Made by a program: the position numbers and the translations under genes. From positions 124,001-188,000 of the forward strand of contig CANLXN010000004.1 in the NCBI GenBank assembly GCA_947495135.1: a stretch of DNA of 64,000 nucleotides, read 5' to 3'. This DNA comes from an uncultured Flavobacteriaceae bacterium (lineage in GTDB: Bacteria; Bacteroidota; Bacteroidia; Flavobacteriales; Flavobacteriaceae). Within the stretch, counting starts at the first letter, position 1. Each line of letters opens with the position of its first letter. The notes under the pieces were generated by a model. That model saw only the letters and a program-made list of their open reading frames with translations. It ran no database searches and was not told where the DNA came from. This document shows, one piece after another, positions 1 to 64,000 of this stretch.

Positions 1-508
1 CTGGTTGTTGGTTTGAGTAGTAGATTTGACGATCTTCAAATCCAGTATTTGGGTCTTGAGTTCTTAAAAGATAGTTCGACTCAAAAATTTCAATATTAAT
101 AGGGCTACTTCCATAAATAGAGTCTACTTCGTAAGTAGTCTCTTCGTCAGATACCACAGTTGCGGTACTAAAGAAAGGTAAATAAAGTATCACACTATCT
201 AAAACCACACAGTCTCCAAAGGTAGGACTGGTCTGGCTGTTTGCAAACTGTAGTTGCGAAATTAAATTGACGGTGGATTTACCATAAACGGGATCATTAT
301 ATACCCCAAGTTGGTAGTTAGATAAATCATTCGATTGAACTCCGTTAAAACTCTTACTGTAAGCTATTACACTTTTAGAGTCGTCCATTTCGGTTTCAAA
401 AGTTTGCTCAATAATATCGGTATCAATATTGCTAAATTCTTCTTCGCAAGAAGCCAATCCAACGATCACTAATAGCGTTGCTCCAAGTTTGGGCAAAATA
501 TTCTTCAT
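1..508 (-). CDS. DUF4270-type lipoprotein (partial, runs off left edge)
   Basis: Open frame from ATG at 508 to the window edge, read by me: MKNILPKLGATLLVIVGLASCEEEFSNIDTDIIEQTFETEMDDSKSVIAYSK...; lipobox LASC; sits next to the glgA-like/panC genes as expected for DUF4270 in Flavobacteriaceae. Absent from the ORF track because it is open-ended. Confidence 0.8.
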   Translation of the reverse strand, partial: MKNILPKLGATLLVIVGLASCEEEFSNIDTDIIEQTFETEMDDSKSVIAYSKSFNGVQSNDLSNYQLGVYNDPVYGKSTVNLISQLQFANSQTSPTFGDCVVLDSVILYLPFFSTATVVSDEETTYEVDSIYGSSPINIEIFESNYLLRTQDPNTGFEDRQIYYSNQQP

Positions 509-530
509 ATGCATAAGTACGGTACTATTT

Positions 531-1346
531 TTAGTCTAAGACTTCGTTTTCGTAAAAGTCTAGATATGCCGGGCCAAATTCTTCTTTATTGTGATATTTT
601 AACACGGGCTTTTCGATAGTTTTAAGATATGTTTCAAATTCTTCACTTGGCATTTCACTAGAGCCAATGATGACCGCATCACTATTGTCAACAGCAGTTT
701 TCATTACGTTAAAATAGTTTGGGTTTCTGAGGTGTGCTATCTTATCATCTGCAACTCCATCGAATTTGATCTTATCGATCAACTTTTCATTCAACGTATG
801 ATCGAAGCCTTGATTGTATACAGAAGTAACTATCTTACTGTTTTCGAATAAAGGCTCATTACTATAGTAGGTCTTTAGGTACAATGGTAAGAAAGATGCT
901 AACCATCCATGCACATGAATAATGTCTGGAGACCAGTTGAGTTTTTTTACGGTTTCAATCACTCCTTTAGCAAAGAAAATTGCACGCTCGTCATTGTCAG
1001 GAAAATAGTTCCCTTCCTCATCTGCATAGGTAGCCTTTCGCTTAAAATAGTCTTCATTATCAATAAAATAAACCTGCATTCGCTCTTTCGGAATAGAAGC
1101 TACCTTAATAATAAGAGGCATATCCAAATCATTGATCACCAGGTTCATCCCACTTAGACGAATTACCTCGTGAAGCTGATGACGGCGTTCGTTGATGTTT
1201 CCATAACGGGGCATGAAAATTCTAATTTGCCCACCTTTATTATTTACCATTCTAGGTGCCTCAAACGACATGGAGGAAATTTCGGTCTCAGGTAGATAGG
1301 GGATTACTTCAGAAGACACATACAAAATCCTTTTATCTTTCATCAT
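531..1346 (-). CDS. glycogen/starch synthase-like protein, N-terminal GT5 domain only
   Basis: 271 aa, ILYVSSEVIPYLPETEISSMSFEAPRMVNNKGGQIRIFMPRYG and IIHVHGWLASFLPLYLKTYY match the GT5 N-terminal domain; no room for the C-terminal domain. Confidence 0.8.
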   Translation of the reverse strand: MMKDKRILYVSSEVIPYLPETEISSMSFEAPRMVNNKGGQIRIFMPRYGNINERRHQLHEVIRLSGMNLVINDLDMPLIIKVASIPKERMQVYFIDNEDYFKRKATYADEEGNYFPDNDERAIFFAKGVIETVKKLNWSPDIIHVHGWLASFLPLYLKTYYSNEPLFENSKIVTSVYNQGFDHTLNEKLIDKIKFDGVADDKIAHLRNPNYFNVMKTAVDNSDAVIIGSSEMPSEEFETYLKTIEKPVLKYHNKEEFGPAYLDFYENEVLD

Positions 1347-1536
1347 ATACTTTTATTAGTTGCCAACAATTTCTATATACCCGTGTACTAAGTCATTATT
1401 TTGACCAAACGCTAGTATTCTTTAAAAAGGCTTTTAAAATATCTTTACTGGCCTGTTGTTTATAAAACACGCAAAATTACGAAATTTTATGCAGATTGAG
1501 CTTAATATCTTAATTTTACTCCGATTTTTGCAACTT

Positions 1537-2382
1537 ATGAGATTCCTAAAACAAGCGATTCTTCAAAAGAAGATCGACACAATTAAACAGAACCAACAAA
1601 CAGTTGGATTTGTTCCTACCATGGGAGCATTACACAAAGGACACCTCTCTCTGGTTCAAAAAGCGTTGAACGAGAATGACGTAGTAGTGGTAAGCATATT
1701 TGTGAATCCGACTCAATTTGATAATGCAACCGATTTAAAAAAATATCCGCGAACGCTGGATGAGGATGAAAAATTGTTGCAAACCTTAAAGGGAACTATT
1801 TTGATCTATGCTCCCAATCCGTCCGATTTATACGGTGATAACGTGAGTTCTAAAAATTACAACTTCGGTGGCTTGGAGCACCAAATGGAAGGAAAATTTC
1901 GAGAAGGGCACTTCGACGGTGTTGGCACGGTAGTTAACCTACTTCTGAGAGCAGTTATGCCAAATCGAGCCTATTTTGGTGAAAAAGACTTTCAGCAATT
2001 ACAAATTATTAAAAAGTTAGTTTCTATTGAAAAGCTTCCTATTGAAGTAATTGGATGTCCTATTTTAAGGGAGGATCACGGACTAGCCATGAGTTCGCGA
2101 AATAAGCGTCTTTCCGAAAAACAATTTGAAGAAGCTGTCATTATCTACGAAACGCTGATGGAGGTGAAGAAGGAGTTTAAGCGTAAGAGTATTTCAAAAT
2201 TACATCAATTAGTAGTTCAGAGATTTGATAACCATCCTTCGGTAGAGCTAGAATATTTTGAGATCGCCAACACAAAAAACCTTCAAACCGCAAAACACAA
2301 GCGCAAACAAAATACCTACAGAGCGTTTATAGCTGCCTTTACAGGAGAAGTTAGGTTAATTGATAATATCGCGCTTAATTAG
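1537..2382 (+). CDS. panC: pantoate--beta-alanine ligase
   Basis: VGFVPTMGALHKGHLSLV, VSIFVNPTQF, YFGEKDFQQLQII, MSSRNKRLS motifs; the ORF track starts at 1456 but ATG 1537 (MRFLKQAILQKK) fits the family better. Confidence 0.95.
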   Translation: MRFLKQAILQKKIDTIKQNQQTVGFVPTMGALHKGHLSLVQKALNENDVVVVSIFVNPTQFDNATDLKKYPRTLDEDEKLLQTLKGTILIYAPNPSDLYGDNVSSKNYNFGGLEHQMEGKFREGHFDGVGTVVNLLLRAVMPNRAYFGEKDFQQLQIIKKLVSIEKLPIEVIGCPILREDHGLAMSSRNKRLSEKQFEEAVIIYETLMEVKKEFKRKSISKLHQLVVQRFDNHPSVELEYFEIANTKNLQTAKHKRKQNTYRAFIAAFTGEVRLIDNIALN

Positions 2383-2628
2383 AGTGGAGTAAAAGTAAAA
2401 TTTTGAATTGCTAGTTGCACACCTTTTATAACAACTTTGGGACAAGCCACTCTCCCGCATTTAATACCGTTGTGCGCAAAAATTCTTTTATTATTCAAAT
2501 GAAATCCATCGACGAATACAAGACTCCATGAGCTCCGTAATCGATTTTCAGTAAAATCAATTCCAGAAAAAAGAAGAATGGCGGATCAAAATCTTAAATC
2601 TCCAATCTGACATCTTAAATCTAAATTG

Positions 2629-2636
2629 TATCTTTG
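2629..2636 (+). promoter_or_regulatory. Bacteroidota -7 promoter element (TATCTTTG) immediately 5' of panD
   Basis: TAnnTTTG match 4 nt before the ATG at 2641. Confidence 0.5.
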
Positions 2637-2640
2637 CCCC

Positions 2641-2991
2641 ATGCTTATACACGTAGTAAAATCGAAAATCCACAGAGTGAAAGTTACGGGTGCCGACCTT
2701 AATTATATAGGAAGCATTACTATCGATGAAGATTTGCTCGACGCAGCAAATATTGTGGAAGGAGAAAAAGTGCAAATTGTCAATAACAACAATGGAGAAC
2801 GTCTAGAAACGTATGCCATTCCTGGCCCAAGAGGTAGTGGAGAGATCACACTTAATGGAGCAGCCGCAAGAAAAGTGGCTCCAGGAGACATTTTAATATT
2901 AATAACGTATGCCCTGATGGAATTAGAAGAGGCTAAAAAATTTAAACCTGCCTTGGTATTCCCAAACGAAGAGAACAACTTACTCCGGTAG
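2641..2991 (+). CDS. panD: aspartate 1-decarboxylase
   Basis: [29 protein letters not shown] with G-S processing site, [17 protein letters not shown]; follows panC. Confidence 0.95.
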
Positions 2992-2992
2992 T

Positions 2993-3961
2993 TTGAACAA
3001 GTCATTATCCAAATTTTTACAGATTACTATACCACTTGCACTAGGGGTCTTCCTTATGTGGTACGTTTATGCCCAATTCACGGAAGAACAGCGAGGAGAA
3101 GTCTTATTTCATTTTAAGAATGCCAATTATTTTTATGTAGTGCTTTCTGTATTTATGAGCATCATTAGTCATCTTGTTCGTGCATATCGCTGGAATTTTA
3201 TGCTTCAACCTCTGGGTTTTAGACCCAAATTGCTCAATAATTTTATGGCGGTGAGTGTAGCCTACCTCATGAATATTTTTATTCCAAAAAGTGGAGAAGT
3301 ATCACGGGCGGTAGTACTAAAAAAATATGAGGAAGTGCCATTCGATAAAGGTTTTGGAACCATCATTACCGAACGTGTGGTCGATCTTATTTTTTTACTG
3401 CTTTTTACGATGGTTGCACTCTTAATGGAATTTGATGTTTTATATGCCTATCTCAAGGAGGTGGTCCCAATAAAAACAATTGTATTAGGTGCTAGTGTAG
3501 TAGGAATTCTATTTTTAAGCTTTGTTTTATTTCTGAAATACTCAAAATCCAATATGAGCCTCAAAATTAATGGACTCGTTGCTGGACTCAAGGAAGGGGT
3601 TTTCAGTATTCTGAAAATGAAGAAAAAAGGAGGTTTTGTATTTTACAGTTTGCTCATTTGGCTCTTGTACATACTAGCGTTTTATTTAGGAACTCAAGCC
3701 CTCCCTGAGACTTCTCATATAGCTGCTGGAACTATCATCATCACTTTTGTGGTTGGGAGCTTTGCTTTTGCATTTACAAACAGCGGCTTTGGAAGTTATC
3801 CCGCAGCAATCGCTGGAATTTTACTAGTATTTGGAATAGAAGCAACAGTAGGTACCGCCTTAGGTTGGATTGTTTGGACTTCCAATATTGTTTATATTTT
3901 ACTGTTTGGGGGACTTTCGTTTATCTTTCTTCCTATCTATAATAGAAAAAAGATTTCTTAA
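2993..3961 (+). CDS. flippase-like / lysylphosphatidylglycerol synthase TM-region family membrane protein
   Basis: 322 aa polytopic protein, TTG start 1 nt after the panD stop; SHLVRAYRWNFML and FIPKSGEVSRAVVLKKYE motifs. Confidence 0.8.
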   Translation: MNKSLSKFLQITIPLALGVFLMWYVYAQFTEEQRGEVLFHFKNANYFYVVLSVFMSIISHLVRAYRWNFMLQPLGFRPKLLNNFMAVSVAYLMNIFIPKSGEVSRAVVLKKYEEVPFDKGFGTIITERVVDLIFLLLFTMVALLMEFDVLYAYLKEVVPIKTIVLGASVVGILFLSFVLFLKYSKSNMSLKINGLVAGLKEGVFSILKMKKKGGFVFYSLLIWLLYILAFYLGTQALPETSHIAAGTIIITFVVGSFAFAFTNSGFGSYPAAIAGILLVFGIEATVGTALGWIVWTSNIVYILLFGGLSFIFLPIYNRKKIS

Positions 3962-4056
3962 ATAAAGTAGAACCAAGTTAGTAGACATCCAGAGAGCACT
4001 GCCGCGAGTAACGCGAACATGGCAATCATTATTTTGATAGTGCGATTTTCTTTCAT
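3958..4056 (-). CDS. putative 32-aa single-TM small protein
   Basis: ATG at 4056: MKENRTIKIMIAMFALLAAVLSGCLLTWFYFI*; one hydrophobic helix with charged N-terminus; below the ORF-track size cutoff. Confidence 0.45.
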   Translation of the reverse strand: MKENRTIKIMIAMFALLAAVLSGCLLTWFYFI

Positions 4057-4283
4057 GGTCCTATATTTACTTATATCGCGAGGGTAGACAAAACTATAGA
4101 ATTTAAGACAAGAAGGCACTCCCACTAGTCGAATGAAATTAGTTATTCAGCGAAAACATACCTGTGAGACTTTCCTAAGAGACAAAAACACACTTCATAC
4201 TGCAGCCAAATAGCGTTCTGGCATCTTCTTTGAAACAAAGCTTTTTAAAATTTACTATCTTTCGATCCTCAAAATCTTTGAAT

Positions 4284-5438
4284 ATGAAAAAAGGACTACT
4301 ACTTGCGCTTAGCTTACTATTTTTTGTTTCAAGCTTTGCTCAATCCAAGGTGATTTATGAAGAATATCCTTCCACTTCCTTAGGTGAAACCAGAAAACTA
4401 AAAATTCAATTGCCAAGAGACTACGACCAGAACGTAGACAAAGTATATCCGGTTATTGTGGTACTCGATGCCAACTATCTTTTCGAGCCAGTGGCTGGAA
4501 ATGTAGATTACTTCAGTTATTGGGAAGATATGCCGGAAAGTATTGTAATTGGCGTAATGCAAGGTGATAAGCGTTATGAAGATTGCTCCTATGATGACAT
4601 CAATTTTATGCCTGATGAAAAGGGAGCAGATTTCTTTGAGTTTATAGGCCTAGAATTAATGCCCTATATAGACAGCACTTTCCGTACTGCAAAGTTCACC
4701 ATTGCTGTAGGACACGATTTTACAGCCAACTTTATCAATTACTATTTATTTAAAGATCCCCCATTGTTTAATGGTTATATCTGTTTAAGTCCAGATCTCG
4801 CCCCTAAATTAGACGATCGTCTTCCGCAGCGCATACCCAACATTGAATCCAAGACTTTTTACTATTTAGCCACTGGAAGTGACGATATCAAAGATTTAAT
4901 GGAAATTACCCAAGACTTAGATAACAAACTAAAAGGACTAAAAAGCGACAATTTTTCGTACTATTTCGACAATTTTCAAGGAGCAACTCACTATTCTCTT
5001 GTTGCGCGTGCATTGCCATCTGCAATGGAAAAAATCTTTTCTGTTTATCGTCCAATTTCAAAGCAGGAATACAGTAATGTTATTTTAAAAATGGAGACCC
5101 CCGTGAGCGAATATTTAAACGATAAATACGCCACCATTAAAGACTTATTCGGTCTTTCCAACCCCATTAGAGTGAACGATTTCATCGCAACTGCAAAAGC
5201 GTGTGAAAAAAAGAAAGAATGGGAATCTCTAGAGGTAATTGCAAACATGGCGAAAAAACAATATCCCAACACAACATTAGGGGACTATTATTTAGGTCGC
5301 TATTACGAGGAAATAGGGGAGCCAAAAAAAGCGATGAGAACTTTTCAAGGAGCTTTCGACAAGGAGGAAATAGACTTTATTACTACAGATCTTATGTTGG
5401 ATAAAGCGGACAAAATTAAAGAAGATTTCGGTTACTAG
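4284..5438 (+). CDS. secreted alpha/beta hydrolase (esterase D-like) with C-terminal TPR-like tail
   Basis: Signal peptide MKKGLLLALSLLFFVSSFAQ; YPVIVVLDANYLFEPVAGNVDY; start moved from 4230. Confidence 0.75.
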   Translation: MKKGLLLALSLLFFVSSFAQSKVIYEEYPSTSLGETRKLKIQLPRDYDQNVDKVYPVIVVLDANYLFEPVAGNVDYFSYWEDMPESIVIGVMQGDKRYEDCSYDDINFMPDEKGADFFEFIGLELMPYIDSTFRTAKFTIAVGHDFTANFINYYLFKDPPLFNGYICLSPDLAPKLDDRLPQRIPNIESKTFYYLATGSDDIKDLMEITQDLDNKLKGLKSDNFSYYFDNFQGATHYSLVARALPSAMEKIFSVYRPISKQEYSNVILKMETPVSEYLNDKYATIKDLFGLSNPIRVNDFIATAKACEKKKEWESLEVIANMAKKQYPNTTLGDYYLGRYYEEIGEPKKAMRTFQGAFDKEEIDFITTDLMLDKADKIKEDFGY

Positions 5439-5466
5439 AATTTCTTCATATGGAATTAATTAGAAC

Positions 5467-5498
5467 TGCTCTTGTATTAATTTACAAGAGCATTTTTT
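5467..5498 (+). terminator. intrinsic terminator
   Basis: TGCTCTTGTA-ttaatt-TACAAGAGCA followed by TTTTTT. Confidence 0.85.
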
Positions 5499-6030
5499 AT
5501 GAACTTCAGTACACCTATAACGCGGATAGAAGTGCAAATTACGTTTTCTGAAAGGGTCTCCGTTAAAACGCTGTATTACAAGTAGCCTATGGTTCGGGAT
5601 AATGGTGTGCATCTCAAAATTTACCTCCTATCCAGAAAAATCGATCTTCAACAACCATTGCATCGATTCGATCCAGCTCCAACCTATCTTTCTTAGTAAA
5701 AGTGTTTTGAATAAATTTTCCCGATTAACTACATGCATTACTAGTCCCAATTAATAAAGATAAAAGCAACATGTACTTCAAAGGAAATAGACGTTTCGGG
5801 GGATGGATTAAGCTACTCTTCCAAATTTAAAATAAGGACATAATAGTATAAAATGATCGTCACTTTATTAGAAAGAAAAAAATGGAAGCAACCCGGCATT
5901 TTGTGGAGTCGCTTACTACTTCGTAATGCTTTAAGGAATATAGATTGCTTCCAAGATTTTCAAGTATACAATGGAAGATTGTATAACAGGGGCAATTTAA
6001 TTAATAATTTTCTTTTTAATCTAAGTACTA

Positions 6031-6729
6031 CTACGTAGAAAGGGTAAATTTTAACGTTTTTACAAGTCGTTCATTTTTATGTACCCAGTTTGTTAGACTA
6101 TTTGTCTTTTTAACTAGATGAAGTTTAGTGATAATATTACTCCTGTGCTTTTCTATAGTTCGTTTGCTAATTCCTAACGCATTAGCTATCTGCACTGTGT
6201 TGAGTCGTTCTCCAATTAAACATAGTACTTGTTTTTCAGTTTCTGAAAGAGACTCTAAGCTTCTCAGTATATCGTGTATTAGATCTATTTCAATAGACGA
6301 ATCCTCTTTGCTGAAACAGGTAGCTCCCTGCAGCACAGAATCAAGACACTCTTTTATAGAATTGAAACTATCGGCTGCATTTAATGTTCCCGAAACTCGA
6401 AGAGAATGAACAGCAACCAAATATTCGTGCTGCACGTCTGGAAAAATAATAATAAACTTGGTTTCTATTCCTCTTTCGGACACCATCCGCATGATATCGA
6501 ATGCAGAAAGCACAGGTAAGTCCGCATCAAGCATTGCAACCTTCGGAGGGCTTTCAATTATGGAATGTAAGGCTTCCGCACCAGTCTGCGCCATTTTTAC
6601 ATTCTGGTACTCGTTCTTGAGTCCATTATATAAGCCGTACAGATAAACTTCCTGACGATGCGCTAGAAGAAGTCCTTCTTGGGTCATTTTTTGAATTTTA
6701 GCGCAATATAGATGGTCATCAAGGACCAT
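6031..6729 (-). CDS. NarL/FixJ-type response regulator with degenerate receiver domain
   Basis: C-terminal LuxR HTH (LSETEKQVLCLIGERLNTVQIANALGISKRTIEKHRSNIITKLHL); receiver aligned to the 6810 regulator. Start could be 6687. Confidence 0.85.
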   Translation of the reverse strand: MVLDDHLYCAKIQKMTQEGLLLAHRQEVYLYGLYNGLKNEYQNVKMAQTGAEALHSIIESPPKVAMLDADLPVLSAFDIMRMVSERGIETKFIIIFPDVQHEYLVAVHSLRVSGTLNAADSFNSIKECLDSVLQGATCFSKEDSSIEIDLIHDILRSLESLSETEKQVLCLIGERLNTVQIANALGISKRTIEKHRSNIITKLHLVKKTNSLTNWVHKNERLVKTLKFTLST

Positions 6730-6733
6730 AAAA

Positions 6734-6770
6734 TACGTACAATTACGTATTATTTACGTAGTACTACGTA
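6734..6770. promoter_or_regulatory. four TACGTA palindromes in helical phase (candidate regulator-binding array)
   Basis: TACGTA at 6734, 6744, 6755, 6765 (spacings 10, 11, 10); the last two form the 16-bp perfect palindrome TACGTAGTACTACGTA. Confidence 0.6.
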
Positions 6771-6809
6771 GTTTTCAATTTCTAGATGAATTTCTGAATA
6801 AACCTATAA

Positions 6810-7460
6810 CTATAGCTCCTGGATGATATTCTTGTTAATTAACGCCCAATTAGTCAACGAGTTGGTGCCACCGGAAAGGCTCAATTTCTCTTTAATATTG
6901 CTCCGATGCTTCTCTACCGTCCTGCTGGAGACACATAAGGTATCTGCTATATCATTAGAGGTGATTTGTTGAGAAATTAATTTTAGAATAGTGGTTTCTG
7001 AAGGAGTAAGTAGTTGAAGCTTTTTTAATTCTTCGGAAGCATTCTTGAGCGAAAACGAATCAAACGACCTACTAAAGTATTCTTCTCCTTTCAATACGGC
7101 TTCAATACAACGTTCTATATCGTAGAAAGAATCTTCTTTTAACAAATAACCATTAATATGAAAGGCCTTCGCCTGTGCAACATATTCTGCCTCTTTATGA
7201 AATGAAAGAACTATGAACTTAGTTTTAGAACCTTTTTCCTTTGCTGTTTTTATAACTTCAAATCCAGTAAGAATAGGCATATCAATGTCCAATAACGCAA
7301 CAGTAGGTTCATGTTTTAAAATGAGCTCCAACGCCTGCATTCCAGTAGCTCCTTGACCAAGAACATTGTATCCATTCTTCACAAGTTCCTCGTAAAGACC
7401 TTTCAGCAGCATGGGATGATCATCTGCAATAACTATGGTAAAATTGTCTTTTTCTATCAT
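6810..7460 (-). CDS. NarL/FixJ-type response regulator (canonical receiver + LuxR HTH)
   Basis: IVIADDHPMLLKGL, VALLDIDMP, YLLKED; LLTPSETTILKLISQQITSNDIADTLCVSSRTVEKHRSNIKEKL. Confidence 0.93.
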   Translation of the reverse strand: MIEKDNFTIVIADDHPMLLKGLYEELVKNGYNVLGQGATGMQALELILKHEPTVALLDIDMPILTGFEVIKTAKEKGSKTKFIVLSFHKEAEYVAQAKAFHINGYLLKEDSFYDIERCIEAVLKGEEYFSRSFDSFSLKNASEELKKLQLLTPSETTILKLISQQITSNDIADTLCVSSRTVEKHRSNIKEKLSLSGGTNSLTNWALINKNIIQEL

Positions 7461-7461
7461 C

Positions 7462-9480
7462 TTATGTAGGAATTACTAATAAAACGGTGGTTCCATCGTC
7501 TGGCGCACTACTTATTTTTAATTTAGACTTTAATATTTTAGCTCGTTCCATCAATGTTTTCATTCCCAAGCTTGATCCACTCTTTACTTTTTCAGAAAAC
7601 TCAAATCCTTTTCCATTATCCTTTATCCGAGCCTCTATTCCTGCTGCGCCATTGGTTATGGTAATGCTCGCAGCTTTTGCTTCAGAGTGTTTAACCATAT
7701 TACTGAGCACTTCTTGCATAATCCTGTACAGATGTAAAGAAGCATCCTTAGAAAGAAGTGCATCTACATTTGTGATTTCATGCGTAAAAAATATGTTCGT
7801 ATTAGCATCTACTTCATTAATTAACGATTCTAAAGCTGCTGTCAAACCTAGTCGTTCCATGGTTGCAGGATGTAAGCCTCTTGCAATATTTCTTAACTCT
7901 CCAAGAGTACCGTCCGCGAGTTCAGACATTTCTGTGTCGTTCTGCGCTCTAGTTCTTTTTGTGAGTAACATCAATTTCTGCCCAACGCTATCATGAAGTT
8001 CTCGTGCTACTCGTGTTCTTTCCTCTTCTTGCGCCTGTATTAAGCCTTGAGAAAAATCCTCCTGCATCTCTTGTCTTCTCCTTGCTGCATTTCGGGAACG
8101 CACTAAAATAATACTTCCAAATATAGCAAGCAACCCAAGGCCGCCAAAAAGCAGCCACTGATTCTTAATTTCATTCTTGGCATCTAACAACGCAATATCC
8201 TTCGTTTGTGTAGCAATTTTAGCATCTCTCTTTTCTGTTTCATACAAGGTCTGATAATAGGAAAGTGCTCTTACTTTTTGTACGTTAGTGATCGAATCTT
8301 TTAGGGAGGAATAGGATTTAAAGTATCTATATGCTAGTGCATCATTCCCAATTGCGCCATAAGTATCTGCTAAAAACTTTTCAGAGTTTAAAATATCCTC
8401 GTATCGATCCCCAGCCCTGCTCAAGTTTAGATATTCTTTACCATAAGACAGTGCTTTGTTGTAGTCTCCTTTGGCAAAATTATAATGCTTGAGAGATTTT
8501 ATGTAGGTTGCCCTATTCGATCCTTCTGTATACTTTTCTGGATTCTGTTCTAATTTATCCAACCACTCTCTCGCTTTTTCTATACTGTCACTTTTTGAGT
8601 ATGCAACAATCAAACTACCATAAAGACGCGGAATATGAACGTCTGGTTGTTCTACCATATTATTAAAAGCAATTGCCTTATTTAAACTTTCAATTTCCTC
8701 CAATGCCAATTTTTGCTTACCAGCGTCTGTCGCGGCGTTATGGTGGAAGGAAATGAGGTGTCCATAACTCTTCTTATCCATTGCCAAGGTAATCGCTTCA
8801 TCGCGCTCTTTCTTGGCTTCCTCAAAAAAAGCATTTTGACTGTACAAAATTGATAAGGTATTCTTTGCACTAATAATATTAAACGTGTCCTTACGTAGCT
8901 CAAACATTCTAGACGCTTCCTGAAGTAATTTGGAAGCTTCTGGGAAATCTCCCTTAAAACTTAAGGTTCCACCCCTATACAGTTTAGCTATCGCCTCCAA
9001 TTTTAAATTTCCTGCCTTTCGTGCTTGGTCTTCGGCAATAACGTAGTACGATATTGCTGGATCGTACTGACTAAGAAAATAAAAACTATCTGCACCTTCT
9101 ATGTAATACCTTGCCAGTTCATCATGGTTACTCGTGCTTTTAGCTACTTCTAAATAATCTAGAAAAACCTTCTTTCCCTCCTCTGCATTTCCCGCTCTAT
9201 TGTTATGATAAAAGATAAGGTTTGCCGTATGAGAAGTCGCAATTCTAGTAGAGTCTAGTTCTAAAGCAACACGGACCGTTTCTTTAACAATCGAATCACT
9301 GGTAAAATTAGTCTCTCGAACAATATAGTTAGACAAACTATCCATCCATTTGAGTTTTTCTCCTCTTTGAGAATTCTCAATTTTTTGGTTCAATTGATCG
9401 ATCAATTTCTCCTCAGATTGGTTCTGAGAAAAGATCACACTGGGGAGTAAAATGATGAGAAGAAGCTTATAAAATCTCAT
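7462..9480 (-). CDS. TPR-containing sensor histidine kinase (HisKA_3 / HATPase_c)
   Basis: Signal peptide, TPRs, TM WLLFGGLGLLAIFGSIILV, ARELHDSVGQKLMLLTKR, IKDNGKGFEF. Confidence 0.93.
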   Translation of the reverse strand: MRFYKLLLIILLPSVIFSQNQSEEKLIDQLNQKIENSQRGEKLKWMDSLSNYIVRETNFTSDSIVKETVRVALELDSTRIATSHTANLIFYHNNRAGNAEEGKKVFLDYLEVAKSTSNHDELARYYIEGADSFYFLSQYDPAISYYVIAEDQARKAGNLKLEAIAKLYRGGTLSFKGDFPEASKLLQEASRMFELRKDTFNIISAKNTLSILYSQNAFFEEAKKERDEAITLAMDKKSYGHLISFHHNAATDAGKQKLALEEIESLNKAIAFNNMVEQPDVHIPRLYGSLIVAYSKSDSIEKAREWLDKLEQNPEKYTEGSNRATYIKSLKHYNFAKGDYNKALSYGKEYLNLSRAGDRYEDILNSEKFLADTYGAIGNDALAYRYFKSYSSLKDSITNVQKVRALSYYQTLYETEKRDAKIATQTKDIALLDAKNEIKNQWLLFGGLGLLAIFGSIILVRSRNAARRRQEMQEDFSQGLIQAQEEERTRVARELHDSVGQKLMLLTKRTRAQNDTEMSELADGTLGELRNIARGLHPATMERLGLTAALESLINEVDANTNIFFTHEITNVDALLSKDASLHLYRIMQEVLSNMVKHSEAKAASITITNGAAGIEARIKDNGKGFEFSEKVKSGSSLGMKTLMERAKILKSKLKISSAPDDGTTVLLVIPT

Positions 9481-9522
9481 TTACAATTAGTTAGTTAAGT
9501 AAAGATATGGATTAAAATAGTT

Positions 9523-12372
9523 CTAAATAGGTATTTTTAATTCAATAACAGTTCCTTTATGTGGCTCACTTTTAATTTCTAACTTCGATTTTAAAATATG
9601 AGCTCGTTCCATGAGGGTGTTCATTCCAAGGCTAGCGCCACTTTTTAGCTTTTCTGAAAATTGAAAGCCTACCCCGTTGTCTTTAATAATCGCCTCAATG
9701 CTTTGTTTATGATGCTCAATGGTAACTGAAGCCGATTTAGCCTCGGCGTGTTTCACCATATTATTTAATACCTCTTGGATAATTCTGTAAAGGTGCAAGG
9801 CCTCCTCATCATTTAGTACTCCATCAATGTTTTCAATTTCATTGGTAAAGAAGATGTTGGTATTGGCATCCACTTCATTGATCATTACTTCTATTGCCTT
9901 CGTAAGCCCTAATTTTTCCAAATTAGCAGGGTGCAAGCCTCGAGATATACTTCTTAATTCCTCTAACGTATTATCTGCAAGTGAACCTATCGACTCGTCC
10001 TTAAAAGTTTTGGTCTTTTTAGTAAGCAACATTAATTTTTGCCCAACGCTATCGTGCAATTCTCTCGCCACACGGGTTCGTTCTTCTTCTTGCGCCTTAA
10101 TTAGACCCTGAGTAAATTTCTGTCGGCGTAATTGTAGTCTCTTATTTCTTAAATAAAGTATGAAAACTGTTCCTAGAGATATCAATGTGAGTGTTACAAA
10201 CCAAAATAAAGGAGTACGCCAAAATGGAACTTTTATGGTAAAAGGATAAGACACCACCGAATCCTGCCAAATTCCATTTCCATTGTCTGCCGTAAATTCG
10301 AACGTATAATCTCCTGGCGGTAGATAAGAAAACACAACTTCTGTCTTTTGAGTGGGAGAAGACCATTCGTCCCCATCTCTCAATCCTTTCAGTCTATATT
10401 TATACAATACCGTCTCTGGAAATGTGAAAGTAATGGCTTCCATTGAAAAGGTGAGGTAGTTTTTTTTATATGGCAATACTATTTTGTCCTCTTCTCTATA
10501 AAGAGAATCTTCTAGTGGCTCTGCAAAAAGCATTACTCCTTTTAAATCAATCGCAGGTGGCGCTGTATGTGTTAAGTAGTCGTTTTCAGAAAAAACCACC
10601 ATCCCGTAATCTGATGCGCCAAGCAAATTTCCATTCGCATCAATCTCTAAATTATCATTATTTATTTCATAAGAGACAAAACCCGAGTTGCTTTTATAAC
10701 TCACCATATCCAAACTATCCTCTTCCATAAGCTTCTTAAGATGGACTTTACTAAACGTATTCTCAGAGGCTAGCCAGAGGTAATCTCCACTCGCTCTCAT
10801 CGCTTTGATATTCTTTAGTGCTCCAAATCTTTTTAAGTCAATTATTTGGACCGTGTCCTTATCTTTTTTCCGCTTAACCCGATACAAGTTTTTATCATTC
10901 AATGCTAAAAATTCATTGTTTGAAATACTTTCAACACTAAAAAAAAGATCGTGTTTCTTGGGGTGTAGCCCAGCAATTGTATCTCTTTTGAAGTCTTTCA
11001 ATTGTAAAATCGAACTAAGTCTGGCAACTGCATGGCCTTCTCCAAAAGGAACCACTCGAAAAGTTCGCCTAAATGGGATCTTAAAAACACTGTCTTTTGC
11101 ATGTATATCTGCATGCTTTCCGCCTATTAAGAATGTATAATCCTCATCCTCGTATAAGTCTGAATAGTCCCCTTCTGCAAAGAGGGTCCTATTTCCTATA
11201 TCATTATATAAATGAACTTCCGTTTCGGTCGCCAAGAGCAATTGATCTTTAGTAGTTACAATACATTCTATAATCTTAGTGCCTATAAAGTCGGTTGCAA
11301 TTACCCGTCCATCTTTAATAAACGCAAGCCCATTATCTGTTGTGACCACCCAAAAATCTCTCCAAGGAAGAGCCGTGCTCACCGTACTATTAGGCAAACC
11401 CTGATCGGCATCATAAAACAAAAAGGCATCATCTCGGTATCTTATAAGGCCGCCACTATACGAGGCCATCCAATAATTATTCTCAGTATCTTTAATATGA
11501 TGATAAATATAGTTTGAGGGTAATCCATTTTTCGCGTTTACGACCTCAAACGTTTTAGTCGTTTTGTTGAATTTTAGCAATCCATTTCCTTCTGTACCAA
11601 GCATTAAATAATTGGTTCCTTCGGCAGAAATACTCCAAATCCTATTATCGTTCACATTGTTTGGATCTGGCAAATATTCTGTGGTAGTATCTCCTTCAAT
11701 TTTAAAAAGACCACCGTAACAGCCTACCCAAATAGTTCCGTTCTCTTCGCGATATACGCTATACGATACATTATTAATTCCATGAGATTTATTATCAATC
11801 ACTTGCACATCAAATGGCTCAACGGTAATTCGAAACAATCCATTCCTGATGGAGGTCATTAAAATGGTGTTTTCATCCTCCCAAATAGCGTCGTTCGGTA
11901 AATAGCCATTAGTTCTTGAAGTATCTAACTCCTGATGCTTTCCATTTTCAAAAGTTAAAATTCCTTGATTCGCAAATATGTAAATCACGCCATTTTTGTC
12001 TTCCAAAAATCCGTTCACCGCTCCTAATTTGAAGTAGTCGTAATCCTGGGGCACGATCACCCTTCCGTTCTTTATATAACAAACTCCTTTATTCACCGTT
12101 GCGATCCACATCCTTCCCGAAGAGTCTTCAAAAAGCTCCATAATGAGGTTGGACGGCAAACCATCATCTTTTGTATAATTGACAAAGGAATTTCCGTTAA
12201 AAACACTTACCCCGCCTAAGGTAGCAATCCAAATTCTTCCGTCTTTAGCCTGCAAAACATCATATGCCTGATTATGTGCCAAACCATCATCAACGGTATA
12301 CTGCTTGAAGTGATTGCGTTGAGCAAACAGCATAGCTGGAAGTAATAAAAGTATTAAAACTCTAAGATTCAT
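9523..12372 (-). CDS. two-component propeller sensor histidine kinase (Reg_prop / Y_Y_Y / HisKA_3)
   Basis: Repeated DGRIWIATLGGVSVFNG/SSGRMWIATVNKGV propeller units, Y_Y_Y-like region, ARELHDSVGQKLMLLTKK, IKDNGVGF. Confidence 0.93.
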   Translation of the reverse strand: MNLRVLILLLLPAMLFAQRNHFKQYTVDDGLAHNQAYDVLQAKDGRIWIATLGGVSVFNGNSFVNYTKDDGLPSNLIMELFEDSSGRMWIATVNKGVCYIKNGRVIVPQDYDYFKLGAVNGFLEDKNGVIYIFANQGILTFENGKHQELDTSRTNGYLPNDAIWEDENTILMTSIRNGLFRITVEPFDVQVIDNKSHGINNVSYSVYREENGTIWVGCYGGLFKIEGDTTTEYLPDPNNVNDNRIWSISAEGTNYLMLGTEGNGLLKFNKTTKTFEVVNAKNGLPSNYIYHHIKDTENNYWMASYSGGLIRYRDDAFLFYDADQGLPNSTVSTALPWRDFWVVTTDNGLAFIKDGRVIATDFIGTKIIECIVTTKDQLLLATETEVHLYNDIGNRTLFAEGDYSDLYEDEDYTFLIGGKHADIHAKDSVFKIPFRRTFRVVPFGEGHAVARLSSILQLKDFKRDTIAGLHPKKHDLFFSVESISNNEFLALNDKNLYRVKRKKDKDTVQIIDLKRFGALKNIKAMRASGDYLWLASENTFSKVHLKKLMEEDSLDMVSYKSNSGFVSYEINNDNLEIDANGNLLGASDYGMVVFSENDYLTHTAPPAIDLKGVMLFAEPLEDSLYREEDKIVLPYKKNYLTFSMEAITFTFPETVLYKYRLKGLRDGDEWSSPTQKTEVVFSYLPPGDYTFEFTADNGNGIWQDSVVSYPFTIKVPFWRTPLFWFVTLTLISLGTVFILYLRNKRLQLRRQKFTQGLIKAQEEERTRVARELHDSVGQKLMLLTKKTKTFKDESIGSLADNTLEELRSISRGLHPANLEKLGLTKAIEVMINEVDANTNIFFTNEIENIDGVLNDEEALHLYRIIQEVLNNMVKHAEAKSASVTIEHHKQSIEAIIKDNGVGFQFSEKLKSGASLGMNTLMERAHILKSKLEIKSEPHKGTVIELKIPI

Positions 12373-12419
12373 TAAAATGATTGGTTCAATTCGCTGTAAA
12401 TATACCGATTTACGAAAGT

Positions 12420-14435
12420 TTAAATTGGGATACTTAGGCTAACTGTCGTTCCGTTGGTAACGGCCCCGGTAATCTCCAGTTTCGATTTCAAGATTTTGGC
12501 TCGCTCCAACAATGTCTTCATTCCCAAGCTAGTAGTGTTTTTTATTTTTTCTGAAAAAACAAATCCCCTTCCATTGTCTTGGATAAGCGCTTCTATTTTA
12601 CCATCTTTTTTCTCGATAGTTACAGAAGCCGATTTAGCGTCAGCATGCTTTACCAAATTATTCAAAACTTCTTGCACTATTCTGTATAAATGAAGTGAAT
12701 CCTCTTTCTTTAGCAACCCATCAATATTTTCGATTTCGTTGGTGAAAAATATGTTAGTATTGGCGTCTACTTCATTGATCATTGCTTCTATGGCCTTTGT
12801 AAGACCCAATCGTTCCAAATTAGCTGGGTGTAGACCTCTGGAAATGTTGCGTAATTCTTCCAAGGTATTATCTGCCAAAGAACCGACCTCAGGATCCCCA
12901 AAACTTCTTGTTTTTCTTGTGAGCATCATCAATTTTTGACCAACACCGTCATGCAACTCTCTTGCCACCCTAGTTCGTTCCTCTTCCTGCGCCTGAATTA
13001 AATCCTGAGAAAATACTTCCTGCATTTTAACCCTTTGGCGTGCCGAATTCCGCGAACGTACTAAAAGCACTAATCCAAAAACTCCTAATAGACCCAAACC
13101 ACCAAAAAGCAGTAACTGATTTTGCAACTTCGCTTTGGCATCGAGCAGGGCAATATCGTCTATCTGACTTTTAATAGTAGCATCTCTCTTTTCTGTCTCG
13201 TACAGGGTTTGATAATAGGTTAATGACTTTACATTTTGAACACTTGATATGGAATCTCGTATCCGGTAGTACTCAATAAGATGAGCGTTAGAATTATTGC
13301 GATCGCCCATAGACTTGTACACATCGGCCAGAAACTTTTCAGCATTATAGATTTCCACAAATCCGTCCTCACTTCTTTTTGCAGCTAAGTGCTCTTTTCC
13401 ATATTTCAAGGCATTTGGAAAGTCTTTTTTCGCAAACGCTAGCTGTTTGAGGGCTTCTATGTAAAAGTCTCTGTTGTCTCCTTCTGTATAAGTCACTCCA
13501 TTTCGTTCTATTTCTGAAAGATATTCTTCTGCCAATGCCAAACTATCGCTTTCGGCATATGCAATCACTAGATTGGTTAGAATGTTGGGACGCATCGCAC
13601 GTCGATAATCCGATTTTTCATTTTCATCCAACGATAACTTCAGGTAACGAATTCGCTCTTCATAATTGCCTTCCATCCGTTTGTCGGCCGCAGCGTTGTA
13701 ATAAATGGCAACCAAGGGTCCGCCGCCTAAATTTTTACACAAAGCAATGGCTTCGTTTCGTTCCATTTCAGCTTGCTTATAAAAGGCATTCTGACTGTAA
13801 AGAATGGAAAGCGCGTTTTTAGCATTCACCATATTTATGGTATCCCCAATTTCGGTAAAAATCCTACCCGCCTCTTGATTTGTTATAGAGGCCTTGGAAA
13901 AAAGTCCTTTTTCAGAAAAAGCATACGCTAATCGCAAGGTAATGGTGGCAATTCTATTTTTATCGCCCGAGGCAAGGGCATATTTCTTTGCCTTTTCAAA
14001 AGTGGCTATTGCCTCATCATTTTTTTTCAGACCAAGAAAACAATCCCCACCATACAAATATAAATTAGCGATGGTTTTGTTGTTTTCCAGGCCTTTTTCT
14101 TTTCCAGCGAAGGCTTCAAAAATCCTTAAACCTTCCTCAGACTTCCCGAGGATACTACTTTTATAATAGATTAAATCGCCAGTGTACCGGGTAGCTATAT
14201 CTAAAGAGTCTAAAACTAATGCATGTTTTATGGTCTGTCTAACTAAAGAATCGTAATTGTAACGATCGTTAAATTCGACCAATAGAGAAAGGCTATCCAT
14301 GAGCTGAAGTTTTTCGATCGAATGAGCACTTCTTATTTTTTCTTTAAGCTCGCCTACAACGGCATCAAGATTGGATTCCTGAGCTGATGAAAAATTGCTT
14401 AAAAAAAGTAGAAAAACGAGGGAAAGATGTTTCAT
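12420..14435 (-). CDS. TPR-containing sensor histidine kinase (paralog of 7462-9480)
   Basis: Start moved to MKHLSLVFLLFLSNFSSAQ (14435); ARELHDGVGQKLMMLTRK; IQDNGRGFVF. Confidence 0.92.
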   Translation of the reverse strand: MKHLSLVFLLFLSNFSSAQESNLDAVVGELKEKIRSAHSIEKLQLMDSLSLLVEFNDRYNYDSLVRQTIKHALVLDSLDIATRYTGDLIYYKSSILGKSEEGLRIFEAFAGKEKGLENNKTIANLYLYGGDCFLGLKKNDEAIATFEKAKKYALASGDKNRIATITLRLAYAFSEKGLFSKASITNQEAGRIFTEIGDTINMVNAKNALSILYSQNAFYKQAEMERNEAIALCKNLGGGPLVAIYYNAAADKRMEGNYEERIRYLKLSLDENEKSDYRRAMRPNILTNLVIAYAESDSLALAEEYLSEIERNGVTYTEGDNRDFYIEALKQLAFAKKDFPNALKYGKEHLAAKRSEDGFVEIYNAEKFLADVYKSMGDRNNSNAHLIEYYRIRDSISSVQNVKSLTYYQTLYETEKRDATIKSQIDDIALLDAKAKLQNQLLLFGGLGLLGVFGLVLLVRSRNSARQRVKMQEVFSQDLIQAQEEERTRVARELHDGVGQKLMMLTRKTRSFGDPEVGSLADNTLEELRNISRGLHPANLERLGLTKAIEAMINEVDANTNIFFTNEIENIDGLLKKEDSLHLYRIVQEVLNNLVKHADAKSASVTIEKKDGKIEALIQDNGRGFVFSEKIKNTTSLGMKTLLERAKILKSKLEITGAVTNGTTVSLSIPI

Positions 14436-14484
14436 AGTTCGTTGCCTTAATCCTATAAATATAGCTATTTTAGCTCCAACGATT

Positions 14485-15864
14485 ATGGCCAAAATTAAAA
14501 CTACTTTTTTCTGTCAGAACTGCGGGGCTCAATTCGCTAAATGGCAAGGACAATGCACCTCTTGTAAGGAATGGAACACCATTGCCGAGGAAGTGATACA
14601 GAAAGCTGAAAAAGTAAGCTGGGACACCTCAACTTCCGCTGGAGGGCAAGGGTCCGCTTCAAAACGAGCAGCGAAGCCTTTGAAGGTTAATGAAATTAGC
14701 CTTTCTGCAGAATCTAGGATGAATACCAAGAACAGCGAACTTAACCGGGTTCTTGGTGGTGGATTGGTTCCTGGATCACTCACACTTTTGGGAGGAGAAC
14801 CCGGAATAGGAAAAAGCACCTTGATGCTTCAGGTGGCGCTGCAACTCCCGTACAAAACACTATATGTGTCTGGAGAAGAAAGTGCACAACAAATTAAAAT
14901 GCGGGCAGAACGCATTCATCCAGATTCTGAAAACTGCTATATCCTTACAGAAACGAAAACACAGAATATATTCCGAAATATAACAGATCTACAGCCAGAT
15001 ATTGTGGTGATCGATTCTATTCAAACCTTACATACCGATCATATCGAGAGCAGCCCGGGGAGCATTTCCCAAATTAGAGAATGCACAACCGAACTCATTA
15101 AATACGCGAAAGAGACTTCGACTCCTGTTATTTTAATTGGTCACATTACCAAAGACGGTAACATAGCCGGGCCCAAAATACTCGAACATATGGTTGATAC
15201 CGTACTTCAGTTTGAAGGCGATCGCAATCATATCTATAGAATACTACGTGCCAACAAAAACCGATTTGGCTCTACTAATGAACTCGGCATCTATGAAATG
15301 CAGGGTAACGGTCTCAGAGAAGTTGCTAATCCATCCGAGATATTGATCTCTAAGAATGAAGAGGAACTAAGCGGAACGGCCATATCTGCAACCTTGGAAG
15401 GCATGCGTCCTTTGATGATTGAAATTCAGGCATTGGTAAGCACCGCGGTTTACGGTACACCTCAACGAAGCGCCACTGGATACAATGCCAAAAGACTTAA
15501 TATGATCTTAGCAGTTCTAGAAAAACGAGCTGGATTTAAACTTGGTGCTAAAGATGTATTTTTAAATGTAACTGGAGGAATTACCGTGGACGATCCCGCA
15601 ATAGATCTGGCTGTAGTAGCAGCAGTGCTTTCCTCTAATATCGACATTGCCATTGATAAGCGCATGTGTTTTGCAGCTGAAATTGGCTTGGCCGGAGAAG
15701 TACGCCCAGTTACAAGAGTTGATCAACGAATTATCGAGGCCGCGAAACTTGGTTTTAGCAGTATTATCATCTCTAAGTATTGTAAACTTCCAAAGCAGAA
15801 CTATAGGATTGATATTATCAAACTCGCCAAGGTTCATGATGTGGTAAAGCACTTGTTTGGATAA
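14485..15864 (+). CDS. radA: DNA repair protein RadA
   Basis: MAKIKTTFFCQNCGAQFAKWQGQCTSCKEWNT zinc finger, LLGGEPGIGKSTLMLQ Walker A, KNRFGSTNE motif; start moved from 14395. Confidence 0.96.
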   Translation: MAKIKTTFFCQNCGAQFAKWQGQCTSCKEWNTIAEEVIQKAEKVSWDTSTSAGGQGSASKRAAKPLKVNEISLSAESRMNTKNSELNRVLGGGLVPGSLTLLGGEPGIGKSTLMLQVALQLPYKTLYVSGEESAQQIKMRAERIHPDSENCYILTETKTQNIFRNITDLQPDIVVIDSIQTLHTDHIESSPGSISQIRECTTELIKYAKETSTPVILIGHITKDGNIAGPKILEHMVDTVLQFEGDRNHIYRILRANKNRFGSTNELGIYEMQGNGLREVANPSEILISKNEEELSGTAISATLEGMRPLMIEIQALVSTAVYGTPQRSATGYNAKRLNMILAVLEKRAGFKLGAKDVFLNVTGGITVDDPAIDLAVVAAVLSSNIDIAIDKRMCFAAEIGLAGEVRPVTRVDQRIIEAAKLGFSSIIISKYCKLPKQNYRIDIIKLAKVHDVVKHLFG

Positions 15865-15870
15865 TGACAC

Positions 15871-15897
15871 AAAAAAGAGGGCCAATAGCCCTCCTTC
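15871..15897 (-). terminator. terminator between convergent radA and the T9SS gene
   Basis: aaaaaaGAGGGCcaataGCCCTC; U-tract is stronger on the minus strand. Confidence 0.7.
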
Positions 15898-15924
15898 TTC
15901 GTATTTATAGTTAGTTGTTATTGA

Positions 15925-18900
15925 TTATTCTTTAATAAACCTCCTTACAAGTTCGCCACCACTGCTCTTTAATTTAAGCATATAGGGCGCACTGCTCAAA
16001 GCTGAAATATCTATAGATATGCTTTTGTTACTCTCTGAAACAGTTACCACTTGAACCAACCTTCCCGATAAGTCATAAATGGAAACCTCTTCTATATTAG
16101 CTCGTTGTACATTCCCTAAAAACAGTACATTGCTCGCCGGATTTGGATACAACACTAACCCTTCCAATGCAGAAGTATTGGCTCCCAAAATCTCCTCTTG
16201 GAATACAATAGTAAATCTATTCTCGACATCGGCTGGACCACTAATAAAAGAGTAATCCTCTTGGGTTAAATCTATAAGTTCATTGAGTAAAAGATCTATC
16301 AGGTAAATTTGAGTTTCGGTGATTTCTGGACCCTCTATATCATGAATAGAAATCGTGAACTGCAACTGCTCTTCTACCAAGCTAGAGAATCCTAAAGGAA
16401 TCTTGATACTTGGATCGAACGTTTCTCGTGCTTGAATGGCCAATTGCTCGCCGTATTCAGTTTTGGTATAAAGCGAAACTATGTTTGCCAAGCGCTTACT
16501 GTCGTAACCTGCATCCAACTCTGGCGTTGCTGTATCTAGAAACCCTATTAAAGTAGTATTCTGAACATCGTACATATCGTTACTAACTCTCAACCAAAGT
16601 CTATTTGCGCTCGAAGCTGGACGCCTCCAGGTATTGTTATTGCCTAACCTACGCATAGAGTTGGTAAAAATAGCCGTCCCCGCGGCATTTGCTTTCACAG
16701 CAAAACCTTGGGCCGATGAAATAAATCCGTTGGGCTTGGTGGCTGTACCTGTTATATCTGAGGCCGCTGCAATTCCTCCTGTTAAATTGTACATAGAAAG
16801 ATCTTCCATGCTAAAATTCATGCTTCCATAGCCAGGTAAGTCCGGGTTAGGAGAGGTAAGGTGTTCCCAAAAATAAAGCGCGTCTACCATAGGGTTGGCG
16901 TTGATAAAATCGTCTGCTAAAATCGCAGATGCATACGGATTTCCGAATACGTTCGGACTATCGTTTTGATCGTTATTAAATAGTACTGGAAAAGTAATAT
17001 CTCCATTATTTAAAGTGCCTTGGTCGTAAACCAAGTCGTAGGTTTTATTACCATCTGTATAAGACGATTGTGGGCGTACTAAATAACCTTCACCTGCATC
17101 AATATCTCCTGTATATTCTTGCCAGTTGTTTCCATTATCATCTGCGAAATTTTCAGCGAATGGAAATTGGGCCTCTACGTCTGGATTAGGAACAAAGTTC
17201 GTGGTGTTATGCTTTAGCACTAAGAACGCATCGTTGTAGACCCCGTCTCTTGTTTCTTCGGTCATCGGACTTCCCATAATCATAAAGTCTCTTGGTTTTA
17301 AGAAAGGCGTTGTTTTGCGTACACGAATGGTTCCATTATTGGTTGCGGTGGCTAGTCCGTCTCTCTGTACTAGACTTCCCTCGTGTAAAATATCTAAGGT
17401 TCCGCTTACGTCCACATTAAATGAGACATCGACAAAATCTCCAGGACTCACAGTCAAGGTGGTTCCTGAATCAATAGAAAGTGAACAGCAGATAATACTG
17501 CCATGGGCACTGGTATTATAATTGGAACGAATAATAGCATTGGTCGTTGCATCGGGTTCAATTCCATTAAGCCACGCCCCACTAATCCATTCTGCGGTAG
17601 CTGCACAAGGTGAAAGTGGTGCTTCTAGCGCCTGTAAATTGAAACTAGCCGTTTCAGCAGAAAAAGAACGTCTACTTGTTCGAAACAGATATGTAATTCC
17701 TCCTGTTAGACCGAAGAAGGTGCCATTTCCAACTTGACATTCTAGTTCGGTTCCTCCACAACCATCGTACAGTGAATAAATATTCAACGAAGAACCACCT
17801 GTAATTTCTAAATTACCAGTGACCGGCATTGTGAGTTGATACCAAGCATCCAGATTATCATAATTGGTAGTATTGCAGCTCGCATCTAAACTCTCGGTGG
17901 CAGCTCGAAACTCTACTGTAGTTGTAGCCGGAGCAACTACTCCAACGGCTATGGAAATTGCATTATCACATTCATCATTTATTAATTCTTCAAATGCCTC
18001 CAAGGTGAAATTCACTATTTCAGCAGAAAAGGAACGTCTACTCAATCGTAGTATGTAAGTGACACCGCCTTCCAATGCATAAAAATAATCGTTACCAGTA
18101 ATACATGCCAGTTCTACACCACCACAACTATCATAGATAGATGCCACATCAATACTCGATAAAGAAGTAGCCCGAACGTTTCCATCTACAGGCATCTCAA
18201 ATTCGTACCAAACGTCCAAATTATCATAACTAACAGTATTACAACTTGCGTCTAAACTTTCGGTGGCAGCGTGCGGGTCGTATTCATAACTATTTGAAGT
18301 TCCTACCTCCACGGTAATTGGAATTCGATCCACGCATTCATCATTCGCAATTGTTTCAAAAGCTTCTACATTAAAATCTATAACTTCTGCCGAAAATGAA
18401 CGTCTGCTTAAGCGCAATACGTAGGTTGTATTTGCATCGAGATTAAAGAGAAACCCATTGTTATTAAAACAGTCTAATTCGGTTCCTCCACAACCATCGT
18501 ATAACGTCACAATATCGACACTCCCTAAACTTGTAACACGGACATTTCCATCTACAGGCATCGTAAACTCATACCAAACATCCTGATTGTCGTAAGAAAC
18601 TGTGTTGCAACTTGCATCCAAACTTTCGGTAGCAGCACGTGAGTCGAACTCGTAGGTGTTGATCGTTCCAACCTCTACATCAATAAGAATTCTATCTTCA
18701 CATTCGTCGTTTGCGATTTCTTCAAACGCTTCTACGGTAAAATCCACCACACCTCCAGAGAAAGAGCGCTTACTTAAACGCAATACATAGGTACTGGTCG
18801 CATCCAGATTGAAGAAATATCCATTATTACCGAAGCAATCCAACTCGACGCCACCGCAACTATCGTATAGAGTCACAATATCGACACTCCCTAAACTTGT

Positions 18901-19869
18901 AACACGGACATTTCCATCTACAGGCATCGTAAACTCATACCAAACATCCTGATTGTCGTAAGAAACTGTGTTGCAACTTGCATCCAAACTTTCGGTCGCT
19001 GCACGAGAATCGTACTCATAGGTGTTTTGCGTTCCTACTTCCACATTAATAGGAAGTCTGTCCACGCATTCATCATTCGAAATTGTTTCAAAAGCTTCTA
19101 TATTAAAATCTATAACTCCTCCTGAAAACGAGCGTCTACTCAAACGCAACACATAAGTCGCAGTTGCATCGAGATTAAAGAAATATCCATTGCTCACGAA
19201 GCAATCTAATTCGGTTCCTCCACAGCTATCATACAAGGAAACTATATCGACGCTACCTAGATTTGTAATACGTACATTACCATCTACAGGCATGGTAAAT
19301 TCATACCAAGCATCAAGATTGTCGTAAGAGACTGTATTGCAGCTTGCATCCAAACTTTCGGTTGCTCCTCGCGAGTCGAACCCATAGGTATTTTGCGACC
19401 CTACTTCTACATCGATAGAAATTCTGTCTACACACTCATCATTGGCAATTTCTTCAAACGCTTGTATGCTAAATGTATCATCCTGTGCGCTTGCTCTTGC
19501 AATTCTTAAAATGTAATCTTGGTTTGCATCTAAGCTGTAAATGAAGCCGGAACCAGTACGACAGGCCAGCTCTGGTCCTCCACAACTTGTGTACAAGGAA
19601 AATCTATAATTTGTATTCACTCCTGTTAAGTTTATATTACCATCTACCGGCATATTGAAACTAAACCAGACATCGAGGTTATCGTTAGACGTGACGTCAC
19701 AAGAAGCATCTAAACTCTCGGTTGCCATAGAGATTTCAGCTAAAGCAGAAGTGCTACTGGCAGTAAGCACGGTAATAGGAGTTGCATCAATACATTCGTC
19801 GTTTGCGGCTTGTGAAAATGCAAAGAACGGCGTAACTAAGAGTAAGAAAAGAAAGGTAATTTTTGACAT
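15925..19869 (-). CDS. large secreted T9SS type A sorting-domain protein with tandem about 122-aa repeats
   Basis: Signal peptide MSKITFLFLLLVTPFFAFSQ; repeated ATESLDASCNTVSYDNxDxWYEFTMPVDGNVR...SLYDSCGGTELDC; C-terminal LVLYPNPASNVLF...SGGELVRRFIKE. Confidence 0.88.
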   Translation of the reverse strand: MSKITFLFLLLVTPFFAFSQAANDECIDATPITVLTASSTSALAEISMATESLDASCDVTSNDNLDVWFSFNMPVDGNINLTGVNTNYRFSLYTSCGGPELACRTGSGFIYSLDANQDYILRIARASAQDDTFSIQAFEEIANDECVDRISIDVEVGSQNTYGFDSRGATESLDASCNTVSYDNLDAWYEFTMPVDGNVRITNLGSVDIVSLYDSCGGTELDCFVSNGYFFNLDATATYVLRLSRRSFSGGVIDFNIEAFETISNDECVDRLPINVEVGTQNTYEYDSRAATESLDASCNTVSYDNQDVWYEFTMPVDGNVRVTSLGSVDIVTLYDSCGGVELDCFGNNGYFFNLDATSTYVLRLSKRSFSGGVVDFTVEAFEEIANDECEDRILIDVEVGTINTYEFDSRAATESLDASCNTVSYDNQDVWYEFTMPVDGNVRVTSLGSVDIVTLYDGCGGTELDCFNNNGFLFNLDANTTYVLRLSRRSFSAEVIDFNVEAFETIANDECVDRIPITVEVGTSNSYEYDPHAATESLDASCNTVSYDNLDVWYEFEMPVDGNVRATSLSSIDVASIYDSCGGVELACITGNDYFYALEGGVTYILRLSRRSFSAEIVNFTLEAFEELINDECDNAISIAVGVVAPATTTVEFRAATESLDASCNTTNYDNLDAWYQLTMPVTGNLEITGGSSLNIYSLYDGCGGTELECQVGNGTFFGLTGGITYLFRTSRRSFSAETASFNLQALEAPLSPCAATAEWISGAWLNGIEPDATTNAIIRSNYNTSAHGSIICCSLSIDSGTTLTVSPGDFVDVSFNVDVSGTLDILHEGSLVQRDGLATATNNGTIRVRKTTPFLKPRDFMIMGSPMTEETRDGVYNDAFLVLKHNTTNFVPNPDVEAQFPFAENFADDNGNNWQEYTGDIDAGEGYLVRPQSSYTDGNKTYDLVYDQGTLNNGDITFPVLFNNDQNDSPNVFGNPYASAILADDFINANPMVDALYFWEHLTSPNPDLPGYGSMNFSMEDLSMYNLTGGIAAASDITGTATKPNGFISSAQGFAVKANAAGTAIFTNSMRRLGNNNTWRRPASSANRLWLRVSNDMYDVQNTTLIGFLDTATPELDAGYDSKRLANIVSLYTKTEYGEQLAIQARETFDPSIKIPLGFSSLVEEQLQFTISIHDIEGPEITETQIYLIDLLLNELIDLTQEDYSFISGPADVENRFTIVFQEEILGANTSALEGLVLYPNPASNVLFLGNVQRANIEEVSIYDLSGRLVQVVTVSESNKSISIDISALSSAPYMLKLKSSGGELVRRFIKE
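17600..19869 (-). repeat. tandem intragenic coding repeats, period about 366 bp
   Basis: Repeated protein unit; 125-bp identical DNA blocks starting near 18506 and 18872 (offset 366 bp). Confidence 0.8.
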
Positions 19870-20170
19870 AAGTAATAGTTTTAAATTCGCGCTATGAGCA
19901 TTTAAAACTATTCTAAGGATAGAGACACACCAAATATACTAGTTGAAGTACTTGTTTCTCAGACGTCCAACCCAAAAATCTATGAATTCATAGAGGAAAA
20001 TTTTAAGCAAAAAATAGGATTATTTGGGATCTGCAGACATTTATAATCAAGCAGATAAAACAAAAATTTTCAAAAGAACTTGGCAAAAGCCTGCAGCTAC
20101 TATTAAATAAAAATCTCCCTATTTATAGCTCACAACGATTCGGTAAAAAGAGCTAGGAATTATTGATAAT

Positions 20171-21211
20171 CTAAGCTGCTGGATTTGGCATTTCGACCTG
20201 TACTTTTTCTATTTCTGTTAAAATTTCTTCGGAAAGCGTCACGTCGATACTATCTATATTTTCTGAAAGTTGCGTAAGAGAGGTAGCTCCTATAATATTA
20301 GAAGTTACAAATGGGCGATCGTTTACAAAGGATAATGCCATTTGCGTAAGGCTCAATCCGAACTTTTCCGCAATAGCATGATACTTTTCGGTTGCCTTTA
20401 AGGAGTTTTCGCTGCTATATCTGCTGTAATTTGGAAAAAGGGTTACACGTCCATTTGAAGGTTTTTGATTATTCAAATATTTTCCTGAAAGGACCCCAAA
20501 AGCAAGAGGAGAATAGGCGAGGTAACCTACATTTTCCATGTGTAAAACTTCAGAAAGTCCTACTTCATCTCTTCGTTGTAATAAGCTATATGCATTTTGT
20601 GTAGATACCATTTTCAATTTACCGTTTCGGTGTTCTTCCATATACCTCATTAGACCAAAGGGTGTTTCATTACTCAATCCCACATGTTTGATTTTTCCTT
20701 GTTTTACAAAACCTTCTAAACGCTCTAAAATTTCAGCTATATTATCCTTCCATTCCTCATTTGCGGCATGCGAATAGTCCCGAACTCCAAAAATATTAAC
20801 GGCACGCTCTGGCCAATGTAACTGATAAAGATCAACATAGTCTGTTTGCAAACGTTTCAAGCTTTTATGAAGCGCATCCTCTAATGAGGCCTGACTAAAA
20901 TCAAGATGAGGCCTTATTTCACTAAAAATACCTCTCCCAGGCCCAGTGATTTTTGTGGCTAGGACTACCTCATCACGTTTGCCCGACTTTGCCAACCAAG
21001 ACCCAATGTACTTTTCGGTAAGTCCTTGCGTTTCCGTTTTATAAGGAACGGCATACATTTCGGCAGTATCGATAAAATTAACTCCCTTATCCAACGCAAA
21101 TTCAAGCTGTTCATGGGCTTCACTTTCGGTGTTTTGATTCCCAAAAGTCATAGTGCCCAAACAGATTTTGCTTACTTTTAAATCGGTATTTGGAAGGGTG
21201 GTGTATTTCAT
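20171..21211 (-). CDS. aldo/keto reductase (Tas-like)
   Basis: KICLGTMTFGNQNTESEAHEQLEFALDKGVNFIDTAEMYAVP, DYVDLYQLHWPERAVN, KIKHVGLSNETPFG. Confidence 0.93.
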   Translation of the reverse strand: MKYTTLPNTDLKVSKICLGTMTFGNQNTESEAHEQLEFALDKGVNFIDTAEMYAVPYKTETQGLTEKYIGSWLAKSGKRDEVVLATKITGPGRGIFSEIRPHLDFSQASLEDALHKSLKRLQTDYVDLYQLHWPERAVNIFGVRDYSHAANEEWKDNIAEILERLEGFVKQGKIKHVGLSNETPFGLMRYMEEHRNGKLKMVSTQNAYSLLQRRDEVGLSEVLHMENVGYLAYSPLAFGVLSGKYLNNQKPSNGRVTLFPNYSRYSSENSLKATEKYHAIAEKFGLSLTQMALSFVNDRPFVTSNIIGATSLTQLSENIDSIDVTLSEEILTEIEKVQVEMPNPAA

Positions 21212-21289
21212 ATGCTAATTCTTAATTCTATCTATTTACGTATTTGTAAAAGAAGGTATCTTTTGAGTTGCGAAGTTACTTATATCAAC

Positions 21290-23890
21290 TTAGTTTTCAG
21301 AATTGGTCAGTGTCTTTTTCCGAAGAAAAAATAGCCCGAAAACGAGCAAAGCCAATGCTCCCAGTATAAACCACCAATAATTAAAGCTATCCCCAACATC
21401 TGTATTTCCATAGTAAACAAAACCTGCCCAGTAGTAAGGAGATTTCTTGATATTGTCCAACTCTGGATTCTCTAAATAATTGAGTTTTGCTCTGTGCAAT
21501 GCCTCATTTTTGGACTTGCTTTGGACATAGTTCTTATAAAAGCCTTCCATGAGTTGCGCGGTACTAAGATCATTAACTTTCCATTGAGAGAATAATACAT
21601 TAGTCGTTCCCGTATACTGAAAAGCCCTCGCAATACTAAGTGCTCCTTCCCCCTTTAAAACCTTTCCCACTCCAGTTTCACAGGCACTCAGAACAACCAA
21701 ATCTTTATTGAATTGATAGCCATACAACTCTTCCACACTCATGGTTCGATCTGCAAATTCTATAGCGGCAGATTGTGTGAAAGTCCCTCCGTTGGCATGG
21801 GTTGAAATATGAATAGTATTGTACTTCTCCACCTCCTTAAGAAACTGAACGGTGGTGGCGTTTTGATCCATCAATACATTCGCAGAAGTTGATTTTTCTA
21901 AAGCCTCAGCCTCCTGAACCGAATAGGACAACTCCCTATTTGTCCCCTTAAAAACTGGGAAAACTCCTAAGACTTTAGGATCTAAATGTTGTTTGTTTGA
22001 AGGTGAGACCTCTAATGCGAAAGACAGTTTGTAAGATACTTCCGTATCCTTAATTAAAAATGGCATTTTTTCGAACAAGGATTCCTGTGTTGGGGTCTTT
22101 ATGAGTGCGCTCATTGGTACGAAGGATAGAATACCATCGGGAATTATCACTATTTTTTTGCCGAGACGTAGGGACAACTTCTTGAATAAAATATGGCTCT
22201 TTTCGGCAAAAAGTGCTGGATTATTATTGATTTTAGAGGGGTCTTCAAAGAAGGCATTGAAATCAACACATGCCGTTAAAAATTCGTCTCTTGCTGCGGG
22301 GTTACTAGCTAGTTCTATAAAAGACGTATAACCATCGGCAACCGTTATTTGAAAGATCTTGTTTTGCCCAATGAAATAACTAATAAATGTCTCTTGCTTT
22401 TCGCTTACCTGAGCCTTTAATTTGGCAAAGGAAATCCTTGTTTTTTTGAACATTTCGGGATAGAGGGCTCTAAACTCTGCGTATAACCCTCGCTGTAGCA
22501 GCATAGCCTCATTATACGCAATATGCAGGCTTTTTAATTTAGATCGGTCTAGGGAAAAGGAATTGGAGACTTGGTCTATTTGTAGTTGCAGTTGAGTTAG
22601 GCGTTGTTGTACAACTGAAAATTTCTGAACCAATTCCTTATCGGTGTGTTGCGTAATAATGTTCTTCCACTTTCTAGCTTCTCCCAGCACCGGAGACTTC
22701 GATCTGTTGTCCACAATAATTGCTTCGCGAAGCCAAGTAGTATCTTCTGGACTTTGAGTGTGTAACTTCAATAACAGTTGAAGGCAGCGCTCACTTCTAT
22801 TCTTTTGACGGGTCTGCTGCAGAAGTTTGGATTCTTGCAACGAAGTGTTTCTATTTAATAAATTTTGGACCTCAAAAGCAAGCTGATAAGCGCGGTAAGC
22901 CTTTTCTGTCTTTCCTTCATTTTCGAATAAAGCTGCACTAAGATCTAAAGCATCTAGAAGGGTGTTCTCCGGAATTAATTGCCGCAGGTTAGGGTGGTCT
23001 TGATGCGAAGCATAATCCAAAATTAAAACATCGTATACTTTATTTAGGTACGTCTTAGAATTGGATATTCGACTGTTCGTCATGTAAACCTGAGCAAGTG
23101 CCAAATATAATTTGGCGAGTTCTCGCGGGGTGGTTTCATTCACTAATTCAGATTCTAGGGCTTGTTTCAGAGATGCTATGGCCTTCGATGGATTGCCTTG
23201 GGCCAGGTAAATCTTACTAGCTAATTTTAGGGCTACAGGACTAGAACGAAATGCTGGGTCGTCCATAAGTTTTTCTGCCAATGCTGTTCTACCCAAACTC
23301 AAATAATTATTTGCTAGGTTAAGCTTAAAACGATGATCGGTTGGCGCTAATTTTAGGCCCATTTCAAGGGTGTTAATCGCTCTTTGAAAATCACCTTTAT
23401 TTTGAAATACAACGGAAAGGTTCAATAGGCCAGAAATTTCTGATTGTTTTTCATTTCTGTCTTGGGCAATTAAAATGTATTCTTTAATGATATTCTCTGC
23501 TTCACTTAAGGCATTCGTCTTGATATACAAATTACCTAATGGAATGTAACAGGAATTCACCATGTCATAGACCGCTAGATCTGTGGAACCAAATAATTTC
23601 TTGGCTTCTTCATAATTTTTAATGGCTTTTGGTAGTTGCGAAAAGCGCTGTTGATAAAAACCTAACTGACAAAGAGAAATAACCTTGGCTATGGAATCGT
23701 CAGTGCTTACGGGTTTATATTGTTTTATTGCAATATCAAAATTATTTAAGTTAGATAAAGAAGGAGTTGCCAAGAAAAGGTCTAGTTCTTTGTAGGCTTC
23801 TTCAGCAGAAGTAATCTGGGAGAACATTTCAGCAGAACACAACAAAAGCAATCCCCAAAGGCTTAACTGTATGTACCTTAGAACTTCCAA
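21290..23890 (-). CDS. exported TPR-CHAT domain protein with C-terminal TM anchor
   Basis: N-terminal signal-like segment, TPRs, CHAT motifs HISTHANG and VVLSACETGVGKVLKGEGALSIARAF, TM WWFILGALALLVFGLFFLRKK; TTG start overlapping the upstream gene. Confidence 0.88.
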   Translation of the reverse strand: MEVLRYIQLSLWGLLLLCSAEMFSQITSAEEAYKELDLFLATPSLSNLNNFDIAIKQYKPVSTDDSIAKVISLCQLGFYQQRFSQLPKAIKNYEEAKKLFGSTDLAVYDMVNSCYIPLGNLYIKTNALSEAENIIKEYILIAQDRNEKQSEISGLLNLSVVFQNKGDFQRAINTLEMGLKLAPTDHRFKLNLANNYLSLGRTALAEKLMDDPAFRSSPVALKLASKIYLAQGNPSKAIASLKQALESELVNETTPRELAKLYLALAQVYMTNSRISNSKTYLNKVYDVLILDYASHQDHPNLRQLIPENTLLDALDLSAALFENEGKTEKAYRAYQLAFEVQNLLNRNTSLQESKLLQQTRQKNRSERCLQLLLKLHTQSPEDTTWLREAIIVDNRSKSPVLGEARKWKNIITQHTDKELVQKFSVVQQRLTQLQLQIDQVSNSFSLDRSKLKSLHIAYNEAMLLQRGLYAEFRALYPEMFKKTRISFAKLKAQVSEKQETFISYFIGQNKIFQITVADGYTSFIELASNPAARDEFLTACVDFNAFFEDPSKINNNPALFAEKSHILFKKLSLRLGKKIVIIPDGILSFVPMSALIKTPTQESLFEKMPFLIKDTEVSYKLSFALEVSPSNKQHLDPKVLGVFPVFKGTNRELSYSVQEAEALEKSTSANVLMDQNATTVQFLKEVEKYNTIHISTHANGGTFTQSAAIEFADRTMSVEELYGYQFNKDLVVLSACETGVGKVLKGEGALSIARAFQYTGTTNVLFSQWKVNDLSTAQLMEGFYKNYVQSKSKNEALHRAKLNYLENPELDNIKKSPYYWAGFVYYGNTDVGDSFNYWWFILGALALLVFGLFFLRKKTLTNSEN

Positions 23891-25902
23891 ATTCCGTATA
23901 CTTGAATCTGTGACGTAGGTTCGTTAAAGTTGTAAACGTATCGCATGCCTACGCTGGGACCAATTCTTACTCCTCCAACATTAGCGCCAATAAATACACC
24001 GCTCTGAAAATTAGAAAAACTTTCGTTGCAATCGGTTTTCTGAAACGTATCTCGTGTTTCGTCCCTGATCTCTCCTTCACCCGGTATCGCAATGGAATAT
24101 TCACCAGTGGTTTCTCCAACACAGCTACTGCTCAAATCCATCTTTAACTGTACACCCGCTCCAACAGCCAGAAAATTATTGAGGTTATATCGATAAGAAA
24201 TAGGAACCAAATAGGTGGAAATCCCCTTTTCTTCGTTGTCCTCGGTAAACCGAACAATCTCACTTATCCCAATATCGTTGGTATTGATAGTTTCAAAGTT
24301 CCTCAGCGTTTCAAACGACTTGGCCGAAAAGAACAATTCTGCCTGAAAATAGCCTTTATAACTTTTAAAGGGAGAAACAGTGATCCCAGCAAAATACTCT
24401 TTACTATTATCCAGATCCGGGTTAAAAATATATCCAGCCTTGGCTCCAATAGAAATACCAGGCATAAAACGAGTAGTGCTGTAATTGGTTAGAATGGGTT
24501 CGTTTTTGTCGAAAAATATAGCCGTTCTACTCCTCGTCTTTACTTTGTGGAATTTATCTCCAAACTTCATACTATAGCGAACAAACCCTTTGGTCGAATC
24601 TCGTTCAGTCACGCCTTTTTGCTCGCTCCCCGGAAGATAAATCTTTTTAAACGTGAATATAATCTTGTCTTTTTGTAGAATAGTGTCCAAACACGAATAA
24701 TTTACTTCCCGCTCCTTAGGACAAATGGGACATTCTGGATACATATCCTTCACCTCCAAGGTAGATTTATCAAACATTTCGGGAGTATCCACTTCGAGAC
24801 GGATAGTGTTTGCAGGTCCTTCTCCGTTATTTTGAAATCGGACTTTAAATTTTAATCGTTTTAAACGCGCCCAACGGTAATTCATGATGGTTCCGCTAGA
24901 CGACATTTTATTGGGATCGTGAGATGTTACAATCTCCAATTCGGTATCCTTTACCGTATGGTTTCCGTAATCTCGATCTGGTACGTAGATACTTCGCAGC
25001 GTTACAATTGCGCTGGTATCTTTCAACATTTCGGGGGTGGTTTTCAAGGTTCTAAAAAGGTTGCGTTCCTCTCCCGGCTGCATATCGTTAAACTCAATTA
25101 TTTGATAATCCCTATACAGTTCTTGTGATTCCTCCAATGTTGGCGGAAGTAGCAATCGTTTGGTAGAATCCTGCACCGTTTGTCTCTGAAAAACCAATTC
25201 GTTTTCTGCTTCTGCGAGATAGGATTTGCTGTAATTTTCTTCGGAAATTCCCTTGGGTGAATGACTGTTCTGTGCAAGTAATAACTCGCTAGCGATCTTT
25301 TCGCCGTGAAACATCCTGGTGTCTTCCAAAATGAAATTATTGTCTTTAAACTGGGTATCGTTGTAGAATAAATAGAGCTTTCCGTTGGTCACGTATTGCT
25401 TTGTGTTCTTGTAACTGGTTATTAAAACCAAATCTTGATTTGGCAAAGCGTCTCTATTGGTTTTTAGAAGAAGGTCGTCCTCACCTAAAAAGGGAGAATC
25501 TGCAGAAGCAGCTGCTACATCTGTGGTTGCATCTTCATCGAAATTAACTGAAACCTGCTTGGGCCTACTTTCTGGCGGTTTTCCGTTATCGTAGTTATTC
25601 GTACTCCAAAGTTGGACGGTATAGTCGCCCGACTTTTTATAGGCGTGTTTCGGTTTTTCCTCAAAACTATAATTCCCGTCTCCAAGCTCCCAGTAATACG
25701 TATAATGGGCTTTTGGTGCTCCTGCAACCTGATTGAGCGGAGGCATCGTCGCTCCAAAATTCACCTGATTTCCCAGCACGTCATAAAAAATGGGTGCACT
25801 TCTGGTAATGGTATCGGCAACAGTAGTCTGTGAGAAAATTTCCGAAGAACTCAAGAACAATCCTATAAAAAGGGCCAAGAATATAATGGGTAGTCTTCTC
25901 AT
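23878..25902 (-). CDS. PKD-domain protein with C-terminal outer-membrane beta-barrel-like region
   Basis: Signal peptide (MRRLPIIFLALFIGLFLSSSEIFSQ), YYWELGDGNYSFEEKPKHAYKKSGDYTVQLWS PKD unit, amphipathic C-terminus ending VYGIWKF. Confidence 0.75.
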   Translation of the reverse strand: MRRLPIIFLALFIGLFLSSSEIFSQTTVADTITRSAPIFYDVLGNQVNFGATMPPLNQVAGAPKAHYTYYWELGDGNYSFEEKPKHAYKKSGDYTVQLWSTNNYDNGKPPESRPKQVSVNFDEDATTDVAAASADSPFLGEDDLLLKTNRDALPNQDLVLITSYKNTKQYVTNGKLYLFYNDTQFKDNNFILEDTRMFHGEKIASELLLAQNSHSPKGISEENYSKSYLAEAENELVFQRQTVQDSTKRLLLPPTLEESQELYRDYQIIEFNDMQPGEERNLFRTLKTTPEMLKDTSAIVTLRSIYVPDRDYGNHTVKDTELEIVTSHDPNKMSSSGTIMNYRWARLKRLKFKVRFQNNGEGPANTIRLEVDTPEMFDKSTLEVKDMYPECPICPKEREVNYSCLDTILQKDKIIFTFKKIYLPGSEQKGVTERDSTKGFVRYSMKFGDKFHKVKTRSRTAIFFDKNEPILTNYSTTRFMPGISIGAKAGYIFNPDLDNSKEYFAGITVSPFKSYKGYFQAELFFSAKSFETLRNFETINTNDIGISEIVRFTEDNEEKGISTYLVPISYRYNLNNFLAVGAGVQLKMDLSSSCVGETTGEYSIAIPGEGEIRDETRDTFQKTDCNESFSNFQSGVFIGANVGGVRIGPSVGMRYVYNFNEPTSQIQVYGIWKF

Positions 25903-25903
25903 C

Positions 25904-26899
25904 CTATAAATTATTAAGTGCATTGATTAAACCAGCCTCATCTGTGGTAGTTGTTTCCAAGGTAGTAGTTAAAAGATCTTGCTCCACTGTGCCTTCTTTG
26001 GTGGCAAAAACATATTGCTCATCCTGTACTGTCACAAAAATGATATCGGCGCCTTGACCTGTTGGAAGTTGTGCAAAGCTCTCGGTATACACCTCTAGAT
26101 CTGTGTCGTATTCATCAAAAAGGCCAATGGCCGTACTTGGTGTATCGTATTGAATGAAGACGTTCGCATTGGTTTTGTTATATCCGTTGGGGGCCTTATT
26201 GTAGACAGTACTACGCGGACTTTCATTCTCATTATACCTCCCAATATTTTTCCATCCTACGCTTCCAACAACAGCCTGATAGCCAAAAATGAGTTCCCCA
26301 TTAGCACCTTGTATTGGTTCTTCAACTACTGGAATAGTGGAAATCTCTTCCTCCCATAAAACGGTACAAAGTAGTTCTGGGCAAGTGGGTGAGGCAAATA
26401 AGAATTGCTGTCTCCCAAGATTAGACGATGGGATAAAGGATCGAATGGGTTGTAAAATTTCTACAGGTTCATCATTGAAGGTGATATCCAAGAAAAAGAT
26501 GCTTTCGCTAAAGAGCGGTTCGATTGCGCCGTTTAGATTGATTCCGTTGGTGGATAACTGACAGGCAACAATTTCTCCAGGCTCATACATTTCGAGCAAG
26601 GATATGGTTACATCTCCATCAATAATAGCTCCGTTTTGACCAAAACTCTTGGGGTTAATAAAAAGAGTTGTGCCTTGTTCGGCAGTGATGACCGTTGGCT
26701 CAAAATTAAAAGCGGTGAAGGTCTGTACGCGCGGTAATCTGCAATCGAGCAAGCTTTGTTGGTACTCGGCGCCATCTATGGGCCCCACGGCATTAGGTAA
26801 TTGAAGGGGTCCTTTTTCGCAATTTTCATCTCCATCACTAGAGCAAGCTATAAAAAGGCAGCTCAGCATGACGATCAAATAGGTGAGATTCGATTTCAT
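25904..26899 (-). CDS. lipoprotein, paralog of 27011-28048
   Basis: MKSNLTYLIVMLSCLFIACSSDGDENC lipobox; shares VTISLLEMY...STNGINLNG...WEEE with the neighbour. Confidence 0.7.
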   Translation of the reverse strand: MKSNLTYLIVMLSCLFIACSSDGDENCEKGPLQLPNAVGPIDGAEYQQSLLDCRLPRVQTFTAFNFEPTVITAEQGTTLFINPKSFGQNGAIIDGDVTISLLEMYEPGEIVACQLSTNGINLNGAIEPLFSESIFFLDITFNDEPVEILQPIRSFIPSSNLGRQQFLFASPTCPELLCTVLWEEEISTIPVVEEPIQGANGELIFGYQAVVGSVGWKNIGRYNENESPRSTVYNKAPNGYNKTNANVFIQYDTPSTAIGLFDEYDTDLEVYTESFAQLPTGQGADIIFVTVQDEQYVFATKEGTVEQDLLTTTLETTTTDEAGLINALNNL

Positions 26900-27010
26900 G
26901 ATAGTTAGTTTAGTTGTTGAAAGTTACATAAAATCCAAATAGCAGCTTAAAAAGCAGGCACCCCAAGATCCAATTGGAGTCCCAAGGCGCCGCTCCTCAA
27001 ACATCAACAC

Positions 27011-28048
27011 TTATGGCAAAGCGTCTATTAGGGCAAAAAGTTCTGCTTCTGTAGCCGTTTGGGTGGTGGTAATCACTTCAATATGATCATCTCCTATAAT
27101 AGCGGCTTGTATGGCATATACGTAACTCCCATTTTGAACCGATATGAAGATGAAATGTACTTCCTTACCAATTGGCATCTGTCCGTAGTGTTCAGAAAAA
27201 AGTTGGTCGTCTTCCACGTAGATATCTAGCAAGGCGAGACCCGTTTCTCCATCGTATGAAATATAGACTGCACTATTGTCTGCATTGTATCCTTCAGGAA
27301 CATCTGCATAAACAATGGTTTTAGGTCCTGTGTACGAACCCCATCTATCTAAATTGGTCCATCCAAAATTATCGGTAAAGGCGGTGTATCCCGTTGCAGG
27401 AGTTCCGTCTATTCCCATTCCTTCTCCTTGAAAAAGTTCTCCGTCCTCTTCTTCTTCCCAAACCACATCACAATCAATCTCTATGCAGTCATCAATTGGA
27501 GTGAAAATGGTCATTTCTGGGTCGAAGGTATCGTTAGGAGCAAAAATTTGATAGGGTGCATTTAACTTCAATTGCTCCCCATTTTGAGTGGCGTTGATAT
27601 GAAATTCTCCAGCAGAAAGGATGGTTTCCACATCTCCATTTTCATTCATACCATTGGTAGGCAACTTGCTTAACACCATATCTGCTTTGTTGTAAATTTC
27701 AATTAAGGTAACATCCACATCTCCAGTTACTGGATCGCCATTTTCAAATTCTAAGGAGTTTGCACCAAACACTACATTGGTTCCCTGGTCGCCAATAATC
27801 ACCTCCCATGAAGAGGCATCGATCACAAATGTCTGTTGAGCATCTTCACGTCGGTCTAGAATGCTTTCTACTAGTTCTTCTCCACTAATTTCTAATGGTA
27901 CATCTATATCCACAACGTCCACGTCGTCTGCCATTTCGCAGCTTACCAATGCGGCAGCCAACATTGCACTAGCACAGATTGTTTTTAATGTTTTTCTAAC
28001 TAAGGGGTTATTGCTTAGTATGTTGAATTCAATTTTTTGCGTTTTCAT
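27011..28048 (-). CDS. lipoprotein, paralog of 25904-26899
   Basis: Start moved to MKTQKIEFNILSNNPLVRKTLKTICASAMLAAALVSCEMADD; VDVTLIEIYNKADMVLSKLPTNGMNENG. Confidence 0.7.
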   Translation of the reverse strand: MKTQKIEFNILSNNPLVRKTLKTICASAMLAAALVSCEMADDVDVVDIDVPLEISGEELVESILDRREDAQQTFVIDASSWEVIIGDQGTNVVFGANSLEFENGDPVTGDVDVTLIEIYNKADMVLSKLPTNGMNENGDVETILSAGEFHINATQNGEQLKLNAPYQIFAPNDTFDPEMTIFTPIDDCIEIDCDVVWEEEEDGELFQGEGMGIDGTPATGYTAFTDNFGWTNLDRWGSYTGPKTIVYADVPEGYNADNSAVYISYDGETGLALLDIYVEDDQLFSEHYGQMPIGKEVHFIFISVQNGSYVYAIQAAIIGDDHIEVITTTQTATEAELFALIDALP

Positions 28049-28232
28049 AATTTCTGTTTTTATAAGGTTTATATGTCTATATCCACACTTTCTGAAATTG
28101 TTACCCCCTTTATTAGACATGAGACATGAGAGGTGGGTGGTGAGACGTGAGAGGTGAGAGGTTGTTGGGGATTTGGGATTGAAGTTGAAAAATGGACGAC
28201 GATAACTAGTCCTGATTTCCCTTTCCTCGACA

Positions 28233-28272
28233 CAAAAAAAATTCCGCATCACAAAAAGCGTGACACGGAATT
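28233..28272 (-). terminator. intrinsic terminator of 28300-30042
   Basis: AATTCCG-TG-TCAC...GTGA-TG-CGGAATT followed by U-tract on the minus strand. Confidence 0.8.
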
Positions 28273-28299
28273 AGGGTTAGTTAGGGATTGGGTTATTGT

Positions 28300-30042
28300 C
28301 TACTTCTTAATGAACTTAAACGTTTGGGCTTGTCGGTTATCGTCCATGATGTTTAGGAAATACAATCCGTTTGTAAGTTGGTCTACTTGAATGGATTTAT
28401 CTGAATTAAAGTTTCCATTCGCAACCACTCTTCCTAGAGAATCCATCAAGGTGTAGCTCACTGCATTTTGAACCGTTGTATACAGCACATCACTTACTGG
28501 ATTAGGGAAGATCACTCCAGTATTGATTTGTACATCTCCATTCGATAAGCTTCCTGTACAGTCGTTTTCTGTAAAATTAAATCCGCTTACGTTCAAATTA
28601 AATGGCGTGGCATTACTTGGTGTTGAACCTGAGAATACTTGAACAAGCAACCTATTAACAGGTGTGTGACTGATAGTAAGTGGTGCATTCTCGCACACAT
28701 TTCTCTTGTCTGTTCCTGTTTTGTATAGTTCTGCCTTAGTGAAATCTGCCGAATCATTTCTTCTGTATCCAACGTGGAAATAATCGTTTACACTTCCTGT
28801 CGAGTTACGTCCTGTAAAACTCATGTCTGGATAGTAGATCAATGGCATTTGTCCATTCCAGAAATTAAATTCGTCTCCGGTTGGCTCTACATGAGGAACT
28901 AAGAATTGATAGTTAGGTCCCACCGCATTTCCTGTTGCTTTTTCAAATTCGTATACAAAGATGTTGCTTGTTCCAAATTGTGCAACTCCTGCGTTATCGA
29001 TCCAGTTTTCGTCTCTATCGTATCCTGTGATTACTAAGTTGTTCGGACTTACAAGAGACTCCATGATATTGAACGCATATTTGTCGTATTCGTTCCCATT
29101 TGCGTACCAAGATCTAGCAGCGTCCACATTTCCGGTGGCATTATCGAATACCGTCACTCCAAAAAAGTGAGATACTGAATAATTGGCAAGCATGTAAATT
29201 CTACCGTCGGCAGCGTCGAAATAAGCATCTACGCTCACATCTCTAGAGTTTCCGAAAATATAACTCTGATCCCACATCCAACTTCCTTGAAAGTCTACTT
29301 TGTGTGCTAAAACTGCTTGTTGCGTCTGGTTAGAAGAATTTAAACCTGTTGCGCTTCCTGTGATAAAGAAACCGTCGCTGGTTTCGGTGATTCCGTTGAT
29401 GAAATCGTAATCGGCTGTAGCAGATACCGAAGTATCCAATTCTAGAGACCAAAGGATATTTAGATTTACATCCGTTCTCAATACAAAACCGATGTTGTTT
29501 GCACAATTGGTGTCTACGTTATAGCAACCGCTAAAGAAACCACCTACTACAAATCCAGGGTCCCCTATTGCGTCTCCATCCACATCACTTTCGGTGTATT
29601 GAATATTTAGACCGCGCGAATTAAAGTTAGGAGAAACGATATCGTAGTATTGTACATTAAGCACATTTCCAGTATTTGCTTCAATTTCTGCGATAAAAGT
29701 TCTTTTGGTACCTCCTACATCTACAGAACCTGTTACGTAGGTAATATCGAAACGGTTTACAATGTCGAATACTCTTGCATTTGGTAGTGCACCTCCATCG
29801 TATTTTCTGGCCCACACCACATTTCCGGTTTGGCTTACACGTTTAAGCGTAAATACTTGAGTAGTCATGGAAGCATCGAATAAGTTAGCCGCCACCATGA
29901 TGTCGTCTGAACCATCGTTTAAAGGGTCCTGATTAAGATCGTGGTAATGTTCGTTGTTTACTCCAACATTGGTTTGGTGTTGTGCAGATAAGCAAAGCGT
30001 GAATAAAAAAGCAAGTGTCGAAAAAAGTAGTTTAGTTTTCAT
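28300..30042 (-). CDS. T9SS type A sorting-domain secreted protein
   Basis: Signal peptide MKTKLLFSTLAFLFTLCLSAQ; C-terminal GVIFPNPVSDVLYTTVQNAVSYTLMDSLGRVVANG...FKFIKK. Confidence 0.88.
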   Translation of the reverse strand: MKTKLLFSTLAFLFTLCLSAQHQTNVGVNNEHYHDLNQDPLNDGSDDIMVAANLFDASMTTQVFTLKRVSQTGNVVWARKYDGGALPNARVFDIVNRFDITYVTGSVDVGGTKRTFIAEIEANTGNVLNVQYYDIVSPNFNSRGLNIQYTESDVDGDAIGDPGFVVGGFFSGCYNVDTNCANNIGFVLRTDVNLNILWSLELDTSVSATADYDFINGITETSDGFFITGSATGLNSSNQTQQAVLAHKVDFQGSWMWDQSYIFGNSRDVSVDAYFDAADGRIYMLANYSVSHFFGVTVFDNATGNVDAARSWYANGNEYDKYAFNIMESLVSPNNLVITGYDRDENWIDNAGVAQFGTSNIFVYEFEKATGNAVGPNYQFLVPHVEPTGDEFNFWNGQMPLIYYPDMSFTGRNSTGSVNDYFHVGYRRNDSADFTKAELYKTGTDKRNVCENAPLTISHTPVNRLLVQVFSGSTPSNATPFNLNVSGFNFTENDCTGSLSNGDVQINTGVIFPNPVSDVLYTTVQNAVSYTLMDSLGRVVANGNFNSDKSIQVDQLTNGLYFLNIMDDNRQAQTFKFIKK

Positions 30043-30160
30043 AATATAGATTTTAAAAATTGTGTTTTAATTTGTTTACACTTCTATATCTTATGTTTTA
30101 CTTTTTGTTACCTCTATTTTTTATTTTTTTCTGAAATGTTCTGAAATATTCAAATCATTG

Positions 30161-30234
30161 TCACTTCGAGTGATTTTCATCAGGCACGAGTGAAAATTGA
30201 ATCGAGAAACACGCAGCGACCTTTTGTTCTCGAT
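30161..30234. repeat. structured intergenic palindromic element
   Basis: Two consecutive hairpins: ATTTTCA (30173-30179)/TGAAAAT (30191-30197) and ATCGAGAA (30201-30208)/TTCTCGAT (30227-30234). Confidence 0.5.
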
Positions 30235-30358
30235 ACAAAAGCGACTTTAATTTATCCTTCACTGCACAGTATTAACAATATTTTTCCTACTTTTTCCTTC
30301 TCCCCATCTGATGCAACCGCGTCTGTTTTCTATTTTATGAACTAATCAAAACCAAGCA

Positions 30359-31771
30359 ATGAACACATTGAAGCGCATTCTTATCTGTATTTTATTTATT
30401 AATTCTTTTTATGGTTACACGCAAACTGACTGGTGCGGAACAAATATGCAAAATCATCCGTTTAACTATTATGACACTTCAGTAATAGATCAAAATATTC
30501 CAATTGAAACACTTCTAGGTGAGCAAAAATTTGTGCTCAAAGTTCATTTTTGGGACTTTACTGAAGACAGTGGCACAAATTTCACAGAACTTCAAGAGTC
30601 CAATATGTTAGACGTAGTTGCCGGGCTCAACCAACGTTACAATGGTTTTAATGTTTTCTTTAAAATGTCTGGAATTAGTTTAATACCGTCTTCAGAATGG
30701 GCTATCTCCGAAGATTGGGACGGCCAAGAAGGTGCTAGAATAAACTTCTTAAGAGATAATAATTATTATGTTCCTGGAAGTATTAATATGTACGCCTTTG
30801 AACAACTCCCTGGACAACTTCGAGCCTCCGCAATATTTGATTGGTTTCAAGGTAAATTCTTGGGAGTCGGATCTACAGTAGCTGATTTTGAAAACAGTTG
30901 GGTAATGAGCCATGAAGTTGGTCATGTTTTCCGTTTAAGACATACTTTTGACGAGACTATTAAAGTTGAACATGTAGACAGATTTGGCGAACCCGAATAT
31001 AATGCATTTGAAGCGGGAGATTTTATCATTGACACTTTTGCTACCCCAACTGGATTAAATGAAAATAGCAATGATTTTGATCCTATTGACTGTTTATATA
31101 CTGGAAATGCCGTTGATCCAAAGGGAAGACCATACTCAGATTATGAACCTGAGATAACAAACTATATGGGCTACAGTACTCCATGCCATTCAAGGTTTTC
31201 GCATGGCCAAATTGCCTTTATGCGAGGTGTAATTGATGTTTTAGACGATCACCCAGATGGACTTACTTTAATTACTACTTATCCAATAGAAATTCTATAT
31301 GAGCCATACAAAGGTGAATATTATGTCGTAGGACCAAGCAATAATGAACGCGCCATTTTTCAATATGGATTTGACTATGAATTTGTGGACTGCTCGCAGG
31401 CATCCGTTTACAACGAACCTTCTGCTTATAACGATATTTCATTTTGGTACGGCAATGTGATCTCTAGCTTTGACAGTGACTTTATTGGTCCAATAGTCCA
31501 TAATAACCATACTGCTATTCGAATTTTACAAGTGAACGATGCACAACCCAGAAAATGCTATAATAATTATAATCGAGCCCCGTCTGATGGAAGTGTTATA
31601 CACTTTTTAGACGGTGTGCCCAATACCAACATTACCATTACACCACAAGACAGTTTGCAAATAAATAATCCATCCATGCTAGATATTTTAGATCCTGGAC
31701 TATACAATGTGACAAAAAATTATAATGATGGCACCACAGAAGACACCATGATTCTCAAAGGAAATAACTAA
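30359..31771 (+). CDS. secreted metzincin-type zinc metalloprotease (M43-like)
   Basis: Signal peptide; SWVMSHEVGHVFRLRHTF zinc motif HExGHxxxLxH; downstream NYMGYS Met-turn. Confidence 0.82.
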   Translation: MNTLKRILICILFINSFYGYTQTDWCGTNMQNHPFNYYDTSVIDQNIPIETLLGEQKFVLKVHFWDFTEDSGTNFTELQESNMLDVVAGLNQRYNGFNVFFKMSGISLIPSSEWAISEDWDGQEGARINFLRDNNYYVPGSINMYAFEQLPGQLRASAIFDWFQGKFLGVGSTVADFENSWVMSHEVGHVFRLRHTFDETIKVEHVDRFGEPEYNAFEAGDFIIDTFATPTGLNENSNDFDPIDCLYTGNAVDPKGRPYSDYEPEITNYMGYSTPCHSRFSHGQIAFMRGVIDVLDDHPDGLTLITTYPIEILYEPYKGEYYVVGPSNNERAIFQYGFDYEFVDCSQASVYNEPSAYNDISFWYGNVISSFDSDFIGPIVHNNHTAIRILQVNDAQPRKCYNNYNRAPSDGSVIHFLDGVPNTNITITPQDSLQINNPSMLDILDPGLYNVTKNYNDGTTEDTMILKGNN

Positions 31772-31780
31772 ATTTAAAGG

Positions 31781-32752
31781 ATGAAATTTTTTTACGTAAT
31801 TTTTCTAGGTCTTTTTTTTGTCTATACAGTAGATGGACAAATTACTCTCATCCCAGATGAAAGCTTCGAATTCCGTTTGGTTATCGAAGGAATCGATACT
31901 GACGGAGTTGTGAATGGTCAAGTGTTAACTACTGATATCGCGGATGAAACTTCTCTAATTATTCCACCAATGACCATGATTACCGATTTAACCGGAATAC
32001 AAGACTTCACAAGCCTAGAAAATTTAGACATTGGGCAAGCAGAGATTGAGAATTTAGACTTAAGTCAAAACATCAATTTAAATCGATTATCATTAGCAGA
32101 TTTAAGTCTCTTCTCTTTAAACCTTGAATCAAATGTTGATCTGGAGATTCTTATATTAATGTTAAATGGACCTGGTTCAATCTACTTTAGTTCGTTATCC
32201 GACATAGATTTGAGTCAAAACATTAACCTTAGGCTAGTAAATATTGTAGCTACTGAAATTTATGACATGGACGTTTCTGCTAACACTAATCTCGAAATTT
32301 TTGAATTACACTTTATGGACAATCTATTAAATGTAAATCTCAAGAATACTAATAATAGTAACATCAACTTTCTTCGTATCGAAGATAACGCTAACCTACA
32401 GTGCGTTCAAGTAGACGATCCGCAAGGAGTTATAAATGGTGTGGATCCTCCATATGATAATTGGATCATTGAAAACGATCCCATCATCACAGACGATTGC
32501 CAATTGGGTGTGGCGGAGTATTTGAGTAATCAAGTTTCTCTAGTTCCAAACCCTACTGCTGGTAAATTGTATTTGGAGGTGGACCGTTTGGAAGTAGAAG
32601 GACTATTTCTTTACGATACCTTGGGACGTTTGGTGCTTTCTAAAACAAATGAGTTTAACAGCATGGACCTATCACAACTCCCGCAAGGATTTTACCTCCT
32701 GGAAATAGAAACAGATGAAGGGAAGCTCACTAAGAAAATTGTAAAAGAATAA
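31781..32752 (+). CDS. LRR-like T9SS sorting-domain protein, copy A
   Basis: Signal peptide, LRR-like NINLxxL repeats, C-terminal VSLVPNPTAGKLYLEVDRL...KLTKKIVKE. Confidence 0.85.
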   Translation: MKFFYVIFLGLFFVYTVDGQITLIPDESFEFRLVIEGIDTDGVVNGQVLTTDIADETSLIIPPMTMITDLTGIQDFTSLENLDIGQAEIENLDLSQNINLNRLSLADLSLFSLNLESNVDLEILILMLNGPGSIYFSSLSDIDLSQNINLRLVNIVATEIYDMDVSANTNLEIFELHFMDNLLNVNLKNTNNSNINFLRIEDNANLQCVQVDDPQGVINGVDPPYDNWIIENDPIITDDCQLGVAEYLSNQVSLVPNPTAGKLYLEVDRLEVEGLFLYDTLGRLVLSKTNEFNSMDLSQLPQGFYLLEIETDEGKLTKKIVKE

Positions 32753-32756
32753 AAAC

Positions 32757-32786
32757 AAAGCGACTCTCACAGGTCGCTTTTTTATT
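32757..32786 (+). terminator. intrinsic terminator between the two LRR paralogs
   Basis: aaAGCGACtctcacagGTCGCTttttt. Confidence 0.8.
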
Positions 32787-32813
32787 GGTATCTTAGAATA
32801 TTAGAGTTGCCTC

Positions 32814-33782
32814 ATGAAAATATTTTATCTAAGTTTTCTAAGTCTATTTTTTGTTCCTACCGTAAGCGGGCAAATTACCCTTATTCCAGATTCCTTGTTT
32901 GAGTTTCATTTGGTGAATGAGGGTATAGACACGGATGGGATCATTAATGGACAAGTATTTACTACAGATATCGAAGATGAAACCGTTTTATACCTCCCCT
33001 CTACGGGTGCCACAGACTTAACAGGATTGCAAGATTTTACAAATCTTCGAGAATTAACTATTTTTCAAATGGATATACCTGAAATTGATCTATCACAAAA
33101 TATGTTATTAGAACGACTATCGTTGGATGATTTAAGCTTAGAGAGTCTAAATATTTCAAACAATATAAATTTAATTGATTTAACCCTTTTCCTTAACAGT
33201 CCAAATGGTATGTTTTCAAGTTCAATGAATTCTTTAAACGTTACCAATAATATTCTCTTAGAAGACGTGAATATTGCTCATGTTCCATTAACTCATGTGG
33301 ATTTTTCTAATAATGTTAATTTGATCCGGTTCGGACTAAGTTTCATGCCTACGCTGCAAACCGTTAATATTAAGAATAACAATAACGAACAGATTAGTTT
33401 CTTGTTTATAGAAAACAACATCAATATAGAATGTGTCCAAGTGGACGATCCTGCCGCAGTAATAGCCGGTACAGAGCCTCCGTATGACAATTGGTTCTTT
33501 TTAAACGATCCCATCATCACAGATGATTGCCAACTGGGTGTAGCGGAGTATTTGAGTAATCAAGTTTCTCTAGTTCCAAATCCTACTGCTGGTAAATTGT
33601 ATTTAGAGGTGGAACGATTGGAAGTAGAAGGACTATTTCTTTACGATACCTTGGGACGTTTGGTGCTTTCTAAAACAAATGAGTTTAACAGCATGGACCT
33701 ATCACAACTCCCACAAGGATTCTACCTTCTGGAAATTGAAACAGACCAAGGGAAGCTCACTAAGAAAATTGTGAAAGAATAA
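32814..33782 (+). CDS. LRR-like T9SS sorting-domain protein, copy B
   Basis: Tandem paralog of 31781-32752 with near-identical C-terminal region. Confidence 0.85.
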   Translation: MKIFYLSFLSLFFVPTVSGQITLIPDSLFEFHLVNEGIDTDGIINGQVFTTDIEDETVLYLPSTGATDLTGLQDFTNLRELTIFQMDIPEIDLSQNMLLERLSLDDLSLESLNISNNINLIDLTLFLNSPNGMFSSSMNSLNVTNNILLEDVNIAHVPLTHVDFSNNVNLIRFGLSFMPTLQTVNIKNNNNEQISFLFIENNINIECVQVDDPAAVIAGTEPPYDNWFFLNDPIITDDCQLGVAEYLSNQVSLVPNPTAGKLYLEVERLEVEGLFLYDTLGRLVLSKTNEFNSMDLSQLPQGFYLLEIETDQGKLTKKIVKE

Positions 33783-33837
33783 AAAAACGGGGGTTAGTTT
33801 TTGCCGATTCGTTGTATTTCACATCACTTTTCAGCAT

Positions 33838-33873
33838 AAAAAAACCTCCCGAAAATTAAATCTCCGGAAGGTT
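33838..33873 (-). terminator. intrinsic terminator of 33893-36475
   Basis: AACCTTCCG...CGGGAGGTT plus U-tract on the minus strand. Confidence 0.75.
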
Positions 33874-33892
33874 CCAATCACTAAAACAACAA

Positions 33893-36475
33893 TTAATCTT
33901 TAATCAACTTGGCGGTATAGGTGGTATTATTTGTTCCTTTTACTTGAACAATATAGATTCCTGAAGCCAGCGAAGAAATATCTAGGTCTTGGGAATTTTG
34001 TGTCCCATCCATCTTTCTTCTAATCGCTTTTACACCGCTCATTCCTGAAACTTCTACCTCATCAATTGTATCGTTATTCAACTGAATAGTTACGTAGTTG
34101 TTTGCTGGATTTGGAGACAAGCTCAACACATTTTTCTCTAGTTCCATTTCAGAACCTGTAGATAACGGCATGTCCAATCCGTTGATAATAGCATCGATGA
34201 TCGCATCTTGCGTCTCTTGGCTCATTCCTTCGGTTTCGTTTGTTAGCGAATTGAAGGTAAGCTGATACGTGAAACCAGCATCGTAGCAGTCACATTCTGG
34301 AGCATACATTCCAATTACATATAGTTTGTTACTCACAAATGGATATCCTGGGAACGTAGATGTTAGATTCCAATTTGGACCTGGTACCGATGCAAAAGGA
34401 GGTAACATACTTCCTGAAGCGTTTCCGTAAGAGAATGTACTCCATACAACACTTACCGGGAATCCAGAACTCTCTGCAACATACCAGAAGTACTCACAGT
34501 CTCCTGCTCCGTGTAAATTATCGTCTGTAGTTGAAATGGTATTTAACGATCCTGTGATCTGGTTATTCGTTCCATCATGCTGTACCGTAATTGCAAGATC
34601 TGGATCTGTTAGTTTACCTACATAAATATCGTCTATCGCAACATCATTTCCATCTCCGTTTCCGCCTTCGTCTAATAAAATTTGAATATTCTGACTTCCA
34701 CCTGTTGCGGTAAAAGTGATATCCACTGTTTGCCAATCGCATGGGTTACTCGCAACCGTATTGATTGTTTGAGCTCCAGAAGAGGTAGTTCCAGCATTCA
34801 TAAATACCACAGGTAAAATATCGAACGTACACTGAGGCATGTTCTTGAAATTAGCACAGAACTTATAACGCTCTCCTTGCGTTAAACCGGTAAGCGTTTG
34901 TTCCCAAACAACTGAGGTACTAGCTTGCTGTGTTTTACCGTTCACTACCATAAACTGATCGTTTAAAGCATAAGTTACCGGGTCTGCACAAAAAGAATGA
35001 TCTGTTACGTTTGCACCAAAAGCTGCAGCCGTGTTAGTCACGTCATATTCACCTGGAAACGTAGTCGCTGTTTGTGTGTAGCTACTATTAAAACCTGTGT
35101 TTCCGAACTCAAAGTTTCCGTTCGCTACTAGATTTTCATCATCACAGCAGTAAGCTCCTTGGTTTCCTAAATCGGTATCTTCACAAAAACAAACATCGTT
35201 ATTAATTCCAGGACGTTCTCCGTCTTGTACTCCTCCAACTTCCTTAGAAGATCTCTGCGTTACCGTCACTACGTTTCCAGCACTGTCAATAAGATCGAAC
35301 GTAAGAACGGCCACTAAATCGTAACAACTTCCTGGCGTCTGATCTGGAAAATCTGTCGGCGCAAGTGTGAACGTATAATTAGGAGCACTAATGCTAGGCC
35401 CAGTTACTGTATTTACTAACACATTACTCTGATAGATTTCTAATGAAATATTCACATTAGTGGCTCCCCCAGATGCAGGTAATAAAAAGTCTCCTGAAAT
35501 ATTTTGAGGAAAGTTTAAACAATCTCCCTGTTCTAAGTTTAGGTCGATATCGCCTTCATTCACGTTTACACATTCTTCGCAAACATCGTCTACATAGGTA
35601 TATCCTTTATGTCCACCCGCAGAGCAATCTGAATTGATAAACATAATTACCACTTCCTGTCCAATATGGCTAGAAAGATCTAAATAGGCACATCTCCAAT
35701 CTCTGTAGTAAGTAGTTCCGCCGTTTACCGCATTGATAAATGGGTTACTCGGATTTGCTACGTCTACTATTTTGTCGATCGTTGTTCCGCTCATATCGGT
35801 TGCTTCAGCGATAAAAAATACTTCGGTTCCATTTACAGATCCGTCGCTATTAGAATGACTTCTATCCATTACAATAGAATACTGAAAATAGTATTCGGCG
35901 TTCGCTGGTGTTACGATAAAACGTTTTGCAACTCCTTCGGCTCCATAACCTGCCTGATTATTTCCCAATCGCAACGACTGGCTCCCTGTGGTTCCTGGCG
36001 CAGTTCTTTGCAATGGAAACGAAGGGGATGCCACTGAAATGATTGGATCTAATCCAGTACTCTCGATAGATGTATAATTTTGCCCAAAGGCAGTTCCCGT
36101 AAAAGGCAAGGGCAATATCCCCGGACTGGCGGAGAGGCCGTTTTCTATGGGGATGGTCGTCCCGCTATGGGTGAGACTTAGACCGGTCCAGTCTGCGTAG
36201 TCATCTTCGAAGCCACCATTTTGGCAGGGGTCTTGGCTTACGGTAATTTCGTTTAGAAGAGCGCTTATGGAAGCCGATGCTTTAAACGAATCTAAAAATT
36301 GGTTTGCAGTAAGTTCATTGAGTCTTTCATTGAACTCCTCTGATGACCAACTAAGGTCGTAATCGAAGTGAACCATTTTTCCTTGAATGTTCACTAAAGT
36401 GTCTCGCTCTTGTGAGCTTGCAATTCCTGTTAGCATTAAGAGTGCTAAAAAAAGGATGTTTGTAATTGTTTTCAT
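33893..36475 (-). CDS. T9SS type A sorting-domain secreted protein with carbohydrate/MAM-like jelly-roll regions
   Basis: Signal peptide MKTITNILFLALLMLTGIASSQ; C-terminal VLSLSPNPANNYVTIQL...YTAKLIKD; start moved from 36520. Confidence 0.87.
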   Translation of the reverse strand: MKTITNILFLALLMLTGIASSQERDTLVNIQGKMVHFDYDLSWSSEEFNERLNELTANQFLDSFKASASISALLNEITVSQDPCQNGGFEDDYADWTGLSLTHSGTTIPIENGLSASPGILPLPFTGTAFGQNYTSIESTGLDPIISVASPSFPLQRTAPGTTGSQSLRLGNNQAGYGAEGVAKRFIVTPANAEYYFQYSIVMDRSHSNSDGSVNGTEVFFIAEATDMSGTTIDKIVDVANPSNPFINAVNGGTTYYRDWRCAYLDLSSHIGQEVVIMFINSDCSAGGHKGYTYVDDVCEECVNVNEGDIDLNLEQGDCLNFPQNISGDFLLPASGGATNVNISLEIYQSNVLVNTVTGPSISAPNYTFTLAPTDFPDQTPGSCYDLVAVLTFDLIDSAGNVVTVTQRSSKEVGGVQDGERPGINNDVCFCEDTDLGNQGAYCCDDENLVANGNFEFGNTGFNSSYTQTATTFPGEYDVTNTAAAFGANVTDHSFCADPVTYALNDQFMVVNGKTQQASTSVVWEQTLTGLTQGERYKFCANFKNMPQCTFDILPVVFMNAGTTSSGAQTINTVASNPCDWQTVDITFTATGGSQNIQILLDEGGNGDGNDVAIDDIYVGKLTDPDLAITVQHDGTNNQITGSLNTISTTDDNLHGAGDCEYFWYVAESSGFPVSVVWSTFSYGNASGSMLPPFASVPGPNWNLTSTFPGYPFVSNKLYVIGMYAPECDCYDAGFTYQLTFNSLTNETEGMSQETQDAIIDAIINGLDMPLSTGSEMELEKNVLSLSPNPANNYVTIQLNNDTIDEVEVSGMSGVKAIRRKMDGTQNSQDLDISSLASGIYIVQVKGTNNTTYTAKLIKD

Positions 36476-36614
36476 AATTAAAGTGTTTTTTGGTTTATAG
36501 TTTAAATGGCAACCAATCATCTAGTTACCTTTCTTATTCACCCCTATATCCGCACCATTCATTATTGTTACCCCTGCTCTAGTAAATTTTATTTAACTTT
36601 AGTTCATCTTTACA

Positions 36615-37205
36615 GTGTTCATGGGGGAAATCAAAATACATTCCGATCAAAAATATATCGATGGATTGGTCAGCAATGACAGCCGTCTTATTGCTGAAAT
36701 CTATTCTAAGTTTGTCCCTAAAGTGGTGGGCTACATTAAAAAGAATAGCGGAGATGAGGCTGCAGCAAGGGATCTTGTGCAGGACGTGATCATGACTATT
36801 TACGATCAGGCAAAAACTAAAAATCTACAACTCAGTTGTCCGTTTGACGCCTACTTCTTTCTAATCTGTAAACGTAAATGGCTTACTGTTCTCAAAAAAA
36901 CTTCGAAGATTAGGGTAACAAACGAACCATTGTTGGGATTTGTTTCTGAGACGGTAGAAGATGAGGTGAGTGCAACAGAAAATTTTGAAGGTAGAATGGA
37001 ACTGTTTAAAGAGGTCTTCCAAAAACTGGGAGATACCTGTAAACAGATACTACAACTTTCTTTTGGAGGTATTTCGATGGACGAAGTGGCTTCACAATTA
37101 GAAATTTCTTATGCCTACGCCCGAAAAAAGAAATCACTTTGTGTGGGGCAACTCACCAAATGGGTTCAGGAATCTGCTGTGTATAATAAACTTAAAGAAA
37201 ATTAG
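36615..37205 (+). CDS. sigma-70 family (ECF-like) RNA polymerase sigma factor
   Basis: DEAAARDLVQDVIMTIYDQ region 2, CKQILQLSFGGISMDEVASQLEISYAYARKKKSLCVGQL region 4. Confidence 0.88.
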   Translation: MFMGEIKIHSDQKYIDGLVSNDSRLIAEIYSKFVPKVVGYIKKNSGDEAAARDLVQDVIMTIYDQAKTKNLQLSCPFDAYFFLICKRKWLTVLKKTSKIRVTNEPLLGFVSETVEDEVSATENFEGRMELFKEVFQKLGDTCKQILQLSFGGISMDEVASQLEISYAYARKKKSLCVGQLTKWVQESAVYNKLKEN

Positions 37206-37207
37206 TC

Positions 37208-37999
37208 ATGGCCCTAAATGAAGAAACCACCTTATTGTTTGAGAACTACCTCGAAAACCAACTTTCGGAAGCAGACAAAAATGCTTTTGAAAATCGACTC
37301 ACCACCGATGAAGAACTCGCTGCTGAGTTTGCTATTTATAAAGAGGTAAGCAATCACTTCGAGCATCAATTTTCAGAAGAAAGAGATCAATTTAAACAAA
37401 GTTTGGAAGCCGCAAGTGGTAATTTTTTTACTACTGAAAGCGATACAGAAATAGACACTCCTCAGGAACTCCCAAAAGACAAGCCTCAAGAACTCCCTAA
37501 AAAAACACCCGCCAAAGTAGTTAAATTCAAGCCTTGGCAATATGCGATGGCCGCTTCTATGATGTTGCTAGCGGGAATTTTCATGTTTCAAAACGGCAAT
37601 CCAGACCTCAACGATTACAAATACTCTGAACAAATTTCGCTAACGGAACGAAGTAGTGAAAACGCAACAATTAAAGCTGCAGAACGCAATTTCAATAACG
37701 GTTCTTATGCCGAAGCGATTGCTAACTTTGAAACGCTTTTGGAGCAAGACCCGGAAAATACAGAGCTACAATTTTACAAGGCTCTGGCACACGATGCTCT
37801 TCAAGAATACGACGAGTCTGAAGACCTCTTTGCCATCTTAGCAAGCGGTAATTCTGCCTACAAAAACAAAGCGCTCTTCTATTGGGGAATTGGTTCTTGG
37901 AAACAAGACAAAATCTCCAACGCCCGAGAAACGCTCTCCAAAATCTCAGAATCTGCGGCAGAATATAAGAAAGCTCAAAAACTAATTAAAAAGCTATAG
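37208..37999 (+). CDS. membrane anti-sigma-like protein with C-terminal TPR
   Basis: 3 nt downstream of the sigma gene; FENYLENQLSEADKNAFENRLTTDEELAAEF N-terminus, TM WQYAMAASMMLLAGIFMF, TPR YAEAIANFETLLEQDPENTELQFYKALA. Confidence 0.75.
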   Translation: MALNEETTLLFENYLENQLSEADKNAFENRLTTDEELAAEFAIYKEVSNHFEHQFSEERDQFKQSLEAASGNFFTTESDTEIDTPQELPKDKPQELPKKTPAKVVKFKPWQYAMAASMMLLAGIFMFQNGNPDLNDYKYSEQISLTERSSENATIKAAERNFNNGSYAEAIANFETLLEQDPENTELQFYKALAHDALQEYDESEDLFAILASGNSAYKNKALFYWGIGSWKQDKISNARETLSKISESAAEYKKAQKLIKKL

Positions 38000-38154
38000 G
38001 TTACTAGGCAATTATTGGTTTGTAAAATTCAGAACCTTTGGGTTTTGATGTGGCCACCGCCCTAAGCCATTTATATTCTAAGTTGCTTTTGGGATATTGA
38101 GGGAGAAATACCTGATACAATGCGTTGTACACAATTTTTGACCAAATCTTAATT

Positions 38155-38814
38155 ATGAGACATTTAATACTTCTAAACTTCATCTTAGTTTTATTTTCTT
38201 GTAAAAATGAAAACTCCGAACATATTAGGAGTAATAACTCTGGAAATGAAATTGATATTAGTTTGTCAGAAAACCAATCTGACAATGATATTTATCTTGC
38301 TGCCGGAAACTTTAATAATCAAGAAGCTAGTGGATTGAATGCAGAAGGAATTAAATATGTACGAACGTTCGATTACAATAAAGCTGAAAAAAGATTCAAA
38401 CAAGCTTTATTAATTGAGCCGGAAAACCCTATATTATTAAATAATTTAGGAAATATTTCGGACTTAAAAAATGACATAAACACTGCAATCAATTTTTATG
38501 AAAAATCTCTAATCAACTCTGATTCAACATATTTACATCCCGCTTTAAATCTCGGGGTCATTTATTACAAAACAAATAGAGATATGGAATCAATTGATTT
38601 ATTTAAACTCGTGATTTTAAAAAGTAAAGATAAGAACCAAGTAGCAACTGCTCGATTTCAACTCGCTAAATCTTATATAGAAATTAGTGAATGCGAAAAA
38701 GCGAGAACTGAATTGAAATTGGCAAAAAATATGTTGAAAGATATTCCTGAATTTAAAAATAAATTTGAATACGTGGAAGGCAAGATAGAAAACTGTGTAC
38801 AACAGGAGCTATAA
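38155..38814 (+). CDS. TPR lipoprotein
   Basis: MRHLILLNFILVLFSCKNENSE lipobox; AEKRFKQALLIEPENPILLNNLGNI TPR. Confidence 0.75.
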   Translation: MRHLILLNFILVLFSCKNENSEHIRSNNSGNEIDISLSENQSDNDIYLAAGNFNNQEASGLNAEGIKYVRTFDYNKAEKRFKQALLIEPENPILLNNLGNISDLKNDINTAINFYEKSLINSDSTYLHPALNLGVIYYKTNRDMESIDLFKLVILKSKDKNQVATARFQLAKSYIEISECEKARTELKLAKNMLKDIPEFKNKFEYVEGKIENCVQQEL

Positions 38815-38931
38815 TTAATACGAGATTAAGTGTTAAACCAAGTATGTCATATATCTAACAACAACTGTAAGTAATGGTTGCGGAAGCATACACTATCCAT
38901 TAACTACAAGCTGAAAAAACAAGTGGGTAAA

Positions 38932-39459
38932 ATGAAAAATAAGATGACAATGCTGACTATAGCATTTTTAATTCTTTTCTTGGCGAATTGCAAATCGTTG
39001 ACGTCCTTACCAATTGAAAAAGAGAAAGAAAAATATACTATTATACACCAATCTAAAGGAGATTTAAATTTCGATGGAATACCCGATTTAGCTATCCTTG
39101 CTTCAAATAACGTTGATGAAAAAGGAACAATTATTGTCTTTATAGCTGACTCGAAAGGGAATGTTTCCAAAAAGCTTGTGAATGAACATCTGACGGACGT
39201 TTTTATTGAAATGTACAATGGGTTACCTGAAATAGAAATCAAAAATGGAGAATTAATCATTTCGTATTACGGAGGAATGTGCCATAGAGAAAGCCGAAAC
39301 CTTATATTTAGTTTCAACATACAACTAAACGATTTATTTTTTAAGACCATTGAAATGGGAACACATAATGTTTGTAATGATGAAGAACCATCGGGATATG
39401 AAATTACAAATGCTGAATTAAGAAGAGTAACGTTTACGGAGTATAAAGACGAATTATAA
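38932..39459 (+). CDS. hypothetical lipoprotein
   Basis: MKNKMTMLTIAFLILFLANCKSLT; DLNFDGIPDLAIL; start moved from 38878. Confidence 0.65.
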   Translation: MKNKMTMLTIAFLILFLANCKSLTSLPIEKEKEKYTIIHQSKGDLNFDGIPDLAILASNNVDEKGTIIVFIADSKGNVSKKLVNEHLTDVFIEMYNGLPEIEIKNGELIISYYGGMCHRESRNLIFSFNIQLNDLFFKTIEMGTHNVCNDEEPSGYEITNAELRRVTFTEYKDEL

Positions 39460-39916
39460 ATAAAAAAGCCCGCGGCTTGCAATCACTGTAAACAATAAAG
39501 TAGTTGCACTTCATCAAAAACCAAAAGGCAATAAAAATGGAGATTGAACTAAAACGGTTGCCAGCAAAGAACCGATCAAAAAACCACAGTTTACCACAAA
39601 ATTACATATCTTTAAAATCCAGAACCCTTATTTCTCCCCGTTCTGTGTTTTCCCCTTTTTTTAATCCAAGGTCTAGTTGGGTTAATTTTTTAAAATGAAT
39701 TAATGATATCGAAGGCTCTTTGGGTTTTTGGTGTATGAACGTACATAAACTGTTCTTTTCCTGGATGGAAAGCGGTGTATCGTCGATAAAATAGAATGTA
39801 TAACTAGTTGTGCATAATGCGAAAATCGAGCATAAATTGAACATTTGAACTAGAAAAGCCAACGCACAAACAGCACATTTGGTTTTTTGCCAACGCTCAG
39901 AAAATATTAACTGAAT

Positions 39917-40882
39917 ATGATAAAACTACCTGAAATTGGATTGACTTTTACTGATGGAGACGAATGGGAGGAATTTTGTCAAAGTTGCTTAAAAATAAAA
40001 CATCAACATCATAATTTTAAATCTGTTCCAGCGGATTCTGGAGGAGATTATGGACTTGACGGATATAATTCAATAGGAGACGCTTACCAATGTTACTGCC
40101 CAGAAAAAGAATATACTGACAAAGAATTGTATGAACATCAAAGAGACAAAGTCACAAAAGATGTACAAAAGCTCTTCGACTATCAAGATAAACTGAGAAA
40201 AATACTTAATGGGAATAAAATTAAAATTTGGCACTTTACTACACCATTGATTAAATCAAAAGAATTATTACTTCATTGCAATACAAAAGAAAATCTAGTA
40301 AAAAGTTGGAATTTAGACTTTATCGATACTGATTTTGAAATTGGATTAAAGGATTATCAATATTTTATACCAGAAATTCCTAGTGTAATTGATTCAAGCA
40401 AATTCTTAAAACCAATTACATATCAAGAAATAGATTTCACCAGCACCGAACCAAATAATCAAACAATAGAAGATTTTAAGGCTATTTATGAAAACAACAC
40501 TTTTGTTGAAAATGGATTAAGAAAAAACGCCAAACTGTTTCCTGATAATCCAAAGAAAAACTATTCTGATAATATAGTTGGATTAACTGATTCCCAAATC
40601 AGAGATTTCATAGTTGGCGAGGATATTTTAGAAAAGTGGTCAAATTTTAATAATAAACTTTATGAGAAATTTGTTCGTGTTAGAAATTCGCTTGGAAAAA
40701 GAGTTGCAAAAGAGAGTTTAATTCCTGTAAATGATAACAGAGAAAAACTTAAAGAAATAGATATAACAGTAAAAACTTTGATTAATAAAGAGTTTCATTT
40801 TTTATCAGAATCTAACAAAGAAGAACTTACGGCTTATTTAGTTTCATTTTGGATTTTAGAATGCTCATTAGATTTTAGCTAA
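39917..40882 (+). CDS. ABC-3C-like component with N-terminal restriction-endonuclease-like domain
   Basis: N-terminal FCQSCLKIKHQHHNFKSVPADSGGDYGLDGYNSIGDAYQCYCPE resembles Mrr-like GxxGLDGxx...YQCY; helical C-terminus; first gene of a tight three-gene operon. Confidence 0.6.
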   Translation: MIKLPEIGLTFTDGDEWEEFCQSCLKIKHQHHNFKSVPADSGGDYGLDGYNSIGDAYQCYCPEKEYTDKELYEHQRDKVTKDVQKLFDYQDKLRKILNGNKIKIWHFTTPLIKSKELLLHCNTKENLVKSWNLDFIDTDFEIGLKDYQYFIPEIPSVIDSSKFLKPITYQEIDFTSTEPNNQTIEDFKAIYENNTFVENGLRKNAKLFPDNPKKNYSDNIVGLTDSQIRDFIVGEDILEKWSNFNNKLYEKFVRVRNSLGKRVAKESLIPVNDNREKLKEIDITVKTLINKEFHFLSESNKEELTAYLVSFWILECSLDFS

Positions 40883-41344
40883 ATGGAAGAAAATAAATAT
40901 ATATCATTTACGGAAAGAGAAATGCCTTTATACGTAAACTATAGACCAATGTATAAAGTTTCCCAAATTCTATTAATCCTATATTTTAATGGTTATGCAG
41001 GAAAGGCAAGTTTACTAAAACTTCATTTATTCTCTTGGGCTTTAAAATCATATGATAATTTAAATACTTTAAAAGATTTTGTTACTTCAAATTATAAAAA
41101 TAAACTTGAATTTTTCGGTATTGAATCAACCTTAAATAGAGCATTAAATCTAGCTTATGCAGAAAAATTAGTGGATTTTGAAAAAGGTAATTATAAATTA
41201 TTAGAAAAAGGACGGCAATTCGTAGAACAAATTAATGATGATGAAACCTTGTTTGTAGATGAAAAACAAGTGCTAAAATTAATTGGCAAGAAAATTCCCG
41301 AAAAAATTATTAACGGATTAATAAATCAATGGAAGAATGCTTAA
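40883..41344 (+). CDS. ABC-3C-like middle component (small wHTH-like protein)
   Basis: 153 aa; ATG directly after the previous stop (taaATG); overlaps the next gene by 8 nt. Confidence 0.55.
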   Translation: MEENKYISFTEREMPLYVNYRPMYKVSQILLILYFNGYAGKASLLKLHLFSWALKSYDNLNTLKDFVTSNYKNKLEFFGIESTLNRALNLAYAEKLVDFEKGNYKLLEKGRQFVEQINDDETLFVDEKQVLKLIGKKIPEKIINGLINQWKNA

Positions 41345-43358
41345 AATTAAAGCTTTAAAAATAACGATAAATACAGACAAAGGAGTTTACGGAACGCCAC
41401 TTCTAAGTTTTAGTGATAGTTTGACAATAATTAAGGGCTTTAATTCAACTGGAAAAAGCACTTTGTTTCAATCAATTATCTATTGTCTTGGTCTAGAGGA
41501 ACTAATTGGTGGTAAAAATGAGAAGACAATGCAATCTGTTCTTAAAAGTGAAATTCTCAATAACCAAAATAGCATTGAAGCCAATGTAATAGAATCAAAT
41601 ATTCTTTTAGAAATAGAAGGCACTTCAATTGTTACTGTCAAACGTTATATTTCTAGTGAGTCTAAAAATTCAGGTTTAGTTGAAGTATTTAATGGTCCAT
41701 TATTGTCTGAACCTAAACAGTACGATTACGTTCCTATGTATGTTCACGATAAAGGTTCAGCAGATAGTAAAAATGCGTTTGGTTTTCATTCATTTTTAGA
41801 AAAACTTATTGATTGGGAATTACCTCAAGTTCAATATAAAGACGGTAGCTTTAGAAAATTATATCTTCAAAATATTTTTCCAAGTTTTGTCATCGAGCAA
41901 AAAGCAGGTTGGACAGATTTTTTAGCTACTATACCATATTATTCGCTACTTGATAAAGAAACAAGAGCTTTAGAGTTTCTTTTAAATTTAGATTCTTGGA
42001 AAATTCAACAACGTAAATCAAAATTAAAGCAAGACAAAAACGATTTAATATTTGATTGGCGAAATAAGTTTAATGAGTTTAAGTCATTAGCTAATCAAAT
42101 AGCGTGTGAAATTAGAGGTGTCGGCATTCAACCTGAAATTATAAATTTATCGAACACAGTTTATTTAGCTTATGTAACTGAAGAAAAGACTTATAATATA
42201 ACAGAATACATTACTAAACTTGAAGAGGAATATGAAGAATTAATTGAACTAGAAATCCCAAATGTTGGCGACCAAGCAGAAGAAGCTGAATTACGAATAA
42301 ATAGTTTAAATGAGCGTGTAAGTAATTACTCAATCAACCTTTCGTCAACAATTAATAAAAAGAATCTTGCGATTAGTAAATACAGTTCTTTCAAAGAAAG
42401 ATTATTAGAACTTGAAAACGACAAAACTCAAAACGAATATCATCTTAAAGTTAAAAAGAAAGGTGCTGAACAAGGTTTTGCAATTGCACACGATAATTGT
42501 CCATATTGTAGCCAAGGATTAAGCGACTCATTACTTCCTAAAGACATTGAAATAGTTCCAATGCAAATAGAAGAAAATTTGGAATATATAAAAGCCCAGA
42601 TTAACTTAATCAAAATTTATATGTTAAACCATCAAAATGACATATCAGATTTAGAAAAGAACATTGATTTATTAAATTCAAGGATTTCAGAAACAAGAAG
42701 TAATATACGAACACTTAAAACCCAATTAACAAGTGATAATCGTTTGCCTTCAATTGAATTAATTGAAAAACGTTTAAAACTCAAAGCTAGGTTAAATTTA
42801 TATAGAAGAAAGTATGACGAATTATCATCTTTCCAAGAAGATTTCAAAAGTCTATCTGATGAATGGGTGCAAATTTTAAGTTCAGAAAAGGAATTGCCAA
42901 AATCACTTTCTGCATTCGATTATAAAAAAATAGCAGAGTTGGAAACAGTATTTAAACAATTACTTAGAGAATTTCATTATCGCAGTAAGCCTATTGATAG
43001 TATAAGTATATCTAGAGATACTTTGTTGCCTGTTGTTGACAGATATTCTTTGAAATTTGATTCCTCAGCAAGTGACTTTACAAGAGCAATTTGGAGCTAT
43101 ACAATTGCCCTCAAAGAAACTTCTGAAAAATTTAAGGGAAATCATCCAAAACTATTTATTCTTGACGAACCAGCACAACAAGAAGCAGGAGATAATGACC
43201 TTCAATTTTTACTTAAAAGATTAGGTAACTATGGAAATACACAATCAATTGTCTTCTCTTCTTTTCATCAATCTGAAGCCACTTTTAAAGCCTGTACTAA
43301 AGATGTAAACTTTGAATTGATTGATTTAGGAGTAGAAAAATTTATAAAAAAATTATAA
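41337..43358 (+). CDS. Rad50/SMC-like ATPase with zinc-hook-like CPYC motif (ABC-3C ATPase)
   Basis: Walker A GFNSTGKST, coiled coils, NCPYCSQGL, Walker B PKLFILDEPAQQE. Confidence 0.8.
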   Translation: MLKIKALKITINTDKGVYGTPLLSFSDSLTIIKGFNSTGKSTLFQSIIYCLGLEELIGGKNEKTMQSVLKSEILNNQNSIEANVIESNILLEIEGTSIVTVKRYISSESKNSGLVEVFNGPLLSEPKQYDYVPMYVHDKGSADSKNAFGFHSFLEKLIDWELPQVQYKDGSFRKLYLQNIFPSFVIEQKAGWTDFLATIPYYSLLDKETRALEFLLNLDSWKIQQRKSKLKQDKNDLIFDWRNKFNEFKSLANQIACEIRGVGIQPEIINLSNTVYLAYVTEEKTYNITEYITKLEEEYEELIELEIPNVGDQAEEAELRINSLNERVSNYSINLSSTINKKNLAISKYSSFKERLLELENDKTQNEYHLKVKKKGAEQGFAIAHDNCPYCSQGLSDSLLPKDIEIVPMQIEENLEYIKAQINLIKIYMLNHQNDISDLEKNIDLLNSRISETRSNIRTLKTQLTSDNRLPSIELIEKRLKLKARLNLYRRKYDELSSFQEDFKSLSDEWVQILSSEKELPKSLSAFDYKKIAELETVFKQLLREFHYRSKPIDSISISRDTLLPVVDRYSLKFDSSASDFTRAIWSYTIALKETSEKFKGNHPKLFILDEPAQQEAGDNDLQFLLKRLGNYGNTQSIVFSSFHQSEATFKACTKDVNFELIDLGVEKFIKKL

Positions 43359-43694
43359 CAGATATGCCAACGCTTAAAGCCATACACATTTACAATTCGC
43401 CACAGCCAACGCTACGCCAAAAATTGCAAAAGAGTATGTCTTGCCAACGCACAAATTCGAACTAAATAACAAACATCGGAAAACCAATCAGAACGTGAAA
43501 AGCACTATGCACAACAATGTATATAAAACATAGCTATTATAGGCTTTCCGAGAGGTTTATGTGTGTTTGCAAAGACCGCCAAATTTTTAAATTTGGCTCG
43601 TGTATAATCCGAAACGATAGCGTCTTTTTACACGCTACGTTTCATATACGGAGACGTTGTAAGCAATCTAAGGAAAAGAAAAACTAAAATACAA

Positions 43695-44432
43695 ATGGCG
43701 AAATTTATAAATACAAGAAAAGCAGTTGCCGCAATTGAAGACTTAATAAAAGAGGCAGAAGATAAACTTATTCTTATTTCTCCTTATCTGAAATTATCCA
43801 AAGATTTTAAAGAACTTCTGACTTATAGAAATAGTAAGGACAAAATCACAACCATAATATTTGGAAAACAAGAATTAAACCCAAACGAGATGAAATTTCT
43901 TGAGGGTTTACAATTTGTAATTTTAAAATATAACCAAGACTTACATGCAAAATGTTATATGAATGATAAACAAATGATTATCACCTCATTGAACCTGTAT
44001 GAATTTTCAATGGCTAACAACAAGGAAATGGGAGTTTTGATTGACCTTTCTGATGAAAATGACAAAATGCTGTTTGAAGATGCCGTAAAAGAGATTGATT
44101 ACATAGATAGTACAAGCGAGAGATTCAAATTTAACACAGCAACGCCGCAAGAGACAAAAACGGAAATAAGACCCAAGAAAAAAAACTCACCAGTTTCAAA
44201 GTTAGAAAACAACGAAAATGGACATTGTATACGTTGTAGTAAATCAATTAAATTAAATCCACTCGTCCCATATTGCAAGGACTGCTATAAGATTTGGAAT
44301 AAATATGGTGATGAAGAATATCTTGAAGAACACTGCCACATTTGCGGAACAGAAAAAGATACTACAATGCTTAAACCGACTTGCTATCCCTGCTACAAGG
44401 CCAATAAAACTAAGTTAGAGTTTAATATTTAG
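43695..44432 (+). CDS. phospholipase-D-like protein with two C-terminal zinc-ribbon-like CxxC pairs
   Basis: KLILISPYLKLS, DLHAKCYMNDKQMIITSLNLYEFSMANNKEMGVLI (HxK), CIRCSK...CKDC...CHICGT...CYPC. Confidence 0.75.
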   Translation: MAKFINTRKAVAAIEDLIKEAEDKLILISPYLKLSKDFKELLTYRNSKDKITTIIFGKQELNPNEMKFLEGLQFVILKYNQDLHAKCYMNDKQMIITSLNLYEFSMANNKEMGVLIDLSDENDKMLFEDAVKEIDYIDSTSERFKFNTATPQETKTEIRPKKKNSPVSKLENNENGHCIRCSKSIKLNPLVPYCKDCYKIWNKYGDEEYLEEHCHICGTEKDTTMLKPTCYPCYKANKTKLEFNI

Positions 44433-44491
44433 AAATAATAACTATTTAGTTACAATGATAAAGTAAAGAAAACCGTTGCGCCAAATTTAGA

Positions 44492-45139
44492 ATGAATCAG
44501 TCAATACATAACATTACTTTTATTAGCACTATACACAAGGAAATTGGAAAATGTAATGTGGATGAATTATGTGCAATTTTAGAAAAAATAAACCCAGATG
44601 TTGTCTTTTTGGAAGCTCTTGAGAGTACATATTCAAACTATGAGAAGAAAATATTTTCTTCACTTGGAATATACCATCAAAGACTTGAGATAAAAGCGAT
44701 TCAGAAATACAGCAAAAATTTCCATTTTGAATATGTTCCTGTGCTTGACGGTGGATTGTCTCAATCATTTGACAATAAATACAACATAGTTTGCGAAAAC
44801 ATTCAATTTCGAAGGATGTTTAATCATTACAACTCATTGGCTTTTGAGCACGGGTTTCAATTCCTTAATAGTCCTGAGAGTATAAAACTACAAGAGAACA
44901 TGCGAATGTTCGAATCCCATCTCTTAAAGGATACTCAACTAAATGAAGCGGTTAATGAAGATATGCATGCTTATGAAAATTCGATGATCCGTAATATATA
45001 TTTATATTGTAAAAGTAATCAGTTTGATAAGGCCGTTTTTATGTGTGGTGTTGCTCACAGACGTTCAATTATCGAAATGATTGGAAGGTTTAATAGCCAG
45101 GAAAAATTAGATTTGCATTGGGAAGTTTATGGAAATTAA
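44492..45139 (+). CDS. TraB/ChaN/Ere-superfamily-like protein
   Basis: ITFISTIHKEIGKCN, DVVFLEAL, KAVFMCGVAHRRSIIEMI resemble the TIKI/TraB/ChaN His/Glu core. Confidence 0.5.
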   Translation: MNQSIHNITFISTIHKEIGKCNVDELCAILEKINPDVVFLEALESTYSNYEKKIFSSLGIYHQRLEIKAIQKYSKNFHFEYVPVLDGGLSQSFDNKYNIVCENIQFRRMFNHYNSLAFEHGFQFLNSPESIKLQENMRMFESHLLKDTQLNEAVNEDMHAYENSMIRNIYLYCKSNQFDKAVFMCGVAHRRSIIEMIGRFNSQEKLDLHWEVYGN

Positions 45140-45148
45140 AGTATTTAA

Positions 45149-45712
45149 ATGAAAACTTCGCACAACAAACCTATTAGCCATAAGTTGAAACACGAAAAGA
45201 AATATCTTATTTTAGAAAGCCAGTTTGACAGCAACTATAAATTATATATCTATATTTTCTTCCTATTTGCACTCGGTATGCCATTCATTGTGATAATGAA
45301 AACATACGGATTAATTCGCATTGTGGCTATAATTGGATTTATTGCCATATTATTCCTCGGTGTATCTATTTGGTTCATGAAAAAAGGCTTTATGAAAAAT
45401 AGTCACGGTTTGCATATCGGTTATTTCTCATGGGGCAAGTTGGTGTTTACAGAACATATTAGATTGCTCAATAAACCGAAGGTAACTATCTTAAAATTCA
45501 GAAAGCGCGAAAGGGCTGGTTTCGTAAGCATCGCAAATCCCGAGTTTTCCCAAGCCTTTAACGCTTTTGACATCTACTTGCTCAATGAAAAACATACTGT
45601 CAAAAAACAGGTAATATCTTTTAAAAGTGAAAAAAATGCCCAATTGGCTTTGAATTTCTTGACTTCTAATTCAAAACTTAAACATGAAATTTATAGTCCA
45701 GATTTCTCATGA
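45149..45712 (+). CDS. hypothetical two-TM membrane protein
   Basis: Two hydrophobic helices followed by a PH-like C-terminal region. Confidence 0.55.
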   Translation: MKTSHNKPISHKLKHEKKYLILESQFDSNYKLYIYIFFLFALGMPFIVIMKTYGLIRIVAIIGFIAILFLGVSIWFMKKGFMKNSHGLHIGYFSWGKLVFTEHIRLLNKPKVTILKFRKRERAGFVSIANPEFSQAFNAFDIYLLNEKHTVKKQVISFKSEKNAQLALNFLTSNSKLKHEIYSPDFS

Positions 45713-45954
45713 CCAACCTATGGCTAACAAAGTATACGAAAAAATACTTTGAGCTAATTAAATGGTCATTACCAAAAACACTCAAAAGAACAATCTTCAC
45801 ATCATCTTTTCACCTAATAAGACATTACTTTTTTTACAATTTCACACCAAAATTTGATCGCTTTTACGGAATGACAAACAATATTCTTGGCAAAAATTCT
45901 ATAGAGAAATTATTCTTTACTTTTGAATCTTTCAAAAACAGCGCTTCTAATTAA
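45709..45954 (+). CDS. hypothetical small protein, coupled to the upstream gene
   Basis: ATGA overlap with 45149-45712; no family recognised. Confidence 0.3.
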   Translation: MTNLWLTKYTKKYFELIKWSLPKTLKRTIFTSSFHLIRHYFFYNFTPKFDRFYGMTNNILGKNSIEKLFFTFESFKNSASN

Positions 45955-46790
45955 TGAGTAGTACACCATCCACCAAGAATACCGTAAAAACCGTATGGCA
46001 CGCATTTATGAGTAGCGCTGCATGGTATTGGCTTAAAAAAGCAATTGTATTTACAATTTTCTCTTTAGTGGTCAATCATTTAGCAACACCCGATAGTTTT
46101 CTATATAGTAAATCGTATCGATTCCCCATAGAAGGTTTTCTGTCTACTATTGTTTTACTTATTCTCATCGGAATCATAGCAGATCTTAATTTTAAATTTT
46201 ACAAGAAAAAGTATTTCTCTAAAAAGGTAGAGGTGGTCACTATCGCATGGTTTATGGCTTCTACGCTAGCATATATTACCCTTATGTATATTCCTGTAAA
46301 TATGATCATCAATATGGTCGCAGGAGCACAGATGGTGTTCTATAATTTAATGATTGGTTTGCTAGTTACCTTATTATTGAGTTTTATTTTCATCGGTTTA
46401 CTTTATGCGCAGGATCTTTATAATTTATATAAGTTCTCCATAAAAGATGCTGAAATCACCATTGAAAGCGGCGCAAAAACAACAAAGCTTACCTACGAAA
46501 ATATTGCGTGTTTTTACAGCGAGCATAAAATTGTGTATACGCTCAAAAATGACGGCACCACAATTAACACCGACTTCACTTTAAATGAGCTTGAAGAAAA
46601 AATAAACGATCAGTTGTTTTTTAGAGCCAATCGGCAAATGATCATCCACAAAGATGCGGTAGACCAAATTGAAAAGATTGAAAATGGCAAGTTGCGTATT
46701 CGGTTAAAAGCTTCCATTGAAAACGATGCCATTGCCGAAATCAACATTAGTCGCTACAAGAGAAAAGCATTTATGGATTGGTTTCAATAA
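45954..46790 (+). CDS. membrane LytTR-domain transcriptional regulator
   Basis: Four TM helices then LytTR: KLTYENIACFYSEHKIVYTLKNDG...FFRANRQMIIHKDAVDQI...INISRYKRKAFMDWF. Confidence 0.88.
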   Translation: MSSTPSTKNTVKTVWHAFMSSAAWYWLKKAIVFTIFSLVVNHLATPDSFLYSKSYRFPIEGFLSTIVLLILIGIIADLNFKFYKKKYFSKKVEVVTIAWFMASTLAYITLMYIPVNMIINMVAGAQMVFYNLMIGLLVTLLLSFIFIGLLYAQDLYNLYKFSIKDAEITIESGAKTTKLTYENIACFYSEHKIVYTLKNDGTTINTDFTLNELEEKINDQLFFRANRQMIIHKDAVDQIEKIENGKLRIRLKASIENDAIAEINISRYKRKAFMDWFQ

Positions 46791-46807
46791 AAGATGCCGA
46801 AAACGAC

Positions 46808-46843
46808 CGACTATTCAGTTATAAATTAACGACCATTCAGTAA
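46808..46843. promoter_or_regulatory. candidate LytTR direct-repeat binding site
   Basis: CGACTATTCAGTTA (46808-46821) and CGACCATTCAGTAA (46830-46843); 12 of 14 match, 22-bp period, between the LytTR gene and the CPBP gene. Confidence 0.6.
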
Positions 46844-46914
46844 AAACACACGTCTTTAAAGGGTTTTTCAGGGATTTTGTTCATTATTTCGCTTAGAAAT
46901 TAAAATTAAAAACA

Positions 46915-47577
46915 ATGAACAAAATCACTTTACGTCAAGTATTAATTCCATTAATTACCACTGCAATCATCTGCTTTTTATGGTTCGGACCCGCCCGTAT
47001 TAGCTACATAGAAAACATCATTATTTCTATACTAATCTTTATAGCAAATTACATAGAATACAAAGGGAAAGGATTTTCAGCACTCGGATTTCAACGCGAA
47101 AACGTTACCGTCAAAAACATCGTCGTACTGGCTCCATTAGTTGCACTAGGGCTTTTCGCATTTTATGTCTTTCTATTGGTTCCAGGAGTTACAAAACTCA
47201 CAGGCGTTCCTATAGATTATTCAAGTTTTGATCAATTAAAAGGAAATCTTCCAGCCTGTTTAATTGCGTTATTATTAGTGTGGGCTTCTGCTGGGTTTGG
47301 AGAAGAAATTATCTTCCGTGGTTATTTTATGCGACAACTTGTAAAATTCTTTGGAGAAAGCAAAGTCAGTATTGTACTTAATATTGTCCTACTTTCTTGC
47401 TTCTTTGGCTTTATGCACAGTTATCAAGGAATTACGGGGCAAATTGTTGCAGGAACTATTGGAGCAATCTTAGCTCTGATATTCTACCTGCGTAAATACG
47501 ATTTGTGGTTTGTGGTTGCCGTACACGGTATTTTTGACACCATTGCGATCATTTGTGTTTACTTTGGTTTGGCATAG
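46915..47577 (+). CDS. CPBP-family intramembrane metalloprotease
   Basis: GFGEEIIFRGYFMRQL, CFFGFMHSYQGITGQIVAGTIGAILALIFY. Confidence 0.88.
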   Translation: MNKITLRQVLIPLITTAIICFLWFGPARISYIENIIISILIFIANYIEYKGKGFSALGFQRENVTVKNIVVLAPLVALGLFAFYVFLLVPGVTKLTGVPIDYSSFDQLKGNLPACLIALLLVWASAGFGEEIIFRGYFMRQLVKFFGESKVSIVLNIVLLSCFFGFMHSYQGITGQIVAGTIGAILALIFYLRKYDLWFVVAVHGIFDTIAIICVYFGLA

Positions 47578-47631
47578 CGACACCAAGTAATAATGCTTAA
47601 CAAAGACCGTTGTAGGTCCCAACAAATCTAA

Positions 47632-48585
47632 CTAGTCCTCATTCAACAACTTAGAAATCTCGTCCAACTTAGGCGTAAGTATCACCTCGATCCTTCTGTT
47701 CTTTGATCTTCCTTCACTGGAGGTGTTGGGAGCAATGGGAGCGTATTCTCCTCTTCCGGCGGGGGTGAGATTGTCTTTTGGAATTCCGCTGTTGTTGGTG
47801 AGGATATTTACAATGGCGGTGGCTCTTTTGGTAGAAAGATCCCAGTTATTTTTTATGTTTCCGTTTCCACCGTAAGGCACGTTGTCTGTATGTCCTTCGA
47901 TAAGCACTGCGATCTCTTTGTTTTGTGCTAGGACGTTTCCTAGAGCGCGAACGGCTTCACTTCCTCTGGTGTTAACTGCCCAGCTCCCACTATCGAAAAG
48001 GAGTTTGTTTTCCATAGAAACATATACTTTTCCGTTGCGTCGTTCTACGGTAAGTCCGTTTCCTTCAAAATTGGTAAGTGCGGCAGAAATCGCATCTTTC
48101 AAAGCGCGCATTTTAGCGTCTTTGGCTGCAATAATTCCCTCTAATTCTTCTACGCGTTCCGACCGGTCCGATAACTGTCTTTGCAGATCTGCCAGACGTG
48201 TTTCTTCTTTTGCCAACGCTTTTTCTTTGGCCTCTAACTCTTCCAAGAGCTTTCTGTTGCGTTCCAGGTTTTCGGTGAGCGCGGAGGAGCTATTGGATTC
48301 TAAGGCGTCGTACGATTCTTTGAGTCGGTCGAAATTACTTTTGGCAGCAGCCAGGTCCATTGCCAAGGCTGTTTTCTCTCCATTTAACTTTTCCACCTCT
48401 TTTCGCAAATTGGCAACGCTGTAGGTTTCACCGTTTCCTCCTGTTCCGTCGAGTTGGGACATGAGGGATTCGTTTTCGGTTTTAAGGGCAGCGTACTTAT
48501 CTTTTAAATCCTCGTAGATTTTGGAGGAAACACAGGAGGTAGTGAGTAATGCGATTGCTATTCCGAAGAAAATATTTTTAGTCAT
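47632..48585 (-). CDS. OmpA-family lipoprotein
   Basis: MTKNIFFGIAIALLTTSCVSSK lipobox, coiled coil, C-terminal LIEGHTDNVPYGG...LSTKRATAIVNIL...GRGEYAPI. Confidence 0.92.
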   Translation of the reverse strand: MTKNIFFGIAIALLTTSCVSSKIYEDLKDKYAALKTENESLMSQLDGTGGNGETYSVANLRKEVEKLNGEKTALAMDLAAAKSNFDRLKESYDALESNSSSALTENLERNRKLLEELEAKEKALAKEETRLADLQRQLSDRSERVEELEGIIAAKDAKMRALKDAISAALTNFEGNGLTVERRNGKVYVSMENKLLFDSGSWAVNTRGSEAVRALGNVLAQNKEIAVLIEGHTDNVPYGGNGNIKNNWDLSTKRATAIVNILTNNSGIPKDNLTPAGRGEYAPIAPNTSSEGRSKNRRIEVILTPKLDEISKLLNED

Positions 48586-48604
48586 AATTTGGGGTTTAGG
48601 GCGT

Positions 48605-48988
48605 TTAATTTTCAGCAAAAAAGAACTCTAGCGTGTAATCTTCATACTCCTTTTGAGAAATTCCTTCTGCGTAATATATATTATCTTTTTGATTGTATCT
48701 ACTTAAATAGGCGGCATTAATTTGTTGATGAATTGCATCGCCCGGCATTATTTTTCGAGCGGTTACATTGTAAATAGCGTTGCTATGTTTCAACTGGCCC
48801 ACTCCGGTTTTAAGGAACTCGGTAAACCAACTTCGTTCACTTTTATTCCAACTTCTTGCAAAAACACGTTCTCCAACCGCAACTACCCAAATCTCCAGAA
48901 AAGTTTCTCGTTCTTTTCCGCCTTTGATTTCGGTGTAATTGTGGACCAAAAGGTGTTCGTAAAATGTGGAAGGGAAATTCATATCCAT
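48605..48988 (-). CDS. DUF2255-like hypothetical protein
   Basis: EIWVVAVGERVFARSWNKSERSWFTEFLKTGVGQL pattern; family call from memory. Confidence 0.5.
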   Translation of the reverse strand: MDMNFPSTFYEHLLVHNYTEIKGGKERETFLEIWVVAVGERVFARSWNKSERSWFTEFLKTGVGQLKHSNAIYNVTARKIMPGDAIHQQINAAYLSRYNQKDNIYYAEGISQKEYEDYTLEFFFAEN

Positions 48989-48998
48989 GCAACTATTG

Positions 48999-49568
48999 CT
49001 ACTCTATAATGAGGTTGTACTTGGTTAATAATCCTGAAACGTTCTCCTTAGAAAACTTGGCTTTCTTCAACATATTCTTTTCAGGGTCTATGCTGAAATT
49101 GAACGAAGACGTAAAATTGGCTCCTTCCAGATGCGTGTTTTCAAAAATAGCCGAATGCAAATCACATCGGTCTAAAGTGACTTTCTTCAAATCTGAGTCC
49201 GAAAAATCTACTTCTTTCAAACTACACGCTATCAACTGAATCCCTTGAAGGTTTCTTCCAACAAAAGAGGAAAAACTCAAATTACAAAGCTCAAAACGGG
49301 CGCTAAAAAACATCCCGCTCATTTTAGAAAAGTGCAATCCGATCATCTTACAATTGATAAAATTGGATTCTTTAAAGGTAGAATGCGCCAGATTTGCAGA
49401 ACTAAAATCACACTCCACAAATTCGCAGTCTATAAACATACTATTGGAGACATCGGCATTCGAAAAATTACATTGTGTAAATGTGCATCCCTCATAATCT
49501 CCTTTTGGGAGCTTCTCGATGGTAAAATCGGTTTGCGAATACGTGATGTCTTCTATCAAATCGTTCAT
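48999..49568 (-). CDS. pentapeptide-repeat protein
   Basis: CTFTQCNFSNADVSNSMFIDCEFVECDFSSANLAHSTFKESNF A(D/N)LxF repeats. Confidence 0.9.
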   Translation of the reverse strand: MNDLIEDITYSQTDFTIEKLPKGDYEGCTFTQCNFSNADVSNSMFIDCEFVECDFSSANLAHSTFKESNFINCKMIGLHFSKMSGMFFSARFELCNLSFSSFVGRNLQGIQLIACSLKEVDFSDSDLKKVTLDRCDLHSAIFENTHLEGANFTSSFNFSIDPEKNMLKKAKFSKENVSGLLTKYNLIIE

Positions 49569-49596
49569 GCGTTCCTTTTCAGTATAATCTATCCTA

Positions 49597-50361
49597 CTAA
49601 AACTCCAGCTCCACCATGTGCGGACAGTGATCGCTGTGCATTGCTTCTGGTAATATAACGGCTCGTTTTAGGTTTTCTTGCAAGGGTTGAGAAACCATAT
49701 TGTAATCGATTCTCCAACCTTTGTTATTGGCTCGTGAATTGGCGCGGTAACTCCACCAGGTATAATTATCCGGTTCTTTATTAAAATGACGGAAGCTATC
49801 TATAAATCCGCTTCTCATAAATCCGTCAATCCATTCTCGCTCTACGGGCAGAAAACCCGATGTATTTTTATTACGCACCGGATCGTGAATATCGATCGCT
49901 TGGTGGCAAATATTATAATCACCGCAAATTACTAGATTGGGCAATTCCTTTTTTAGGTTATTCACATATTCCTGAAACATCGCCATATAGTCCAGCTTGT
50001 GTTCCAATCTGGCAATATTGGTTCCGCTTGGGAGGTACAAACTCATTACAGAAGCATGTTCAAAATCCACCCGAATATTGCGTCCTTCAAAATCCATGGA
50101 TTCAATTCCGGTTCCGTAGGCTACATTTTTAGGTTCGGTTTTACAGAATATCGCCACTCCGCTATATCCTTTCTTTTGAGCACTAAACCAGTAATGATAG
50201 GGGTATCCAGCCGCTTCAATTTCTGAAACTTCAACCTGATCCACATTGGCTTTGGTCTCCTGAATACAGATTACATCTGGATTGGCACTTTGCAGCCATT
50301 CAATAAAGCCTTTGCGCATGGCGGCTCTAATTCCGTTTACATTGTATGAGATTATTTTCAT
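49597..50361 (-). CDS. xth: exodeoxyribonuclease III
   Basis: MKIISYNVNGIRAAMRKGFIEWLQSANPDVICIQETKA, LVICGDYNICHQAIDIHDP, SDHCPHMVEL. Confidence 0.95.
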   Translation of the reverse strand: MKIISYNVNGIRAAMRKGFIEWLQSANPDVICIQETKANVDQVEVSEIEAAGYPYHYWFSAQKKGYSGVAIFCKTEPKNVAYGTGIESMDFEGRNIRVDFEHASVMSLYLPSGTNIARLEHKLDYMAMFQEYVNNLKKELPNLVICGDYNICHQAIDIHDPVRNKNTSGFLPVEREWIDGFMRSGFIDSFRHFNKEPDNYTWWSYRANSRANNKGWRIDYNMVSQPLQENLKRAVILPEAMHSDHCPHMVELEF

Positions 50362-50464
50362 GTTGCTAAAGTAAATAACATTGTATTTTTACACCAAGGC
50401 AAAATGAAAGGTTTTCAAAAAATAATCAACAAAATAAAAAGCCTTCCAATAAGTTCTATTACTA

Positions 50465-53400
50465 ATGAAATGGTATCTCTATCTTTTAGTGTTTTTTGTA
50501 GCTGTTACGGGCTATGCACAGGATACCATATCCAACTACAGAACTACTAAATTTGCCGTTAATGATACGGTCCAAATAGATTCTGTTTCTATCAATCCAA
50601 GTCGGTTTTCCATTGTAGATCGCAGCGGTCAAGAGTTGGACTCCACGAGTTACCGCGTAGATTTTCAGAAAGGGATCATTATTTTTTCTGAAAACGTCCA
50701 ACAAGCTACCGATTCGGTGACCATTAATTATCTGCGTTACCCCAATTTCCTTACCCGCAATTACTTTGTGCTCGACCCAAAAATTATTTCCAAAAACACG
50801 GGAGATATCGATAAGCTCTACAGTTTGGATCAAAGTAATAAAGACGAAAAAACCTCTCCTTTCGATGGTCTCAACACCATTGGAAGTATCTCCAGAGGGA
50901 TTACCATTGGAAACAACCAAAACGCTGTGGTTAATAGCGAGTTAGATTTACAGATAACAGGAAAGCTAAGCGACAAGGTTTCTATTCGAGCGTCTATTCA
51001 GGATGCCAACATTCCAACACAGGAAGGTGGTTACTCTCAAAGCTTGGACGAGTTTGATCAAATTTTTATCGAGCTTTATGGAGAAAAATGGAAGATAAGA
51101 GCTGGAGATGTAGATTTAGCCAATACCAACAGCTACTTTGGAAGGTTCGTAAAAAAAGTACAGGGAATCGCCTTAGGTGGGGAAATGGATCACAAAGACG
51201 GTTCAAAAACCACGGCTTTTGCTTCTGGAGCATTGGTGAGAGGTGTTTTTCAGAGGAGCCAGTTTGTGGGACAAGAAGGAAATCAAGGGCCCTATAAACT
51301 AATTGGACCCAATGGAGAATTATTTATTCTTATCGTTTCGGGGAGTGAACGGGTTTATGTGAATGGTTTACTTCTGAAACGTGGCGAAAACGAAGATTAC
51401 GTGATCGATTACAACGCGGGAGAGATCAAATTTAATCCTACCTATCCCATTACCGCCAATATGCGAATTAGCGTAGAATATCAATTTACAGATAGAAGCT
51501 ATACGCGTTTCATTGGTTATGGGGGTGGAAATTATACTAGCGAAAAATTAGATATTGGCGCCTATGTTTATTCTGAAAACGACGCTAAAAATCAGCCGTT
51601 GCAACAAAACCTGAGTGAAGAACAGGTGGCAATTCTTGGAGCTGCTGGCGACAATGTAGAGCTCATGAACGCTCCTTCTGCCGTACCAGACACCTTTTCA
51701 GAAAATAAAATCCTCTACCGAAGAGAGGTCATTAATGGTAACGAAGTCTTTATCTTCTCGAACGATCCAGAAGACGAACTCTTCAATGTGCGGTTTAGCT
51801 TGGTGGGTGATAATCAAGGAAACTATGTAATTAGCACCGAAAACTCCATCAATCGTATTTTCGAATTTGTAGCACCAGTGAACGGACAGCCGCAGGGTAA
51901 TTACGAGCCTATAATTAGACTGAACGCACCCGAAAAATTGCAGATAGGTGGTGTAAATGCGAGTTATCATCCTTCAGAAAAAACAAAGATCGATTTCGAA
52001 CTTGCGGGAAGTGTAAACGACCTCAACCTTTTTTCTAATCTGGAAGACGACAACAATGAAGGCTTTGCCGGTAGAATCGCAGCCAAACAACAAATCTTAA
52101 AATCGGCAGACACCTTACAGGTAAATGCCTACGGGACCTTAGACTATTTAAATTCAGATTTCAGAACTATTGAACGCCTCTACAACATCGAATTTAATCG
52201 TGACTGGAATTTAACCACTCCGCTGGGCGATCAACGCTACGCCACTTTTGGTGCCCAAGTGAGTCATCCAAAATACGGCGGGGGAACCTATGAGTTTCAG
52301 AATTTAGATTTTTCTGAAAATTTCACCGGAATAAGACATGTAATTACTTCCGCAGGGAAACTCGATCGACTAAGTGTATTTGTAAACGGAAGTTATCTGG
52401 ACAGCGAAAGCGATAGTGTACAATCGAAATTTAGCCGACTCAATTCGGGAGCCATCTACGCGCTCAAAAAATCGTGGGTAGGAGCAAAAGTGAATTTAGA
52501 AGACAATACCGTGAATGTAATTGCTAGGGACAGTCTTACTCCGCTAAGTCAGAAATTTATCTCTTACGAAGGCTATGCTGGAATTGGAGACAGTACTAAA
52601 GTTTATGCAGAAGTGGGGTATCAATACAGAGTAAACGATAGTGTGCGTTTAAACAAACTTGAAAAGGTGAATACCTCCAATACTTACTTTTTAAAATCGA
52701 GAGTGCTTAGCAATCAAAACAGTCAGTTATCCTTTTTTGCCAATTACAGAGTGGTTAAAAACGAAGACGAGGTAAACGAAAATGGAGCACCCATAGAGGA
52801 TGAAAAAAACCTAAACGCCCGGCTCTTGTATAATCAATCGTTATTTAAGGGAGGAATTCGTTTAAATACGGCCATCGAGTCCAATAGCGGTGTAATTGCG
52901 CAGCAAGAGTTTACCTATGTGAAGGTAGATCAAGGACAGGGAGTTTATACCTGGATTGATTATAACGAAAATGAGATTCAAGAACTGAACGAATTTGAGG
53001 TGGCGCAATTTCAGGATCAGGCAGAGTACGTTCGGGTATTGTTGCCCAATCAGGTTTTTGTCAAGATTAGAAATAATAAATTTAGTCAGATCCTAACGCT
53101 TAATCCGCAAGATTGGGCAAATAGCACGGGCTTTAAAAAGGTGTTGTCGAAGTTTTTTAATCAGACCTCCTACGTGATAGATCGCAAGGTAGATCGAGAT
53201 AACGACCTGTCGAGTATTAATCCTTTTACCGACGGAGGTGAAGGGCAATTGGGGCTAAATCTCAATTTTAGAAACGCATTGTTCTTTAATCGAGGGAAAC
53301 AAGATTTCACCACTAGTTATACCTACATCAGCAGTTCTGGGAGTAATTTGATTGCTTTAGGCCTGCAGGAGAACAAGATAGAGAGTCATCAATTTAATTT

Positions 53401-53899
53401 TAACCATAAGTTTTTAGAGTCTTGGTTGATTAATCTGAAAGGTACTTTGGGAAATACAGAGAGTCTTTCAGAAAATTTTGAGAACCGAAATTTTGATTTG
53501 GATAATTATCTAGTAAACCCGAAGATTTCTTATTTATTGAGCAGACAAACTCGTTTTGATGTTTTTTATCAGTTTTTGAACAAGGACAATTTGCTGGGCG
53601 AAATGGAATCTCTACAACAGCAAAAAATAGGGACTTCGTTTGCCTATAACGACGGGCAGAAGATTTCTATTTCTGGGGAGTTTAATTATATAGATAATGC
53701 CTATGAAGGAAATGCCTTTTCTCCGGTTGCTTACAATATGTTGGAAGGGCTTCAGCCGGGAACCAATTTTACGTGGAGTATGCTCTTTCAGAAAAAGATC
53801 ACTAAATATTTGGATGCAAATTTGTCTTACTTCGGAAGGAAAAGTGAGGCCAGCAAAACGGTGCATACGGGAACGGTACAGCTGAGGGCGTATTTTTAG
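50465..53899 (+). CDS. large outer-membrane protein with SprA-like N-terminal region
   Basis: Signal peptide; GSISRGITIGNNQNAVVNSELDLQITGKLSDKVSIRASIQDANIPTQEGG resembles SprA; barrel-like C-terminus ending VQLRAYF. Confidence 0.65.
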   Translation: MKWYLYLLVFFVAVTGYAQDTISNYRTTKFAVNDTVQIDSVSINPSRFSIVDRSGQELDSTSYRVDFQKGIIIFSENVQQATDSVTINYLRYPNFLTRNYFVLDPKIISKNTGDIDKLYSLDQSNKDEKTSPFDGLNTIGSISRGITIGNNQNAVVNSELDLQITGKLSDKVSIRASIQDANIPTQEGGYSQSLDEFDQIFIELYGEKWKIRAGDVDLANTNSYFGRFVKKVQGIALGGEMDHKDGSKTTAFASGALVRGVFQRSQFVGQEGNQGPYKLIGPNGELFILIVSGSERVYVNGLLLKRGENEDYVIDYNAGEIKFNPTYPITANMRISVEYQFTDRSYTRFIGYGGGNYTSEKLDIGAYVYSENDAKNQPLQQNLSEEQVAILGAAGDNVELMNAPSAVPDTFSENKILYRREVINGNEVFIFSNDPEDELFNVRFSLVGDNQGNYVISTENSINRIFEFVAPVNGQPQGNYEPIIRLNAPEKLQIGGVNASYHPSEKTKIDFELAGSVNDLNLFSNLEDDNNEGFAGRIAAKQQILKSADTLQVNAYGTLDYLNSDFRTIERLYNIEFNRDWNLTTPLGDQRYATFGAQVSHPKYGGGTYEFQNLDFSENFTGIRHVITSAGKLDRLSVFVNGSYLDSESDSVQSKFSRLNSGAIYALKKSWVGAKVNLEDNTVNVIARDSLTPLSQKFISYEGYAGIGDSTKVYAEVGYQYRVNDSVRLNKLEKVNTSNTYFLKSRVLSNQNSQLSFFANYRVVKNEDEVNENGAPIEDEKNLNARLLYNQSLFKGGIRLNTAIESNSGVIAQQEFTYVKVDQGQGVYTWIDYNENEIQELNEFEVAQFQDQAEYVRVLLPNQVFVKIRNNKFSQILTLNPQDWANSTGFKKVLSKFFNQTSYVIDRKVDRDNDLSSINPFTDGGEGQLGLNLNFRNALFFNRGKQDFTTSYTYISSSGSNLIALGLQENKIESHQFNFNHKFLESWLINLKGTLGNTESLSENFENRNFDLDNYLVNPKISYLLSRQTRFDVFYQFLNKDNLLGEMESLQQQKIGTSFAYNDGQKISISGEFNYIDNAYEGNAFSPVAYNMLEGLQPGTNFTWSMLFQKKITKYLDANLSYFGRKSEASKTVHTGTVQLRAYF

Positions 53900-53940
53900 T
53901 GGTGAGTGGTGAGTGGTGAGTGGTGAGTGGTGAGTGGTGA
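53899..53940. repeat. heptanucleotide tandem repeat, 6 copies of GTGGTGA
   Basis: Six exact copies read directly after the stop of 50465-53899. Confidence 0.95.
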
Positions 53941-54032
53941 GAAAAAAATGATTAAATTAGATGGTGCTGACTTTGCAATTTTTGTATTGTTATACTGGAG
54001 TTGTGAGCAATTTTAAAAAACTTTAGAAATTA

Positions 54033-54122
54033 ATGGGAACTTGGGGCACAAACATCATGGACAACGATACTGCAGCAGATGCCTATTCTAGCTGTTTTTC
54101 AAAAAAACAGAGGAAATATTAA
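54033..54122 (+). pseudogene. truncated DUF4259-type gene fragment
   Basis: Reads MGTWGTNIMDNDTAADAYSSCFSKKQRKY*; the MGTWGTxIxDNDTAxD start is characteristic of DUF4259 but the frame ends after 29 aa. Confidence 0.6.
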
Positions 54123-54773
54123 TTCTCTTTCTACCCATACATTATCTACTTTTTCAAAGATCAAAACATAATAGGATGTGCTCGTTTGAACTTGAACGAG
54201 TGCTTTCTTATCATCTGAAGTATAAATTGGTTTGCCTATTGAAAGGTCATATATATTACTCTTGGATTTCGTTTGCGGATATAGAAACTGTCTGAATTCC
54301 TTATCATCCCAATTTCCTCTGTGACGTTGAGATAAAAGTGTTTTATATTCGTTCACATTAAAGATGGTTTCAATGAATCCATTGTCCTTTAATCTGTACG
54401 AATTTTTTAAACTATCTATTGCGGCAACATCTCTATTTTTAGTGTATGAGTCAAATTGCTTAATTAAAGAAATCAAGTATTCATTATTACTTGATTCTTT
54501 TAAAACAAAATGCCCGTTCGTTTTCTTTTCTTGCTTTTTACCATATACATAATTAACAAATGTTAGGTCGTTTTCCAATCCCTGAGCATCTACTGCACAG
54601 GAACTAAATAGGAAGAAAACAATAAGTGATAAACTAGTTGCAAGGGCTTCCAATAGGGCTTTGCCCTTCAAAAGTGCCATTTTCTTGCCGAATAAAATAG
54701 ATATTCTCGAAATCAATTGTAACACCAGTTTAGTTTTGCACAACCTCAAAGTCTTTAACCAGGTCACCCTCAT
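54099..54773 (-). CDS. hypothetical secreted/lipoprotein
   Basis: LSLIVFFLFSSCAVDAQ; true start probably downstream of 54773 on the minus strand (MALLKGKALLEA). Confidence 0.5.
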   Translation of the reverse strand: MRVTWLKTLRLCKTKLVLQLISRISILFGKKMALLKGKALLEALATSLSLIVFFLFSSCAVDAQGLENDLTFVNYVYGKKQEKKTNGHFVLKESSNNEYLISLIKQFDSYTKNRDVAAIDSLKNSYRLKDNGFIETIFNVNEYKTLLSQRHRGNWDDKEFRQFLYPQTKSKSNIYDLSIGKPIYTSDDKKALVQVQTSTSYYVLIFEKVDNVWVERELIFPLFF

Positions 54774-55203
54774 CGAGATAAATCTCTAAACTCACAGGGT
54801 CCATGAGAGTCCAACCAACTTGGTAAAAAATAGTAGGTGTCATGATGCCATTAGTTTCGTACCAATTATTCAAATCCTCTATTAACCTATTCTGATCTTC
54901 TCTATTTCTCTCTAAGATATTATTCATGCTTAATGAATCGGGAAGTTTCCTACCTTTAATTAGTACATTCTTCATTTGCGTTCGGGTTGGTTCACCTAAT
55001 AGGTCAATAACCTCAGATTTCCTCATTCCTATTTTCAAATAATTCGTGGTTAAGTCTGAAGTCATTTCCATTCTGGGGTTGTTCTTCGTAAGAATATTAT
55101 TATTGGGTTCTTGCAACCAAACTTCTTGATTAAATTCACTTTGGCAAGACGCAAAAAACGATGAGAATAGAAAAATAAAAGTGAGTGTTTTTAATATTTT
55201 CAT
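54730..55203 (-). CDS. SmpA/OmlA (BamE)-like lipoprotein
   Basis: MKILKTLTFIFLFSSFFASCQSE; LKIGMRKSEVIDLLGEPTRTQ. Confidence 0.6.
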   Translation of the reverse strand: MKILKTLTFIFLFSSFFASCQSEFNQEVWLQEPNNNILTKNNPRMEMTSDLTTNYLKIGMRKSEVIDLLGEPTRTQMKNVLIKGRKLPDSLSMNNILERNREDQNRLIEDLNNWYETNGIMTPTIFYQVGWTLMDPVSLEIYLDEGDLVKDFEVVQN

Positions 55204-55380
55204 GGTAGGTTTCAACTACATATAAAGTGGTCTTATTCTTATCCCAACAATGGTATTCACCGAACTACTTCGAAATTTTCAGTAACTTAGTTCTAACACA
55301 GCTACGCTATAGAAAACCGTTGTAAGAAATTCAAAACAGTCATCGCTCTGCCAAAGTTACCAATCATTAGAAAATAAGCC

Positions 55381-56397
55381 ATGAACAAAACCGTAAACTT
55401 GCAAAAGAACTTCATCATATTTGGGATCCCCTTGCTCATTATGGGGCTTATGGTACTTATTGCGCAGTCTGCGTTGTTTCAAAATAATGCTGAGAACTTA
55501 GCCATCGGAATTACAGTCGATCTGTTGTTTACCGTTCCGCTCGTTTACTTTTTACTTATTCGAAAAACAACGATCCCAAAGACCACGGTGGTCCCATTTT
55601 TAATTTTGGGAATTGTTATTTGCTCTCTGATACTTCCTGCTGAAAATCAACAATACCTCGCTCTTTTTAAAACCTACGTTTTGCCAATTGTTGAGTTATC
55701 TGTTTTAGCATATGTTGTTTACAATGTTAGAAAAGCAATAAAATCGTATCGACTAAAAGGTAGTCTTTCGGTTGATTTTTTTACCACTCTAAAAAACACC
55801 TGTTCTGAAATACTGCCTAAAAACGCAGTGATTCCAGTAGTTACTGAAATTGCTGTTTTCTACTATGGCTTTATCTATTGGAAAAAACGTGAATTAAAAG
55901 ACAATGAATTCTCCTACCACAAGGATAGTGGAACAACCGCGCTCTTGGCGGCAATTATATTTGTAGTTGCTATAGAAACTGTTGTAGCCCATATACTGCT
56001 TGCAAAGTGGAGCGGTATTGCTGCTTGGGCATTTACTTCTTTAAGTATTTATTCTGGCTTTCAGCTTTTCGGGTTTTTAAAATCGATGCTAAAAAGGCCT
56101 ATCTCCATCGAGAAGGACCAACTAGTACTTCGCTACGGAATTATGAGCGAAGCGGTCATTGATTTTGAAAACATTGAAAACATCGAAATTTCGTCCAAGG
56201 AGTTAGAACTGGATAAAGAAACACGTAAACTATCATTTCTGGGCAATTTAGAGGGTCACAATGTTATTATTCGTGTAAAAGCAATAAACACCATTACGCG
56301 GCTTTACGGGACAAAAAGGACGTTCAAAACCATAGTGCTTCATGTGGACGATAAAGCTGAATTTAAGCGCCGTATGGATGCTGTGATGTTGCAGTAG
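55381..56397 (+). CDS. polytopic membrane protein with C-terminal PH-like domain
   Basis: Multiple hydrophobic helices; RPISIEKDQLVLRYGIMSEAVIDFENIENIEI. Confidence 0.6.
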   Translation: MNKTVNLQKNFIIFGIPLLIMGLMVLIAQSALFQNNAENLAIGITVDLLFTVPLVYFLLIRKTTIPKTTVVPFLILGIVICSLILPAENQQYLALFKTYVLPIVELSVLAYVVYNVRKAIKSYRLKGSLSVDFFTTLKNTCSEILPKNAVIPVVTEIAVFYYGFIYWKKRELKDNEFSYHKDSGTTALLAAIIFVVAIETVVAHILLAKWSGIAAWAFTSLSIYSGFQLFGFLKSMLKRPISIEKDQLVLRYGIMSEAVIDFENIENIEISSKELELDKETRKLSFLGNLEGHNVIIRVKAINTITRLYGTKRTFKTIVLHVDDKAEFKRRMDAVMLQ

Positions 56398-56567
56398 CTT
56401 TGTTGATTGAATATTTAAATATTCGAGAAGAGTAGAGAAATAACCACGATGGTCACTCCTCCTTATCGCCTTACTCTTTATTCTATAGCGATCTCCGCAT
56501 TAGCGATAGTAGTGAAAATCCCGCAGTCGCCAAAGGCGGGGAGGAATTGCAGCGAATAGCGCGGTCG

Positions 56568-56600
56568 TGCAGTTATCTGCAAGCATGAAAGATAACTGCA
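56568..56600. repeat. 11-bp perfect inverted repeat within a GC-richer intergenic element
   Basis: TGCAGTTATCT (56568-56578) / AGATAACTGCA (56590-56600). Confidence 0.6.
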
Positions 56601-56671
56601 TGAAATGCCCAAAGCATGACACGCTCAATACGCAACTTTCAATGCTCAATATTTGAAAACAATTGCGGACA

Positions 56672-56703
56672 AAACAAAAAAAGAGCGGGACTAGCCCGCT
56701 CTT
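56672..56703 (-). terminator. intrinsic terminator of the 56733 gene
   Basis: AAGAGCGGG-ctagt-CCCGCTCTT followed by U-tract on the minus strand. Confidence 0.85.
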
Positions 56704-56732
56704 CTCTTAATAATATCAATATAGGAAGGAGA

Positions 56733-59657
56733 TTATCTTACGATAAGCTTCTTAGTCTGTCCTGCTTGGTCGTTACCAACTCTTACAAGGTAGATTCCTT
56801 TAGCAACATACGATAAATCAAGATCGTAGTTGTAAGCACCATTATTGTTCTCTAAACGAGAATTGAAAATTTGCTGTCCAAGAATGTTGTGAACAGTTAA
56901 TTCTAATTTCTCTGTGTATAAAGAAGAAGTTAAAGTAATATCGAAGTTATTATTTCCTTCGTCAACGATTGTTAAGGCATTTTCACCTAAGATATCATTG
57001 ATTCCAAGAGCTCCAATATTTGCAGTATAATCTTCTGTCTCACCGTACTGAGTTTCCTCACAAGCATCTGTTGGAACAGGTCCGTTCCAGTTAGTCTTAG
57101 CACGCATTAAGTGTGGCCCTAAAGCTACACCTGCAGGAATTACAAGATCAAAAGTTTCTGTGTAACTACCGCCAGCTTGACCGTCTGCGATTTCAAAGTT
57201 ATCAACTACAATTTCGTCTGCAGTTAAATCGAAGTCATCATTAAAGTCAATCCAAACAGTTACAAACTGATCTCCGTATCCAGTAGTTACTGTAAGATCG
57301 TAAGTAGTATCTGGCTCCATTACTGCTACCAAGTTTGTGAAATCTGCATATCCTTCGCAAGCAGATGGGTTGTTGATGTCTGTAACAGAGAATAATTGGA
57401 ATCCGTCACCAAAAGAACAGTCACCAGTTGGTTGGCAATTTGCATTGGTAATGGTAACAGCAATCTCATCGTTAGAAGTATCACTGTCTCCCGTTAAAGA
57501 AGTAGTAGCACTCAAATCATACGTTCCAAGTGCAGAAAAATCTCCAGTTGCAGTAAAGTCGTATGAAACACTAGTGTTTCCTGGAAGTGGCCCAGCAACA
57601 GTTTCTGTTACTACCGTTCCATCAAGATCGTAAGATACATCGAAGTTAGACTGCTCTGCACCACCAAAGTTATTGATCGTTACAGTAATTACTTCAGCAG
57701 CTCCAAGTCCTACACCAGATACTGGAGCAGTGATTTCAGTTACACCGATATCGTTTGGCTGTAAGTGAGTAACCTCAACAGTAACACAGTCGTTTCCATT
57801 GTCTTCATCACCAGATAGGTTGGTACAAATTTCGAAAGAATACGTTTGTCCAACAGTTGAAAGATCTGCCTGTGTTGCAAAAGTATAGGTTGCAGACTCA
57901 GAAGAGTTTACTGTTCCTGCAAATGTTTCAGTTACGGTAGTACCTCCATCGATGGTATAAGAAACGTCGAATCCAGAGGCAGCATTTTCACCGAAGTTGA
58001 AAACAGTGATTGTTACGTCTTCTGTAGCTGTTAATGTTCCCGTCTCAGGAGCGTCAAGAGCAACTGCTCCAGTGTCGTCTGCAAAGTTAGGTGCAATTTG
58101 GAATACTCCAACTACATCTGCTCTTCCATTTGTTGGGCTCATGTATTCGTTGATGAACCAGAATGTTTTATCATTATTTGGATCAATATCAATTTTACTG
58201 TAATCACCGTAACGCAATCCTGGGATGTTATTTCCACCTTGAGCGATCAATTCTTCTGCGATTGTCATTGTGTTCAATGGATCGGCAGCAAAACGACCTG
58301 TGTAGTAAGACGAAACTTGTATTGGGTTTGGATCGTTTGGATCTATGGTCATACCTGAGTATCCCATTCCAATGTTTCCTTGACTATCCATCATCATGGA
58401 TGCATGCCAAGCGTGCTTGTCTCCTGGAGCTTCATAAGTTCCTTCTTGGAATACTGTCCATGGCTGTCCGTCTGCACTCTGACGAATTTCGAACCAACGT
58501 ACAGCTGCTCTTTCGCCTCCAGTAGCATCGGTATCAACAACGAAGTTGAAGATTCCAGAGTTATGTCCTCCAAATTTTCTAAACTGTGCTTGGTTCATAA
58601 TTGTTGCTTGTAAAGCATCAATTGGAGTACCACCACCTGGCTGAGTTAAGTTAGAGAAACTACCACCATCAAATACAGATATAAATGGAGTTGCAGGAAG
58701 TTCAACCGGAGTAGACATTGTAGAGTTAGCTGGCGTAGCGAAATCAACATCTAACGTCCATAATTTAACGTGATCTGTTGTTACACCGGCCCATGCATCA
58801 TCTTGTAAGTATACAATTGGCACACCTCCAGCAGCTGGAAGGTTATCATCGGTTACGTTTAAAACTTGTGGGCTATAAAAACCACTAGTAGAAATTCCAG
58901 GAAGGTTAAATCCTTGAATACTTGCACCAGCATCACCTGCTATCATAGCAGCTCTATCCATTGCCCAAACTTTGTTTGCTCCAGACGTGTTGTCTGTTAA
59001 GTAATATCCATCACTCCAAGCAGATAATTTTTGGTAGTCATTAATTTGTGGAATATTGTATACATTCCATCCAGTAGCTAATGGATCTGTACTTGTTCCA
59101 TCAGAAATTGCAACCTGAGCTCCTCCACCTAAGAAAGAAACTACCCATCTTTCAGCCGCTTGGTCAAAAGAAACTGTTAAGTCACAACATCCACCACTTG
59201 GGAAAATTGATGGGTTTGGAGGCATTTGACCAGATAAAGCCACCCCGTCTTTATCGTAAATGATAAATCCAGTGTTAAAAACCACAAATACGTGATCTGG
59301 ACCAACTGCGATTGCTGGATCTGTTGGTTGAGAATTTGAAGTAGCCGCGTCAAATACTAAGATAGGAGCTTTTCCAGCTAACTTCTGAGACATATCACTC
59401 TTGTTTCTAGAGAAATAATCATCTTGCGTTTGAGGATCTTTACCAGGTACAACCTTAGCTCTAGTAGATCTGCCATCTTGGGCTTCTTTGTTGCTATCAA
59501 CCCATTGTGGAATCTCTCCCATTCTTGAGTTAATTGAGGTCACGTGGGTCTTTGTAATCTCACCTACATAATAAGGTGCAGTACCCTCGTTTTCTTGAGC
59601 TGTCATCCCTAGACTGAATAAGAATAGAAGAGACAGAAATGCGTACGTTAATTTCAT
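56733..59657 (-). CDS. T9SS sorting-domain protein with CARDB-like and GEVED-like domains
   Basis: MKLTYAFLSLLFLFSLGMTAQ; VTVWIDFNDDFDLTADEIV (GEVED-like); C-terminal VHNILGQQIFNSRLENNNG...GIYLVRVGNDQAGQTKKLIVR. Confidence 0.85.
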   Translation of the reverse strand: MKLTYAFLSLLFLFSLGMTAQENEGTAPYYVGEITKTHVTSINSRMGEIPQWVDSNKEAQDGRSTRAKVVPGKDPQTQDDYFSRNKSDMSQKLAGKAPILVFDAATSNSQPTDPAIAVGPDHVFVVFNTGFIIYDKDGVALSGQMPPNPSIFPSGGCCDLTVSFDQAAERWVVSFLGGGAQVAISDGTSTDPLATGWNVYNIPQINDYQKLSAWSDGYYLTDNTSGANKVWAMDRAAMIAGDAGASIQGFNLPGISTSGFYSPQVLNVTDDNLPAAGGVPIVYLQDDAWAGVTTDHVKLWTLDVDFATPANSTMSTPVELPATPFISVFDGGSFSNLTQPGGGTPIDALQATIMNQAQFRKFGGHNSGIFNFVVDTDATGGERAAVRWFEIRQSADGQPWTVFQEGTYEAPGDKHAWHASMMMDSQGNIGMGYSGMTIDPNDPNPIQVSSYYTGRFAADPLNTMTIAEELIAQGGNNIPGLRYGDYSKIDIDPNNDKTFWFINEYMSPTNGRADVVGVFQIAPNFADDTGAVALDAPETGTLTATEDVTITVFNFGENAASGFDVSYTIDGGTTVTETFAGTVNSSESATYTFATQADLSTVGQTYSFEICTNLSGDEDNGNDCVTVEVTHLQPNDIGVTEITAPVSGVGLGAAEVITVTINNFGGAEQSNFDVSYDLDGTVVTETVAGPLPGNTSVSYDFTATGDFSALGTYDLSATTSLTGDSDTSNDEIAVTITNANCQPTGDCSFGDGFQLFSVTDINNPSACEGYADFTNLVAVMEPDTTYDLTVTTGYGDQFVTVWIDFNDDFDLTADEIVVDNFEIADGQAGGSYTETFDLVIPAGVALGPHLMRAKTNWNGPVPTDACEETQYGETEDYTANIGALGINDILGENALTIVDEGNNNFDITLTSSLYTEKLELTVHNILGQQIFNSRLENNNGAYNYDLDLSYVAKGIYLVRVGNDQAGQTKKLIVR

Positions 59658-59911
59658 TTCGACAAATTTTTTAGTTAAATTTTTATGAGGCTTTAAAAAT
59701 ACTACCATTTATTTAAAAATCCATCAATATTTCTAAATATTTAATGAATATTAAGTAATTGCATTTCAGGTACTTATGATCTTTACTCCTATTGAATCAA
59801 TAGGCTTTCTAGGGGGTAATTTTGCATATTTCGAGTATATTAGATGTATAATTTCTGTGCAAACGGCACATTTATTGTAATTTAAACAACAAACCACATA
59901 AATTGGCTCTT

Positions 59912-60277
59912 ATGAAACTATTTAAATTATCAATTATCCTTACCACTGTTGTATTGTTTGCCTCTTGTTCTTCGAAAAAGAACACGGCGAATGCAGCTAA
60001 AGAAACCTCTGAAATGAGCATGGAAGCAAAAAAAATGACCGAAAACGGTTTTAAAATGGGTACTATCATTGCCTCAAAAAAAGAAGGCGACTGCCCTTAT
60101 ATGATTGAAGTACAAGGAGAAACAGAGTCATATTTTCTAGACCCGATGAACATAGACGAATCCTTCAAAAAAAATGGCGAAAAAATATGGTTTACCTATA
60201 GTCCATTACGCAGAATGAATCGTTGTGTGAAAGCGAATCCTGTTAATATTATAGAAATGAAAAAAAGAGAGGGATAG
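59912..60277 (+). CDS. small lipoprotein
   Basis: MKLFKLSIILTTVVLFASCSSKKNTANA lipobox; terminator immediately downstream. Confidence 0.7.
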   Translation: MKLFKLSIILTTVVLFASCSSKKNTANAAKETSEMSMEAKKMTENGFKMGTIIASKKEGDCPYMIEVQGETESYFLDPMNIDESFKKNGEKIWFTYSPLRRMNRCVKANPVNIIEMKKREG

Positions 60278-60288
60278 ACCTCTCTTTT
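60266..60288 (+). terminator. terminator overlapping the stop codon of 59912-60277
   Basis: AGAGAGGgatagaCCTCTCTttt. Confidence 0.6.
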
Positions 60289-60300
60289 AATTAAATCATA

Positions 60301-60336
60301 GAAGCATCCTTTTAAGCTTAAAAGGATGCTTTTTTA
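60301..60336. terminator. terminator between convergent 59912-60277 and glyS
   Basis: AAGCATCCTTTTA-agct-TAAAAGGATGCTT plus TTTTTT. Confidence 0.8.
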
Positions 60337-61860
60337 TGATAACCAGTCTTTGTAAGATATACTGATTTTTAGTTTTTCTGAAATTTCAGAGATCGCAATT
60401 CGCTCTTGTTTCATTGTATCTCTATAACGAATTGTAACCGTTTGATCTTCCTTCGTTTGATGATCTACTGTTATACAAAAAGGTGTTCCAGCAGCATCCT
60501 GTCTGCGATAACGCCTACCAACAGCATCTTTCTCATCATAAATTACATTGTAATCCCATTTTAGTGTTTCCACAATGTCATGAGCGATTTCTTGCAACCC
60601 ATCCTTTTTTACAAGTGGAAAGATTGCGGCTTTTACCGGTGCCAAAATAGATGGCAACTTGAGTACAGTTCTGGTGCTTCCATCTTCCAAAGACTCTTCT
60701 TGTAACGAATGGCTTAATACTGCCAAAAACATACGGTCTAAACCTATGGAAGTTTCAACTACATAAGGGGTGTAGTTCTCGTTGATTTCCGGATCAAAGA
60801 ATTTTAGCTTCTTCCCACTAAATTCTTCATGAGCCTTTAAATCAAAATCGGTTCTAGAGTGTATTCCTTCTAGTTCTTTAAAGCCAAATGGGAAATTAAA
60901 TTCTATATCTGCAGCAGCATTGGCATAATGGGCTAGTTTTTCATGGTCATGAAAGCGGTAGTTCTCGTCTCCCATACCTAAAGACAAATGCCAGTTTAAA
61001 CGAGTTTCCTTCCAGTAATTATACCACTTCATTTCCTCTCCAGGGCGAACAAAAAATTGCATCTCCATTTGTTCAAACTCCCTCATTCTAAAAATGAACT
61101 GCCTAGCGACAATCTCGTTTCTAAAGGCCTTTCCAGTTTGAGCAATTCCAAACGGTATTTTCATACGTCCCGATTTTTGCACATTCAGGAAATTCACAAA
61201 GATTCCTTGAGCCGTTTCTGGACGCAGATATAAATCGGTTGCACTCTCTGCGGAGGCTCCCAATTTGGTTCCAAACATAAGGTTGAACTGCTTTACGTCT
61301 GTCCAATTCTTAGATCCACTCTCTGGACAGGCAATTCCAAGTTCTTCAATAAGTGCCTTAACATCTGCTAAATCCTCTTTTTCTAATGAAGTATTTAGTC
61401 TTTTTAATGCAGCCTCTTTATCGGCTAAGTACTTTACAACCCTTGGATTGGTGGATACAAACTGTGCCTCGTCAAAAGATTCCCCAAATCGCTTCTTAGC
61501 TTTGGCTACTTCCTTTTGGGCTTTGATATTGAGCTTTTCAGCATAATCCTCTACCAACACATCTGCTCGGTATCTTTTTTTAGAATCTTTATTATCGATT
61601 AAAGGGTCGCTAAAAGCATCCACATGACCAGAAGCCTTCCAAGTGGTAGGATGCATCAGTATAGCAGCGTCTAATCCTACAATGTTTTGATGCATATAAA
61701 CCATGCTACGCCACCAATATTCCCGTATATTTTTTTTAAGTTCAACACCGTTTTGCGCATAATCGTATACCGCGCTCAAACCATCGTATATTTCACTTGA
61801 TTGAAAAATGTATCCGTACTCTTTTGAGTGTGATACTACCTTTTTGAAATGATCTTCCAT
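60334..61860 (-). CDS. glyS: glycyl-tRNA synthetase
   Basis: MEDHFKKVVSHSKEYGYIFQSSEIYDGLSAVYDYAQNGVELKKNIREYWW; TDLYLRPETAQGIFVNF; RMREFEQMEMQFF. Confidence 0.96.
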   Translation of the reverse strand: MEDHFKKVVSHSKEYGYIFQSSEIYDGLSAVYDYAQNGVELKKNIREYWWRSMVYMHQNIVGLDAAILMHPTTWKASGHVDAFSDPLIDNKDSKKRYRADVLVEDYAEKLNIKAQKEVAKAKKRFGESFDEAQFVSTNPRVVKYLADKEAALKRLNTSLEKEDLADVKALIEELGIACPESGSKNWTDVKQFNLMFGTKLGASAESATDLYLRPETAQGIFVNFLNVQKSGRMKIPFGIAQTGKAFRNEIVARQFIFRMREFEQMEMQFFVRPGEEMKWYNYWKETRLNWHLSLGMGDENYRFHDHEKLAHYANAAADIEFNFPFGFKELEGIHSRTDFDLKAHEEFSGKKLKFFDPEINENYTPYVVETSIGLDRMFLAVLSHSLQEESLEDGSTRTVLKLPSILAPVKAAIFPLVKKDGLQEIAHDIVETLKWDYNVIYDEKDAVGRRYRRQDAAGTPFCITVDHQTKEDQTVTIRYRDTMKQERIAISEISEKLKISISYKDWLS

Positions 61861-61879
61861 ATTTGCCATGCGCAAAAAT

Positions 61880-61912
61880 AAAAAAACCGCCACGATAACA
61901 TCGCAGCGGTTT
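61880..61912 (-). terminator. intrinsic terminator of 61964-62845
   Basis: AAACCGC...GCGGTTTTTTT on the minus strand. Confidence 0.75.
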
Positions 61913-61963
61913 CAACTTTTTTATAAAACAGGTTAAAGTAAGCTCAAAAGAGCACTTTAACTG

Positions 61964-62845
61964 CTATTTAAGTGTCATTGTTGTAGTGGCAACTTGCAAT
62001 GGGCCGTCGAATATGTTAATGGTATAACGTCCTTCCACTAAATCTTCTTCCGAAGCATTCACCAGCACACACACGTCAAGTTCTTCTTGCTCATAAAATA
62101 CCACCGTAGAAGCACTATATTCTACAGATCCAGTTTCAAATTGCATGGTAGCTTTATCTCCCATAAGGGTATTCTTCGGATTAAGAACTTGCACATAGAT
62201 GGTTCTATCACCCTTATCTGCAATGATGTTGGGCGCCAATGTGAAACAAGCTCTCACCTTATCTGCTCTGCTAGATCTACGGGTGTCTACTACTTTACCA
62301 CTGTTGCGAACAATAACAGCATCTCCTCTTAAATCGGTCGCTTTTACTACAGATCCTTTCTTAATAGTCTCGGCCATAGCAATATTTTCGGTACTCACCG
62401 AATCCACAACTCGAATTGTTTCTGTTAGTATAGTATTGGTACTATCTCTTTCCATTGCAAGTAATTGGTTCGCATTTACCAAACTATCTGCTCTTTTGAA
62501 AAGGGCTACACGCTCATTCTTTAGTTTTCCAATTTCAATTTTATATCGTCTAATTAGATCAATATTAGCATCTGCTGCTTTCACTGAGTCTAGTAAAACA
62601 GTAATTCGCTCTCTTGCTGATAATAAATCTTTGTCTTTGAGCTCATTTTCCTGAATTATCTCATCATAATTAACAATAAGATCTTGCAATTCGCCTTCGA
62701 TCTCACTTTTTTGTTTCTCAAGTCCGATTACCGTATTTTTACTATCGTTGTATAGGGATACTGTGTACACGCCTAAGGCGATTAACATAGCGGATAGTAA
62801 TCCGATAAGAACTTTAAACTTGGTATTACCGTTTTCGTTACTCAT
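61964..62845 (-). CDS. hypothetical TM coiled-coil protein
   Basis: N-terminal TM VLIGLLSAMLIALGVYTVSLY, long coiled coil, C-terminal beta-rich domain. Confidence 0.75.
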   Translation of the reverse strand: MSNENGNTKFKVLIGLLSAMLIALGVYTVSLYNDSKNTVIGLEKQKSEIEGELQDLIVNYDEIIQENELKDKDLLSARERITVLLDSVKAADANIDLIRRYKIEIGKLKNERVALFKRADSLVNANQLLAMERDSTNTILTETIRVVDSVSTENIAMAETIKKGSVVKATDLRGDAVIVRNSGKVVDTRRSSRADKVRACFTLAPNIIADKGDRTIYVQVLNPKNTLMGDKATMQFETGSVEYSASTVVFYEQEELDVCVLVNASEEDLVEGRYTINIFDGPLQVATTTMTLK

Positions 62846-62934
62846 AACTTATGTATTTAGTATAGGTTTCTGAGACAAATATATATGAATCGAAAAATCT
62901 CAAACTATAATGAAATGGTAAAAAAAATTAAAAT

Positions 62935-63609
62935 ATGTTAAATGTCTTATTTCCAAATATTTGCAACGGCTGTAAAACTCCTTTGTTAAAGGCGGAACGA
63001 GTTATTTGCACCAAATGCAGGCATAATTTACCTCTTGCATGTCATCATAGAACGGGAAATCTAGGGATGAAAAACATATTTTACGGGCGATTTCCATTGG
63101 AAGAAGCAACTGCTCTTATACAATTTCAGAAAAAAGGAATTACCCAGGAGATTCTTCATAACTTAAAGTACAGAAAACAGCAATCTATTTCTAATTTCTT
63201 CGGAAAATGGCTTGGAAGTGAATTAGCTAATCACCCAGATTACAAAGAAGTGGAACTAGTTATTCCAGTACCACTTCACAAACATAAGCGCAAAATTAGA
63301 GGCTATAATCAGGTGAGCGGATTCGGAAAAGAAATTGCAGACGCTCTTCAAATTCCGTTTCGAGAAGATATTTTACTGAAAATTTCAGAAACCAATTCGC
63401 AAGTATTTAAAAAACGAATTAGCCGCATCGCCAGTGCTGCAGAAGAAAACCAAGTATTTTCATTACATCTTCCCAACGAAATTAGAAATAAACACATTCT
63501 ATTGGTAGACGATATTGTAACCACAGGAGCAACTTTAGAAAAATGTGCAAATAGATTGTTAGAAAATACAAATGCCAAGTTAAGTATTGCCACTATGGCC
63601 ATTGTTTAA
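62935..63609 (+). CDS. ComF-family phosphoribosyltransferase-like protein
   Basis: CNGCKTPLL...CTKCRHNLP zinc finger, LVIPVPLHKHKRKIRGYNQ, ILLVDDIVTTGATLEKCA PRPP motif. Confidence 0.92.
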   Translation: MLNVLFPNICNGCKTPLLKAERVICTKCRHNLPLACHHRTGNLGMKNIFYGRFPLEEATALIQFQKKGITQEILHNLKYRKQQSISNFFGKWLGSELANHPDYKEVELVIPVPLHKHKRKIRGYNQVSGFGKEIADALQIPFREDILLKISETNSQVFKKRISRIASAAEENQVFSLHLPNEIRNKHILLVDDIVTTGATLEKCANRLLENTNAKLSIATMAIV

Positions 63610-63698
63610 TGTACATAAGATTGGCCTGCTGCAACAGCTATTATTTGGCGAATGATAAATCTATCCTAATAAGAATACCAAAGGCAAAAAAATCTTGC

Positions 63699-63706
63699 TA
63701 CTTTTG
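63699..63706 (+). promoter_or_regulatory. Bacteroidota -7 promoter element (TACTTTTG)
   Basis: TAnnTTTG match 5 nt before the ATG at 63712. Confidence 0.45.
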
Positions 63707-63711
63707 CTCTA

Positions 63712-64000
63712 ATGAAGTCGACTATCCGTCCTTTTGCGATCTTATTTTTTTCCATTCTTCTCTTCTCTAACTGTGCGAAGCGAGGAAGGCCAACCGGTGG
63801 ACCCAAAGATTCTATTCCACCTGTGATCATTAGAAGTAACCCTGAAAATTTTACCACTAATTTCACCGGAGATGAAATCCGCATCTACTTTGACGAATAC
63901 ATCAAGCTAAACAAGCTCAAGGAAAATCTTATTATTTCTCCTCCGCTTAAATACGATCCAATAATAAGTCCAACGGGAACTGCTAAAATCTTAAAAATCA
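63712..64000 (+). CDS. Ig-like-domain lipoprotein (partial, runs off right edge)
   Basis: Read by me: MKSTIRPFAILFFSILLFSNCAKRGRPTGGPKDSIPPVIIRSNPENFTTNFTGDEIRIYFDEYIKL...; open at the edge so absent from the ORF track. Confidence 0.75.
   Translation, partial: MKSTIRPFAILFFSILLFSNCAKRGRPTGGPKDSIPPVIIRSNPENFTTNFTGDEIRIYFDEYIKLNKLKENLIISPPLKYDPIISPTGTAKILKI

Follow-up and report, generated by a model that had tools for sequence, protein, structure and literature searches.

Tandem TACGTA dyads ahead of a degenerate response regulator gene: a predicted operator associated with NarL-type regulators in Bacteroidota

To our knowledge, the operators of NarL-type response regulators in Bacteroidota are largely unknown. 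NarL of Escherichia coli carries the recognition helix S-T-V-K-V-H-V-K-H, and the consensus of its heptamers is TACYYMT. It binds inverted heptamers in a 7-2-7 arrangement, for example at the engineered narG -89 site TACCCCTAAAGGGGTA (PMC4549865). The 7-2-7 sites through which it activates napF and yeaR lie at -40 to -49 and -38 to -47, respectively (PMC4549865). The TACGTA array analysed here resembles these sites in several respects: it is built of 16-bp inverted repeats with outer TAC-N10-GTA, it is associated with a regulator containing a NarL/LuxR-type helix-turn-helix (HTH), and it would occupy a class II position (PMC4549865). In contrast to the NarL site, its inner bases are fixed as CGT(A/G)..(T/C)ACG, its dyads stand in tandem 21 bp apart and it is located 3' of the regulator gene. 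The half-site is TACGTR and does not agree with the NarL heptamer consensus, and the recognition helix, R-T-V-E-K-H-R-S-N, is unlike that of NarL. Judged by sequence, the dyad would work like a 7-2-7 site, yet it differs from the NarL sites of E. coli; as a kind, a NarL-type activator site is already known.

PDB matches of the regulator include NarL and DesR, and DesR, VraR, EvgA and RcsB are among the best profile matches of its family. The two-domain architecture is common to DesR, VraR, EvgA and RcsB, NarL-family proteins with solved structures, and to the regulator described here. Their operators differ from the TACGTA dyad, and no such dyad was described for any of the four in the literature found. 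As for promoters, the box found at a fixed distance from our dyads matches the sigma-A box TAnnTTTG and the SM5 box TAnnTTGY of Bacteroidota, the latter placed at -12 to -5 in Flavobacterium psychrophilum; unlike the dyad-linked box, SM5 is described with no upstream activator site in the portion of that paper used here (PMC9723704). Finally, single-domain and atypical response regulators likewise include separate degenerate receivers next to a canonical regulator. In our case, the degenerate receiver differs from these in that the canonical regulator presumably induces it via tandem dyads, and in the replacement of its acidic pair by H(R/S).

The array spans positions 6734-6770 of the window, i.e. 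of the whole 64-kb stretch that was analysed. TACGTA starts at 6734, 6744, 6755 and 6765 (start-to-start spacing 10/11/10), positions 6755-6770 form the perfect palindrome TACGTAGTACTACGTA, and a fifth copy (6032-6037) overlaps the stop codon of the downstream regulator gene, RR1; on all these points the earlier note was confirmed. With 16 copies against a shuffle mean of 9.4, TACGTA is somewhat enriched in the window, which could favour a chance cluster of a short palindrome. However, 6734-6770 is the only place in the 64 kb with at least three exact copies inside about 46 bp, none of 600 windows simulated with a third-order Markov model contained even three within 46 bp, and any TACGTA-N4-TACGTA appeared in one of the 600. 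Across the complete 4.29-Mb genome (G000), TACGTA-N{2,7}-TACGTA was matched 11 times, ten times with N4 and once with N5, and the reversed control gave no match. The same N4 preference was seen in further genomes from the genus and the family. The probability of a chance cluster is thus negligible, and this explanation was rejected, being refuted by the conservation tests given below.

The sole N5 match in the genome is the inner pair of the array itself, from which it follows that the array comprises two 16-bp dyads of the form TACGTA-N4-TACGTA, a promoter-proximal one at 6734-6749 (TACGTAATTGTACGTA, read on the minus strand) and a distal one at 6755-6770, with centres 21 bp, or two DNA turns, apart. 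Of the proposed four phased TACGTA sites, then, the helical phasing and the reading as a regulator operator were supported, whereas their independence was not: four independent sites were rejected, since the genome-wide N4 preference makes the 16-bp dyad the unit. Over homologous loci, the consensus is TACGTR-N4-YACGTA. The genome matches it perfectly at 16 places and the reversed control at none, and the only perfect copies inside the window are the two of the array. Dyads with one mismatch were found in the window at 6022-6037 and at 8882-8897, the latter within a kinase gene.

The array lies between two regulator genes on the minus strand. RR2 (6810-7460), the proposed binder and activator, is an intact NarL/LuxR-type response regulator, with a complete receiver (Response_reg E 1.2e-18; ADDHP, D58, K108) and a C-terminal GerE/LuxR HTH (GerE E 1.9e-10). 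Directly upstream of it lies a histidine kinase gene (7462-9480, minus; TPR, HisKA_3, HATPase_c), followed by a second one (9523-12372, minus; Reg_prop, Y_Y_Y, HisKA_3, HATPase_c). Further upstream, a 671-aa kinase-like gene of TPR-type appearance was observed at 12420-14435 (minus), so that a row of three kinase-like genes (7462-14435, minus) stands ahead of one intact regulator. RR1 (6031-6687, minus), the predicted output gene, encodes a degenerate NarL-type regulator, in which ADDHP is replaced by AHRQ and the conserved Lys is lost, while the phospho-Asp is kept. Its Response_reg score of 23.0 bits falls under the cut-off of 30.2, and intact receiver chemistry is thus missing, whereas its HTH (SKRTIEKHRSNI) is intact and nearly identical to that of RR2, with the same recognition helix. 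A first contig scan with RR1 found no relative.

Next to the dyads, a promoter geometry emerged that was shared among loci. A -7 box (TAnnTTT or TAnnTTG) occurred at exactly 23 nt past the promoter-proximal dyad, toward the next gene, in 52 of 67 single-dyad loci and in all eight tandem-dyad loci, whereas counts at any other spacing were close to zero. Around 133 unique perfect dyads, TAnnTT peaked at 23 (37 dyads) and 44 (15 dyads; 44 being 23+21), and a second CGTA was present at +17 in 15, which is the 21-bp tandem register. In the window, the box TATATTGC, of the TAnnTTGY type, occupies 6703-6710 (minus) and is separated from the proximal dyad by the 23-nt spacer of conserved length (6711-6733, minus). 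This assignment as a -7 box and the predicted RR1 transcription start, at about 6698, are based on the SM5 motif, which was defined in another genus (PMC9723704); the dyads would then be centred near -43.5 (proximal) and -64.5 (distal). The dyad thus appears to adjoin the -33/-35 region and to keep a constant distance to the -7/-10 box, as in a class II promoter. A scan for sigma-70 type promoters (7 found vs. 4.4 expected) was uninformative for this phylum. RR1 most likely starts at the ATG at 6687 (MTQEG) with an 11-nt leader, rather than at the mechanically called 6729, since the latter would lie upstream of the predicted transcription start. For this reason, the gap between the two regulator genes, taken to be 80 bp in the earlier note, is in fact about 122 bp.

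The fixed spacing bears also on the possibility that the array acts as an RNA, namely as a terminator or other hairpin at the end of RR2, and not as a DNA site. The perfect palindrome at 6755-6770 indeed lies just past the RR2 stop, but it is followed by no T-run, no terminator was found there, and many dyads have an inner N4 without self-complementarity. A terminator hairpin at 6755-6770 was rejected for lack of a T-run and because of the fixed promoter spacing, and an RNA function of the array in general seems very improbable.

We then asked how often the dyad accompanies such regulators, using 108 distinct RR2 homologues with enough flank and allowing up to one mismatch within 200 bp. A dyad was present 3' of the regulator stop in 75 of the 108, compared with 0.15 of 108 in shuffled flanks, and 5' of the regulator in one. 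The loci span Flavobacteriaceae, Algoriphagus, Membranihabitans, Portibacter, Brumimicrobium and a Pyrinomonadaceae MAG; in Roseivirga, the dyad is on the 5' side. No 3' dyad was present in 33 homologues, direct RR2 orthologues among them. Conservation had been set beforehand as a refuting test, and the outcome was divided: the motif is conserved across the family, but in direct RR2 orthologues of Aequorivita, Luteirhabdus and G050 both the array and RR1 are absent and RR2 abuts a convergent esterase gene. The frequent position 3' of the regulator gene nevertheless points to the adjacent NarL/LuxR-type family as the best candidate binder, as had been proposed. Autoregulation of RR2, which had also been suggested, is unsupported, because no dyad (up to two mismatches) was found 5' of the kinase-RR2 gene string, and the dyads are instead located 3' of RR2.

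The association also varied with the recognition helix. Among regulators with R-T-V-x-K-H, i.e. with Lys immediately preceding the conserved His, 73 of 94 had the dyad, while none of nine with Asn or Ser in this position did; the Fisher value of 6e-6 is inflated by shared ancestry, as related sequences are not independent. Might the dyads instead be sites of an unrelated transcription factor that has these loci in its regulon by happenstance? Dyads in front of curlin, HYR and other genes distant from regulator genes would agree with this. However, the presence of the site directly 3' of 75 of 108 regulators with differing neighbouring genes, the NarL-type geometry and position and the link to a recognition-helix residue make it quite improbable. 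Within the NarL family, the in vivo binder may be shared, since paralogues at two other loci of the genome (C2 and C3), as well as RR1 itself, have the same recognition helix as RR2. Similar dyads were also observed in G010 (L048:5245, L049:5270-5295) by nitrate/nitrite reductase-like genes, beside a NarL regulator whose recognition helix differs (RTIETHR), and the dyad is therefore not exclusive to the RR2 clade.

A paralogous locus of the same genome, C2:431850-433043 (L017:7851-9044), repeats the dyad architecture. Here, a kinase and a regulator are followed by tandem dyads, 23 nt, TACCTTGC and a degenerate receiver without HTH, and then by a second set of tandem dyads with a degenerate proximal member, 23 nt, TACCTTGC and a 1667-aa HYR protein with a T9SS sorting domain. 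Psychroserpens (L150) has the full C2-like layout with a surface-protein-like gene last, and Lutibacter (L152) its first half only (kinase, regulator, dyads, degenerate receiver). In the degenerate receivers of both these genera, the phospho-Asp is replaced by Glu. As the C2 and Psychroserpens receivers lack any HTH and that of Lutibacter is degenerate, the recurring feature is the degenerate receiver and not its HTH.

These loci also bear on the question whether RR1 could be the main binder, its HTH occupying the dyads and autorepressing its own promoter. The near match of the RR1 and RR2 HTH and the location of the sites in RR1's own promoter, with one overlapping its stop, speak for such a role. 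On the other hand, the dyads are kept in C2, Psychroserpens and Lutibacter despite the missing or degenerate HTH of their receivers, and most dyad-bearing loci contain no degenerate regulator at all. We therefore regard RR1 as an unlikely main binder, while some autoregulation by RR1 is possible, as its HTH is intact.

The third dyad of the window (6022-6037, TACGTAGTAGTACTTA on the minus strand, one mismatch) contains the fifth TACGTA at the RR1 stop. A possible -7 box, TAAATTGC, is present 22 nt past it (5992-5999, minus), followed by a candidate short non-coding transcript of about 110 nt (5877-5987, minus; z -4.19), which ends in a terminator-like hairpin and T-run. No convincing homologue of this candidate RNA was found in 20 relatives, no surface-protein gene or remnant was found in its region, and an Rfam search of the window gave no match.

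The dyad, its 21-bp tandem spacing, the 23-nt distance to the box, the 3' position across Bacteroidota and the degenerate-receiver module are all computed features. As for the binder, the activation and the role of RR1, we infer that 6734-6770 is a two-dyad operator, from which RR2 activates the RR1 promoter in a class II manner and RR1 feeds back, a reading to which we assign a probability of about 0.78. According to this model, one or more of the kinases would phosphorylate RR2, and phosphorylated RR2 would bind each TACGTR-N4-YACGTA dyad as a dimer, two dimers lying side by side on one DNA face (21 bp, two turns). The proximal dyad near -43.5 would set RR2 beside RNA polymerase and the TAnnTTGY promoter would be switched on, leading to transcription of the degenerate regulator RR1. 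RR1, presumably not normally phosphorylatable, would probably exert feedback, with RR2, the kinase or the dyads themselves as target, which could proceed through mixed dimers, via the kinase or by competition for the dyads.

Other outputs of the site are diverse. Elsewhere in the genome, dyads also precede HYR/T9SS and curlin-repeat proteins, some of them far from any regulator gene; elsewhere in Flavobacteriaceae, the site is followed by small RNAs in tandem, by small membrane peptides or by surface proteins of the HYR/T9SS type. Dyads were also observed near nrdA in four genomes (the own genome, G007, G013 and G021; L022:5930-9174, L034:5147-6384, L041:4915, L043:4923), and those in the own genome and G007 precede curlin-repeat genes. 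In a branch of homologues located beside odhB (identified by sequence as the gene for dihydrolipoyl succinyltransferase), dyads stand ahead of up to three tandem units, either RNA or peptide. The RNA unit of about 65 nt starts with GCUAUUAAU and carries a terminator hairpin. Of the 14 pairs of this hairpin, 13 are changed on both sides (52 cells, compared with 12.6 for shuffles). The peptide unit encodes 30-50 aa with a single helix.

Tandem small RNAs of this kind (5' GCUAUUAAUUAGUUCUUAGGGAGAAUU, covarying terminator), each with its own dyad, were observed in the interval between the NarL regulator and odhB in many Flavobacteriaceae (L042:5902-6451, L088:1216-1433, L175:2198-2676, L179:3186-3398 and others). 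Rfam searches of small-RNA loci yielded only a tRNA and chance-level matches, and nothing in three further loci. The F. psychrophilum small RNA Rfp18 is described with a third stem-loop, unlike the units of about 65 nt (PMC9723704). Tiny single-helix membrane peptides (30-50 aa) following regulator and dyad were noted at L040:6160-6258, L042:6000-6100, L047:5330-5435, L075 and L078. At L018:5815-6125 and L032:4960-5265, in two species, the dyad is followed by a conserved stretch TAATACTAGA...CTGGGGAGC without Rfam match.

No description of TACGTA with flavobacterial or Bacteroidetes regulators, of the operator sequence, of its place 3' of the regulator gene or of a degenerate-receiver output was found in the open-access literature searched. 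From its sequence context, the site would read as a widespread switch, apparently not described so far, that turns on the next gene, in our case a crippled regulator copy. More tentatively, and with somewhat less than even confidence, we propose a widespread Bacteroidota module, in which a NarL-type regulator has its own operator immediately 3' of its gene and the first product is a dedicated pseudo-regulator or a small RNA or peptide tuning the same pathway, ahead of T9SS adhesins and curli; the window would then represent the pseudo-regulator form, with the DNA-binding domain still intact. With its constant distance to the promoter, the dyad can be used to predict regulons from sequence across many genera. 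It connects two-component systems of this type with surface adhesins, HYR proteins and curlins and suggests a family of small RNAs linked to such regulators, and it opens the role of the degenerate regulator to direct testing.

Follow-up and report, generated by a model that had tools for sequence, protein, structure and literature searches.

Gene organization and assignment to Lamassu

The window analyzed here is a 64,000-nucleotide stretch of a contig from the genome of an uncultured Flavobacteriaceae bacterium, described as marine-type. It contains three tightly coupled open reading frames on the plus strand, at positions 39917 to 40882 (321 aa), 40883 to 41344 (153 aa), and 41337 to 43358 (673 aa). 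The TAA stop codon of the first gene directly abuts the ATG start codon of the second, which overlaps the third by 8 nt. These coordinates and junctions agree base for base with those given in an earlier note on this DNA, and the motifs that it had read from the translations (GLDGYN..YQCYCPE, GFNSTGKST, CPYC, and FILDEPAQQE) were all found in the window proteins.

PADLOC profiles identified the three proteins, in order, as LmuA (PDLC03852; E = 1.6e-36, aa 6 to 297), LmuC (PDLC03871; E = 1.2e-25), and LmuB (PDLC03863; E = 4.2e-103, aa 1 to 659). The trio displays the features by which a type II (three-gene) Lamassu system is recognized: an SMC/Rad50-like ATPase (LmuB) with Walker A and B motifs, which are conserved in 23 of 23 proteins; an adjacent effector subunit (LmuA) that joins an N-terminal enzymatic domain, here restriction endonuclease (REase)-like, to a helical C-terminal docking domain homologous to that of trypsin-type LmuA; and a small middle component (LmuC). 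Since the PADLOC LmuB profiles alone also score weakly in ordinary SMC proteins, the Lamassu call rests on the ordered trio, and weak LmuB matches in NCBIfam and Pfam (SMC_N, Rad50, and ASRP) were dismissed as generic. Judged by sequence, the identity of the operon as Lamassu is established. Lamassu type II provides phage defense (PMC8565338). ABC-3C is a published synonym of Lamassu (PMC10586767), and a single superfamily goes by the names ABC-3C, Lamassu type II, and DdmABC (PMC10586767, PMC12409362). The earlier note's assignment to ABC-3C held for all three proteins at the level of PADLOC profiles but not at that of the Pfam CTD and MC models, which matched neither the window proteins nor 13 LmuA relatives; the same Pfam search finds CTD6, CTD8, and MC4 in control Lamassu systems.

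We also considered a PLD/zinc-ribbon gene downstream of the operon (43695 to 44432) as a fourth component and rejected it, as DNA homology to seven relatives stops at the end of lmuB or at most about 40 bp past it.

The LmuB ATPase motifs are intact. In the clade to which the window system belongs (referred to below as Q-C-Y, after a motif in LmuA), the Walker A motif GFNSTGKST (41436 to 41462, plus strand) has invariant G39, K40, and S41, the CPYC zinc-hook motif (42498 to 42509; aa 388 to 391) has invariant C, P, and C, and the Walker B motif LFILDEP (43152 to 43172) has invariant D, E, and P, in each case in 23 of 23 proteins. Substitution of the Walker B Glu by Gln has been described as general in LmuB, including LmuB of the DdmABC kind (PMC10586767), and nine of the other LmuB proteins that we scanned carry D-Q-P at this position. 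The Q-C-Y clade, in contrast, keeps the catalytic Glu and therefore retains the residue needed for ATP hydrolysis; activation in this clade might thus be reversible or ATP driven. DdmABC of Vibrio cholerae, also a Lamassu type II system, has the same three components, with DdmA as the nuclease-like LmuA, DdmB as the small LmuC, and DdmC as the SMC-like LmuB (PMC12409362), but its effector is a Cap4 nuclease rather than a Q-C-Y REase-like protein.

Fold and putative active site of the LmuA N-terminal domain

The PD-(D/E)XK-like effector domain occupies aa 1 to 159 of LmuA (39917 to 40393, plus strand). Because a model of full-length LmuA returned nothing useful in Foldseek, this domain was folded alone. 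The resulting AlphaFold2 model (pLDDT 91.6, pTM 0.86) has the order alpha-beta-beta-beta-alpha-beta, consistent with a restriction endonuclease-like core. In a viral structure library its best Foldseek match was a restriction endonuclease (E = 7.8e-4, probability 0.99), and further restriction endonucleases and PD-(D/E)XK proteins were among the top eight matches. A Foldseek search of the domain model against solved structures yielded no match at E ≤ 0.001, so the predicted fold is supported rather than proven; a sequence search against solved structures gave no match, and no Pfam nuclease model matched LmuA.

Additional support for the fold came from Mrr-type LmuA proteins. The Lamassu type II systems that encode them (Pfam CTD6, "middle component 2") have the same operon layout, a Rad50-like LmuB, and a helical LmuA C-terminal domain, and their LmuA proteins, like the window protein, belong to PDLC03852 and carry an REase-like N-terminal domain with W-E, G-D-x-G, and Q-C motifs. 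Profile alignment of the two types with hhalign (E = 2.8e-5 for the pair) sets Q58-C59-Y60 of the window protein (40088 to 40096, plus strand) on the Q-C-K of Mrr-type LmuA and D48 on its conserved Asp. Together with the AlphaFold2 model and the restriction endonuclease matches, this alignment bears out the earlier note's description of the first protein as REase-like. The window system differs from the Mrr type in having Q-C-Y in place of Q-C-K and in the presence of K78, and neither its LmuA C-terminal domain nor its LmuC is matched by the Pfam models concerned (CTD6 and MC, respectively).

Set against the PD-(D/E)XK pattern D...(E/Q)-x-K, the window protein has D48 and Q58, but the lysine is replaced by Y60, as it is in 27 of 27 relatives. 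The earlier note had taken the Gln/Cys/Tyr replacement of E-x-K as a sign of an atypical or inactive nuclease. Only the Lys-to-Tyr change is unusual, however; nucleases of this branch ordinarily have Gln where others have Glu, as the Q-C-K relatives illustrate. A second cluster, K78...D82-x-x-K85 (40148 to 40171, plus strand), lies on the helix that follows the Q-C-Y strand. D82-x-x-K85 is present in all 27 Q-C-Y proteins and has a counterpart in the E-x-x-K of the Q-C-K branch; Q-C and D/E-x-x-K are 24 residues apart in Q-C-Y proteins and 16 in Q-C-K proteins. A lysine four residues before D82 occurs in 26 of 27 Q-C-Y proteins and in 0 of 9 Q-C-K proteins, in an alignment that is less certain around K78 because the helix differs in length between the branches; in a Priestia relative, Glu stands in for K78 and Gly for D44.

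Relocation of the catalytic lysine occurs in some PD-(D/E)XK families. The loss of a lysine at position 60 and the gain of one on the next helix fit such a relocation, with K78 as the hypothetical substitute. We expect the Q-C-Y domain to be catalytic, with Tyr at the place of the motif III Lys and probable compensation by K78, and hold this to be likely, though well short of certain. The invariance of Q-C-Y in all 27 proteins argues against decay.

We weighed two other readings of this domain within a Lamassu system. According to the first, the Q-C-Y fold is catalytically dead and binds nucleic acid or LmuBC, serving recognition or inhibition, while killing comes from elsewhere, for example, from the LmuB ATPase. 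The uniform replacement of the motif III lysine and the lack of another enzymatic domain in LmuA would both be explained in this way. It accounts poorly, however, for the conservation of Q58, D82, K85, and an acidic residue (D or E) at position 48 among proteins only about 25 to 30% identical, for a lysine on the next helix that Q-C-K proteins do not have, and for the sister systems described below, where the place of the domain is taken by a trypsin protease that serves as effector. We consider a dead domain unlikely. The second reading retains catalysis but gives the domain a different chemistry or a different target, such as RNA or nucleotides instead of double-stranded DNA, with Y60 in a new active site. 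Lamassu effectors are chemically diverse (PMC10586767), and the combination of an invariant Q-C-Y with the K78/D82/K85 cluster differs from the Q-C-K branch, yet DNA restriction endonucleases are nearest in fold and Mrr-like proteins nearest in sequence, which makes this reading improbable. The preferred reading is that of a nuclease-like effector domain.

Exchange of the effector domain on a shared LmuBC

The C-terminal domain of LmuA (aa 185 to 321; 40469 to 40879, plus strand), which ends in W-x3-C-x3-F, is common to trypsin-type LmuA. In hmmsearch, the C-terminal 137 residues of the window protein scored 44 and 41 bits against two trypsin-LmuA proteins, compared with 0.6 and -1.1 bits against two other LmuA controls. 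The two trypsin-type systems, L091 from the same family as the window host and L107, which lies on a plasmid of Shewanella baltica, have LmuB and LmuC proteins of the Q-C-Y clade, and an MBL-fold-type gene precedes the operon in both. L091 LmuA has an N-terminal trypsin domain (Pfam Trypsin, 4.6e-7), and L107 LmuA was assigned to the trypsin type by its C-terminal domain, gene order, and sequence appearance. In an LmuB tree, 26 Q-C-Y systems formed one group (support 96/93), and the two trypsin systems fell next to it, the root being unsure because of long outgroup branches.

In the published trypsin-LmuA system, the trypsin-like N-terminal domain acts on the product of a separate gene, a gated MBL-fold nuclease (PMC12799240). 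Its LmuB is homologous to that of the window over the full length (27.8% identity, E = 9e-61), and its LmuC and LmuA C-terminal domain are homologous as well. The window operon has neither a trypsin domain on LmuA nor an MBL nuclease gene; it has an REase-like domain and three genes only. Exchange of effector modules on LmuBC has been published for nuclease-protease Lamassu (PMC12799240). Since the C-terminal domain and LmuBC are common to trypsin-LmuA systems, the Q-C-Y N-terminal domain is, on these comparisons, a swappable effector module on an LmuBC chassis and not a sensor. The earlier note's suggestion of an inactive nuclease acting as a sensor is therefore not upheld, given both the trypsin domain in the same slot of the sister systems and the invariance of Q-C-Y.

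Distribution, mobility, and genomic context

The same gene order, with overlapping or nearly abutting genes and proteins of equal size, was found in Bacteroidota, Bacillota, Pseudomonadota, Actinomycetota, Cyanobacteriota, and Gemmatimonadota. The three-gene arrangement is not due to chance, as it recurs across at least six phyla. In 2 of 25 loci examined, the LmuB gene was either interrupted or missing from what was recovered. Invariant residues include W17, G43, G46, Q58-C-Y60, D82, K85, W312, and C316 in LmuA and R21, L106, G110, and E127 in LmuC. The PADLOC LmuA profile also matches distant members of the clade. A clear Q-C-Y LmuA was present in only 2 of 398 sampled Bacteroidota genomes. 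Annotated Q-C-Y relatives are almost all labeled "hypothetical protein," while Q-C-K relatives are mostly annotated as "ABC-three component system protein." Plasmids, including a Ti plasmid, carry members of the clade, with lmuA labeled "hypothetical protein" or left without annotation; a search of annotated phage records gave no match.

Window LmuA is 92 to 93% identical to proteins from Salegentibacter, Maribacter, and Echinicola, the last from another family, and 88% identical to that of Aquimarina. The operon was absent from the 59 relatives searched, including eight congeners. In three congeners the genes at 37208 to 37999 and 47632 to 48618 are neighbors, so that, compared with them, the window carries an insertion of about 9.6 kb that contains the operon. 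By blastn, DNA homology to the closest copies covers the operon and reaches beyond it by no more than about 110 bp on the leader side and about 40 bp on the downstream side; the conserved leader of the transferred unit spans 39807 to 39916 (plus strand). The Salegentibacter copy lies inside a type I restriction-modification operon with an AbiEi-like gene, the Maribacter copy adjoins AbiG-like and Mrr-like genes, the Echinicola copy AbiO/Nhi-like genes, and the Kocuria copy the type I restriction-modification genes HsdS/HsdR; the Polaromonas copy is near brxL.

These comparisons indicate that the operon is horizontally acquired and moves as one three-gene unit. A housekeeping role as a Rad50-like repair operon would account for the resemblance of LmuB to SMC/Rad50 proteins, but strong horizontal transfer, an empty site, defense island neighbors, and absence from 59 relatives are so much at variance with it that we give it hardly any weight. 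The earlier note's proposal of a three-component defense operon with an ABC/Rad50-like ATPase is thus borne out by the PADLOC trio and by its patchy, horizontally transferred occurrence in defense islands.

Inverted ends and a dispersed repeat

An inverted repeat flanks the operon. Its left arm, GTTGTGCATAATGC (39807 to 39820, plus strand), is complementary at 13 of 14 positions to the right arm, GCACTATGCACAAC (43502 to 43515, plus strand), and none of 300 shuffles was as good. The right arm stands at the head of a dispersed attC-like repeat element (43500 to 43670, plus strand). Of 41 genomes searched, 14 contain this element, in several copies that alternate with same-strand genes. Homology to the Aquimarina copy begins at 39807, exactly the start of the left arm. 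Two other cassettes have within-cassette end matches of 13/14 and 14/15, the single mismatch falling at the same position in both, and several others were unpaired by the simple pattern used.

In the other Bacteroidota relatives, a search for such inverted repeats on either side of the operon gave none. We tentatively raise the possibility that the whole operon (39807 to about 43660) is one site-specific cassette of an attC-like Flavobacteriaceae system with GTT...AAC inverted ends, an element of about 170 to 200 bp after each cassette, and same-strand arrays. If so, a three-gene Lamassu would be an unusually large cassette, on an integron-like platform whose sites depart from the classical GTTRRRY consensus. 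The repeat element itself is probably a vehicle with no part in the defense mechanism.

Proposed mechanism and implications

We conclude, with a probability of roughly three in four, that the LmuA-LmuC-LmuB operon is a complete, intact type II (ABC-3C) Lamassu of a distinct subtype, in which LmuBC would act as the sensor and the nuclease-like N-terminal domain of the LmuA it releases is the effector. Taking characterized Lamassu systems as the model (PMC10586767, PMC12409362), we infer defense activity, DNA cleavage, trigger, and oligomerization for the Q-C-Y subtype as follows. An LmuB dimer, formed via the CPxC hook, and LmuC would keep LmuA inactive. LmuBC would sense DNA that is foreign or aberrant, with ends and hairpins as examples, and activation would release LmuA, which may then oligomerize; a tetramer has been reported for Cap4-type LmuA (PMC12409362). 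The LmuA N-terminal domain would attack DNA indiscriminately, and the cell would be killed or arrested before phage or plasmid could spread, that is, by abortive infection.

Lamassu itself is a known defense against phages and plasmids; what is novel is a subtype that has hardly been annotated and in which none of the relatives examined has the usual catalytic lysine in its nuclease-like effector. The Q-C-Y operon is best called a variant subtype, because it has the Lamassu features but departs from the PD-(D/E)XK lysine pattern and from the Pfam CTD and MC models. The comparisons reveal an exchange of REase-like and trypsin effectors on one LmuBC chassis, and they raise the question of whether a PD-(D/E)XK-type effector can work with Tyr in place of Lys by way of a relocated lysine. 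They also define a widespread, unnamed Lamassu subtype that Pfam overlooks as ABC-3C.

Genomic context of the Lamassu operon

The Lamassu operon of the window sits in a 9.6-kb island (about 38000-47631) that is missing in three congeners, where the TPR and OmpA-like genes that flank the island in the window directly adjoin each other. Beyond Lamassu, the island encodes a TPR protein, a lipoprotein-like protein, a PLD-like/zinc-ribbon protein, a LytTR regulator, and a CAAX protease-like protein. The PLD-domain protein (43695-44432) shows weak similarity to the DISARM protein DrmC (E of about 1e-8) and carries two zinc-ribbon-like CxxC motifs at its C-terminus. No DISARM partners were seen adjoining its gene.

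In Salegentibacter flavus (L057, 1175-15753), a near-identical Lamassu operon is flanked by hsdM and hsdS/hsdR in a type I restriction-modification locus, which also contains an AbiEi-like gene. Two of the compared copies are apparently broken: in Polaromonas (L079), lmuB is annotated in several pieces, and in Azospirillum (L108), an IS5-family insertion separates lmuA from lmuB.

Putative cassette ends and possible lmuA leader

The ends of the putative gene cassette carrying the operon (39807-39820 and 43502-43670) are associated with a dispersed attC-like element of ~170 to 200 bp, found also at loci L128, L129, L130, L131, and L132 and at L060 (16557-16750). In Flavobacteriaceae, this element forms arrays in which same-strand genes alternate with element copies. 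In three cassettes, the start, GTT(N)11, agrees with the reverse complement of the cassette's own end, ...AAC (13/14, 13/14, and 14/15 positions), with the single mismatch at position 11 every time. These sites depart from the classical GTTRRRY consensus, and the element has no match in Rfam.

Upstream of lmuA, a block around GCCAACGCACAAACAGCACATTTGGTTTTTTGCCAACGC is conserved in the window and in four other loci (L058, L059, L060, and L061). Its exact core occurs only once in the window's genome, and the block is perhaps a promoter or leader.

Plasmid-borne operons with the Q-C-Y motif

On an Agrobacterium tumefaciens pTi plasmid (L077), TniQ, TniB, and transposase genes adjoin a Lamassu operon whose LmuA has the Q-C-Y motif, which suggests carriage by a Tn7-like transposon. 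On a Priestia megaterium plasmid (L070), the operon adjoins a TIR-domain gene. Its LmuA is a natural variant with Gly in place of D44 and Glu at the position of K78, the candidate relocated catalytic lysine, and the operon is intact apart from these changes. Such a naturally occurring variant is useful for testing the proposed relocation of the lysine.
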